This document shows positions 1-39,693 of a DNA stretch of 39,693 bases, in pieces. Origin of the DNA: Candidatus Rokuibacteriota bacterium. GTDB taxonomy: Bacteria > Methylomirabilota > Methylomirabilia > Rokubacteriales > CSP1-6. The translations under genes were made by a program, and so were the position numbers. Within the stretch, counting starts at the first letter, position 1. The number at the start of each line of letters is the position of its first letter. The notes under the pieces were generated by a model. That model saw only the letters and a list, made by a program, of their open reading frames with translations, was not told the origin of the DNA and did no database searches. The DNA is taken from the NCBI GenBank assembly GCA_003220225.1, contig QHRU01000071.1, positions 1 through 39,693 on the forward strand, given 5' to 3'.

Positions 1-274
1 TCACCACCACCACCGACGGGTCGAGGGCCTTGACGCGCGGCAGGATGTCCACGCCCGCCTCGCCCGGCATGCGCTGGTCGAGCATTACGAGATCGACCTC
101 GCGCTGCGCGAGGATCTCGAGCGCGGCCGCTCCGTGCTCGGCCTCGAGCACCTCGCACGTCTCCTCGAGGATGGCGCGGATCGAGGCGCGCACACCCTCC
201 TCGTCGTCCACCACGAGCACCGTGCCGCGCCGCCGCGTCGTGAGCGGCGGGTCGCCGAGCAGGCCGTGGCTCAT
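1..274 (-). CDS. Response regulator receiver domain protein (C-terminus beyond window edge)
   Basis: The first 91 residues of a CheY-like receiver protein are visible; the gene runs off the left edge. After about 17 leading residues comes the hydrophobic strand VLVVDDEEGVR with the acidic pair, then VDLVMLDQRMPG with the probable phosphoacceptor Asp. The ATG (272-274) overlaps the TGA of the HtrA-like gene as ATGA, so it is probably translated by coupling as the last visible gene of the minus-strand operon. The output domain is not visible, so this could be a single-domain regulator or the N-terminus of a transcription factor. Confidence 0.9.
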   Translation of the reverse strand, partial: MSHGLLGDPPLTTRRRGTVLVVDDEEGVRASIRAILEETCEVLEAEHGAAALEILAQREVDLVMLDQRMPGEAGVDILPRVKALDPSVVVV

Positions 275-1749
275 GGCTGCTGCACGCCCCGCTCGAGGAC
301 CACGTACTGGTTGCGGCCGCCGCCTCCGGGACGATGGACGTAGAGCAGCGCGGCCTCGCCCGGCGCGACCGCGGCCAGCGCCTGGCCGAAGCTCTGCGCG
401 TCGGCCACCGGCTGGCGTGCGACCTCGAGGATGATGTCGCCGCGCCGCAAGCCGGCGCGGTCGGCCGGCCCGCCGGCCGCGACGTCGACGACGAGCACGC
501 CCTGCGACACGGGCAGGTTGAGCCGTTCGGCCGCGCCCGGCGCGAGCGGCTCGATCTGCAGCCCGAAGCCCTCCGCGCCCGCCTGCGCGAGCAGCGTCGG
601 CTCCTCGGAGGGCATCTCGCCGATGGCGACCGTGACCGGCTGGCGCGCGCCGTCGCGCACGACGACGAGGCGCACCTTCTGACCGGGGGCGACGCCGGCG
701 ATACGGCGCTGCAGATCGGGCACCTCGCGGATGCGCGTGCCGTCGAGCTCGACCACCACGTCGCCCGCGCGCAGCCCCGCGGTCTCGGCGGGCCCGCCCT
801 TCATCACGTCGGCGACCAGCACGCCCTCCCGCTCCTTCACGCCGAAGCTCGACGCCAGCTCGTCGGTCACGTCCTGGATGACGACGCCGAGCCAGCCGCG
901 CACGACGCGGCCCTTCGCGATGAGCTGCGCCATCACGGCCTTGGCCTCGTTGATCGGGATCGAGAAGCCGATCCCCTGCCCGGCCGCCACGATGGCCGTG
1001 TTGATGCCGATGACCTTGCCGTCGAGGTTCAGCAGCGGCCCGCCCGAGTTGCCCGGATTGATCGAGGCGTCGGTCTGGATGAAGTTCTCGTACGTCGCCA
1101 CGCCCACCCGGTTGCGCGCGGTGGCGGAGATGATGCCGACGGTGACGGTACGGTCGAGCCCGAACGGGTTGCCGATGGCGATCGCCCACTGGCCCACGCG
1201 CAGCCGATCGGAGTCCGCCAGCTCCGCCGCCGGCAGCGGCGCCGGCGCGTCCACCTTCAGCACCGCCAGATCCGTCTTCGGATCGCGGCCCACCAGCTTC
1301 GCCGGAAACTTCCGCGAGTCGGACAGTCGCACGGTGATCTCGCGAGCGTTCTCGATGACGTGGTTGTTCGTCAAGATGTATCCCTTTGGATCCACGATGA
1401 CGCCCGAGCCGCTGGCGCGCCCGTCCTCGCGCGGCCGGCGGCGGAAGTAGCGGTCGTAGAGGTCGTCGCCGAAGAACTCGCGGTAGCGCTCGTCCTCGCC
1501 GTTGCTCGAGCCCTTCTGCGCCGCCACCGTGCTGACGTTCACCACGGCCGGCGTCACGCGGTCGGCGACGGCGCTGAAGGCGTCCTCGAGCGCGCGGAGC
1601 ACCGCGCGCGCATCCGGCTTCACCGGCGCCGGCGCGTCGGGCTTGGCGGGGGCGGGACGCGAAGGGCGCGGCGGCGACGGCGCCTGCGCCTGCGCGGGCA
1701 GCGAGGGCACCAGCGCGAGCCCGACGACGAGGGCGGCCATCACCTTCAT
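271..1749 (-). CDS. HtrA/DegP-family periplasmic serine protease (Do-like)
   Basis: The protein has about 492 residues: a signal peptide (MKVMAALVVGLALVPSLPAQAQA), a Pro/Ala-rich linker, a trypsin-like domain and two PDZ domains. The catalytic triad is readable as His in TNNHVI, Asp in KTDLAVLK and Ser in GNSGGPL. PDZ1 follows at GWLGVVIQDV and PDZ2 in the last ~90 residues. An in-frame ATG twelve bases upstream would add four residues. I chose the ATG at 1747-1749 because it overlaps the tilS TGA as ATGA and gives the better signal peptide. The family degrades or refolds misfolded envelope proteins. The response regulator directly downstream suggests, without proof, a link to envelope-stress signalling. 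Confidence 0.92.
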   Translation of the reverse strand: MKVMAALVVGLALVPSLPAQAQAPSPPRPSRPAPAKPDAPAPVKPDARAVLRALEDAFSAVADRVTPAVVNVSTVAAQKGSSNGEDERYREFFGDDLYDRYFRRRPREDGRASGSGVIVDPKGYILTNNHVIENAREITVRLSDSRKFPAKLVGRDPKTDLAVLKVDAPAPLPAAELADSDRLRVGQWAIAIGNPFGLDRTVTVGIISATARNRVGVATYENFIQTDASINPGNSGGPLLNLDGKVIGINTAIVAAGQGIGFSIPINEAKAVMAQLIAKGRVVRGWLGVVIQDVTDELASSFGVKEREGVLVADVMKGGPAETAGLRAGDVVVELDGTRIREVPDLQRRIAGVAPGQKVRLVVVRDGARQPVTVAIGEMPSEEPTLLAQAGAEGFGLQIEPLAPGAAERLNLPVSQGVLVVDVAAGGPADRAGLRRGDIILEVARQPVADAQSFGQALAAVAPGEAALLYVHRPGGGGRNQYVVLERGVQQP

Positions 1750-3134
1750 GGAGACGCGCATTCTACCGCCGCGGGGCGACGTCGTGCCAGCGGAACCAGC
1801 CTCAGCTCGACCACGCGACCGGTGCGCGCCGTGACCGGAGCCGCGGCGCCGCGGCGCACGCCGGCCACCCAGAGGATGTCGCGCCCCGCGTCGACCAGCG
1901 GCAGCCGGTCGCGGTCCCAGCGCGGCACCTTCGCGTCGATGAGGAACGATTTGAGCCGGCGATCGCCGCCGCCGAAGGGCCGGAAGCGATCGCCGCGGCG
2001 GCGCGCGCGCACGACGAGCCGCGGCGGCAGCCCGGCGGCGTCGAAGGCCACGCGATCGCGCTCACGCGGCAGCGCGTAGTCGGTCGCGGGAACGACCACG
2101 GCTTCGAGCGCGCGGCCGATCTCCGGCAACTCGACGCGCCCGGGCACCGCGAGCTCGCGCTCCGCCAGCGCCGGCGCACGCGTCCCGCCGACGCGCACCC
2201 GGTCGCCGCTGACCTCGACGAGCACGCCGCCCAGCCGGAAGGGGCGCCGCGGCGGAGCGTCGGCGAGCACGCGCCGCAGGCCGCGATGGCCCCAGGCGCG
2301 CAGCGGCGCGCGGCTGCCGAGGCTCGCGGCGGCGGCTCGCAAGATTTCGGCGGCCACCGGCCGTGGCAGCGCCGCGAGGGCCGAGCGCGAGAGCACCAGC
2401 GCGCCGTCCTCTTCGCGAGCGAGCCGGGAAAGCTCGACGGCCGCGACGTGGTCGAGCGCGTCGACCGCTTCGCGCGCGCGGCGCGCCAGCCGTCCCAGGC
2501 GCGCGACGAGATCGCCGCCGGTCTCCTCGGCGAGGCGCGGCAGCAGCCCGTGGCGCACGCGATTGCGAAAAAAGCGGGGGTCGCGGTTCGACGGATCCTC
2601 GAGCCACTCCATCCCCGCCGCCCGCAGCGCCGCCACGGCGTCCCGGTGACGGCTCTCGAGCAGCGGGCGGATCAGCCGGCCGCGCACGGGCGGGATGCCG
2701 GCGAGCCCGCGCACGCCGGTGCCCTCGAGCAGCCGCATGACCAGCGTCTCCGCCTGGTCGTCGGCCGTGTGCCCGAGCGCGATCCGCGCGGCGCCGACGC
2801 GGTCGGCGGCCGTCTCCAGCGCGGCGTGGCGTGCGGCGCGCGCGGCGGCCTCGACCGAGCCCGCCGCAACGCGCACGCCGACGACGTCGACGGGCACGCC
2901 GAGGCGCGCGCCGAGCGCCCGCACGAACTCGGCGGCGCGCGCGGAGTCGGGACGCAGGCGGTGGTCGACGTGCAGGACGTGCAGCCGCAGGTCGAGGGCT
3001 CCCGCGAGGCGGAGCAGGACGTGGAGCAGCGCGACGGAGTCGGCGCCGCCCGAGACGCCGATCAAGACGGTTTCGCCGCCCGCGAGCATCGCGTGGCGGC
3101 GGATGGTGCGCTCGGCCGCGTGGACGAGGTCCAC
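1746..3134 (-). CDS. tilS: tRNA(Ile)-lysidine synthase TilS
   Basis: TilS joins lysine to C34 of the CAU-anticodon tRNA(Ile) using ATP, so that it reads AUA. The ~462-residue protein carries the N-type ATP pyrophosphatase PP-loop SGGADS near the N-terminus, then HVDHRLR and GHTADDQAET, which are TilS signatures. The C-terminal TilS domain is also present (RRRGDRFRPFGGGDRRLKSFLID). The frame stays open further upstream into moaE. I chose the GTG at 3132-3134, one base after the moaE stop, because the homologous sequence begins just after it; an internal ATG 15 codons later is the alternative. Its end overlaps the start of the HtrA-like gene. Confidence 0.93.
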   Translation of the reverse strand: MDLVHAAERTIRRHAMLAGGETVLIGVSGGADSVALLHVLLRLAGALDLRLHVLHVDHRLRPDSARAAEFVRALGARLGVPVDVVGVRVAAGSVEAAARAARHAALETAADRVGAARIALGHTADDQAETLVMRLLEGTGVRGLAGIPPVRGRLIRPLLESRHRDAVAALRAAGMEWLEDPSNRDPRFFRNRVRHGLLPRLAEETGGDLVARLGRLARRAREAVDALDHVAAVELSRLAREEDGALVLSRSALAALPRPVAAEILRAAAASLGSRAPLRAWGHRGLRRVLADAPPRRPFRLGGVLVEVSGDRVRVGGTRAPALAERELAVPGRVELPEIGRALEAVVVPATDYALPRERDRVAFDAAGLPPRLVVRARRRGDRFRPFGGGDRRLKSFLIDAKVPRWDRDRLPLVDAGRDILWVAGVRRGAAAPVTARTGRVVELRLVPLARRRPAAVECASP

Positions 3135-3135
3135 G

Positions 3136-3573
3136 TCAGCCGCCCTGCAGGCCCACCCAGACCTCGCCGTCCTCGAAGTGCTCCTTCTTCCACACCGGGA
3201 CGGTGCGCTTGAGGGTGTCGATCGCATAGCGGCAGGCCTCGAAGGCGTCGCCGCGGTGCGCGGCCGACACCGCGATGAGCACCGACGCCTCGCCGATCTC
3301 GAGCCGGCCGACGCGGTGGAGTATCGCCACGCGCCGCACGCCCGCCCAGCGCGCGCGGATCGCGCCGCCGATCTCGCGCATCTTCGCCTCGGCCATGGGC
3401 GCGTGCGCCTCGTACTCGAGGAACTTCACCGGGCGCCCGTCGGTCTGGTTGCGGACGATACCGGAGAAGATGACGACGCCGCCGGCGCCGGGATCGTCCA
3501 CGGCCTCCGCGATGGCGTCGGGGGAGAGGGGCGTCTCGAGGACCGCGAACACGTCATCGGTACGTTCGATCAT
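3136..3573 (-). CDS. moaE: Molybdopterin synthase catalytic subunit MoaE
   Basis: MoaE is the large subunit of molybdopterin synthase. It transfers two sulfurs from MoaD thiocarboxylate to precursor Z (cPMP). The ~145-residue protein shows GVVIFSGIVRN, LEYEAHAPMAE, HRVGRLEIGE, SVLIAVSAAHR and the lysine-rich active-site stretch VWKKEHFEDG. The start is set at the ATG at 3571-3573 (MIERTDDV), which is supplied by a junction repeat. Two upstream in-frame ATGs (3594 and 3615) would add repeat-encoded residues only. The gene lies 13 nt after the moaD stop and one base before tilS. Confidence 0.93.
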   Translation of the reverse strand: MIERTDDVFAVLETPLSPDAIAEAVDDPGAGGVVIFSGIVRNQTDGRPVKFLEYEAHAPMAEAKMREIGGAIRARWAGVRRVAILHRVGRLEIGEASVLIAVSAAHRGDAFEACRYAIDTLKRTVPVWKKEHFEDGEVWVGLQGG

Positions 3574-3672
3574 TTCACCGCTCGCCTCAGCCATCGAACG
3601 GCCTGCAGCTCGCACTGGTATTTTCGATCATTTCACCGCTCGCCTCAGCGGAGGCACCGCTTCGGCTCGCAC
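3564..3672 (-). repeat. Two tandem copies of a 58-59 bp junction repeat between moaD and moaE
   Basis: On the minus strand each unit runs GTGCGAGC, then a short variable hairpin, then GAGGCGAGCGGTGAAATG followed by ATCGAA. The units lie at about 3621-3672 and 3564-3617, with a period of 58 nt. The hairpin of the first is AGCGG-loop-CCGCT (3647-3661). The second has only a weak 3-bp stem (GCC/GGC, 3590-3602). The first unit extends moaD, and the second supplies the moaD stop and the moaE ATG. The same unit occurs at 5996-6122 and, diverged, at 22521-22570. Confidence 0.88.
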
Positions 3673-3913
3673 CGCCACTCACCGGCGGGAACAGGCAGAG
3701 CTCGTCGTCGGGGGCGAGGCGGTGATCGGGTTCGACGTAGTCGTGGCCGACCGCGAAGAGGGTGTACGGGCGGTAGCGCGAGAGATCGGGATGGCGGGCG
3801 ACGATCGCTTTCCAGGCCGTCTCGACGGTCCCGCCCTCGGGGACGTCCACGTCCAGCCGCTCTTGCCCGGTGGCTTCTCGGTACCGGGCGAAGAGGCGGA
3901 CGCGGACGCGCAC
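3587..3913 (-). CDS. moaD: Molybdopterin synthase sulfur carrier MoaD with repeat-encoded C-terminal extension
   Basis: MoaD is a ubiquitin-fold sulfur carrier whose C-terminal Gly-Gly is adenylated and thiocarboxylated. The first ~81 residues match the family, from MRVRVRLFARYREATG to DDELCLFPPVSGG, where a normal MoaD would end. Here the frame continues for about 27 residues (beginning ASRSGASAEASG) through two copies of the junction repeat before a TGA. The functional double glycine is therefore not terminal in the predicted protein. Either the tail is removed, or it is the result of a repeat insertion that replaced the native stop. The gene starts 10 nt after the A-type carrier gene and precedes moaE. 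Confidence 0.88.
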   Translation of the reverse strand: MRVRVRLFARYREATGQERLDVDVPEGGTVETAWKAIVARHPDLSRYRPYTLFAVGHDYVEPDHRLAPDDELCLFPPVSGGASRSGASAEASGEMIENTSASCRPFDG

Positions 3914-3923
3914 GTCTTGCTGC

Positions 3924-4253
3924 TTAGAAGCGGTGGGACTGGCCGCAGCCGCAGGACGACTTGACGTTCGGGTTCTTGATCGCGAACCCGGCGCCCATCA
4001 TGTCGTTCTGCACGAAATCGATCTCGCTGCCCGACAGATAGGCCGCGCTGTTCTTGTCGATGTAGACCTTGATGCCCTGCGCGGCCTCGACGACGTTGTC
4101 GTCCGCGTGCTGCTGGTCCTCCCAGCCGAGCTCGTACGACATCCCGGAGCACCCGCCACCCACGATGCGGATCCGCAGGCCCCACTCCGGCTTGCCTTCC
4201 TCGAGCCGAAGCTCAGAGACCTTCTTGGCGGCCGTATCGGTCATCGTAATCAT
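3924..4253 (-). CDS. A-type iron-sulfur carrier protein (IscA/ErpA/HesB family)
   Basis: The 109-residue protein belongs to the Fe-S biogenesis (HesB/IscA) family, which carries clusters to apo-proteins. The three conserved ligands are present: Cys35 in GGGCSGMSY, and Cys101 and Cys103 in the C-terminal CGCG. Family signatures KVYIDKNSAAYLSGSEIDF and GFAIKNPN are intact. A clear GGGAGGA ribosome binding site lies upstream of the ATG. It is the first gene after the SDR stop (54 nt gap) and leads into moaD, moaE and tilS. Molybdoenzymes and MoaA need Fe-S clusters, so the pairing is sensible. ErpA and IscA cannot be told apart from sequence alone. Confidence 0.93.
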   Translation of the reverse strand: MITMTDTAAKKVSELRLEEGKPEWGLRIRIVGGGCSGMSYELGWEDQQHADDNVVEAAQGIKVYIDKNSAAYLSGSEIDFVQNDMMGAGFAIKNPNVKSSCGCGQSHRF

Positions 4254-4307
4254 TCGATCCTCCCGTAAAACAAGGCGGTTTCTCTGGGAATGCGTACGGT
4301 CATCGTA

Positions 4308-5030
4308 TCACAGGATGCCACCGGAGGGCAGCAGCGTGAGCTCCTCGAGGGATGCGTGCGGCGGCAGCGCGGCCATCAGCATGGCCGCCCGCGCGACGTC
4401 CTCGGGGCGCAGCATCTTGTCGCGCGGCGGCGTCCCGCCGACCGTGTCCCAGAGGGGCGTGTCGACGGCGCCGGGCATGAGCACGCCGACGCGCACGCCG
4501 GTATTGCGGAGCTCCTCGGCCAGCACGCGGCTGAAGCCGAGGAGCCCCGCCTTCGTCGCCGTGTAGACGGCCGAGCCGGGGAGGGCGCGCTTGGCGGCGA
4601 TCGAGGCCACGTTGACGATGGTGCCCTCGCCCTGACGCAGCATCGTGGGCAGCACGGCCCGGCAACACACCATCGCCGCGCGGAGATTCACGGACAGCAT
4701 CACGTCCCAATCCGCGGGCTTGGTGTCGGCCAGCGAGGCGAACGCCGCGGTGCCCGCGGCCGTGACCAGGATGTCCACGCGCTTGAAGTCCGACGCCGTC
4801 TGCTCCACCAGCGCCTCGACGGCGCCGTCGTTCGTCACGTCGGTGGGGATGGCGAGCGCGCGGCCGCCGCCAGCCGCCCGGATCTCGCCGGCGACCTCCG
4901 CGAGGTCGGAGCGCGAGCGCGAGGCCAGCGCCACCGCCGCGCCCTCGGCGGCGAACGCGAGCGCGATCGCGCGCCCGATGCCACGGCCGGCGCCGGTGAC
5001 GATGGCGACCTTGCCTTCCAGCGCTTTCAT
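4308..5030 (-). CDS. Short-chain dehydrogenase/reductase, possibly a pterin (sepiapterin-type) reductase
   Basis: This ~240-residue classical SDR has the cofactor motif TGAGRGIG near residue 13, the NAG-equivalent TAAGTA, the catalytic Ser in NVASIAAK and the YTATK active-site pair. The start ATG (5028-5030) overlaps the folE TGA as ATGA. The substrate cannot be read from the sequence. Its place right after GTP cyclohydrolase I and a PTPS-family gene suggests a reductase acting on 6-pyruvoyl-tetrahydropterin or a related pterin. That role is inferred from context only; 3-oxoacyl-ACP reductase-like activity is the main alternative. Confidence 0.9.
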
Positions 5031-5590
5031 AGTTGGAGTCCCCGTCCGCTCTTGATGAGCTCCATGAACTCCGCGCGGGTCTCCGGCCGGTCGCGGAACG
5101 CGCCGAGCATGGCCGAGGTCACCGCCTTGGAGTTCTGCTTTTCGACGCCGCGCACGAGCATGCAGGTGTGGATCGCCTCCATCACGACCGCGACGCCGCG
5201 AGGCTCGAGCGCCTCGTTGAGCGCGTTGGCGATCTGCGTCGTGAGGCGCTCCTGCACCTGAAGGCGCTTGGCAAACATGTCCACGAGACGCGGGATCTTC
5301 GACAGGCCGACGATCTTCTTGCGCGGCATGTACGCGACGTGGCACTTGCCGATGAATAACAGGAGGTGATGTTCGCAGAGACTGGCGAAGTCGATGTCCT
5401 TCACGATAACCATCTCGTCGTAGTTCTCGACGAACAGCGCGTCGTTGAGGACGTCCTCGACCTTCTTGTCGTAGCCGGACGTGAGGAACTTCAGCGCCGC
5501 CTCGACACGCTCGGGCGTTTTGGCGAGTCCCTCGCGCTGGGCGTCTTCACCCAGCTCTTTCAGCAACTGCGCGACCAGTTTCGCGATCAT
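5027..5590 (-). CDS. folE: GTP cyclohydrolase I FolE
   Basis: FolE converts GTP to 7,8-dihydroneopterin triphosphate, the entry to folate, biopterin and queuosine-type pathways. The 187-residue protein is of normal bacterial length. It has the zinc-site segment [13 protein letters not shown], then [23 protein letters not shown], and the second zinc Cys in HTCMLVRG. The ATG overlaps the stop of the upstream PTPS-family gene and its stop overlaps the SDR start. The whole block is therefore one translationally coupled pterin unit. Confidence 0.95.
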
Positions 5591-6006
5591 GCGTCCTCGC
5601 CCCGGTACTCGAACCGGTTCTTGGCCGTCTCCACCACCGTGATCCGCGAGAGCCGCCCCGTCGGCAGCCCCGGCGCCAGCGTACGCCAGAACGCACGGGC
5701 CAGGCTCTCGCCGGTCGTGATCACCCCCGCGAGCGCCGGCACGTCCTCGAGCTTCGCGTGGTCCACCTGATCGATCACCGTGCGCCGCACGTGGCCGTCG
5801 AGCGCCTCGAGGTCCACCGCCATGCCCGTGCGCGGGTCCGGCGCGCCGGCCACCGTGACCTCCAGATAGTAGTTGTGGCCGTGAGCCCGGTGACAGGCGC
5901 CGTAGAGCGCGGCGTTCTCGGCGGCCGGCCGCGCGGGGTTCGCCAGCTGGTGCGCGGCGCTGAAATGGTACACGCGGGTGACGTCGACCTCACGATTTTC
6001 GATCAT
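5587..6006 (-). CDS. 6-pyruvoyl-tetrahydropterin synthase/QueD family protein (Cys present)
   Basis: The 139-residue protein is of the PTPS/QueD fold. It shows the first zinc His in HFSAAHQL, the catalytic Cys and the other zinc ligands in [10 protein letters not shown], and [11 protein letters not shown]. The late motif is DHAKLED followed by TTGESLA. It could make 6-pyruvoyl-tetrahydropterin or 6-carboxy-tetrahydropterin from the FolE product. The ATG and first residues (MIEN) come from a junction repeat. The stop overlaps folE. No queC, queE or queF is visible nearby, so a queuosine role is not supported locally. Confidence 0.9.
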
Positions 6007-6122
6007 TTCACCGCTCGCCTCGCCGGAGGCACCGGCTCCGCTCGCACTGCCGTATGTTCGATCATTTCACCGCTCGCCTCGCGGCGCGGCGCCGCTCAGC
6101 TCGCACTGCCACTCGCACTGCC
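5996..6122 (-). repeat. Two tandem junction repeats (plus a partial) between two PTPS-family genes
   Basis: Two units with a period of 59 nt lie at about 6057-6110 and 5997-6050. Both end in GAGGCGAGCGGTGAAATG. Their variable hairpins are GCGGCG-CCG-CGCCGC (6081-6095) and GCCGG-TGCCT-CCGGC (6022-6036): different bases, same pairing. A partial GGCAGTGCGAGT copy (to 6122) forms the GSAS tail of the upstream protein. The first unit gives that gene its TGA. It also opens a 20-codon mini-ORF whose TGA overlaps the ATG that the second unit gives to the next gene. Confidence 0.88.
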
Positions 6123-6521
6123 ATCGTAGTCCACGAACAGCGTCGCGTCCTCCCAGACGCGCACGCCGGCCAGCCGGTCGGGGCCCAGCTTGGGCGCGAG
6201 CAGGTCCCAGATCGCGAGCACGATGTTCTCGGTCGTCGGCACCCGGTCGCGGAACAGCGGGTCGGCGTTGAGGTCGGCGTGATCGAAGCGATCGACCACG
6301 GTCTCGGTGACGATCCGCTTGAGCTCGCTCAGATCGATCACCATGCCGGTCCGCTCGTCGATCGGCCCGCGCACGCTGACGTCCAGCACGTAGTTGTGGC
6401 CGTGCGGCACCGTGAGCCGGCCGAACTTCTTCTCGTTCTCCGCCGGCGACCAGTCGGCGACCCAGTAGCGGTGGCCGGCCGCGAACGCGAAGCGCCGCGT
6501 CGAGCGCGCCTGCGCGGTCAT
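6096..6521 (-). CDS. 6-pyruvoyl-tetrahydropterin synthase/QueD family paralogue lacking the catalytic cysteine
   Basis: This is the second PTPS-fold protein (141 residues). It has RRFAFAAGHRYW with the first zinc His, VPHGHNYVLDV with the other two zinc ligands, GMVIDLSELK, DHADLN and TTENIVLAIW. The position corresponding to the catalytic Cys (four residues before HGH, as in its neighbour) is Leu in GRLTVPHGH. The paralogue either catalyses a different step or is non-catalytic. The last residues (GSASGSAS) and the stop are encoded by the junction repeat. The ATG overlaps the glycosyltransferase stop as ATGA. Confidence 0.88.
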   Translation of the reverse strand: MTAQARSTRRFAFAAGHRYWVADWSPAENEKKFGRLTVPHGHNYVLDVSVRGPIDERTGMVIDLSELKRIVTETVVDRFDHADLNADPLFRDRVPTTENIVLAIWDLLAPKLGPDRLAGVRVWEDATLFVDYDGSASGSAS

Positions 6522-7594
6522 GGACGCCCCCGGGTGGACGGCAGCGTCTCCAGCAGGCGCGCGGCCACGCGGTCGAGGTCGAAGTCCTCGACGCGACGGC
6601 GGCCCGCGGCGCCGAGCTCCGCGCGCACTTCAGCGTTCGCCAGCACTCTCTCCATCGCCCTCGCCAGCTCCTCGGGATCGTTCGGGCTCACCAGGAGCCC
6701 TGTGCGCCCGTCCTCGACGACCTCGGGGACGGCGGCCGTGCGGCACGCGACGATCGGTAACCCCGCGGCCATCGCCTCCGCGAACACGAGCCCGAAACCT
6801 TCCTGGACGGTCGGCAGGCAGAAGCAATCGGCACCCACATATTCTACGGCCAGCGCCGAGCGGCTGATCTCCCCCAGGAACGTCACCGTCTCCTCGAGCC
6901 CCAGGCCCGCCGACAGGGCCCGCAGGCGGGCGGACTCCGGCCCGTCCCCTACGATGCGGACGCGCACGCCCGGGATTCGGCCTCGCAGGCGCGCGCCGGC
7001 TCGCAGCAGGACGTCCAGGCGCTTGCGCGGGTACATGCGCGCGACGCAGAGAACGGTCGGCGGCCGCGAGCCCCGGCGTGGCGCCTCGGCGAAGCGGCGG
7101 CGCCACTCCGCGAGGTCGATCGGCTCGGGCACCACCGCGAGGCGCTCGCGCGGAACGTCGTAGACCTCGTGCGCGACGCCGGCGGAGTAACGGCTGGGCA
7201 CGATCACCCGCTCGGCCAGGCGGACGTTGACGCGCTCCCAGCGCGCCTGCACCGTGAGTAACGCGCGAACCAGTCCGCCCTCGTTGCGGAGCTCGTCGGC
7301 GATGATCCCCTTCAGCATCACGGCGTATCCCACGCCGGGCGGCCGACGCGACGCCCAGCGGTAGCCGTCGAGGTCCACGCCGATCACGACGTCGGCGTCG
7401 GGCGGGTCGCTCACGACCGCGCGGTTGTAGCGCCAGCGGTCGAAGGTATGGAAGCCGGTGCGCGTGGTGATGGGGCGGAGACGGGCGGCGTGACCGAGGC
7501 GCTGGAGCCCGCGCAGCACGCCGTCGATGGCTACCCAGGTCCCGCTGCCTTCCGTCGGGCTCGGCGGTGTCGAGCTGAGGAACTCGAACCGCAC
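6518..7594 (-). CDS. Glycosyltransferase, GT4 (group 1) family
   Basis: The protein of ~358 residues has a two-domain GT-B layout. The C-terminal nucleotide-sugar domain shows VLCVARMYPRKRLDVLL, VRIVGDGPE, VTFLGEIS and the family EX7E motif in EGFGLVFAEAMAAGLPIVA. The N-terminal domain is less typical, with RFEFLSSTPPSPTEGSGTWVAIDG, where a Gly-rich donor-loop-like stretch is visible. The frame continues far upstream through the hydratase gene. I start at GTG 7592-7594, five bases after the hydratase stop. Donor and acceptor are unknown. Confidence 0.85.
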   Translation of the reverse strand: MRFEFLSSTPPSPTEGSGTWVAIDGVLRGLQRLGHAARLRPITTRTGFHTFDRWRYNRAVVSDPPDADVVIGVDLDGYRWASRRPPGVGYAVMLKGIIADELRNEGGLVRALLTVQARWERVNVRLAERVIVPSRYSAGVAHEVYDVPRERLAVVPEPIDLAEWRRRFAEAPRRGSRPPTVLCVARMYPRKRLDVLLRAGARLRGRIPGVRVRIVGDGPESARLRALSAGLGLEETVTFLGEISRSALAVEYVGADCFCLPTVQEGFGLVFAEAMAAGLPIVACRTAAVPEVVEDGRTGLLVSPNDPEELARAMERVLANAEVRAELGAAGRRRVEDFDLDRVAARLLETLPSTRGRP

Positions 7595-7599
7595 CGGGC

Positions 7600-8388
7600 T
7601 CAGCGGCCCTGGAACTTCGGCGGGCGCTTCTCGAGGAAGGCCCGCGTGCCCTCCTTGTAATCCTCGCTCGCGGCCGCCTCGCGCGACAGCTCGCGCAACC
7701 GTGTGCGTCGCGCCTCGGTGTAGCCGGCGAGGTAGAACTGGATCGACTGCTTGCTGCCGCGCACCGAGAGCGGCGCGTTCTCGCTGACCAGCTGCAGATA
7801 GTCGTAGGTCGTGCGCTCCAGCTCGGCCTCCGGCACCAGGCGCTGGATGAGGCCGATGGCGAGGGCCTCGCGGTCGCCCACGGTGCGGGCGGAGAACAGG
7901 ATGTCCTTCGCGTACGCGGGGCCGACGAGATCCACGAGCTGGCCGATCGCCTCGGGCGGATAGACGATGCTCAGCTTGGCGGCGGGGATGCCGTACTTGC
8001 TGCCCTCGGCGGCGAAACGCAGGTCGCAGCCCATCGCGATGCCCATCGCCCCGCCCATGCAGAAGCCGTAGATCATCGCGACCGTCGGCTTCGGGCACTC
8101 GCGGATCGCCGCGTAGGCGGCCGCGGTGGCCTCGCCGTAGCGCTGCGACGACTCGGCGTCCTTGCGCTGCTCCTGGAACTCGGAGATGTCCGCGCCCGAG
8201 GCGAAAGCCACGGTCCCGGCGCCGCGGTAGACGATGCCACGCACCGACTCGTCCTTCACGAGCCCCTCGGTGACGCGCGCGATCTCCACCCACATGGCGT
8301 AGCTGATCGCGTTGCGGGTCTTGGGCCGATTGAAGACGACGGTGGCGATGGGACCGTCGTGCCGGACGAGGATGTCGTCGCCGTTCAC
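7600..8388 (-). CDS. Enoyl-CoA hydratase/isomerase family protein
   Basis: This crotonase-fold protein of 262 residues has the oxyanion-hole segments FASGADISEF and GFCMGGAMGIAMGCDLRFA and the C-terminal KRPPKFQGR tail common in the family. Crotonase glutamates are not clearly positioned (KLSIVYPPEAIGQ carries one candidate), so hydratase, isomerase or another crotonase reaction remains open. It is the first gene of the minus-strand series. The start is a GTG (8386-8388) 8 nt after an extended -10 box, with no leader space for a ribosome binding site. Confidence 0.88.
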   Translation of the reverse strand: MNGDDILVRHDGPIATVVFNRPKTRNAISYAMWVEIARVTEGLVKDESVRGIVYRGAGTVAFASGADISEFQEQRKDAESSQRYGEATAAAYAAIRECPKPTVAMIYGFCMGGAMGIAMGCDLRFAAEGSKYGIPAAKLSIVYPPEAIGQLVDLVGPAYAKDILFSARTVGDREALAIGLIQRLVPEAELERTTYDYLQLVSENAPLSVRGSKQSIQFYLAGYTEARRTRLRELSREAAASEDYKEGTRAFLEKRPPKFQGR

Positions 8389-8396
8389 GGTCGTGG

Positions 8397-8405
8397 AGTG
8401 TAGCA
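8397..8405 (-). promoter_or_regulatory. Extended -10 promoter for the enoyl-CoA hydratase gene
   Basis: The minus strand reads TGCTACACT, an extended -10 (TG-N-TACACT), and the box ends 8 nt before the GTG start codon. Transcription would begin at or next to the start codon, giving a leaderless message. No -35 was identified. Confidence 0.55.
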
Positions 8406-8419
8406 GAGGCGCGGAGGTG

Positions 8420-8468
8420 GTGGCGGTGGGAGGAATTGAACCTTATCCGATGGCGCTTATGAGACCCC
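8420..8468 (-). pseudogene. Truncated copy of the tRNA-Met gene (3' half)
   Basis: A 25-base block identical to the 3' end of the neighbouring tRNA (acceptor and T arm) is followed by a diverged variable region. A second identical block covers the anticodon loop (CTCATAA side). The D arm and 5' acceptor strand are absent, so it cannot fold as a tRNA. It reads as a partial duplication, about 110 bp from the intact gene. Confidence 0.75.
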
Positions 8469-8531
8469 ACAGAGACGAGGAGATCCGTCCCGATCAGATC
8501 CAACGAATTCTCGCCTCGGTGCCCGTGGATT

Positions 8532-8606
8532 TGGTGGCGGTGGGAGGAATTGAACCTCCGACACGGGGCTTATGAGACCCCTGCTCTGCCGCTGAGCTAC
8601 ACCGCC
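8532..8606 (-). tRNA. tRNA-Met (CAU), elongator type
   Basis: A full cloverleaf is readable on the minus strand: acceptor GGCGGTG pairing with CACCGCC, D stem GCTC/GAGC, anticodon stem GGGGT/GCCCC with loop CTCATAA, T arm GGAGG-TTCAATT-CCTCC, and an encoded CCA. The first pair is G-C and the anticodon stem lacks the three G-C pairs of initiators, so it is not tRNA-fMet. A CAU anticodon is also used by tRNA-Ile2, the TilS substrate. Sequence alone leans to elongator Met but does not exclude Ile2. Confidence 0.92.
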
Positions 8607-8715
8607 GGATGGCCGGGACGACCGCGCAGCGAACGGAGTGTACCGCACGACGCCGACACGCAGCCAGCCCATGTGCGCGCAATTAAATCATGGCGCCGCC
8701 GTGCCGAGAACCCTT

Positions 8716-8724
8716 TGCTATAAT
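8716..8724 (+). promoter_or_regulatory. Extended -10 promoter of the acidic protein gene
   Basis: TGCTATAAT is a perfect extended -10 element (TATAAT at 8719-8724), placed about 65 nt before the start codon. A convincing -35 is not seen, as expected for extended -10 promoters. It implies fairly strong constitutive transcription. Confidence 0.6.
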
Positions 8725-8788
8725 CCGCACGGGCAATCCGAGGGCGCGGGTCCGGCTACTCAAGCAGCACGGTTCGGAGGACTCTTCA

Positions 8789-9109
8789 ATGCAGTTCCGG
8801 CGACACCTCTGGCACGACGATCCCACGCTCCGCCAAGAAGAAGTCGACGACGATGACGACGACCCCGACGACGATGTCGACGATGAGGACGACGCGGAGG
8901 ACGATGATCTCGACGACGACCTCGACGACGACGATGACGACGATGACTTCGACGAGGACGATGACGGGTTCGATGCCGACACCACCGAGGGAGAGGAGGA
9001 CGAGGAGGACGACGAGGACGAGGACGAGGACGACGATCTCGACGACGACGATCTAGACGACGACGATCTCGACGAAGACGACGACGACGAAGAAGAGGAC
9101 GACGAGTAG
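8789..9109 (+). CDS. Extremely acidic low-complexity protein, unknown function
   Basis: The predicted protein has 106 residues. After a short N-terminus (MQFRRHLWHDDPTLRQEEV) it is almost wholly Asp and Glu, with a few Leu, Phe and Thr. I set the start at ATG 8789-8791 because a GGAGG ribosome binding site lies 8 nt upstream and the extended -10 promoter precedes it. The DNA is built from GAC/GAT/GAG triplets, so slippage could change its length. No family is recognised. Possible roles such as cation binding or nucleic-acid mimicry are speculation. It precedes the PuuD-like gene by 27 nt. Confidence 0.75.
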   Translation: MQFRRHLWHDDPTLRQEEVDDDDDDPDDDVDDEDDAEDDDLDDDLDDDDDDDDFDEDDDGFDADTTEGEEDEEDDEDEDEDDDLDDDDLDDDDLDEDDDDEEEDDE

Positions 9110-9136
9110 CTCCATCGATCGACAGGAGGCGGGCGG

Positions 9137-9859
9137 ATGCCAAGCATTGGGGATTGGACGATGTTCCTGCTGCGGTGGTTTCACTTCCTCGCCGGCATCA
9201 CGTGGATCGGGATGCTCTACTACTTCAACTTCGTACAGACGCCGTTCTTCGCGACGGCCGAGGCCCCGGTGCGCTCCGGCATGATCGTGGGGAGCCTGGT
9301 CGGGCGTGCGCTGTGGTGGTTCCGCTGGGGCGCGATGCTCACCTTCATCACCGGCTGGCTCTACATCCTGTACATCGCGTTCCACCGCTTCGGCGGCCTC
9401 CAGCCATTCTTCTCGGTGCCCTACGGCTGGTCGATCTTCATCGGCGGCATGCTCGGCAGCCTCATGTGGGCCAACGTCTGGTTCGTCATCTGGCCGGCGC
9501 AGCAGGTCATCATCGCCTCGGCCACCCAGGTGTCGAAGGGAGGCCAGGCCATTCCCGAAGCGGCGGCCCGGGGCGCGCGCTCAGGCGTGGCCTCTCGCAC
9601 GAACACGCTGCTCTCGGTCCCGATGCTCTTCTTCATGGGCGCCGCGAGCCACTTCGCCTTCTACACGCCGACCGCGCGCGGCGCGAAGGTGACGATGCTC
9701 GTCGTGCTCTTCGCCATCATGGCGATCGTGGAGTGGAACGCGCTCTCGACGAAGCAGTGGGCGGGCAAGAAGATGCTGACGACGGTCAAGGGCACGCTGT
9801 GGGGCGGCTTCGTGCTCTCGGCGGTCTTCTTCGTCGCGCTCAAGCTCATCTTCGCCTGA
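9137..9859 (+). CDS. PuuD-like urate hydroxylase N-terminal-domain membrane protein
   Basis: The 240-residue integral membrane protein has about six or seven hydrophobic segments. The first helix, HFLAGITWIGMLYYFNFVQ, is characteristic of the urate-oxidase N-terminal domain of PuuD. Conserved tryptophans and histidines (WWFRWGAM, ASHFAFY) could bind haem. Full-length PuuD has a C-terminal cytochrome c domain, which is missing here; a separate cytochrome c lipoprotein gene faces this one. A ribosome binding site AGGAGG precedes the ATG. Family members without the c domain also occur, so urate oxidation is not assured. Confidence 0.78.
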   Translation: MPSIGDWTMFLLRWFHFLAGITWIGMLYYFNFVQTPFFATAEAPVRSGMIVGSLVGRALWWFRWGAMLTFITGWLYILYIAFHRFGGLQPFFSVPYGWSIFIGGMLGSLMWANVWFVIWPAQQVIIASATQVSKGGQAIPEAAARGARSGVASRTNTLLSVPMLFFMGAASHFAFYTPTARGAKVTMLVVLFAIMAIVEWNALSTKQWAGKKMLTTVKGTLWGGFVLSAVFFVALKLIFA

Positions 9860-9871
9860 TCGGACGGAGCA

Positions 9872-9900
9872 GCCGGGGCCGGTCCCGCGCCGGCCCCGGC
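9872..9900. terminator. Stem-loop between convergent genes
   Basis: This is a perfect 11-bp inverted repeat, GCCGGGGCCGG paired with CCGGCCCCGGC across a 7-nt loop. It lies between the convergent PuuD-like and cytochrome c genes. There is no U-tract on either side, so it may be a weak bidirectional terminator or a 3'-end stabiliser. Confidence 0.5.
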
Positions 9901-9925
9901 GGCCTTCGCTCGAGCGCCCCCGCGG

Positions 9926-10240
9926 CTATTTTAGATACGCGGCGAGCGCCGGGATCTCCGGCGCGACCGCCGGCTGCGGCGGCATGACGTTCGTCGGGCG
10001 CTTCGGCTTGTAGCCCGGCGGATAGCTCCCCCTCAGAATCCTCGCCTCCAGGAGCTCACGCGACGCGCCCTTCACGGCCGGGCCGACGGCGCCGTCTTGC
10101 GCCGGGTCCGCGTTGTGGCACTGCGTGCACTGGGCGAGATAGACCTGACGCCCGCGCTCGGCGAGAGGGTCGCTCGACGGTTGGGAGCAGCCGCCGGCGA
10201 GCGCGGCGGCGAGAAGGACCAGCCCGAGGCGAGACCGCAT
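9926..10240 (-). CDS. Small cytochrome c lipoprotein
   Basis: The ~104-residue protein has a lipoprotein signal peptide ending in the lipobox LAGGC. This is followed by a single haem c site CTQCH with downstream GAVGPAVKG and a late axial Met candidate in NVMPPQPA. It is expected at the outer face of the cytoplasmic membrane or in the periplasm, passing electrons. An ATG six codons upstream is possible, but the ATG at 10238-10240 gives the cleaner signal. It may be the electron acceptor of the facing PuuD-like protein, which lacks its own cytochrome domain; this is inference. Confidence 0.88.
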   Translation of the reverse strand: MRSRLGLVLLAAALAGGCSQPSSDPLAERGRQVYLAQCTQCHNADPAQDGAVGPAVKGASRELLEARILRGSYPPGYKPKRPTNVMPPQPAVAPEIPALAAYLK

Positions 10241-10256
10241 CGGGCCGGACTGTACC

Positions 10257-10291
10257 AAAAAAGTTCGGGGGGCCCGAATGGCCCCCCGAAC
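10257..10291 (-). terminator. Rho-independent terminator of the unknown gene pair
   Basis: The perfect 12-bp stem is GTTCGGGGGGCC with GGCCCCCCGAAC and a 5-nt loop. On the minus strand six T residues (10257-10262) follow. It ends transcription of the gene pair at 10317-11026 just before the cytochrome c gene. Confidence 0.92.
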
Positions 10292-10316
10292 GCCATGCGA
10301 ACGATGAACGGCCCGC

Positions 10317-10646
10317 TTACTTCGTCGCGACGGCCGGGCGCAGCCGCGCGCGCGCGGCGTCGAAGTCGATCACGGGTGCGGACCGCGCCTGGCCCGGGCG
10401 CCGGTCGACGATCTCGGCCCGCCCCTGGAGCATCGCGAGCGTCTCCTCCTCGGCGAACAGCGGCGTGGGCGCGGGGTTCAGCGCGAGCCGGATGCCGGCC
10501 ATCGCAAAGCGCAGGCGCCACCACCTGCGGCTCAGGTTCGCCCAGCGCGACAGCGCAGGCCTGGCCTCGGCCACCGGCGTGGGCGCCGGCAGGTAGTACA
10601 CGTTCGAAGACACCGCCAGGGTCGCCGTCGCCACGGAATTCCTCAC
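10317..10646 (-). CDS. Hypothetical protein, coupled to the gene upstream
   Basis: The 109-residue protein is not recognised. It starts at a GTG (10644-10646) overlapping the upstream TGA as GTGA. Visible features are a Pro/Ala-rich N-terminus (YYLPAPTPVAEARP), a basic aromatic patch RRWWRLRFAMAGIRLALN and a polar C-terminus. There is no clear signal peptide or membrane span. The shared terminator and translational coupling argue that it is real and works with its neighbour. Confidence 0.6.
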   Translation of the reverse strand: MRNSVATATLAVSSNVYYLPAPTPVAEARPALSRWANLSRRWWRLRFAMAGIRLALNPAPTPLFAEEETLAMLQGRAEIVDRRPGQARSAPVIDFDAARARLRPAVATK

Positions 10647-11026
10647 GCCAGCCCCCGCTCTTCCATGAGCGCCGTGACCTGTCGGTAGGCGCCCGTCAGT
10701 GCCTGGTCGAACGACGCTTCCAGTCGATACGCCGCTATCGCGGCCGACACGCGCTCGCGTGCCGAGGCCGCCTCCGTCGCGCGCGCCCGTGCCTCGGCGG
10801 CACGGGCCGCCAGCGTGGCGCCGGCGTCGGCCAGCGAGAAGATCGAGCCCACGATGCGCGGCTCGCCGGAGTCGGGATGCGCCGTCGGCGCCGCGAGCGT
10901 CACCGGCTTGCGTCGTGCCGGCGCCTCGATCCGGCTCGCCAGGACGATGCTGGGGCGCCAGAGAACGACATCGGACGTCGGGGCCTTCACCCGGGGCTGC
11001 TCAGCGGCGCGTCGGGGCTTCTTCAT
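10643..11026 (-). CDS. Hypothetical protein, Ala-rich helical C-terminal half
   Basis: The protein is about 127 residues and not recognised. The N-terminus is basic (MKKPRRAAEQPRVKAP). The C-terminal half, from SLADAGATLAARAAEARARATEAAS onward, is Ala/Arg/Glu-rich and probably a long helix. I chose the ATG at 11024-11026, because GAGG lies 6 nt before it; the ATG two codons earlier leaves no spacing. A sigma-54-like sequence lies just upstream and a sigma-54 activator gene is adjacent. Confidence 0.6.
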   Translation of the reverse strand: MKKPRRAAEQPRVKAPTSDVVLWRPSIVLASRIEAPARRKPVTLAAPTAHPDSGEPRIVGSIFSLADAGATLAARAAEARARATEAASARERVSAAIAAYRLEASFDQALTGAYRQVTALMEERGLA

Positions 11027-11042
11027 ACGCATCCTCGTAATG

Positions 11043-11057
11043 GCAACGAGAGTGCCA
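11043..11057 (-). promoter_or_regulatory. Candidate sigma-54 (-24/-12) promoter
   Basis: The minus strand reads TGGCAC-N5-TTGC, with GG and GC exactly 10 nt apart, as required for RpoN. It lies directly upstream of the unknown gene pair and beside an NtrC-type activator gene. A caveat is that the predicted transcription start (about 11031) falls after the apparent ribosome binding site at 11033-11036. The message would be leaderless, or the match is chance. Confidence 0.4.
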
Positions 11058-11153
11058 CCCCGGATGCGTTCTAAGTGCTCGCCGGAACGGGCTTAGTAGA
11101 ACATCCCGAGGAGCCGGGACCCGGGAGGTTCTCCGGGGCGGGCGGAAGAACTC

Positions 11154-12518
<1,365 letters not shown>

Positions 12519-12573
12519 CTGGACGCCATGGTAGCACCTCCAGTACACTACCCACCTCAGGAGGACCGCTCGA

Positions 12574-15360
12574 ATGTCGCAACCCCCGGCTCTCCGCATC
12601 GAGGGAGCCCGGCAGAACAACCTCAAGAACATCTCGGTCGAGATCCCCCACGATCGGCTCACCGTCGTCACCGGCGTCTCCGGGTCCGGCAAGTCGTCGC
12701 TGGCGTTCGACACCCTGTTCGCCGAGGGGCAGTGGCGGTACATCGAGTCCCTCTCGACCTACGCGCGGATGTTCCTCGAGCGGATCGACCGGCCCGACGT
12801 GGACCGCATCGAGCAGATCCGCCCCGCGGTGGCCCTCGAGCAGAAGAACCCCGTGCGCACCGCGCGCTCCACCGTGGGCACCGCGACCGAGATCTACGAC
12901 TACCTCCGGCTGCTGTACGCGAAGGTCGGCCGCGTGCACTGCGCGTCGTGCGGCGCGCCCGCCGCCAGCCACTCGGCGGCGACCATCGCCGAGACCCTGC
13001 TGGCCGAGCACGCGGGCGCGCGGGCCCTCGTCACCTTCCCGCTGCCGGTCCCGGCCGGCGTGCCGCCGACCGAGGTCTGGGCGGCCCTCACGCGCCGCGG
13101 CTTCGCGCGCGTCCGCCTCGGCGCCGAGGTCGTGGATCTCGCGGCGCCGCCGCCCCCCACGCTTCCGGGACCCGAGCTCGACGTTGTGCTCGACCGCGTC
13201 GTGCTCGCTGCCGACGGCCGCGCGCGCCTCGTGGACTCGCTGGAGACCGCGTTGCGCGAGGGCGGCGGGCGCGTCGCGGTGGAGATCGTCGGCGGGGCGC
13301 GGCGCGCGTTCACCGAGGAGTTCCGCTGCGGGGCGTGCGGCGCCGCGCTGGAGCGGCCCCAGCCGCTGCTCTTCTCGTTCAACCATCCGCTCGGCGCCTG
13401 CGCGGAGTGCAAGGGCTTCGGCAACGTCCTCAAGTACGACGAGTCGCTCGTCGTTCCCGACCGCGCCCTCAGCCTCGGCGGGGGCGCGATCGAGCCGTGG
13501 ACGCACCCGTCCGGCAAGTGGTACCAGCGCGAGCTCGTGAAGGCGGCGCGGCGGGCCGGGGTAGATCTCGAGATTCCGTGGGAGCGGCTGGGCGAGCGCG
13601 CGCGCCGCCTCGTCTACGATGGCGACGGCAAGTTCCCCGGCATCAACGGCTTCTTCGAGGAGATCGAGTCCTACCGCTACAAGCTGCACGTGCGCGTGTT
13701 CCTCTCGCGCTACCGCACGCAGTCGCCCTGCCCGGTGTGCGCGGGCGCGCGGCTCAAGCCGGCGGCGCTCGCCGTGAAGGTGGCGGGGCTCACCATCGCG
13801 GAGTTCACGGGGCTGACCATCGAGCGCGCGGCGGCCACCCTCGACTCCCTCAGCCTGACGGCGTGGGAGGCGGCGGTGGGGCGCGAGATCCTGCGCCAGC
13901 TCTCGGCCAAGCTCACGTTCCTGCTGCGCGTCGGCCTCGGCTACCTCACCCTCGGACGCCAGACGCGCACGCTCTCGGGCGGCGAGGCGCAGCGAATCAA
14001 TCTGGCGAATCAGCTCGGCTCGCAGCTGGTGGGAACGCTGTACGTCCTCGACGAGCCGTCCATCGGCCTGCACGCCCGCGACACCGCGCGCCTGGCCGAC
14101 CTCTGCCGCGAGCTCGCGACGGCCGGTAACACCGTCGTCGTCGTCGAGCACGACCGCGCCTTCATCGAGGCCGCCGACCACGTGATCGAGCTCGGTCCCG
14201 GCTCCGGCGAGCGCGGCGGGGAGGTCGTCTTCAGCGGCTCGCAGGACGAGTTCCGCAAGACGACGCGCTCGCTCACCGCGCGCTACCTCACCGGGCGCGA
14301 GTCGATCCCCGCGCCGCTGACGCGTCGGCCGGGCCGCCGCCACCTCGTTCTCACCGGCGCGCGCGAGCACAACCTGAAGGACGTCACGCTACGGCTGCCC
14401 CTCGGCACGCTCACCGTCGTCACCGGCGTGTCGGGCTCCGGCAAGTCCACGCTCGTGCACGACACGCTCTATCGCGCCGTCGCGCGCGCCTTCAAGACGG
14501 AGTTCCAGACGCCGGGAGCCTACACGGCGGTGACCGGCATCGAGTACCTCAAGGGCGTGCGGCTCATCGACCAGGAGCCGATCGGGCGCACGCCGCGCTC
14601 GAATCCCGTCACCTACGTGAAGGCCTTCGACGAGATCCGCAAGCTCTACGCCGCGCTGCCGCGCGCCAAGGCGCTGGGCCTCGGCGCCGGGGCGTTTTCC
14701 TTCAACGTGCCGGGCGGCCGCTGCGAGTCGTGCCAGGGCGACGGCTTCCAGAAGCTCGAGATGTACTTCTTCGAGGATGTGTACGTGTCCTGCCAGGAGT
14801 GCGAGGGCCGGCGCTACCGCCCGGAGGTGCTCGGGGTCAAGCATCGCGGCAAGTCGATCGCGGACGTGCTCGCGCTCACCGTCGACGAGGCGGTGGACTT
14901 CTTCGCCGCGACGCCGGCGCTGTCGCGGCGGCTGCGCACCCTCCAGGAAACGGGCCTCGGCTACCTGCGCCTCGGGCAGCCGGCCACCACGCTCTCCGGG
15001 GGGGAGGCGCAGCGGCTGAAGATCGCCGCCGAGCTGGCCGCGCGCGCCACAGGCGAGATGCTCTACCTGCTGGACGAGCCGACGACCGGCCTGCACCTCG
15101 ACGACGTCAAGAAGCTCCTGCTGGTGCTCAACCGCCTCGTGGACGCCGGCAACACGGTCGTCCTCGTCGAGCACCACCTCGACGTCGTCCGCGCCGCCGA
15201 CTGGGTGGTGGACCTCGGCCCCGAGGGCGGCGAGGAGGGCGGCGAGATCGTGGTCGAGGGGCCGCCCGAGATCGTCGCGCAGACGCCGGGGTCGTACACC
15301 GGCAAGTTCCTCGCGGAGATCCTGCCCAAGAACGGCGGGCCCAAGAACGGCAAGAAGTGA
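12574..15360 (+). CDS. uvrA: Excinuclease ABC subunit A (UvrA)
   Basis: UvrA recognises DNA damage and loads UvrB in nucleotide excision repair. The 928-residue protein has two ABC ATPase modules: Walker [10 protein letters not shown] (N-terminal) and GVSGSGKST (C-terminal), signatures [10 protein letters not shown] and [11 protein letters not shown], and Walker B segments [11 protein letters not shown] and [11 protein letters not shown]. Zinc-module cysteines occur as CASCGA and CGACG, CAECKG and CPVCAG, and the C-terminal [16 protein letters not shown]...CQECEGRRY. The UvrB-contact region lies between the first ATPase motifs, so it is full-length rather than the short UvrA2 type. AGGAGG precedes the ATG, with a TACACT -10-like box at 12544-12549. 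Confidence 0.94.
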
Positions 15361-15397
15361 TCGTTTTCGCGGCAATAGGTAAATTTTTGACCGGGCC

Positions 15398-15434
15398 CCC
15401 CCGTGAAGTTCCTGACCGCCGGCGCCCACGGGGG
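15398..15434 (+). terminator. Possible terminator hairpin after uvrA
   Basis: CCCCCGTG pairs with CACGGGGG across a 21-nt loop in the 166-bp gap between uvrA and the gas-vesicle operon. A short TTTT follows about 14 nt later. The long loop makes it a weak candidate. Nothing else coding is seen in this gap. Confidence 0.35.
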
Positions 15435-15457
15435 TGGTGGGAAAAAGTTTTCATGGA

Positions 15458-15487
15458 TTGTGAGCAGGTTCTGGAACACCCTATACT
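15458..15487 (+). promoter_or_regulatory. Candidate sigma-70 promoter of the gas-vesicle operon
   Basis: TTGTGA (15458-15463) and TATACT (15482-15487) are separated by 18 nt, about 40 nt before the first gvp start codon. It is the best promoter-like match upstream of the coupled operon. Induction signals cannot be read from it. Confidence 0.55.
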
Positions 15488-15526
15488 CACAGGACAAATC
15501 AGCGCCGGGGAAGATCGACCTCCCGA

Positions 15527-15883
15527 ATGAGAACAACGGATCTCCAGCTCTCGAACGGCCGCGCCAGTGGACTCGTGGACGTCCTCGACCGGGTTCTCGA
15601 CAAGGGCCTGGTCGTGGCCGGCGACGTCAAGATTTCCCTCGCCGAAGTCGAGTTACTCACGATCCGGATTCGTCTGATCGTGTGCTCCATCGACAAGGCG
15701 CAGCAGATCGGCCTCGACTGGTGGAAACACGACGCCCACCTGTCTCCGAATCGTCTGTCCTCGGAGAACGAAGAGTTGCGCCGCCAGGTGCGGCTGCTCG
15801 AGCGCAAAGTCGCTTCGCTCTCGTCGCGCAAGGGCAACAGGCGGCGCGACGGCGGTCACGATGCGAACCGACAAGGAGACTGA
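15527..15883 (+). CDS. gvpJ: Gas vesicle GvpA-family protein, GvpJ-like
   Basis: The 118-residue protein has the GvpA-fold core at residues ~15-70: [40 protein letters not shown] and GLDWW. The last block, IRIRLIVCS..GLDWW, is the pattern seen in GvpJ-type minor shell or nucleation proteins rather than main GvpA. The C-terminus is a charged helix and basic tail (SRKGNRRRDGG). It is the first gene of the operon, 3 nt before gvpA. Whether it is a second shell protein or a nucleator cannot be decided here. Confidence 0.88.
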   Translation: MRTTDLQLSNGRASGLVDVLDRVLDKGLVVAGDVKISLAEVELLTIRIRLIVCSIDKAQQIGLDWWKHDAHLSPNRLSSENEELRRQVRLLERKVASLSSRKGNRRRDGGHDANRQGD

Positions 15884-15886
15884 GCG

Positions 15887-16210
15887 ATGCCAGTCGAACG
15901 GACAAGCGGCGGCACAAGCCTTATCGACGTCCTCGACCGGGTGCTGGACAAAGGCATCGTCATCGACGCGTGGGTCCGCGTCTCGCTCGTCGGCATCGAT
16001 CTGATCACCGTCGAAGCCCGTGTCGTCGTGGCGTCGATCGAGACCTATCTCAAGTATTCCGAGGCGGTGGGCTCGCTCACGTCCGCGTCGAGGCCCGCGA
16101 TCGACGGTCACGTGAGCGAGGCGGTGATCGCCGAGAACGCGGCGCTGAGAGTCGAGATCGCGCGCACGCGCCGCGAGGGGACCGTCTCACGGAGACTGCG
16201 TAGGCCGTGA
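15887..16210 (+). CDS. gvpA: Major gas vesicle shell protein GvpA
   Basis: GvpA assembles into the ribbed protein wall of the gas vesicle. The 107-residue protein has the near-invariant core [37 protein letters not shown] and [14 protein letters not shown]. It is longer than typical GvpA (about 70 residues) because of a ~35-residue charged C-terminal tail ([21 protein letters not shown]). GvpA-type proteins with such tails occur in other bacteria. Its TGA overlaps the GTG of the kinase gene, so shell and sensor are translated in tandem. Confidence 0.95.
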
Positions 16211-18363
16211 GTCGGAGTGCCGCGCTGCGCACCATGGCGCGGCGCCGGGGCAAGGTCGACGCTGCCGAGCGGCTGAAGCTGGCGGAGACGCTGCTCGAGA
16301 CCGACGATCTCGCGACCTGTGCCCGGTGCGCGCTGGACTGGCTCGGCCGGTCGGCCGGCGTCGCGCGGGGGCTCTGCCTCGTGGGGTCGCAGGAAAGTCC
16401 ATCCGTGCTCCAACCCGTCGCCACGCTCGCCGTGCGCAGCACACGCGCGCAGTCCTTCACGCTCGATCTGGAGACGCACAACGACCCGCTGGTCGCGGCC
16501 ACCGTCCGGCTCGAGGCGAGTATCTTCGGCCGCAACGGCCGGCCGGCGCCGCGCACGCCGCTGGAGTCGAGCCGCCTCATCGCCATCCCTCTCCACGCGC
16601 GCCAGGCGCTCGAGGAGTACCCGATCGGCCTGCTGATCGTCGCGCCCATCGACCCCGAGATCGAGACCGAGGCGAAGTGGGTCGCGGGCCTGCTCGGCCC
16701 GCGCCTGACCGCGCTGCGGGCCGCCCAGCGCCGCCAGGAGGGCGAGCGGCGCAGCCTCCGCGAGCGGACGCTGCTCTACAACATCATCAACGCGGTGTCC
16801 GACCCGGTCCTCCTGACCGACACCGAGGGCCGCATCATCGTCGCCAACGCGCGCGCCGAGGTCCTGCTGTCGTCGGGCGAGGACGACAGCGAGGGGCGGC
16901 GCCGCGCGGTCGCCCTCAACAACATGCTCTTCTCGTCCGCGCTCACCCGGCGGGCCATCGAGGGCGCGGAACCGTGGCGGCACGAGCTGCTCCTCGTCGA
17001 CCCCGTGGACGGCTCCGACCTGCTCTTCGAGCTGCTCAGCACGGTCACCGTGGACCCGCGCGAGGGCACGGGCATCGTGTCGATTCTGAGAAACGTCACC
17101 GACCTGCGCCGCGCCACCCAGGAGATCGAGGAGAACTACCGCAAGCTGCGGCTGGCGGAGGCCGACGCTCGCGCCGAGCGCGACCGCCTCGACCTCATCA
17201 TCGACTCGGTGGCCGACCCGATCCTCGTCACCGATCCGAACGCCAACATCGTGATGCTGAACGCGCCGGCCGAGCGCCTGTTCACCGTCGACCCCGCCGC
17301 CGGCGCCGAGGCGCGCCGCACGGTGCAGGCGAACGACGCGCACTTCTCGTCGTTCGTCTCGAACCTCTTCTTCGAGCCGGGCGCGCTGCGGCGCAGCGGC
17401 TCCATCGGCCTCGTGGACCCGCGCACCGGCGCTCCCCTGCCCGTGGAGGCCATCTCCGGCAAGATCGTGTCGGAGCACGGCGAGGTCACGGCCACCGTGA
17501 CCATCCTGCACGACCGCACGGAGGAGCTGGAGCGCGCGCGCCTGTACGAGCAGCTCAAGCGCGCCTCGAGCGAGCTGGAGCAGAAGGTGCGCGAGGCCAC
17601 CGCCGAGCTGACCCGCCAGAACGAGCTGCTGCGCCGCTCGCACTTCGAGATCGAGCGGGCGTCGGCGGCGAAGTCGCAGTTCCTGGCGAACATGTCCCAC
17701 GAGTTCCGCACGCCGCTCAACGCGATCCTCGGCTACACGAGCATGCTGCTCAAGGGCGTGACGGGCGAGCTCACGGCCCACCAGCGGCGCAACCTCGAGC
17801 GCGTGGACAGCAACGCGCACCACCTGCTGGCCATCATCAACGACATCCTCGACATCTCCCGCATCGAGGCGGGCAAGATGCCGCTCACGCTCACGACGTT
17901 CGACCTCAAGGACCTCGTGGCCGAGGTGCTGGCCGAGGTGGAGCCGATCATCGCCCGCTCGCAGCTCGCGGTGACGAGCCAGCTGGCGGCGGACGTGCCG
18001 CAGCTCAAGACGGACCGGCAGAAGGTCAAGCAGATCGTCATCAACTTCCTGACCAACGCCATCAAGTTCACGCCGCGGGGGTCGGTGGAGGTGCGCGCCG
18101 GGTCGATGCCCGACGGCGACCAGATCGCGATCGCCGTCGCCGACACCGGCATCGGCATCTCTGCCGAGGACCGCGAGCGGATCTTCGAAGACTTCCGCCA
18201 GGCCGACAACTCGCCGACGCGCGAATACATGGGCGCCGGCCTCGGGCTCGCCATCTGCCGGCGCCTGGCCGGCATGCTCGACGGGGCCATCACGCTCGAG
18301 AGCGAGATCGGCCGCGGCTCGACGTTCACGCTCGTCGTGCCGCGCGAGGTCAAGCGCGCATGA
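16207..18363 (+). CDS. Soluble PAS-domain sensor histidine kinase inside the gvp operon
   Basis: The 718-residue protein has no membrane span. In order it shows a GAF-like N-terminal region (~20-185), PAS1 (~190-300, [21 protein letters not shown]), PAS2 (~325-440, [21 protein letters not shown]), a coiled coil, and HisKA with His498 in [11 protein letters not shown]. The ATPase domain has [16 protein letters not shown] and [12 protein letters not shown]. It starts at GTG overlapping the gvpA stop, and its own stop overlaps the regulator ATG. Cytoplasmic PAS/GAF input suggests sensing an internal signal such as redox, oxygen or a ligand. Its place in the operon suggests control of buoyancy. 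Confidence 0.93.
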
Positions 18364-18779
18364 CCCCGCGCCGGACGCAGGCGGCGAAGGAGGGCAAGGC
18401 GGCGGCGGCGAAGTCGCCGCTGATCCTCGTCGTGGACGACTTCGCCGACAACCGGGAGATGTACAGCCAGTTCCTCCAGTTCTCGGGCTTCCGTGTGGTG
18501 GAGGCGCAGAACGGCCACGAGGCGCTCGAGAAGGCGTTCGGGCACGCGCCCAATTTGATCGTCATGGACCTCTCGCTGCCCGGCCTCGACGGCTGGGAGG
18601 CGACGCGGCGGCTCAAGGCCGACGATCGCACCCGGGCCATCCCGATCATCGCCCTCACGGGCCACGCGCTCGCCGGCCACTCCAAGGGCGCGATGGATGC
18701 CGGCTGCGACGCGTTCATCACCAAGCCGTGCCTGCCCGAGCGCCTGCTGGAAGAGATCAAATCGATGCTGAAGGGCTAA
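18360..18779 (+). CDS. CheY-like single-domain response regulator
   Basis: The 139-residue protein has a basic Ala/Lys-rich lead (about 20 residues) and one receiver domain: LILVVDDFADNREMY, phosphoacceptor Asp70 in LIVMDLSLPGLDGWE, the conserved Thr in ALTGHAL and Lys in FITKPC. There is no DNA-binding output, so signalling would be by protein contact. The ATG overlaps the kinase stop as ATGA, marking it as the cognate partner. The next gene is gvpL/F (28 nt gap). Confidence 0.93.
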   Translation: MTPRRTQAAKEGKAAAAKSPLILVVDDFADNREMYSQFLQFSGFRVVEAQNGHEALEKAFGHAPNLIVMDLSLPGLDGWEATRRLKADDRTRAIPIIALTGHALAGHSKGAMDAGCDAFITKPCLPERLLEEIKSMLKG

Positions 18780-18807
18780 CCGGACCACCCGAGAGAGAAC
18801 GTTAGCG

Positions 18808-19734
18808 ATGGCTCCCAAGCGGAGGCCCTCTCGCCGCACCACCGCCCGTCCGTCGCGGACGGTGGACAAGAAGGCTGCGCCGAACAACGGCATGGCCGCA
18901 TCGCGCGTCATCCGCGAGGTTCCGCCGCGGGCGGCGGCGCCCACCGTGTCGAAGGCCGGCGCGAAGCCGGTGGAGAGCCGCGGCAAGTACGTGTATTGCG
19001 TCATCCGGTCCGAGGACGCGCTGCGCTTCGGCGCCGTCGGCCTCGGCACCGTGCCCGCCGAGGTGTCGACGGTGCACTACAAGGACATCGCGGCCGTGGT
19101 GTCGGACACGCCGATCGAGGTCTTCGACGCCACGCGCGAGAACGTGCTGGCCCACGAGCGCGTGAACGAGGCCGTCATGCGCGACCACACGGTCATCCCG
19201 ATGTCCTTCGGTACCGTGTTCAAGACGCGCGACGACATCATCGAGCTGCTGCGCGGGGCCTACAGCGCCTTCATCGACGTGCTCCTCAAGATGGAGGACA
19301 AGGTCGAGTTCGGCCTCAAGGTGCTCTGGGAGCGCGACGAGGTCGTCAAGCAGATCGAGCGCGAGGACGACGACGTCCGCCAGCTCAAGAGCGAGATCTC
19401 GTCGCAGAGCGGTCCGACGTACTTCGCGCGCGTGCAGTACGGGCGGCTCGTGGAGGGCGCGCTGCAGGCGCGCTCCGAGCGCTACGTGAGCGAGATCTTC
19501 GAGTCGCTGCGCGACGTGGCCGTCGCCTCGCGCGCCAACAAGCCCATCGGCGACAAGATGATCATGAACGCGGCCTTCCTGGTCTCCCGCGACCGCGAGC
19601 AGGCGTTCGACGCGAAGGTCAAGGCCGTCGGCGCCAAGTACGCGCCCCTGACGTTCCGGTACACCGGCCCGTGGCCGCCCTACAACTTCGTCAACATCCG
19701 CCTGAAGCTCGAGCGCGCGACGCCGGGGGGGTGA
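18808..19734 (+). CDS. Gas vesicle protein GvpL/GvpF with basic N-terminal extension
   Basis: The 308-residue GvpL/F-family protein belongs to a group thought to bind GvpA and assist assembly. The family domain begins near residue 70 at GKYVYCVIRSED. It continues through DIAAVVSDTP, HERVNEAVM, TVIPMSFGTVFK and ends with GPWPPYNFVNIRL. The first ~65 residues are an Arg/Lys/Ala-rich, probably disordered extension not usual in the family. An alternative start inside it (Met29) would leave most of the domain intact. This is the first of three GvpF/L paralogues in the operon. Confidence 0.92.
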   Translation: MAPKRRPSRRTTARPSRTVDKKAAPNNGMAASRVIREVPPRAAAPTVSKAGAKPVESRGKYVYCVIRSEDALRFGAVGLGTVPAEVSTVHYKDIAAVVSDTPIEVFDATRENVLAHERVNEAVMRDHTVIPMSFGTVFKTRDDIIELLRGAYSAFIDVLLKMEDKVEFGLKVLWERDEVVKQIEREDDDVRQLKSEISSQSGPTYFARVQYGRLVEGALQARSERYVSEIFESLRDVAVASRANKPIGDKMIMNAAFLVSRDREQAFDAKVKAVGAKYAPLTFRYTGPWPPYNFVNIRLKLERATPGG

Positions 19735-19738
19735 TGCC

Positions 19739-21249
<1,511 letters not shown>

Positions 21250-21253
<4 letters not shown>

Positions 21254-21573
21254 TCATCCTCGACACCCTGCTGATCGGCGGTCTCAAGTTCGTGCTGAAC
21301 AAGATCGTCGACGCCGTCGACAGCCAGCTCAACGACGACGGCGTCGTGCGCGAGGAGCTGCTGGCCGCGCAGATGCGCCTCGAGCTCGGCGAGATCTCCG
21401 AAAAGGAATTCGCGACCCTCGAGGCCGATCTGCTCGCCCGCCTGCGCGAGATCCGCGAGCGCCAGCGCGGGCCGACGCCGGCGCCGGGCGAGATGCGGAT
21501 CACCGGCATCGAGGTGCGGTTCGACGACGGCTCGGGCGACACCGACGCCGAGGACGACGCCGCCGAGCGGTGA
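21250..21573 (+). CDS. gvpG: Gas vesicle protein GvpG
   Basis: The 107-residue protein matches the GvpG family: an N-terminal hydrophobic segment (MIILDTLLIGGLKFVLNKIVDAV), then a helical region EELLAAQMRLELGEISEKEFATLEADLLARL that carries the GEIS motif, and an acidic tail. GvpG is an accessory protein essential for vesicle assembly in characterised systems. The ATG overlaps the kinase stop and the TGA overlaps the GTG of the ATPase gene. Confidence 0.9.
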
Positions 21574-23582
21574 CGCCGGCGGCCGGATTCCGCTTCTTCG
21601 GAGGCAAGGGCGGCGTCGGCAAGACCACGACCGCGGCGGCGGCGGCGCTGGCCGCGGCCGAGCGCGGGCGACGTGTCCTGCTCGTCTCCACCGATCCCGC
21701 CCACTCGCTCGGCGACGCCCTCGAGCGTCGGCTGTCCGCGCGCCCGTCTCGCCTGCCGACTCGACGCGGTACGCTCGCCGCCGTCGAGCTGGACGCCGAT
21801 CGGGCGCTCGAGCGCTGGCTCGCCGCGCGCCGGCGTCCGCTGCGCACGATTGCCGCGCGCGGCACGTACCTGGACGAGGACGACGTCGATCGCCTGCTGG
21901 CGCTCTCGCTGCCCGGCGTCGACGAGCTGATCGGCCTCATCGAGCTGCACCGTCTCGCGGCCGCCACCCCGCGCGTGGCGGCGCGCGACGTCGTGGTCGA
22001 CACCGCGCCCACCGGGCACACGCTCCGCCTGCTCGCCATGCCCGACACGCTCGCGCGCGTCGCCGGCGTGCTCGCCGACATGCTCGCCAAGCACCGGTTC
22101 CTCGGCGAGAGCCTGGCCGGCGCGCACCGGCCCGATGCGGCCGACGCGCTGGTCGCGGAGATCGAGGGCGAGGCGCGCGCGCTCAACGCGCTGCTGCGTG
22201 ACCCCGCGCGCTGCCGCTTCACGTGGGTGCTCGTGCCCGAGCCGCTCGCGGTCGAGGAGGCGCGCGACGGCGTCCGCGCGCTCGAGGCGGCGGGGATCGC
22301 GGTGGACGAGATCGTCGTCAACCGGGTCACGCCGGCCAGCCGCTGCGACCTCTGTGGCGCGCGCGCCGCGGCCGAGTCCCGGGTGATCGCGCGGCTGCCC
22401 TCGCTCTTCCCCGGCCGCCGGCTCTCCTCGGTGCCGGCGCTGGATCGCGAGCCGCGCGGGGTCTCGGCGCTCAGGCGCGTGCGGCCGAGCAACGCGCGGT
22501 CGGCGGCGCAGCGACTCCCACGATCGGTTCACAGGCTCGCCTCGGCCGTCGACCGGCCTGCGGCTCGCACGGCCATGGAATGGCTCGACGCGCTGGCGCC
22601 GCCGGGCGTGCGCGTGCTCGCGTTCGCCGGCAAGGGTGGCGTCGGCAAGACGTCGGCCGCGGCGGCGGTCGCCCTCGCGCTGGCCGAGCGCCGCCCCGAC
22701 GCGCGCATCCTCGCGCTGTCGACGGATCCCGCGCACTCGCTCGGCGACGCGCTCGGCCTGGCGCTCGGCGACGACGAGCGGCCGGTGCCGGATGTCCCGG
22801 GGCTGGCCGCCCGCGAGCTCGACGCCGAGGCCGCCTTCCGGGTGCGGCGCGAGCGCTATCGCGCCTCCGTCGACGAGGTCTTCGACGCGCTCCTGCGCGG
22901 CTCACGCTTCGACATCGCCTATGACCGCGACGTCGTGCGCGAGCTGATCGACCTCGCGCCCCCGGGCCTCGACGAGCTGTTCGCCGCGCTCTCGCTGGTG
23001 GACGCGGTGCTCGGACGCGAGCGGACGGCGTACGACGTCGTGGCGCTCGACACGGCGCCGACGGGTCACGCGCTGCGCCTGTTCGCCATGCCGGACGCCG
23101 CCCTCGAGTGGGTGCACGCGCTGCTCGCCATCCTCCTCAAGTACCGGACGGTGGTGGGCCTCGGCGAGCTGGCGTCGGACCTGCTCGACGTCGCGCGCGA
23201 CCTGCGCGCGCTGACGGCGCTCCTGCGCGATCCCGCGCGCACGCGCGTGGTGGCGGTGACGCGGCCGGCCGCGCTGCCGCGGCTCGAGACGGCGCGCCTG
23301 CTCCGCGGCCTCCGCCGCCTGCGCATCGCCGTCGGCGCGGTCATGATCAATGCCGTCACTCCAGACTCCGCAGCGCGCCACTGCCCGCGCTGCCGGCGCG
23401 CCGCCGCCGGCGAGCGGCGGGAGATCACCGCCCTCGCCGCGGCCGTTCGCTCCGCCGCGGGACGGCGGTACGCTATGATCTCGGCTCCGGTCGAGGCGCC
23501 CCCGCCCGGCGGGGCCGCGAGCCTCGCGCGGTGGCTTCGGAGGTGGCAGTGGCACGAGCACTCGCAGGGCGAGCACACGTGA
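21570..23582 (+). CDS. Tandem ArsA/Get3-like ATPase in the gvp operon
   Basis: The 670-residue protein is two fused ArsA/Get3 P-loop ATPases. Half 1 has GGKGGVGKT (residues ~11-19), STDPAHSLGDAL, DTAPTGHTLRLL and a CxxC at 259-262. Half 2 has GKGGVGKT (354-361), STDPAHSLGDAL, DTAPTGHALRLF and a CxxC at 605-608. The CxxC pairs match the Get3 zinc site that closes the dimer, so a Get3-like chaperone role is more likely than arsenite pumping; no arsB is near. It may handle hydrophobic GvpA subunits (inference). The linker at ~318-334 is encoded by a diverged junction repeat. It starts at a GTG coupled to gvpG. Confidence 0.9.
   Translation: MTPAAGFRFFGGKGGVGKTTTAAAAALAAAERGRRVLLVSTDPAHSLGDALERRLSARPSRLPTRRGTLAAVELDADRALERWLAARRRPLRTIAARGTYLDEDDVDRLLALSLPGVDELIGLIELHRLAAATPRVAARDVVVDTAPTGHTLRLLAMPDTLARVAGVLADMLAKHRFLGESLAGAHRPDAADALVAEIEGEARALNALLRDPARCRFTWVLVPEPLAVEEARDGVRALEAAGIAVDEIVVNRVTPASRCDLCGARAAAESRVIARLPSLFPGRRLSSVPALDREPRGVSALRRVRPSNARSAAQRLPRSVHRLASAVDRPAARTAMEWLDALAPPGVRVLAFAGKGGVGKTSAAAAVALALAERRPDARILALSTDPAHSLGDALGLALGDDERPVPDVPGLAARELDAEAAFRVRRERYRASVDEVFDALLRGSRFDIAYDRDVVRELIDLAPPGLDELFAALSLVDAVLGRERTAYDVVALDTAPTGHALRLFAMPDAALEWVHALLAILLKYRTVVGLGELASDLLDVARDLRALTALLRDPARTRVVAVTRPAALPRLETARLLRGLRRLRIAVGAVMINAVTPDSAARHCPRCRRAAAGERREITALAAAVRSAAGRRYAMISAPVEAPPPGGAASLARWLRRWQWHEHSQGEHT
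22521..22570. repeat. Diverged copy of the junction repeat inside the double ATPase gene
   Basis: On the plus strand this block aligns with the 3567-3617 copy over its whole length, with one indel and roughly 85% identity by eye. The hairpin is GGCCG-TCGAC-CGGCC (22544-22558), again paired with different bases. It lies in the linker between the ATPase halves and is read through as RSVHRLASAVDRPAART. Confidence 0.75.
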
Positions 23583-24370
23583 TCAAGGAGGACGAGACGG
23601 CGACGTACGTGTACTGCCTGGTGCAGCGCGCGCGCCCCCCCATGCTCACGCGCGCGCCCCGAGGTCTGCCCGGGACGGCGCGGGTGCGGGGGCTGGACGC
23701 CGGTGACGGGCTGTGGCTCGTCGTAGCCGACGCGCCGCTGTCGCGCTACGGCGAGGCGCCGCTCGAGGCCCGCCTGCGCGACCTCGAGTGGGTGGCCGCG
23801 TGCGCCACCGCCCACGAGGCCGTGGTGGAGTTCGCCGCGCGCGGGGGGACCACCGTCCCGCTCAAGCTGCTCACGCTCTTCAACGACGACGAGCGCGCCA
23901 TCGCCCACATCCGCCGGCTGCGGCCGACGATCGACCGCGTGCTCGGCCGCGTCGCCGGCCGCCAGGAGTGGGGCGTGCGCGTACGCCTCGACGAGGTCGC
24001 GGCGCGGCGCCGTCACGTCGAGCGCGCGCGGCGGGCGACGGCCGGCGTCAGCTCGGGTACGCGCTTTCTCGTGCTGAAGAAGGAGCAGCAGCAGGCCGTG
24101 CGGGAGGCGCTCGCGCGCGGGCGCGAGGACGTCGACGCGGCCTTCGAGGCGCTGGCCAGGGCCGCCGACGACGCGCGCCGCCGGCCGCCCGACTCCGTCG
24201 AGGGCGCCGCGCGGCTGCTGCTGGACGCCGCCTTTCTGCTGACGCCGTCGCGCGCCGCGCGCTTCAAGAAGGTCGCGCGCGCCGCCGCGACGCGGCTGGG
24301 CCGTCGGGGCTACGAGCTGACGCTCTCCGGGCCGTGGCCACCCTACAACTTCGTGGGAGGCGTCGCGTGA
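23579..24370 (+). CDS. Gas vesicle protein GvpF/GvpL, second paralogue
   Basis: The 263-residue GvpF/L-family protein begins near the start codon: TATYVYCLVQRA, WLVVADAPLSRYG, AHEAVVEF, TVPLKLLTLF, and ends GPWPPYNFVGG. The start is a GTG (23579-23581) overlapping the ATPase TGA; the frame is open upstream but homology is not. GvpF proteins contact GvpA and are found at the gas side of the shell in some species. Its stop overlaps the next gvp gene. Confidence 0.92.
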   Translation: MIKEDETATYVYCLVQRARPPMLTRAPRGLPGTARVRGLDAGDGLWLVVADAPLSRYGEAPLEARLRDLEWVAACATAHEAVVEFAARGGTTVPLKLLTLFNDDERAIAHIRRLRPTIDRVLGRVAGRQEWGVRVRLDEVAARRRHVERARRATAGVSSGTRFLVLKKEQQQAVREALARGREDVDAAFEALARAADDARRRPPDSVEGAARLLLDAAFLLTPSRAARFKKVARAAATRLGRRGYELTLSGPWPPYNFVGGVA

Positions 24371-24633
24371 GCCGACGGCCGCTGACGCGCGACGAGGCGC
24401 GCGCGATCTTTGCGACCACCGACTCCTCGCTGCTCGAGGTCATCGACAACCTCCTGACCAAGGGCGTCGTCCTCAGCGGCGACGTGGTCCTCGGCATCGG
24501 CGGCGTCGACCTGATCTACGCGCGGCTCTCGGTGCTGCTCTGCGCGGTGGACCGGCTGCTCGAGGTGCAGGGCGAGATGCGGGAAGACTCGCGCCCCCGG
24601 GGCGGGCGCCCCCAGGGAGGGCCACGCCAGTGA
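24367..24633 (+). CDS. Gas vesicle GvpA-family minor protein (GvpM/GvpS-like)
   Basis: The 88-residue protein has the GvpA-fold core LLEVIDNLLTKGVVLSGDVV, GIGGVDLIYARLSVLLCAVDRLL. The GVDLIYxRLxxLLCxVDRL pattern resembles GvpS/GvpM-type minor proteins more than the shell protein. A short Arg/Gly/Pro-rich tail follows. It starts at a GTG overlapping the upstream stop and ends overlapping the next GvpF/L gene. It is the third GvpA-fold protein in the operon. Confidence 0.88.
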   Translation: MSRRPLTRDEARAIFATTDSSLLEVIDNLLTKGVVLSGDVVLGIGGVDLIYARLSVLLCAVDRLLEVQGEMREDSRPRGGRPQGGPRQ

Positions 24634-25301
24634 GCGACGTGTACGTCTACGCCCTGCTCGGCGAGGCGCCGCATCCCGATGCCGGCGCCGGCCTGTGCGC
24701 CGAGCCCCTGCGCGTGGTCCGCGTCGGCGATCTCGTGGCCGCCGTCGGCGAGATGGCCGAGCGGCCACCGGTGAGCGAGGCGACGCTGCGCGCCCACGAC
24801 GCGGTGATCCGCCGGCTCGCGGGCGCCGTCGACGCGATCCTGCCCGTGCGCTTCGGCTCGCTGCTCTCGGAGTCCGGCCTCGCCGACCTGCTCACGGCGC
24901 GAGGCCGCGAGCTGAGCGAGGCGCTGGCGCTGGTGGCCGGCCGCGAGCAGATGACGCTGAGGCTCCTCGGCGCGGCGACGCCGCCGGCGGCGCCGGCGCC
25001 GCCGCCCGACGATCTCGGTCCCGGCGCTCGCTACCTGGCCGCACGGCGCGCCGAGTGGCGGCGCGCCCGCGAGGCGCCGGAGCTCGAGCCGCTCCGACCG
25101 TGGCTGGAGCCGCTCGTACGGGCCGAGCGCGTCACGCGCCACGACACGCCGCCCCTCATCGCGAGCGTCTATCACCTGATCGACCGCGGCGCGGGCGCCG
25201 CGTACCTGGCCGCCGTGGAGCGCGTGGCGCTCGCGGCGGCCCGCGTCGTCGCCACGGGGCCGTGGCCGCCCTACGCGTTCGCGCCGGAGGCGCTCGGATG
25301 A
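24630..25301 (+). CDS. Gas vesicle protein GvpF/GvpL, third paralogue (short)
   Basis: The 223-residue protein is the shortest of the three GvpF/L members. It has SDVYVYALLGEA, RVGDLVAAVGEM, LRAHDAVIRRL, AILPVRFGSLL and the C-terminal GPWPPYAFAPE, which keeps the family WPPY motif. The middle is shortened and Ala/Pro-rich (PAAPAPPPDD). The start is a GTG overlapping the upstream TGA, and its TGA overlaps the gvpK ATG. Confidence 0.9.
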   Translation: MSDVYVYALLGEAPHPDAGAGLCAEPLRVVRVGDLVAAVGEMAERPPVSEATLRAHDAVIRRLAGAVDAILPVRFGSLLSESGLADLLTARGRELSEALALVAGREQMTLRLLGAATPPAAPAPPPDDLGPGARYLAARRAEWRRAREAPELEPLRPWLEPLVRAERVTRHDTPPLIASVYHLIDRGAGAAYLAAVERVALAAARVVATGPWPPYAFAPEALG

Positions 25302-25669
25302 CGCCGCGCACTCCCGGAGACGGGCAACCGCGCGAGGCGTCCGTGCACGTGCGCGAGCTGGAGTCGCTGCGCGCGGAGCTCGAGCGGCGCGTGGGCGATC
25401 TCTCGCCGCCGCGCTGGAACGCCGAGCCCGAGGACGTGCAGCGCTCGGTCGCGCGGCTCGTGCTCACCCTCGTGGAGTTCGTGCGCCAGCTCATGGAGCG
25501 CCAGGCGATCCGCCGCATGGAGGCCGGCAGCCTCACGCCCGAGGAGACCGAGGACGTGGGCCGTGCGCTCATGCGGCTCGAGGAGACGATCCGCGACATC
25601 GGCAAGCGCTTCGGCCTCGCCCCCGAAGACCTCAATCTCGACCTCGGCCCGCTCGGCCGCCTGCTCTGA
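25298..25669 (+). CDS. gvpK: Gas vesicle protein GvpK
   Basis: The 123-residue protein matches the GvpK family. After a charged lead, the conserved block is DVQRSVARLVLTLVEFVRQLMERQAIRRMEAGSLTPEETEDVGRALMRLEETI, followed by the typical ending FGLAPEDLNLDLGPLGRLL. GvpK is an accessory protein needed for vesicle formation. It is the last gene of the coupled operon; the next gene begins 24 nt later with its own ribosome binding site. Confidence 0.93.
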   Translation: MTPRTPGDGQPREASVHVRELESLRAELERRVGDLSPPRWNAEPEDVQRSVARLVLTLVEFVRQLMERQAIRRMEAGSLTPEETEDVGRALMRLEETIRDIGKRFGLAPEDLNLDLGPLGRLL

Positions 25670-25692
25670 CCCGCAGCCAAAGGAGCGCGCCC

Positions 25693-26913
25693 GTGGCGAC
25701 GAAAACACTCAGGGACAAGTACTGCATCGTCGGCGTCGGCGAGACGGAGTACTCGCGCGGCTCCGGCCGGACGACGCGCGCGATGGCCGTGGAGGCGGTG
25801 CGCAAGGCCATCCTCGACGCCGGCCTGCGCGCCTCCGATGTGGACGGGATGCTCGACTACCAGGGGGGCGATTCGACCTTCGCTCCTCACGTCGCGCCCG
25901 ACCTCGGGATCCGGCTGAACTTCTACATGGACGTGGTCGGCGGCGGCTCCTCGACGGAGGCGCTGGTCGGGCTCGCCATGGGCGCGATCGAGACCGGCAT
26001 GTGCAACACGGTGGCGATCTACCGCTCGATGAACGGCTACTCCGAGTTTCGTATCGGCGGCACCGGCGCCCGCGCGGCGCAACCGGTGCGCGGCATGGAT
26101 CTCGCCCAGGTGCCGTTCGGCATGCGCAGCGCCGGCCAGACCTTCGCGTTCACCTTCATGCGGCACATGCACGAGTACGGGACGACCTCCGAGCAGGTGG
26201 CGCACGTCAAGGTCGCCCACAGCAAGCACGCCTCGCAGAACCCCAAGGCCGTCCAGAAGGAGCGGGTGACGGTGCAGGACGTCGTCGGCTCGCGCTGGAT
26301 CGTCAAGCCCCTGCACCTGCTGGACTGCTGTCTCGAGACCGACAACGCGACCTGCCTGATCGTCACCTCGGCGGAGCGCGCGCGCGATCTGCGGGCGCGG
26401 CCCATCTACGTCATGGGCGTGGCCGGGCGCGTGTCCAAGCCGCGCGTCGACTTCCACTGGGCGCACGGTCCCATCTCGCGCGTGGCGGGCTACTATGCGA
26501 AGGACATCGTCTTCGGCCAGGCGGGCATCCGGCCCGAGGACGTCCACGTCACCGGCTCCTACGACGCGTTCACGTTCACGACCATGCTCCAGCTCGAGGA
26601 ATACGGCTTCTGCAAGAAGGGCGAGGGCGGCGCGTACGTCTCGAGCGGGATCATCGAGCTCGGGGGCAAGCGGCCCAACAACACCTCGGGCGGCCACCTG
26701 TGCGAGGGCTACACGCACGGCATGTCGATGGTGATCGAGAACGTCCGTCAGCTCCGCGGCACGGTCGACGACACGTGCCCGGGCGCCGCGGAGGGCAAGC
26801 ACACCCACGACTACTCGGTGGGCAAGTGCCGCCAGGTCAAGGACGCCGAGATCACGATGAACCTCGGCTGGGCGATGCCGGCCACGGGCTCGGCCCTGAT
26901 CATGAGGAGATAG
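25693..26913 (+). CDS. SCP2-type thiolase-like protein
   Basis: The 406-residue thiolase-fold protein starts at a GTG with AAAGGAG upstream. The N-terminal half shows KYCIVGVGETEYSR and VVGGGSSTEALVGLAMGAIETGMC, where the usual nucleophilic Cys of condensing thiolases is replaced (GGGSS). The C-terminal half has NNTSGGHLCEGYTHGMS, equivalent to the GGHPxGATG motif. Such proteins usually work with a DUF35 partner, which is the next gene, in lipid or steroid side-chain or polyketide-type acyl-CoA chemistry. The substrate is unknown. Confidence 0.88.
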   Translation: MATKTLRDKYCIVGVGETEYSRGSGRTTRAMAVEAVRKAILDAGLRASDVDGMLDYQGGDSTFAPHVAPDLGIRLNFYMDVVGGGSSTEALVGLAMGAIETGMCNTVAIYRSMNGYSEFRIGGTGARAAQPVRGMDLAQVPFGMRSAGQTFAFTFMRHMHEYGTTSEQVAHVKVAHSKHASQNPKAVQKERVTVQDVVGSRWIVKPLHLLDCCLETDNATCLIVTSAERARDLRARPIYVMGVAGRVSKPRVDFHWAHGPISRVAGYYAKDIVFGQAGIRPEDVHVTGSYDAFTFTTMLQLEEYGFCKKGEGGAYVSSGIIELGGKRPNNTSGGHLCEGYTHGMSMVIENVRQLRGTVDDTCPGAAEGKHTHDYSVGKCRQVKDAEITMNLGWAMPATGSALIMRR

Positions 26914-26915
26914 CG

Positions 26916-27425
26916 ATGCCCCAGCCCGTCACCTACCGCGGCATGGCGCTGATCGTTCCCGACAACGATAGTGAGTGGAAGGAGTACTTCGCCCACGCCC
27001 GCCAGCACCGGCTGATGCTGCGCGCATGCAAGGCGTGCGGCCTGATGCGCTACCCGCCCACCCACGCCTGTCCCTGGTGCATGGACCTCGGCTGGACGTG
27101 GAAGGAGGTCAGCGGCCGCGGGACGATCTACTCGTACGAGGTCGTCCACCACGCGATCCAGCCGGGCTTCAAGGACGCGACGCCCTACGGCGTCGTGCTG
27201 GTGGAGCTGGACGAGCAGCGCGGCCAGCCGACGGCCGACGAGGGGCTGCGCATCATCGGCAACCTCGTGAAGCCGGACGGCGTGAGCTTCGAGGACGACA
27301 CGCAGGTCGCCATCGGCAAGCGCGTGCGCGTCGTCTTCCAGGACCTCGCCGAGCACATGGCGCTCGTGCAGTTCGCCCTCAGCGACGAGGCGCCGCCGGG
27401 CCACGTCTGGCGGCTGCCCGAGTAG
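26916..27425 (+). CDS. DUF35 (OB-fold, zinc-ribbon) acyl-CoA-associated protein
   Basis: The 169-residue protein has an N-terminal helix, a rubredoxin-like zinc ribbon with Cys38-x2-Cys41 and Cys52-x2-Cys55 (ACKACGLMRYPPTHACPWC), and an OB-fold domain (GRGTIYSYEVVHHAIQPGF, PYGVVLVELDE, IGKRVRVVF). DUF35 proteins form complexes with SCP2-type thiolases and bind acyl-CoA. The ATG is 2 nt after the thiolase-like stop, with GAGGAG upstream, so the two are co-translated. Confidence 0.92.
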   Translation: MPQPVTYRGMALIVPDNDSEWKEYFAHARQHRLMLRACKACGLMRYPPTHACPWCMDLGWTWKEVSGRGTIYSYEVVHHAIQPGFKDATPYGVVLVELDEQRGQPTADEGLRIIGNLVKPDGVSFEDDTQVAIGKRVRVVFQDLAEHMALVQFALSDEAPPGHVWRLPE

Positions 27426-27426
27426 C

Positions 27427-27702
27427 TCAGAAATACTCGAAGGTGGCCGTCCCTCGCGCCATGCGCACGCGGAGGTCGGCCATGAAGACGAGATAGGGGT
27501 GCGCGCCGCGCGCGACGAGTGCGTCGCGGTCGGACGCGAGCAGGGCGGCCTGCGACCCGGCGTCGAGGCCGTGCTCCGCCATGGCCGCCTTCGCGTCCGC
27601 GAGGAAGCGCGCGCGGAACGCGTCGTCGGACTTCAGCGCGAAGAGGCAGCGGTTGAGCGGGTACGCGCTCGCGGGCGGAAAGCGGTAGTGCATCTCGTTC
27701 AT
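27427..27702 (-). CDS. LigA-like subunit of an extradiol dioxygenase
   Basis: The 91-residue protein has the small helical LigA fold seen in protocatechuate 4,5-dioxygenase alpha subunits: FPPASAYPLNRCLFALKSDDAFRARF, AMAEHGLDAGSQAALLASDRDALVARGAHPYLVF. LigA caps the LigB active site. The ATG (27700-27702) overlaps the LigB-type stop as ATGA, so the two subunits are made together. It converges on the DUF35 gene with a 1-nt gap. Confidence 0.85.
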   Translation of the reverse strand: MNEMHYRFPPASAYPLNRCLFALKSDDAFRARFLADAKAAMAEHGLDAGSQAALLASDRDALVARGAHPYLVFMADLRVRMARGTATFEYF

Positions 27703-28484
27703 AGGGCCCACTCCACCACGGCGTTGCCGTGGTGCCAGGACGGCTCGTAGCAGTAGACCTCGGCCTTCGCGGCGCCGACGGCGCCGAGCACGGTGATCCA
27801 CGTCCGCAGCTCGACGTTGCCGGCCTTGTCCAGCTCCTCGCCCGTCAGCGCGGCCAGCTCGGCGCCGCGCCCGTCGCGCAGCGTGTCCAGGATGCGCCGA
27901 TCCCAGTCGAAGTCGGGCGACGCGTAGCGATCCGTCCCCGGGTAGTGCGACATGCCGCCCGACGCCATCAGCACGACGCGCTCGGGCCGCGCGCCGAGGA
28001 TCGCGCCGAGGGCCTGGCCCCACGCGTGGCAGCGCCGGGGCGTCGGCTGCGGCGGCAGGTACACGTTGACGTGCAGCGGCACGATGGGCACGGCCGGCGC
28101 GGGCATCGTGAAGTGCAGGGGCACGAAGAACGCGTAGTCGAGCCGCGCGTGCTGCGTGTAGAGCAGGTCGAAGCCGCGCTCGATCCCCTGCTCGACGACG
28201 GCGCGGGCGAGCGGCTCGTGGACGGGAAAACGGTACTCATACGGGCCGAAGGTGCCGGCGGCCTCCGCGCCCGCGTAGACGGCTAGTGCGGGCACCGCGT
28301 CGAGGAAGAACGCCTCCACGTGGTCGCCGGCCACGACGGCGATGGCGTCGGGGCGCAGCATCGCGAGCCGCCGCCGCACGCGCGCGAAGGCGGCGTGGAC
28401 GCGCAGCACCAGCTCGCGGTCTTCCGTCTCCGGCCGCGCGATCAGCTGGGGCGTGTGGGCGCAGGCGAAGGCGCCGACGAGCAT
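27699..28484 (-). CDS. LigB-type class III extradiol ring-cleavage dioxygenase subunit
   Basis: The 261-residue protein has the class III fold. Candidate Fe(II) ligands and active-site residues are His10 in FACAHTPQL, the His in VVAGDHVEAFF, and SGGMSHYPG with a conserved His. Family segments VPIVPLHVNVYLPPQP and DWDRRILDTL are present. The enzyme would open a catechol-type ring using O2. The substrate is unknown. It lies 7 nt after the UGSC selenoprotein gene, so the operon joins ring cleavage with two poorly understood proteins. Confidence 0.85.
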   Translation of the reverse strand: MLVGAFACAHTPQLIARPETEDRELVLRVHAAFARVRRRLAMLRPDAIAVVAGDHVEAFFLDAVPALAVYAGAEAAGTFGPYEYRFPVHEPLARAVVEQGIERGFDLLYTQHARLDYAFFVPLHFTMPAPAVPIVPLHVNVYLPPQPTPRRCHAWGQALGAILGARPERVVLMASGGMSHYPGTDRYASPDFDWDRRILDTLRDGRGAELAALTGEELDKAGNVELRTWITVLGAVGAAKAEVYCYEPSWHHGNAVVEWAL

Positions 28485-28491
28485 CAGGCCC

Positions 28492-29010
28492 TCAGGCCGT
28501 CACCCGCGCGAGCACCTCGTCGAACACCTTGTCGGCCAGCGCGCGCACCTCGTCCCGGGTGAGCGGCTGGATCGGATGCTGCACCATGACCGTACGGTAG
28601 CCGGTGGCGCCCAGCGCCTCCGCCTGCGCCTTCGCCGCGCGGGCGAACTCGGTGGAGATGATGGTCGCCGTGGGAATGCCGTGATCCTCGAAGAACACGC
28701 CGTCGTGCACACTGCACGTTGTGCAGGACCCTCAGTCGGCGAGCGCCTCGATGAGCACGTCGGTGGCGCCGACGATCTCGTCGCGCAGCGGGTCGGGCGC
28801 CGGCCGCGCGAAGGTCGGCTTCTTCTTGCGCACGATGGCCTTCGGCGCCGCGCGCTCGCGCAGCAGCTCCTCGAGGCGGTCCAGCAGGTGGTCGCCCTTG
28901 GCCTTCGAGATGTCGAGCAGCGTGACGACCTTGCCGTCGAGGCTCGACGGCCGCGTCGCCGTCTTGCGGGGCACGGCCACGGAGTCGGTGGGGTCGAGAT
29001 ACTCGGTCAT
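28492..29010 (-). CDS. UGSC-family selenoprotein with in-frame TGA (Sec93)
   Basis: Two same-frame halves are split by a single TGA at 28732-28734. Reading it as selenocysteine gives a continuous 172-residue protein with the family signature U-G-S-C (then TTCSVHDGVFFEDHG) at residue 93. Downstream segments GIPTATIISTEFARAAKAQAEALG and VMVQHPIQPLT match UGSC proteins on both sides of the TGA. A hairpin CGTGCA-GTG-TGCACG (28704-28718) follows, with its loop starting 19 nt after the TGA, as bacterial SECIS elements require. The function is unknown, probably redox or thiol-linked. The ATG overlaps the upstream stop. Confidence 0.88.
28704..28718 (-). promoter_or_regulatory. SECIS-like hairpin in the UGSC selenoprotein gene
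   Basis: A perfect 6-bp stem CGTGCA/TGCACG with a GTG loop lies 13 nt after the in-frame TGA. The loop begins with G at +19, inside the known range for bacterial SECIS. An alternative overlapping hairpin CTGCAC-AAC-GTGCAG (28712-28726) is closer to the TGA. Confidence 0.65.
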
Positions 29011-30047
29011 CGGATCCTCCTCATCACGAGGTTGCTGCCCTTCGAGAACGTCCAGCCGGGCACCACGGCCGAGAACCGGCCGGCGGTGCCGCCCGCCACG
29101 AGAATCTTGATGTGCTGCGGCGCGCGGAACTTCGGGATCGGCGTCGCGTCGTGCTCGGGGTCGGCGAACTTGCGCAGCACGTGCTCGGGCAGCCCGTCGC
29201 CGCCGTTCTTCCCCGGCACGAGCTCGTGGACCGGGCGTTGCAGCCGCTCGAACAGGAACCGCCGCACGTCGTCCTTCGACCAGCCGTCACCGGCGACGAC
29301 GGCGGCGTGCTCGGGCGAGAACACGAGCAGCGTGTCGCCCCAGTGCGTCATCTTGTGGTGCTCGATCACCGCCATGCTGGCGGCCACGGTGGCGAGCACG
29401 TCGGGCGCCGTGCGGCTGCGCTGGTCGTAGACGGTGATCGGCGCGTCGGCGGCGAGCAGCGCCACCGTGTCGTCGCCGGGTGCGAAGCCGTGCTCGACGG
29501 CCAGCGAGTCCCACGGGCTCGCCTCCTCGTGCTCGCCGATGCAGTACGTGTAGCGGCCCGGATGCGCGAACGTCGACATGCTCACCACGCCGGGCCGGGC
29601 GCCGCCGACGTTGACGCAGACGAGGCGCAGCGCGCGGCCGATGGTCGCGTTGGCGCGCCAGCCGGGGCCGAAGAGGCCGGCCCCGCAGTTGATGTCGAGG
29701 GCGCGGCGGATCGGCCCGTTCACGACGATGAGCGGCGCCGGCGCGTTGGTGGTCGCCGACACGCCGTGCAGGTCGAACGCCTCGTCGCACACCGCCTCGA
29801 CGGCGGCGAGCACGACCGGCAGATACTCTGGACGGCAGCCCGCCATCACCGCGTTCACCGCGATCTTCTCGACGGTGGCGCGCCCGTAGTTGGGCGGGAC
29901 GAGCGCGACGAGCTCGTCGCCCGCCCGGCCGCTGGCCTCGACGGCGCGCTCGACGCGCTCGCGCGTGGGCGGCACCACGGGCAAGCCGTCCGTCACGCCG
30001 CGCTCGTACAGGGCCTCGATGGGGTCGGTTTCCAGTTGGGTCACCAC
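29007..30047 (-). CDS. Conserved protein of unknown function, upstream partner of the UGSC selenoprotein
   Basis: The 346-residue protein has no clear catalytic motif that I recognise. Visible conserved-looking stretches are GVTDGLPVVPPTRERVERAVEAS, VALVPPNYGRATVEKIAVNAVMAGC, NAPAPLIVVNGPIRRALDINCGAGLFGPG and GRALRLVCVNVGG. It has no signal peptide or membrane span. The start is a GTG pair at 30042-30047. Its stop overlaps the selenoprotein ATG as ATGA, so the two are tightly coupled. I recall proteins of this type beside UGSC genes in other genomes; that is from memory, not checked. Confidence 0.8.
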   Translation of the reverse strand: MVTQLETDPIEALYERGVTDGLPVVPPTRERVERAVEASGRAGDELVALVPPNYGRATVEKIAVNAVMAGCRPEYLPVVLAAVEAVCDEAFDLHGVSATTNAPAPLIVVNGPIRRALDINCGAGLFGPGWRANATIGRALRLVCVNVGGARPGVVSMSTFAHPGRYTYCIGEHEEASPWDSLAVEHGFAPGDDTVALLAADAPITVYDQRSRTAPDVLATVAASMAVIEHHKMTHWGDTLLVFSPEHAAVVAGDGWSKDDVRRFLFERLQRPVHELVPGKNGGDGLPEHVLRKFADPEHDATPIPKFRAPQHIKILVAGGTAGRFSAVVPGWTFSKGSNLVMRRIR

Positions 30048-30067
30048 CGTGAGGCTATCATGGCCGT

Positions 30068-31045
30068 GTGATGCGACGTCTCGCCACCCTCGCCCTCCTC
30101 CTCGTCGTCGCCTCCATCGCGCGCGCGGCCGAGCCGCCCCCGCCGGGGCTCGGCCACGACCATCCGCTCACCGGCCGGATCTGGAACGTCGCGCAGGGCC
30201 GCTTCGTGGCGATGAACGCGCTGGCGGCGGCCGTGAGCGCGGCGCGCTTCGCGCTCCTCGGCGAGCGCCACGACCATCCCGAGCACCACGAGTTCCAGGC
30301 GTGGCTCCTGCGCCGGATGCTCGAGAGCGGCCGCCGTCCCGCCGTCGCCTTCGAGATGCTCGACACGACGCAGGCGCCCGCGCTCGCGCGCCACCTCGCG
30401 ACCTCGCCGCGCGACGCCGCGGGCCTCGGCGATGCGGTGGGCTGGCGCGCCTCCGGCTGGCCCGAGTGGCGCCTCTACCAGCCGATCGCCGAGATCGCGC
30501 TCGCCGCCGGACTGCCCGTCGTCGCCGCCAACCTGCCGGCCACGGCCGCGCGCGCGGTGGCGCGCGGCGACCTGGCGGCGCTCGATCCGGCGCTCGTGCG
30601 GCGCCACGCGCTGGACCGGGCGGCGCCGGCGCAGGCGGCGCTGGAGGACGAGATCCGCGCCGCGCACTGTGGCGCGCTGCCCGACGCCCTCGTGCCGGGC
30701 ATGGTGGTGGCCCAGCGCGCGCGCGACGCGCACATGGCCGAGCGCCTCGTCGCCGGCCAGCGCGACGGCGCCGTGCTGATCGCGGGCGCGGGCCACGTGC
30801 GCACCGATCAGGGCGTGCCGCGCGCGCTGGCCGTGCTGGCGCCGGACGCCGGCGTGGCCAGCGTCGCGTTCCTGGAGGTCGTCGATGGCTGGACGGCGCC
30901 CGCGGACTACGCCGCGCGATTCGCCGCCGCGCGCCTGCCGTTCGACTACGTGTGGTTCACCGCGCGCGCCGACAACGCGGATCACTGCGCGCGCCTGCGC
31001 GAGCGCGCGCGCGCGCCGAGCGACGGTCCTAGCCCGGCGGATTGA
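30068..31045 (+). CDS. ChaN-like haem-binding/iron-regulated family protein
   Basis: The ~325-residue secreted protein has a signal peptide (MRRLATLALLLVVASIARA) and the ChaN fold. Segments are FALLGERHDHPEHHEFQAWLL with the conserved E-x-H motif, AVAFEMLDTTQ, NLPATAARAVARGD, and AGAGHVRTDQGVP with a late conserved His. ChaN-type proteins bind haem or other cofactors outside the membrane. The start may be GTG (30068) or ATG (30071). A TATCAT box ends 6-9 nt before, suggesting a leaderless message. It overlaps the convergent TPR gene by 17 bp. Confidence 0.85.
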   Translation: MMRRLATLALLLVVASIARAAEPPPPGLGHDHPLTGRIWNVAQGRFVAMNALAAAVSAARFALLGERHDHPEHHEFQAWLLRRMLESGRRPAVAFEMLDTTQAPALARHLATSPRDAAGLGDAVGWRASGWPEWRLYQPIAEIALAAGLPVVAANLPATAARAVARGDLAALDPALVRRHALDRAAPAQAALEDEIRAAHCGALPDALVPGMVVAQRARDAHMAERLVAGQRDGAVLIAGAGHVRTDQGVPRALAVLAPDAGVASVAFLEVVDGWTAPADYAARFAAARLPFDYVWFTARADNADHCARLRERARAPSDGPSPAD

Positions 31046-32108
31046 GCCGCGCCGCGCGCGCGCGGATCCCGTTCGCCCGCTCGAGCAGGAGCGCGGCCTC
31101 GTTGGGCCGGCCGGCGCGCCGGAGCATCAGCGCCCAATCGTCCAGCGCCATCGCCACCGCCATGTGCTCGGCTCCGTACGACGTTTCGAGCGCGGCGACG
31201 CACCGGCGGAAGAGCGGCTCCGCCTCGTCGAAGCGCCTCTGCTCGCGATACACGACGGCCAGCGTCTGCAGGCTCGCCGCCGTCGCGGGGTGCGCCGCCC
31301 CCAGCCCACGCTCGGCGATCTCGCGTGCCCGGGTGGCCACCGTCTCCGCCTCCTCGAGCCGCCGCTGGTCGACGAGCAGGGCGGCGACGTGGCTGAGCGA
31401 GACGGCCTGGCTGGGATGGCCGAGCCGCTCCCAGATCCGCGCCGCCTGGCGCAGCTCGGCCTCGGCGTCCGTGAGCTTGCCCTGGAGGCGGTGCGTCGTG
31501 CCGAGATTGTCGAGCGCCGTGGCCACGCGCGGGTGCTCGGGGCCGAGCGCGCGCTCCCAGATCTTCAGCGCGCGCGCGAGCAACCCCTCGGCCTCGCCGT
31601 AGCGCCGCTGGGAGCGATAGTTCATCGCGAGGTTGTTGAGGCTCCAGGCGATGTCGGGGTGGTCGGGGTCCAGATACTTCTCCCGGATCGACAGCGCCTG
31701 CTTGTAGAGCCCCTCGGCCTCCCGGACGAAGCCGCGGTCCTCGCGGACGGTGCCGAGGATGTTGACGATCGCCGCCGTCTCGAGGTCGTCGGGGCCCCGC
31801 CCCGCGTCGAAGATCGCGCGCGCGGCGCGGATCTGCGTCTCCGCCTCCGCGAAGCGGCCCTGCATCCGGTAGAGGAGCGCGAGGTTGCGCTGCGCGAGAC
31901 CGACGCGCAGGTCGCCGGGCCCGAAGCGCAAGGCGACCCGCAGCCCGCGCTGGATCAACGTCTCGGCCTCCGCATAGCGGCCCTCCTCGTAGGCCTGTCC
32001 CGCCTGGCCGAGCAGCGTCGCGAACTCGCGCTCGTCGAGCGACTGGCCGAGGGCAACGGCGGGCATCACGAGGAGGGCGAGGAGCGCGGCGCAGGCGACG
32101 CGCGACAT
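31029..32108 (-). CDS. Secreted tetratricopeptide-repeat protein (kinesin-light-chain type)
   Basis: The ~359-residue protein has a signal peptide (MSRVACAALLALLVMPAVALG) and about eight 42-residue TPR units of the TPR_10/12 kind, recognised by repeated phrases such as YAEAETLIQRGLRVA, YGEAEGLLARALKIWER and LGPEHPRVATALDNLGTTHRLQGK. It is a periplasmic or surface scaffold for protein binding with no enzymatic motif. I chose the ATG at 32106-32108 because TGGTAAGAT, an extended -10, ends 7 nt before it; the ATG at 32117 lies inside that promoter box. Confidence 0.88.
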   Translation of the reverse strand: MSRVACAALLALLVMPAVALGQSLDEREFATLLGQAGQAYEEGRYAEAETLIQRGLRVALRFGPGDLRVGLAQRNLALLYRMQGRFAEAETQIRAARAIFDAGRGPDDLETAAIVNILGTVREDRGFVREAEGLYKQALSIREKYLDPDHPDIAWSLNNLAMNYRSQRRYGEAEGLLARALKIWERALGPEHPRVATALDNLGTTHRLQGKLTDAEAELRQAARIWERLGHPSQAVSLSHVAALLVDQRRLEEAETVATRAREIAERGLGAAHPATAASLQTLAVVYREQRRFDEAEPLFRRCVAALETSYGAEHMAVAMALDDWALMLRRAGRPNEAALLLERANGIRARAARLNPPG

Positions 32109-32162
32109 GACCGCCATCTTACCAGCGCGTGCGGGCGGCGCCCTCACCTACAATGGTTCCGC

Positions 32163-34157
32163 ATGAAGCCCGCTCGGATCTTCGCCGGCAGCGTCGGTCT
32201 GCGCGAGGCGGCGTCGGTCGTGTTCGCGCTGACCGCGCTCCTGCCGCTGCTGCTCGCCGTCCTCGTCCTCCATCGCACGGGCGCGCTCTGGACGTTCGAG
32301 GCGGAGATCGCGGTGCTGCTCGCGCTCACGGTGGCCGTGCTCGGGTTCGTGGTGTTCCGCCTGATGGTCGACCGCGTGGCGGGGCTGGCCAGCGCGCTCG
32401 CGGGGCCGGGCGAGCCCGGGCGCCCGACCGACCCCACCATCCCGGGCCTGGGGCGCGTGACGGAGATCGGCCAGATCGGCGACGCCTTCACGCGCATGCT
32501 CGACGACCTGCGCGGCTCCACCGAGCGGCTCGAGGATCTCGTGTTCAAGCTCGGCGCGCTCAACGAGGTGGTCGAGCTGGCGGCGCGGGTGCCGAACATG
32601 CAGCAGCTGCTCGCCCTCGTGCTCGAGCGGACGATGCGCACGGTCCGCGCGAGTATCGGCTCCATCATGCTGCTCGATCGCCAGCGCGGCGTGCTGCGCG
32701 TCGTGGCCGCACGCGGCGACAGCGTCGACATCCCGGTCGGCGCCGAAGTGCCGCTGGGCGAGGGCATCGCGGGCAAGGTCGCGCAGGTCGGCGAGCTCGA
32801 GCGGGGCGACGGCGGCGGCCTCATCTGCATGCCCATCCGCGTGGAGGACCGCGTCATCGGCGTCATCAACCTCGCCAAGGGCGCGGCCTCGCCCGTCGAT
32901 CCGCGCGCCTTCTCGCCGATGGACCTCCAGTTCCTCAGCACGCTCATCGCGCACGTCGCCTACGCCCTGGAGAACGCGCGCCTGCTCGAGGAGTCGCGGC
33001 TGAGCACCGAGCGGCTGCAGAACGTCGTCGAGGATCTGCGCACGGCGCAGACGCGGCTGGTCGAGGGCGAGACGGGGCGGGCGCTCGGTCAGATGGCCTC
33101 GGGCATGGCGCACCACCTCAACAACCTGCTCGCCGTCGTCTCCGGCCGCCTCCAGCTCCTGCTGATGCGCGTGCAGGACCCCGTGCTGCGCAAGCCGCTC
33201 GAGACGGCCGAGCGCGCCGTCGGCGACGCCGCGGAGGTCGTGCGCCGCGTCCTCGGCTTCGCGGCCGCCCAGCCCGTGCCGGAGACCAACCGCGTGGACC
33301 TCAATGAGGTGGCCGCCGACGTGATCGAGCTGACGCGGCCGCGCTGGCAGGACACCGCGCAGCTGCGTCACGCGATGATCGACATCCGCTTCGAGCCGGG
33401 CGACGACGTCGTGGTGGCGGGCGCTCCCGCGGCGCTGCGTGAGGTCCTCATGAACCTCGTGCTCAACTCCCTCGACGCGATGCCCGAGGGCGGCTGCCTT
33501 TCGGTCCGTACGTGGACCGAGGACGGCTGGGTCTACTGCTCGGTCGGCGACACGGGTGCCGGCATGAGCGCCGACACGCGCCAGCGGGCGCTCCAGCCGT
33601 TCTTCACCACCAAGGGCCCCAAGGGCGTGGGGCTCGGCCTCAGCGTCAGCCTCGGGGTCATCCAGCGCCACCGCGGCGAGATGGAAATCCAGAGCGCGGA
33701 GGGCCGTGGCACCGTGGTGACGCTGCGCATCCCGCGCCCCGGCGTGACACCGCCACCCGACACGATCCCCCTCACGCCGTCGCCGGCCGCGCCGCTCAAG
33801 ATCCTGATCGTGGACGACGAGCCCGCGGTCCTCGAGGCGCTCGCCGACACGCTCGCGGAGGACGGTCACACCGTGCTGAGCGCCGGCGGCGGGCGTGAGG
33901 CGCTGGCGGTGCTCGACGGCGGCGAGCGCGTGGATCTCGTGATCACCGACCTCGGCATGCCGGGCATGACGGGCTGGGAGGTGGCGCGCGCGCTCCGCAC
34001 GCGGCAGCCGGATCTGCCGGTCGGGCTGATCAGCGGCTGGACGAACTCGGCGGACTTCAGCGCCGAGGAGGCGAGCCACGTCGCGTTCGTGGTCGCCAAG
34101 CCGTACACGCTCGGCGCGCTGCGGACGGCCCTGGCCCCGTTCCGTCCTAGACGCTGA
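32163..34157 (+). CDS. Membrane hybrid histidine kinase with GAF and C-terminal receiver
   Basis: The ~664-residue protein has two transmembrane helices (about 18-40 and 48-68), a HAMP-like linker, a GAF domain (LALVLERTMRTVRASIGSIMLLDRQRGVLRVVAARG), and a HisKA-type box with His317 in GMAHHLNNLLAVVSG. The residue after His317 is His instead of the usual Asp or Glu. The ATPase domain has NLVLNSLDAM, DTGAGMS and GVGLGLSVSLG. The receiver has Asp596 in VITDLGMPGMTGW. TACAAT ends 8 nt before the ATG, suggesting leaderless initiation. It has no dedicated partner gene. Confidence 0.92.
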   Translation: MKPARIFAGSVGLREAASVVFALTALLPLLLAVLVLHRTGALWTFEAEIAVLLALTVAVLGFVVFRLMVDRVAGLASALAGPGEPGRPTDPTIPGLGRVTEIGQIGDAFTRMLDDLRGSTERLEDLVFKLGALNEVVELAARVPNMQQLLALVLERTMRTVRASIGSIMLLDRQRGVLRVVAARGDSVDIPVGAEVPLGEGIAGKVAQVGELERGDGGGLICMPIRVEDRVIGVINLAKGAASPVDPRAFSPMDLQFLSTLIAHVAYALENARLLEESRLSTERLQNVVEDLRTAQTRLVEGETGRALGQMASGMAHHLNNLLAVVSGRLQLLLMRVQDPVLRKPLETAERAVGDAAEVVRRVLGFAAAQPVPETNRVDLNEVAADVIELTRPRWQDTAQLRHAMIDIRFEPGDDVVVAGAPAALREVLMNLVLNSLDAMPEGGCLSVRTWTEDGWVYCSVGDTGAGMSADTRQRALQPFFTTKGPKGVGLGLSVSLGVIQRHRGEMEIQSAEGRGTVVTLRIPRPGVTPPPDTIPLTPSPAAPLKILIVDDEPAVLEALADTLAEDGHTVLSAGGGREALAVLDGGERVDLVITDLGMPGMTGWEVARALRTRQPDLPVGLISGWTNSADFSAEEASHVAFVVAKPYTLGALRTALAPFRPRR

Positions 34158-34160
34158 GCG

Positions 34161-34874
34161 CTACTCGCGGCAGATCCGGAAGTCGGCGTAGTCGCCGGAG
34201 GCTGACGACTTCGTCTCGTCGGAGTCCGTGAGGACGGCGATGCCGGCGGGCTTCGGTGGATCCTTCACGTCGAAGTACCTCTGGTAGTCCTGAAGGACGT
34301 TCACCTTCTCCTGCCGCCACTCGCCGCGTCCCTCGGTGCCGCTGCGCAGCACGCGCACCTGCGTGAGGCCGGCGTTGGACGTCAGGTGCGTGTCGACCGG
34401 GACCTTCTCGCTCCAGATGTACTTCACGGCCTTCGGCCCGGTGACGCGCGAGTGCGGCACGAGCAGGTAGACGGCGAGCACGCTGTCGTTGCCGTCCGAC
34501 TCCCGCTCGTCGGAGCCCCTGGGGAACTCGCGCGGCCGCCACGACCACGCGAGCACGGGATAGGCCGCGAGGTCCCAGCCCTTCACCTCGCGCGAGGCCT
34601 GGATGCCGAGCCCCTTGGAGACCGCGCGCAGGAAGTGTTTGCCGCCCTCTTCCTGGACCGCGTAGATGCTCTTGCCCTCGTCCTTGCGCGGCTTCCAGCC
34701 GGCGGGGAACTCGCCGACCTTCGCTCGGCCGAAGTCCTCGATCAGCGTGCAGTCCTCGTCGGCGGGCATCACGGGCGGGGCGACGAGCATGACGGGCAAC
34801 GCGACGGCGAGGGCGAGCAGCACGCCGATCAGGAACTGGCGCATCACCCTGCGCCTGTGCAACCGCGAGGCCAT
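34161..34874 (-). CDS. DUF3047-family secreted protein
   Basis: The ~237-residue protein has an N-terminal basic stretch and hydrophobic signal (MRQFLIGVLLALAVALPVMLVA). The DUF3047 pattern follows: LIEDFGRAKVGEFPAGWKP, YAVQEEGGKHFLRAVSKG, YPVLAWSWRPREFPRGSDERE, NDSVLAVYLLVP and GIAVLTDSDETKSSASGDYADF. The function is unknown; it is likely periplasmic. The ATG at 34872-34874 overlaps the VWA gene stop as TGATG, making it the last gene of the moxR-VWA operon. It ends 3 nt from the convergent kinase gene. Confidence 0.85.
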   Translation of the reverse strand: MASRLHRRRVMRQFLIGVLLALAVALPVMLVAPPVMPADEDCTLIEDFGRAKVGEFPAGWKPRKDEGKSIYAVQEEGGKHFLRAVSKGLGIQASREVKGWDLAAYPVLAWSWRPREFPRGSDERESDGNDSVLAVYLLVPHSRVTGPKAVKYIWSEKVPVDTHLTSNAGLTQVRVLRSGTEGRGEWRQEKVNVLQDYQRYFDVKDPPKPAGIAVLTDSDETKSSASGDYADFRICRE

Positions 34875-36283
34875 CAGCGGCCCCGGCGCCACCAGTGGTA
34901 GACGAGGTTGTCGACGACCTCGCCGAGCTGGCCGATCGTGCGGCACTCGCGCACGAGATCACACGCCGGCGCGTACATCGGCATCACGCTGTCCCCGATG
35001 CCCCAGCCCCACTGGCCCTCGGGGTTGAGCCAGATGATTCCCTTCACGCGCTCGCGGATGAGCCGCAGCGCCCACGCCTGCGGGTCGTTGTAGTTGTTCC
35101 GCGCGTCACCGAGCACCAGGATGGTCGTCTTGCGGTCGAGCGACTCCAGCTCGGTGTTCGCGAAGCGGCTGAAGGCGAAGCCGAAGTCCGAGCGGCAGTG
35201 GTAGTCCACGGGCGCCGCCTTCAGCGCCCACTCGATCCCGCGCTCCACCGGGTAGGTGGCGAAGGCCTGGGTGACCTCCGCGATCTCGGAGACGAACACG
35301 TACGAGCGCACCCGGCTGAAGCATTCCTGAAGGCTCCAGACGAGCTGCAGCATGAACCGCGAGGCGTTGCGCACGGAGTCCGAGACGTCGCAGATGGTGA
35401 TGAGCTTGGGCTTCTCCCGGTGGCGTCGCTTGAGGAAGACCTCCATGGGTACGCCGCCGTAGGAGAGGCTCTTGCGGATCGTGCGGCGCGTGTCGAGCCG
35501 CCCCTTCTGCTCCTGCCGCTGGCGCAGCGCGAGCGCGTCCTTGATCTTGCGCGCCAGCCGCGCCACGACGTTCTTCATCTGCGCGACCTCCTCGGGCGTC
35601 AGCGCGAACAGCGGCTTGTCCGAGAGCACCTCGCGCGTGAGCTTCTCGCCCTGGCGGTAGGCGCGGCGCTCCAGCTCGCGCTCGACGTGCTGGCGGATCA
35701 TCCGGTTGAAGGCCTCCAGCCGCAGCTCGAGGTAGTTGCGGATGCGCGCGAGCTGGCCGGGATCGAGGCCCCGGGCCTCCAGCATCCGCATGATCTTCTC
35801 GATGTCGCGCTCGATCGCGGACCAGTCGAACTTGTCCGAGATCTTCCGCGAGAAGTAGCCGACCTGGAGGAAGTACATCAGCCGCTCGAGGCCGGCGTTC
35901 TGGCCGCCCGCGCGGATGGCCATCTCCATCTCGCTCCCCTCGCCGCGCATCAGCAGCTCGGTGAGATCGTCGAGCTCGAGGCCTTCCTCGTCGACGAGAC
36001 GATCCAGCAGCTCCTGCACGCGCGGGTCCTCGGGGCCGAGGGCCTTCTTGATCCCCTCGCCGAGGGCCTCGAGGTCGAGGAAATAGAGGTTGAAGATGCG
36101 GTCGAAGGTCGCCAGGTCGCGCGATTCCTTGACGAGGGTGGCGGCCAGCGTGGCCTTGAACGTCTCGCGGTCGGTCAGGCCGACCTCCGCGCTGGCCGCG
36201 AGCGCGTCGAGCGCCTCCGAGGGCGAGATGCGCAGCTCGGCCCGGCGCAAGTCGCCGATGAACTCGAGGATTCGCTCGTCCAT
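34874..36283 (-). CDS. VWA-domain protein (CoxE-like), partner of MoxR ATPase
   Basis: The 469-residue protein has a helical N-terminal region, a basic middle (RQGEKLTREVLSDKPLFALTPEEVAQMKNVV) and a C-terminal von Willebrand A domain. The metal-binding MIDAS motif is DVSDS in LITICDVSDSVRNASRF, with a later Asp in KTTILVLGDARNNY. Such proteins pair with MoxR AAA+ ATPases to insert metals or activate target enzymes, as CoxD/CoxE do. No CO-dehydrogenase genes lie in this window, so the target is unknown. It starts two nt after a 37-codon ORF. Confidence 0.9.
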   Translation of the reverse strand: MDERILEFIGDLRRAELRISPSEALDALAASAEVGLTDRETFKATLAATLVKESRDLATFDRIFNLYFLDLEALGEGIKKALGPEDPRVQELLDRLVDEEGLELDDLTELLMRGEGSEMEMAIRAGGQNAGLERLMYFLQVGYFSRKISDKFDWSAIERDIEKIMRMLEARGLDPGQLARIRNYLELRLEAFNRMIRQHVERELERRAYRQGEKLTREVLSDKPLFALTPEEVAQMKNVVARLARKIKDALALRQRQEQKGRLDTRRTIRKSLSYGGVPMEVFLKRRHREKPKLITICDVSDSVRNASRFMLQLVWSLQECFSRVRSYVFVSEIAEVTQAFATYPVERGIEWALKAAPVDYHCRSDFGFAFSRFANTELESLDRKTTILVLGDARNNYNDPQAWALRLIRERVKGIIWLNPEGQWGWGIGDSVMPMYAPACDLVRECRTIGQLGEVVDNLVYHWWRRGR

Positions 36284-36284
36284 C

Positions 36285-36398
36285 TTATTTGCCGTCGGGG
36301 CGGCTGCGCAGGGCTCCGCCGCCCGACGGTCGGGGGATCACTGGCCGGGGACGCGCCTCGGCGCCGGCGGTCTGACGCGCCTCGGCGCCCGCACTCAT
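36285..36398 (-). CDS. Possible 37-residue linker ORF between moxR and the VWA gene
   Basis: The ATG (36396-36398) overlaps the MoxR TGA as ATGA, and the TAA ends one base before the VWA-gene ATG. The peptide contains a tandem repeat (AGAEARQTAGAEARPRP) encoded by a 15-bp direct repeat, followed by a Pro/Gly/Arg-rich end. Its placement fits a coupling ORF that carries ribosomes across the junction. It may have no function as a protein. Confidence 0.4.
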   Translation of the reverse strand: MSAGAEARQTAGAEARPRPVIPRPSGGGALRSRPDGK

Positions 36399-37303
36399 GG
36401 CGCGAGAACTTTGTCCAGGGCGCCCTTCACCCGCTCGAGGTCCTTCTCGTACTTCACGAGCATCGTCAGCGTGGACTCGACCAGCGCCGGGTCGAGCGCC
36501 TGCGCGTTGAGGATGACGAGCGAGCGCGCCCAGTCGAGCGACTCCGACACCGAGGGCGGCTTGCGCAGCTCGAGCGCGCGGATCTTCTGCACGGCGGCCA
36601 CCACCGCCGAGGCGAGCCTCGCGGGGATCTCGGGCACCTTGAGCCGGATGATCTCCAGCTCCTCGGCGGGCGCGGGGAAATCGATGAAGAGGTGCAGGCA
36701 GCGCCGCTTGAGCCCGTCCGACAGCTCGCGCGCGTTGTTCGACGTGAGCACGACGAGCGGAATGTGCTTGGCGCTCACCGTGCCGAGCTCCGGCACCGAG
36801 ACCTGGAAGTCCGAGAGCACCTCGAGCAGGAACGCCTCGAACTCGGGCTCCGCCTTGTCGATCTCGTCGATGAGCAGCACCACCGGCGTGTCGGACTGGA
36901 TCGCCGCCAGCAGCGGCCGCTGCGACAGGAAGCGATAGGAGAAGAACGCATCGTCCTGGCCCGCGATGCGCGCGACGGCGTCGGGTAACGACGGCGCGTC
37001 GGCGATCAGCTCTCCGATCCTGTCTTTCAGGAGCTGCGTATAGAGCAGCTGCTTCGCGTATTTCCATTCATAGAGCGCCTTGCCCTCGTCCAGCCCCTCG
37101 TAGCACTGCAGGCGGATGAGCGGGCGGCTCGTGATGTCGGCCAGCGTCTTGGCCAGCTCGGTCTTGCCCACGCCGGCCGGTCCCTCGATGAGGACGGGGC
37201 GTCCCATGCGCTCCGACAGGTAGACGACGGTGGAGATCCGCCGGCTCGCGATGTACCGCGCGCTCTTGAAGCGCTGCTGGACGTCCTCGACCGAATCGAA
37301 CAT
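36395..37303 (-). CDS. MoxR-family AAA+ ATPase
   Basis: The 302-residue MoxR ATPase has Walker A GPAGVGKTE, Walker B VVLLIDEIDKAE, sensor-1 VLTSNNARELSD and the arginine finger region KRRCLHLFIDFP. It works as a chaperone with the VWA partner downstream. It has the CoxD/MoxR look rather than GvpN, with no gvp genes near and no GvpN-like C-terminus. AGGAG precedes the ATG. The promoter region carries an extended -10 and a perfect inverted repeat. Confidence 0.92.
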   Translation of the reverse strand: MFDSVEDVQQRFKSARYIASRRISTVVYLSERMGRPVLIEGPAGVGKTELAKTLADITSRPLIRLQCYEGLDEGKALYEWKYAKQLLYTQLLKDRIGELIADAPSLPDAVARIAGQDDAFFSYRFLSQRPLLAAIQSDTPVVLLIDEIDKAEPEFEAFLLEVLSDFQVSVPELGTVSAKHIPLVVLTSNNARELSDGLKRRCLHLFIDFPAPAEELEIIRLKVPEIPARLASAVVAAVQKIRALELRKPPSVSESLDWARSLVILNAQALDPALVESTLTMLVKYEKDLERVKGALDKVLAP

Positions 37304-37331
37304 GGGGCTCCTCTTACGCGAAAGGTGTGAT

Positions 37332-37352
37332 TGAACGCCCGTTCATTGTAGC
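37332..37352 (-). promoter_or_regulatory. Extended -10 promoter overlapped by an inverted-repeat operator (moxR operon)
   Basis: On the minus strand TGCTACAAT (extended -10; TACAAT at 37345-37350) runs into TGAACG-GG-CGTTCA (37332-37345), a perfect 6-bp palindrome with a 2-bp spacer. It is of the sort bound by TetR-type repressors and covers the expected transcription start, so a repressor there would block the moxR operon. No regulator gene is adjacent. Confidence 0.55.
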
Positions 37353-37369
37353 AGCAGGCCGCAGCGCGG

Positions 37370-37894
37370 TTAGTGGCGCGTGCCGCCGCCGCGGATCATC
37401 CGGTCCCGGATGTCGTCGGACGGCGCAGGCGCGGGCGTGGCGGCGGGCGCGGGCGTGGCCGGGGGCGCGGGCGTCGTGGTCGTGGGCGCCGGCGGCGTGA
37501 CCGTCGCGGGCACCGCGCGCGCGACGTCGGGCCAGGCCGCGGCGACGTCGTCCGCCAGCGCGGCGGCATCGACGCGCGCCTCCTCGGCGATCTCGCTCCA
37601 GCCGGTGCCGGTGCGCCGCGCGGCAACGACCTTCTCCAGCGGATGGCCGCCGCGCGTCGCGAGGCGATGGGCGATGAAGAGGTCGCCCCACCCGAGCCGC
37701 GTGGCCGCACGCGAGGCGCGCACCTCGGCCGGCGTCCGGGCGAGCGCCGCGGCCATCCGCGCCACCGTCGCCGCCTCGCCGCGCGGCGTGGCGGCGCCAC
37801 GGTCGACGGCGGCGGCAAGCGCGTCGAGCCGGTCCTGCGCGTGGGCGGCGCCGGCGGCGAGCGTGACGACGAGCAACGCGAGCAGCGTGCGCAT
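37370..37894 (-). CDS. Hypothetical secreted protein
   Basis: The 174-residue protein has a signal peptide (MRTLLALLVVTLAAGAAHA). An Ala-rich helical domain (ATRLGWGDLFIAHRLATRGGHPLEKVVAARR, TGTGWSEIAEEARVDAAAL) resembles short secreted domains in related genomes. A low-complexity Pro/Ala/Thr linker and a basic tail RMIRGGGTRH follow. The function is unknown. CATACT ends 8 nt before the ATG, again with no room for a ribosome binding site. It is divergent from the M48 peptidase gene. Confidence 0.75.
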   Translation of the reverse strand: MRTLLALLVVTLAAGAAHAQDRLDALAAAVDRGAATPRGEAATVARMAAALARTPAEVRASRAATRLGWGDLFIAHRLATRGGHPLEKVVAARRTGTGWSEIAEEARVDAAALADDVAAAWPDVARAVPATVTPPAPTTTTPAPPATPAPAATPAPAPSDDIRDRMIRGGGTRH

Positions 37895-37938
37895 GTCCGC
37901 CGAGTATGCCGCGCCCGCCGGCTGTGTACAATCGCCGC

Positions 37939-39033
37939 ATGACCGCCCTCGAGTCGGGCCGCTATCATCGCCTCCAGCTGCTGCTCGGCCTGGCGAGGCT
38001 CGTGCTCGGCGCCGCCTTCCTCGCGGCCGTGCTGCTCCTGGGCGGCGGTCGGATCCTCGCCGAGCTCGCCGCGCGCGTCACCGCGAGCGCGGCGGGCCAG
38101 GTGGCGCTCGTGGCGGCGGCGCTCGGCGCGGGCCACGCGCTGCTCGGCGTGCCATTCGCATGGCTCTCGTCGTGGGTCCTCCCGCGGCGGTACGGTCTGC
38201 TGCACCAGCCCTTCCCCGCGTGGCTCGCCGACCGCGCCAAGGCCGCGGCACTCGGCGCGGCGATCGGGCTGGCGGGCGTCGAGGTCGTCTACGCGCTGCT
38301 GCGCCTGACGCCGCTCTGGTGGCTCGCGGCCGCCGCCCTCGCCTTCGCCTTCGCCATCGCGCTCACGGCCGTGCTGCCGATCTGGATCCTGCCGATGTTC
38401 TTTCGCCTGACGCCGCTGGCCGACACGACGCTCCGAACGCGTCTGCTCGCACTGGCCGAGCGGGCCGGGGTGAGCGCCGTCGGCGTCTGGATCGCCGATC
38501 AATCGCGCAAGAGCCGGACGGCCAACGCCGCCGTGATCGGGCTCGGCCGCACGCGGCGCATCCTCCTGTACGACACGCTCGCGGCCGGCTTCCGCCCCGA
38601 GGAGATCGAAGCCGTGCTCGCTCACGAGCTGGGGCACCACGCCCACGGCGACCTGCGGCGCGGCCTGCTCGTGCAGGGGGCGCTGAGCGTCGTGACGTTC
38701 TGGGTCGCGAGCCACGCGCTGAGCGCCGGTGTCGGCCGCTTCGGCTACGCGGGCGTCGCCGATCCCGCCGGCCTGCCGTGGCTGGCGCTGGTGCTCGCCG
38801 CGCTCGGCCTCCTGCTCACGCCGCTCGTCAACGCGTTCTCGCGCTACGTCGAGCGCCAGGCCGACGACTTCGCGCTGGCGCTCACGCGCGACCCGGACGG
38901 CTTCATCGGGGCCATGGAGCGCCTGGCCGCGCTGAACCTCGCCGAGCGCCGGCCGCACCCGCTGAAGGAAGCGCTGCTGTTCTCGCATCCCGCGCTCGAC
39001 CGCCGCATCGCCCGCGCCCGCGCCGTCGCGTGA
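37939..39033 (+). CDS. M48-family (Ste24-like) integral membrane zinc metallopeptidase
   Basis: The ~364-residue protein has several hydrophobic segments. The zinc motif HELGHH lies in EEIEAVLAHELGHHAHGD, and the third zinc Glu is in RYVERQADDFAL. N- and C-terminal Ste24 features include WLSSWVLPRRYGLLHQPFPAWL, IWILPMFFRLTPL, SRKSRTANAAVIGLGRTRRILLYDTL and SHPALDRRI. It degrades damaged or misfolded membrane proteins. The ATG at 37939-37941 follows TACAAT (37927-37932) by 6 nt, suggesting leaderless translation; an earlier in-frame ATG lies upstream of that box. Confidence 0.92.
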   Translation: MTALESGRYHRLQLLLGLARLVLGAAFLAAVLLLGGGRILAELAARVTASAAGQVALVAAALGAGHALLGVPFAWLSSWVLPRRYGLLHQPFPAWLADRAKAAALGAAIGLAGVEVVYALLRLTPLWWLAAAALAFAFAIALTAVLPIWILPMFFRLTPLADTTLRTRLLALAERAGVSAVGVWIADQSRKSRTANAAVIGLGRTRRILLYDTLAAGFRPEEIEAVLAHELGHHAHGDLRRGLLVQGALSVVTFWVASHALSAGVGRFGYAGVADPAGLPWLALVLAALGLLLTPLVNAFSRYVERQADDFALALTRDPDGFIGAMERLAALNLAERRPHPLKEALLFSHPALDRRIARARAVA

Positions 39034-39055
39034 GCGCCATCACCGAGGAGCGACC

Positions 39056-39693
39056 ATGAGCCGCCGTGCCGACCTCCGCCGTCTCGTCGAAACCAAGAAC
39101 GGGCTCGTCGTCCCCGGCGCCTACGACGGCGTCTCCGCACGCCTCGTCGAGCGCGCCGGCTTCCCCGCCGTCTACATGACGGGCTACGGCACCTCCGCCT
39201 CGCGCCTGGGACTGCCCGATCTCGGCTACGCGGGCCTCGCCGAGATGGCCGACCACGCGCGCAACCTCGCGGCCGCCGTCGAGATCCCGCTGATCGCCGA
39301 CGCCGACACGGGCTACGGCAACGCGCTCAGCGTGCGGCGCACGGTGCAGGCGTACGAGGCGGCCGGCGTGGCCGCGCTGCACATCGAGGACCAGGTGGCG
39401 CCCAAGCGCTGCGGCCACCTCTCGGGCCACCAGGTGATCCCGCGCGGCGAGTTCGCCGGCAAGATCCGCGCGGCGGCCGACGCGCGCACGGATCGCGATC
39501 TGCTCATCATCGCGCGCACCGACGCCATCTCCGCGATGGACTTCGACGAGGCGCTGCGGCGGGGCGAGGCGGCCGTCAAGGCCGGCGCCGACATGCTCTT
39601 CGTGGAGGCGCCGCGCGACGAAGCGCAGGTGGAGCGCGTGGCCCGCGCCTTCGACACGCCGCTGCTCTACAATTACGCGCCCGGCGGCCGCTC
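39056..39693 (+). CDS. Isocitrate lyase/PEP mutase family protein (3' end beyond window)
   Basis: The first 212 residues are visible and the frame is open at the right edge. Family motifs are VVPGAYDGVSARLVERAGF, the metal-binding DADTGYGN, the signature PKRCGH (usual K-K/R-C-G-H) and ARTDA. Members include methylisocitrate lyase, oxaloacetate decarboxylase and carboxyvinyl-carboxyphosphonate mutase, and which one applies is not clear from this part. GAGGAG lies 5 nt before the ATG, 22 nt after the M48 stop. Confidence 0.88.
   Translation, partial: MSRRADLRRLVETKNGLVVPGAYDGVSARLVERAGFPAVYMTGYGTSASRLGLPDLGYAGLAEMADHARNLAAAVEIPLIADADTGYGNALSVRRTVQAYEAAGVAALHIEDQVAPKRCGHLSGHQVIPRGEFAGKIRAAADARTDRDLLIIARTDAISAMDFDEALRRGEAAVKAGADMLFVEAPRDEAQVERVARAFDTPLLYNYAPGGR

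Follow-up and report, generated by a model that had tools for sequence, protein, structure and literature searches.

Are the two open reading frames that follow each other on the minus strand of this DNA, separated by a single TGA, two genes, one broken gene, or one gene whose stop codon is translated? The sequence leads us to answer, with little doubt, that they form a single gene encoding a UGSC-family selenoprotein; the apparent break by a stop codon is almost certainly a codon read as selenocysteine (Sec), an active-site residue. The locus lies in a stretch of 39,693 nucleotides, hereafter the window, which belongs to a draft genome of Candidatus Rokuibacteriota. The preliminary description of this DNA had already presented it as a selenocysteine-encoding UGSC gene hidden as two frames, and the limits that it gave are exact (Table 1). 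The gene is a further member of a selenoprotein family published since 2008 and not a new kind: UGSC was described in that year among the commonest selenoproteins in ocean samples (PMC2398784) and is listed in reviews of 2022 and 2026, its function not being stated (2026: PMC13188914), and the second of these also mentions that 63 selenoprotein genes are predicted in one Methylomirabilota MAG.

Table 1. Features of the UGSC locus, in positions of the window
Feature	Position	Strand	Basis
Predicted UGSC-family selenoprotein gene	28492..29010	minus	PF24696 across the TGA, NF041046, translation
TGA codon, predicted Sec residue 93, motif U-G-S-C-T-T-C	28732..28734	minus	homologue codons TGA or Cys
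SECIS-like hairpin, 6-bp stem CGUGCA/UGCACG, loop GUG	28704..28718	minus	fold, covariation, loop codon
Conserved partner gene, 346 aa	29007..30047	minus	adjoins UGSC in nearly all related loci; fusions
LigB-type extradiol dioxygenase subunit	27699..28484	minus	PF02900, E 2.8e-36
LigA-type dioxygenase subunit, overlaps ligB	27427..27702	minus	PF07746, E 6.8e-09

The frame opens with an ATG at 29010, contains one single in-frame TGA, at codon 93, and terminates at a second TGA (28492-28494), giving a product of 172 residues when Sec is counted. Its readthrough translation, MTEYLDPT...LIEALAD-U-GSCTTCSVHDG...RVTA, confirms that the residues following the TGA are GSC, and in our own alignment of the family residues 93-96 fall as UGSC on the [U/C]GSC position. 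Each half had been said to match the UGSC family, and the Pfam search bears this out, PF24696 being found in the separate halves with E values of 8.8e-15 and 2.6e-26 and in the joined protein with 9.3e-50 over positions 2-171 of 172, the whole of the model, at 169.6 bits for a cut-off of 25. The curated model NF041046, 'UGSC family (seleno)protein', sets the joined protein apart from its pieces: it scores 161.4 bits with the whole and 49.7 and 90.7 bits with the halves, so that the joined protein is the sole one to pass the cut-off of 125. An open frame extending in this way across the TGA is well beyond chance, and the gene that annotation would split or truncate is whole. With the known family (PF24696/NF041046) it shares the sequence, the length, the motif, the Sec codon and the adjacency or fusion to a second domain; it differs by its third cysteine (UGSCTTC) and by its position in front of ligBA, and in nothing essential.

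The Sec codon is conserved wherever the family was read. Each of the six UGSC paralogues in the genome of the window contains a single TGA, and this soil and groundwater lineage thus leans heavily on selenocysteine for the UGSC family. The family is present in 72 of the 95 genomes of the phylum, where the approximately 150 matches listed have one TGA each and never a TAA or TAG; outside the phylum there is again exactly one TGA per gene, including in the single-contig genomes G188 and G326. When homologue loci were read base by base, a TGA stood at the Sec codon in 56 out of 56. The closest named relatives are Candidatus Rokuibacteriota MAGs. In the case of distant, plasmid-borne homologues (33-37% identity), seven of eight have TGC or TGT at this codon, namely those of Natrinema (two), Halorientalis, Halalkalicoccus, Arthrobacter, Roseovarius and Embleya. 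Selenoproteins are classically recognised by such an alternation of Sec and Cys at one codon, which argues for this reading; the random stops that had been named as a possible refutation do not occur. The eighth plasmid homologue, from Acidovorax, has TGA, and the annotated CDS there is a 291-nt 'hypothetical protein', which illustrates the earlier remark that gene callers truncate or split such genes. This TGA-type gene and its partner (Acidovorax sp. T1 plasmid p2-T1, 4923-6455) are carried by a conjugative IncP plasmid.

Translation of the TGA as Sec had been said to demand selA, selB, selC and selD, and the 6.0-Mb assembly from which the window comes, a 97%-complete draft MAG of 167 contigs assigned to Ca. 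Rokuibacteriota/Methylomirabilota, contains the complete set. Profile searches give SelA with an E value of 9e-153 (509 bits) and SelB with 372 bits for a cut-off of 242; the tRNA-Sec scores 69.7 bits (gathering 47) and has the anticodon TCA, and these three genes are clustered within about 5 kb of one contig (C5). SelD (335 bits) is encoded away from this cluster, by a gene which is itself a selenoprotein gene with one in-frame TGA and a CAGU motif (contig C159; locus L019, 1501-2451). Across the phylum, 64 of the 72 genomes that carry UGSC have a SelA above its cut-off, and 19 genomes have SelA without UGSC, for example all those of genus g33. Among the eight UGSC-bearing genomes without SelA above cut-off, one has a fragment of selA beside a complete selB, and a tRNA-Sec is clear in two others; in G057, G060, G076, G077 and G087 a joint search for selA, selB and tRNA-Sec found none that was convincing, and G087 is nevertheless rated 100% complete. 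These five relatives are the main loose end and count against the selenoprotein reading. Since selA, selB and tRNA-Sec form one cluster in the genome of the window, the loss of a single stretch during assembly or binning is the likely cause. The same five genomes carry several TGA-bearing UGSC genes.

The TGA is followed by the hairpin that the preliminary description had reported at +19, with a loop starting in G, as a fit to a bacterial SECIS. The published bSECIS criteria call for a loop of 3-9 nt with G in one of its first two positions, an upper stem of 4-16 bp, a UGA-to-loop distance of 16-37 nt and an MFE <= -7.5 kcal/mol (PMC13188914); here the 3-nt loop GUG closes a stem of 6 bp at a spacing of 19 nt, and the 29-nt stretch folds with -10.1 kcal/mol. 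This energy is not unusual in comparison with shuffled sequence (z -0.28 for the 29-nt stretch and 0.29 for a longer one), and stability alone was dropped as evidence in favour of covariation and codon choice. In 16 distinct homologous stretches, both bases vary at 5 of 8 pairs, and 87.5% of the cells pair, the figure for shuffles being 75%. The covariation score is 0.299 (0.096 +/- 0.029 in shuffles), a value that none of 500 shuffles attained, nor any slid register. In two divergent paralogues the register of the hairpin is apparently shifted. Furthermore, the loop codon is AGT in all 54 homologues having Ser there, whereas AGT serves for Ser in 0 of 65 cases in six genes of the window and in 3 of 157 in ten partner genes. 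The covarying pairs and the rare serine codon maintained in the loop point to selection on the hairpin as RNA, beyond that exerted on the protein.

These observations bear on three other explanations of the interrupted frame, all of which we reject. The least improbable, and still very improbable, is that translation really stops at the TGA and that the second half is a separate protein, re-initiated at the GTG found at 28710, shortly after the TGA, the product then consisting of two chains. A protein starting there would lack the U/C-G-S-C motif, where the family is most strongly conserved. The Cys forms consist of one chain each, and the frame of the fused paralogues passes the TGA and continues into the partner domain. 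It would be more surprising still if the locus were an ordinary Cys-type UGSC gene struck by a chance nonsense mutation, or by a sequencing or assembly error, even though TGA is one base away from TGC and TGT and the window comes from a draft in many contigs: the same TGA is common to the six paralogues and to all the homologues read, in many independent assemblies and in single-contig genomes, TAA and TAG are absent at this codon, and the SECIS stem covaries. Finally, the probability that the genome reads every TGA as an amino acid such as Trp or Gly is negligible. Long TGA-readthrough frames do occur mechanically in the window, but TGA also terminates the UGSC gene, no internal TGA interrupts the frames of the partner, LigB or other neighbours, distant homologues have Cys at this residue and neither Trp nor Gly, and the genome has selA, selB and a tRNA-Sec(TCA).

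If the gene encodes a selenoprotein, as we propose, with what does this protein work? The parts of the locus that are worth following are the partner gene, its fusions, the linkage to thioredoxin and a relation to GrdB and PrdB, the selenoproteins of glycine reductase and D-proline reductase. The partner lies upstream and overlaps the start of UGSC in the sequence ATGA. No Pfam or NCBIfam family matched it, Pfam having been tried up to E 5. Of 20 loci taken from named genomes, 19 have a homologue of the partner next to UGSC, as do the eight plasmid loci and most of the others examined; four of the genome's six paralogues are fusions, in which the UGSC frame runs without stop into a C-terminal partner domain. 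UGSC is thus almost always beside, or fused to, one partner of about 330 aa for which there is no family model. The 2008 GOS paper mentions a fusion of UGSC to a domain called 'Unknown_1' (PMC2398784), which is likely to be this partner. Searches of solved structures with the sequences of UGSC and of the partner gave nothing significant, and hhalign showed no similarity between the profiles of the partner and GrdB. A class I fumarase was considered for the partner from Foldseek matches and was not retained, these matches being weak (best E 1e-3, TM at most 0.37).

On the downstream side, ligB follows UGSC after 7 nt on the same strand, and the two probably form one operon. Roughly half of the close Rokuibacteriota loci have ligB next to UGSC, with an FmdA-type amidase added in two of them and a cyclase in several. 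Other UGSC copies are near genes for hydantoinase A/B, RidA and transporters, and the plasmid copies have CoA transferases, CoA lyases, TRAP transporters and phosphosulfolactate synthase as neighbours. Together these neighbours form a catabolic setting, with substrates that vary. Two of the Cys-type forms are accompanied by a thioredoxin reductase gene (trxB), and one of these also by a thioredoxin gene (trxA), in the order trxB-trxA-partner-UGSC in Arthrobacter and as a trxB after UGSC in Roseovarius; the link is limited to these two loci, trx genes not being seen at the UGSC loci of the genome of the window. Adjoining the ligA-ligB-UGSC cluster, at 25693-27425 on the plus strand, the window has a thiolase-like gene and, after it, one of ChsH2 type with OB-fold and zinc ribbon, a usual pair in acyl-CoA side-chain breakdown.

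The AlphaFold model of the UGSC protein (pLDDT 89.2) has five strands alternating with helices in a parallel alpha/beta layout. Sec93 falls between the third strand (85-91) and the helix 94-109, at a junction of the kind where catalytic nucleophiles typically lie. Foldseek gave weak and generic matches only, mainly to flavodoxin-like, CheY-like and other three-layer alpha/beta structures. The GrdB/PrdB-like genes of the phylum, when read through their TGA, contain UGTCNRC...EIERVGIPV or UPVCHQT...HLEANGIPT, and the counterpart in UGSC, UGSCTTC...FEDHGIPT, is strikingly similar: in both, a UxxC(xxC) motif leads into a helix and 'E..GIP'. An hhalign comparison of UGSC with GrdB/PrdB placed Sec on Sec with a probability of 93% and a score of 51; the highest score among 60 column shuffles was 28.6, and reversed templates gave 18.5-19. 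With the Sec motif masked, the same register scores 31 and the probability falls to 30%. The Sec region of UGSC is, on these comparisons, probably a remote relative of that of GrdB/PrdB. On the other hand, UGSC is much shorter than these proteins and does not match PF07355 (GRDB), PF24696 being the only family found in it, and the partner is not recognisable as a subunit of the GrdE/PrdA type (pyruvoyl proprotein), the Pfam search up to E 5 having assigned it to no family. A PrdB-like gene of the same genome (contig C49; locus L106, about 1387-2320) has an in-frame TGA and the motif UPVCHQT, and appears as two open reading frames when it is not read through.

The mechanism, and the mechanism only, has a rival of its own: the product may be a genuine selenoprotein that acts as a simple thioredoxin-like thiol-disulfide oxidoreductase and is not GrdB/PrdB-like. 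The UxxC motif, shared with thioredoxin-like selenoproteins, and the literature, which groups UGSC with Trx-fold proteins (PMC2398784, PMC13188914), speak for it. The comparison of UGSC with one TrxA by hhalign, which yields a score of 14.6 and a probability of 0.5%, weighs against the thioredoxin-like fold proposed earlier for the family, as does a predicted fold in which strand and helix alternate in parallel and whose weak matches lie elsewhere. We regard the thioredoxin-like oxidoreductase as unlikely. That UGSC with its partner would constitute a GrdB/PrdB-like reductase is a possibility which we rate higher, at best near an even chance.

For the translation of the gene, the activity of the enzyme, its electron donor and its substrate, we infer the following course of events. 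SelB bound to the hairpin after the UGA would deliver Sec-tRNA(Sec), so that codon 93 is translated as selenocysteine, and the second UGA of the same gene would act as a stop. The UGSC protein and its partner would work as two subunits, or as one chain in several paralogues. The Sec at the start of the helix would be the nucleophile that attacks or reduces a substrate held together with the partner, and Cys96 or Cys99 together with thioredoxin would reset it to the reduced state, the role that thioredoxin plays for glycine reductase (PMC13188914). A Sec-based reduction reset by thioredoxin is suggested by the remote GrdB/PrdB relation and by the trx genes beside some of the Cys forms. The product formed in this cluster would then pass to a ring opening of LigAB type or a related catabolic step.

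UGSC would thus be a thioredoxin-fed reductive selenoenzyme of catabolism. Could it also represent a wider family? We tentatively suggest, and consider it possible though not the likelier outcome, that UGSC and its partner make up a family of thioredoxin-fed reductases, often fused and so far unrecognised, distantly akin to the glycine and proline reductases, that would cleave bonds reductively in different catabolic substrates. This family would use Sec in Rokuibacteriota and several bacterial groups and Cys in haloarchaea and some aerobes, and would have expanded to several copies per genome in the relatives of Rokuibacteriota, where up to 12 copies are found. The partner, the fusions, the GrdB/PrdB relation and the thioredoxin neighbours together provide a concrete and testable idea of the role of these abundant selenoproteins.

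The plus strand of the window also carries, at about 21250-25669, a gas vesicle cluster with GvpL/F and GvpK genes, and GvpG and GvpA-type matches are present in the longer stretch scanned from 16207; gas vesicle genes are unexpected for a soil or groundwater Rokuibacteriota assembly.
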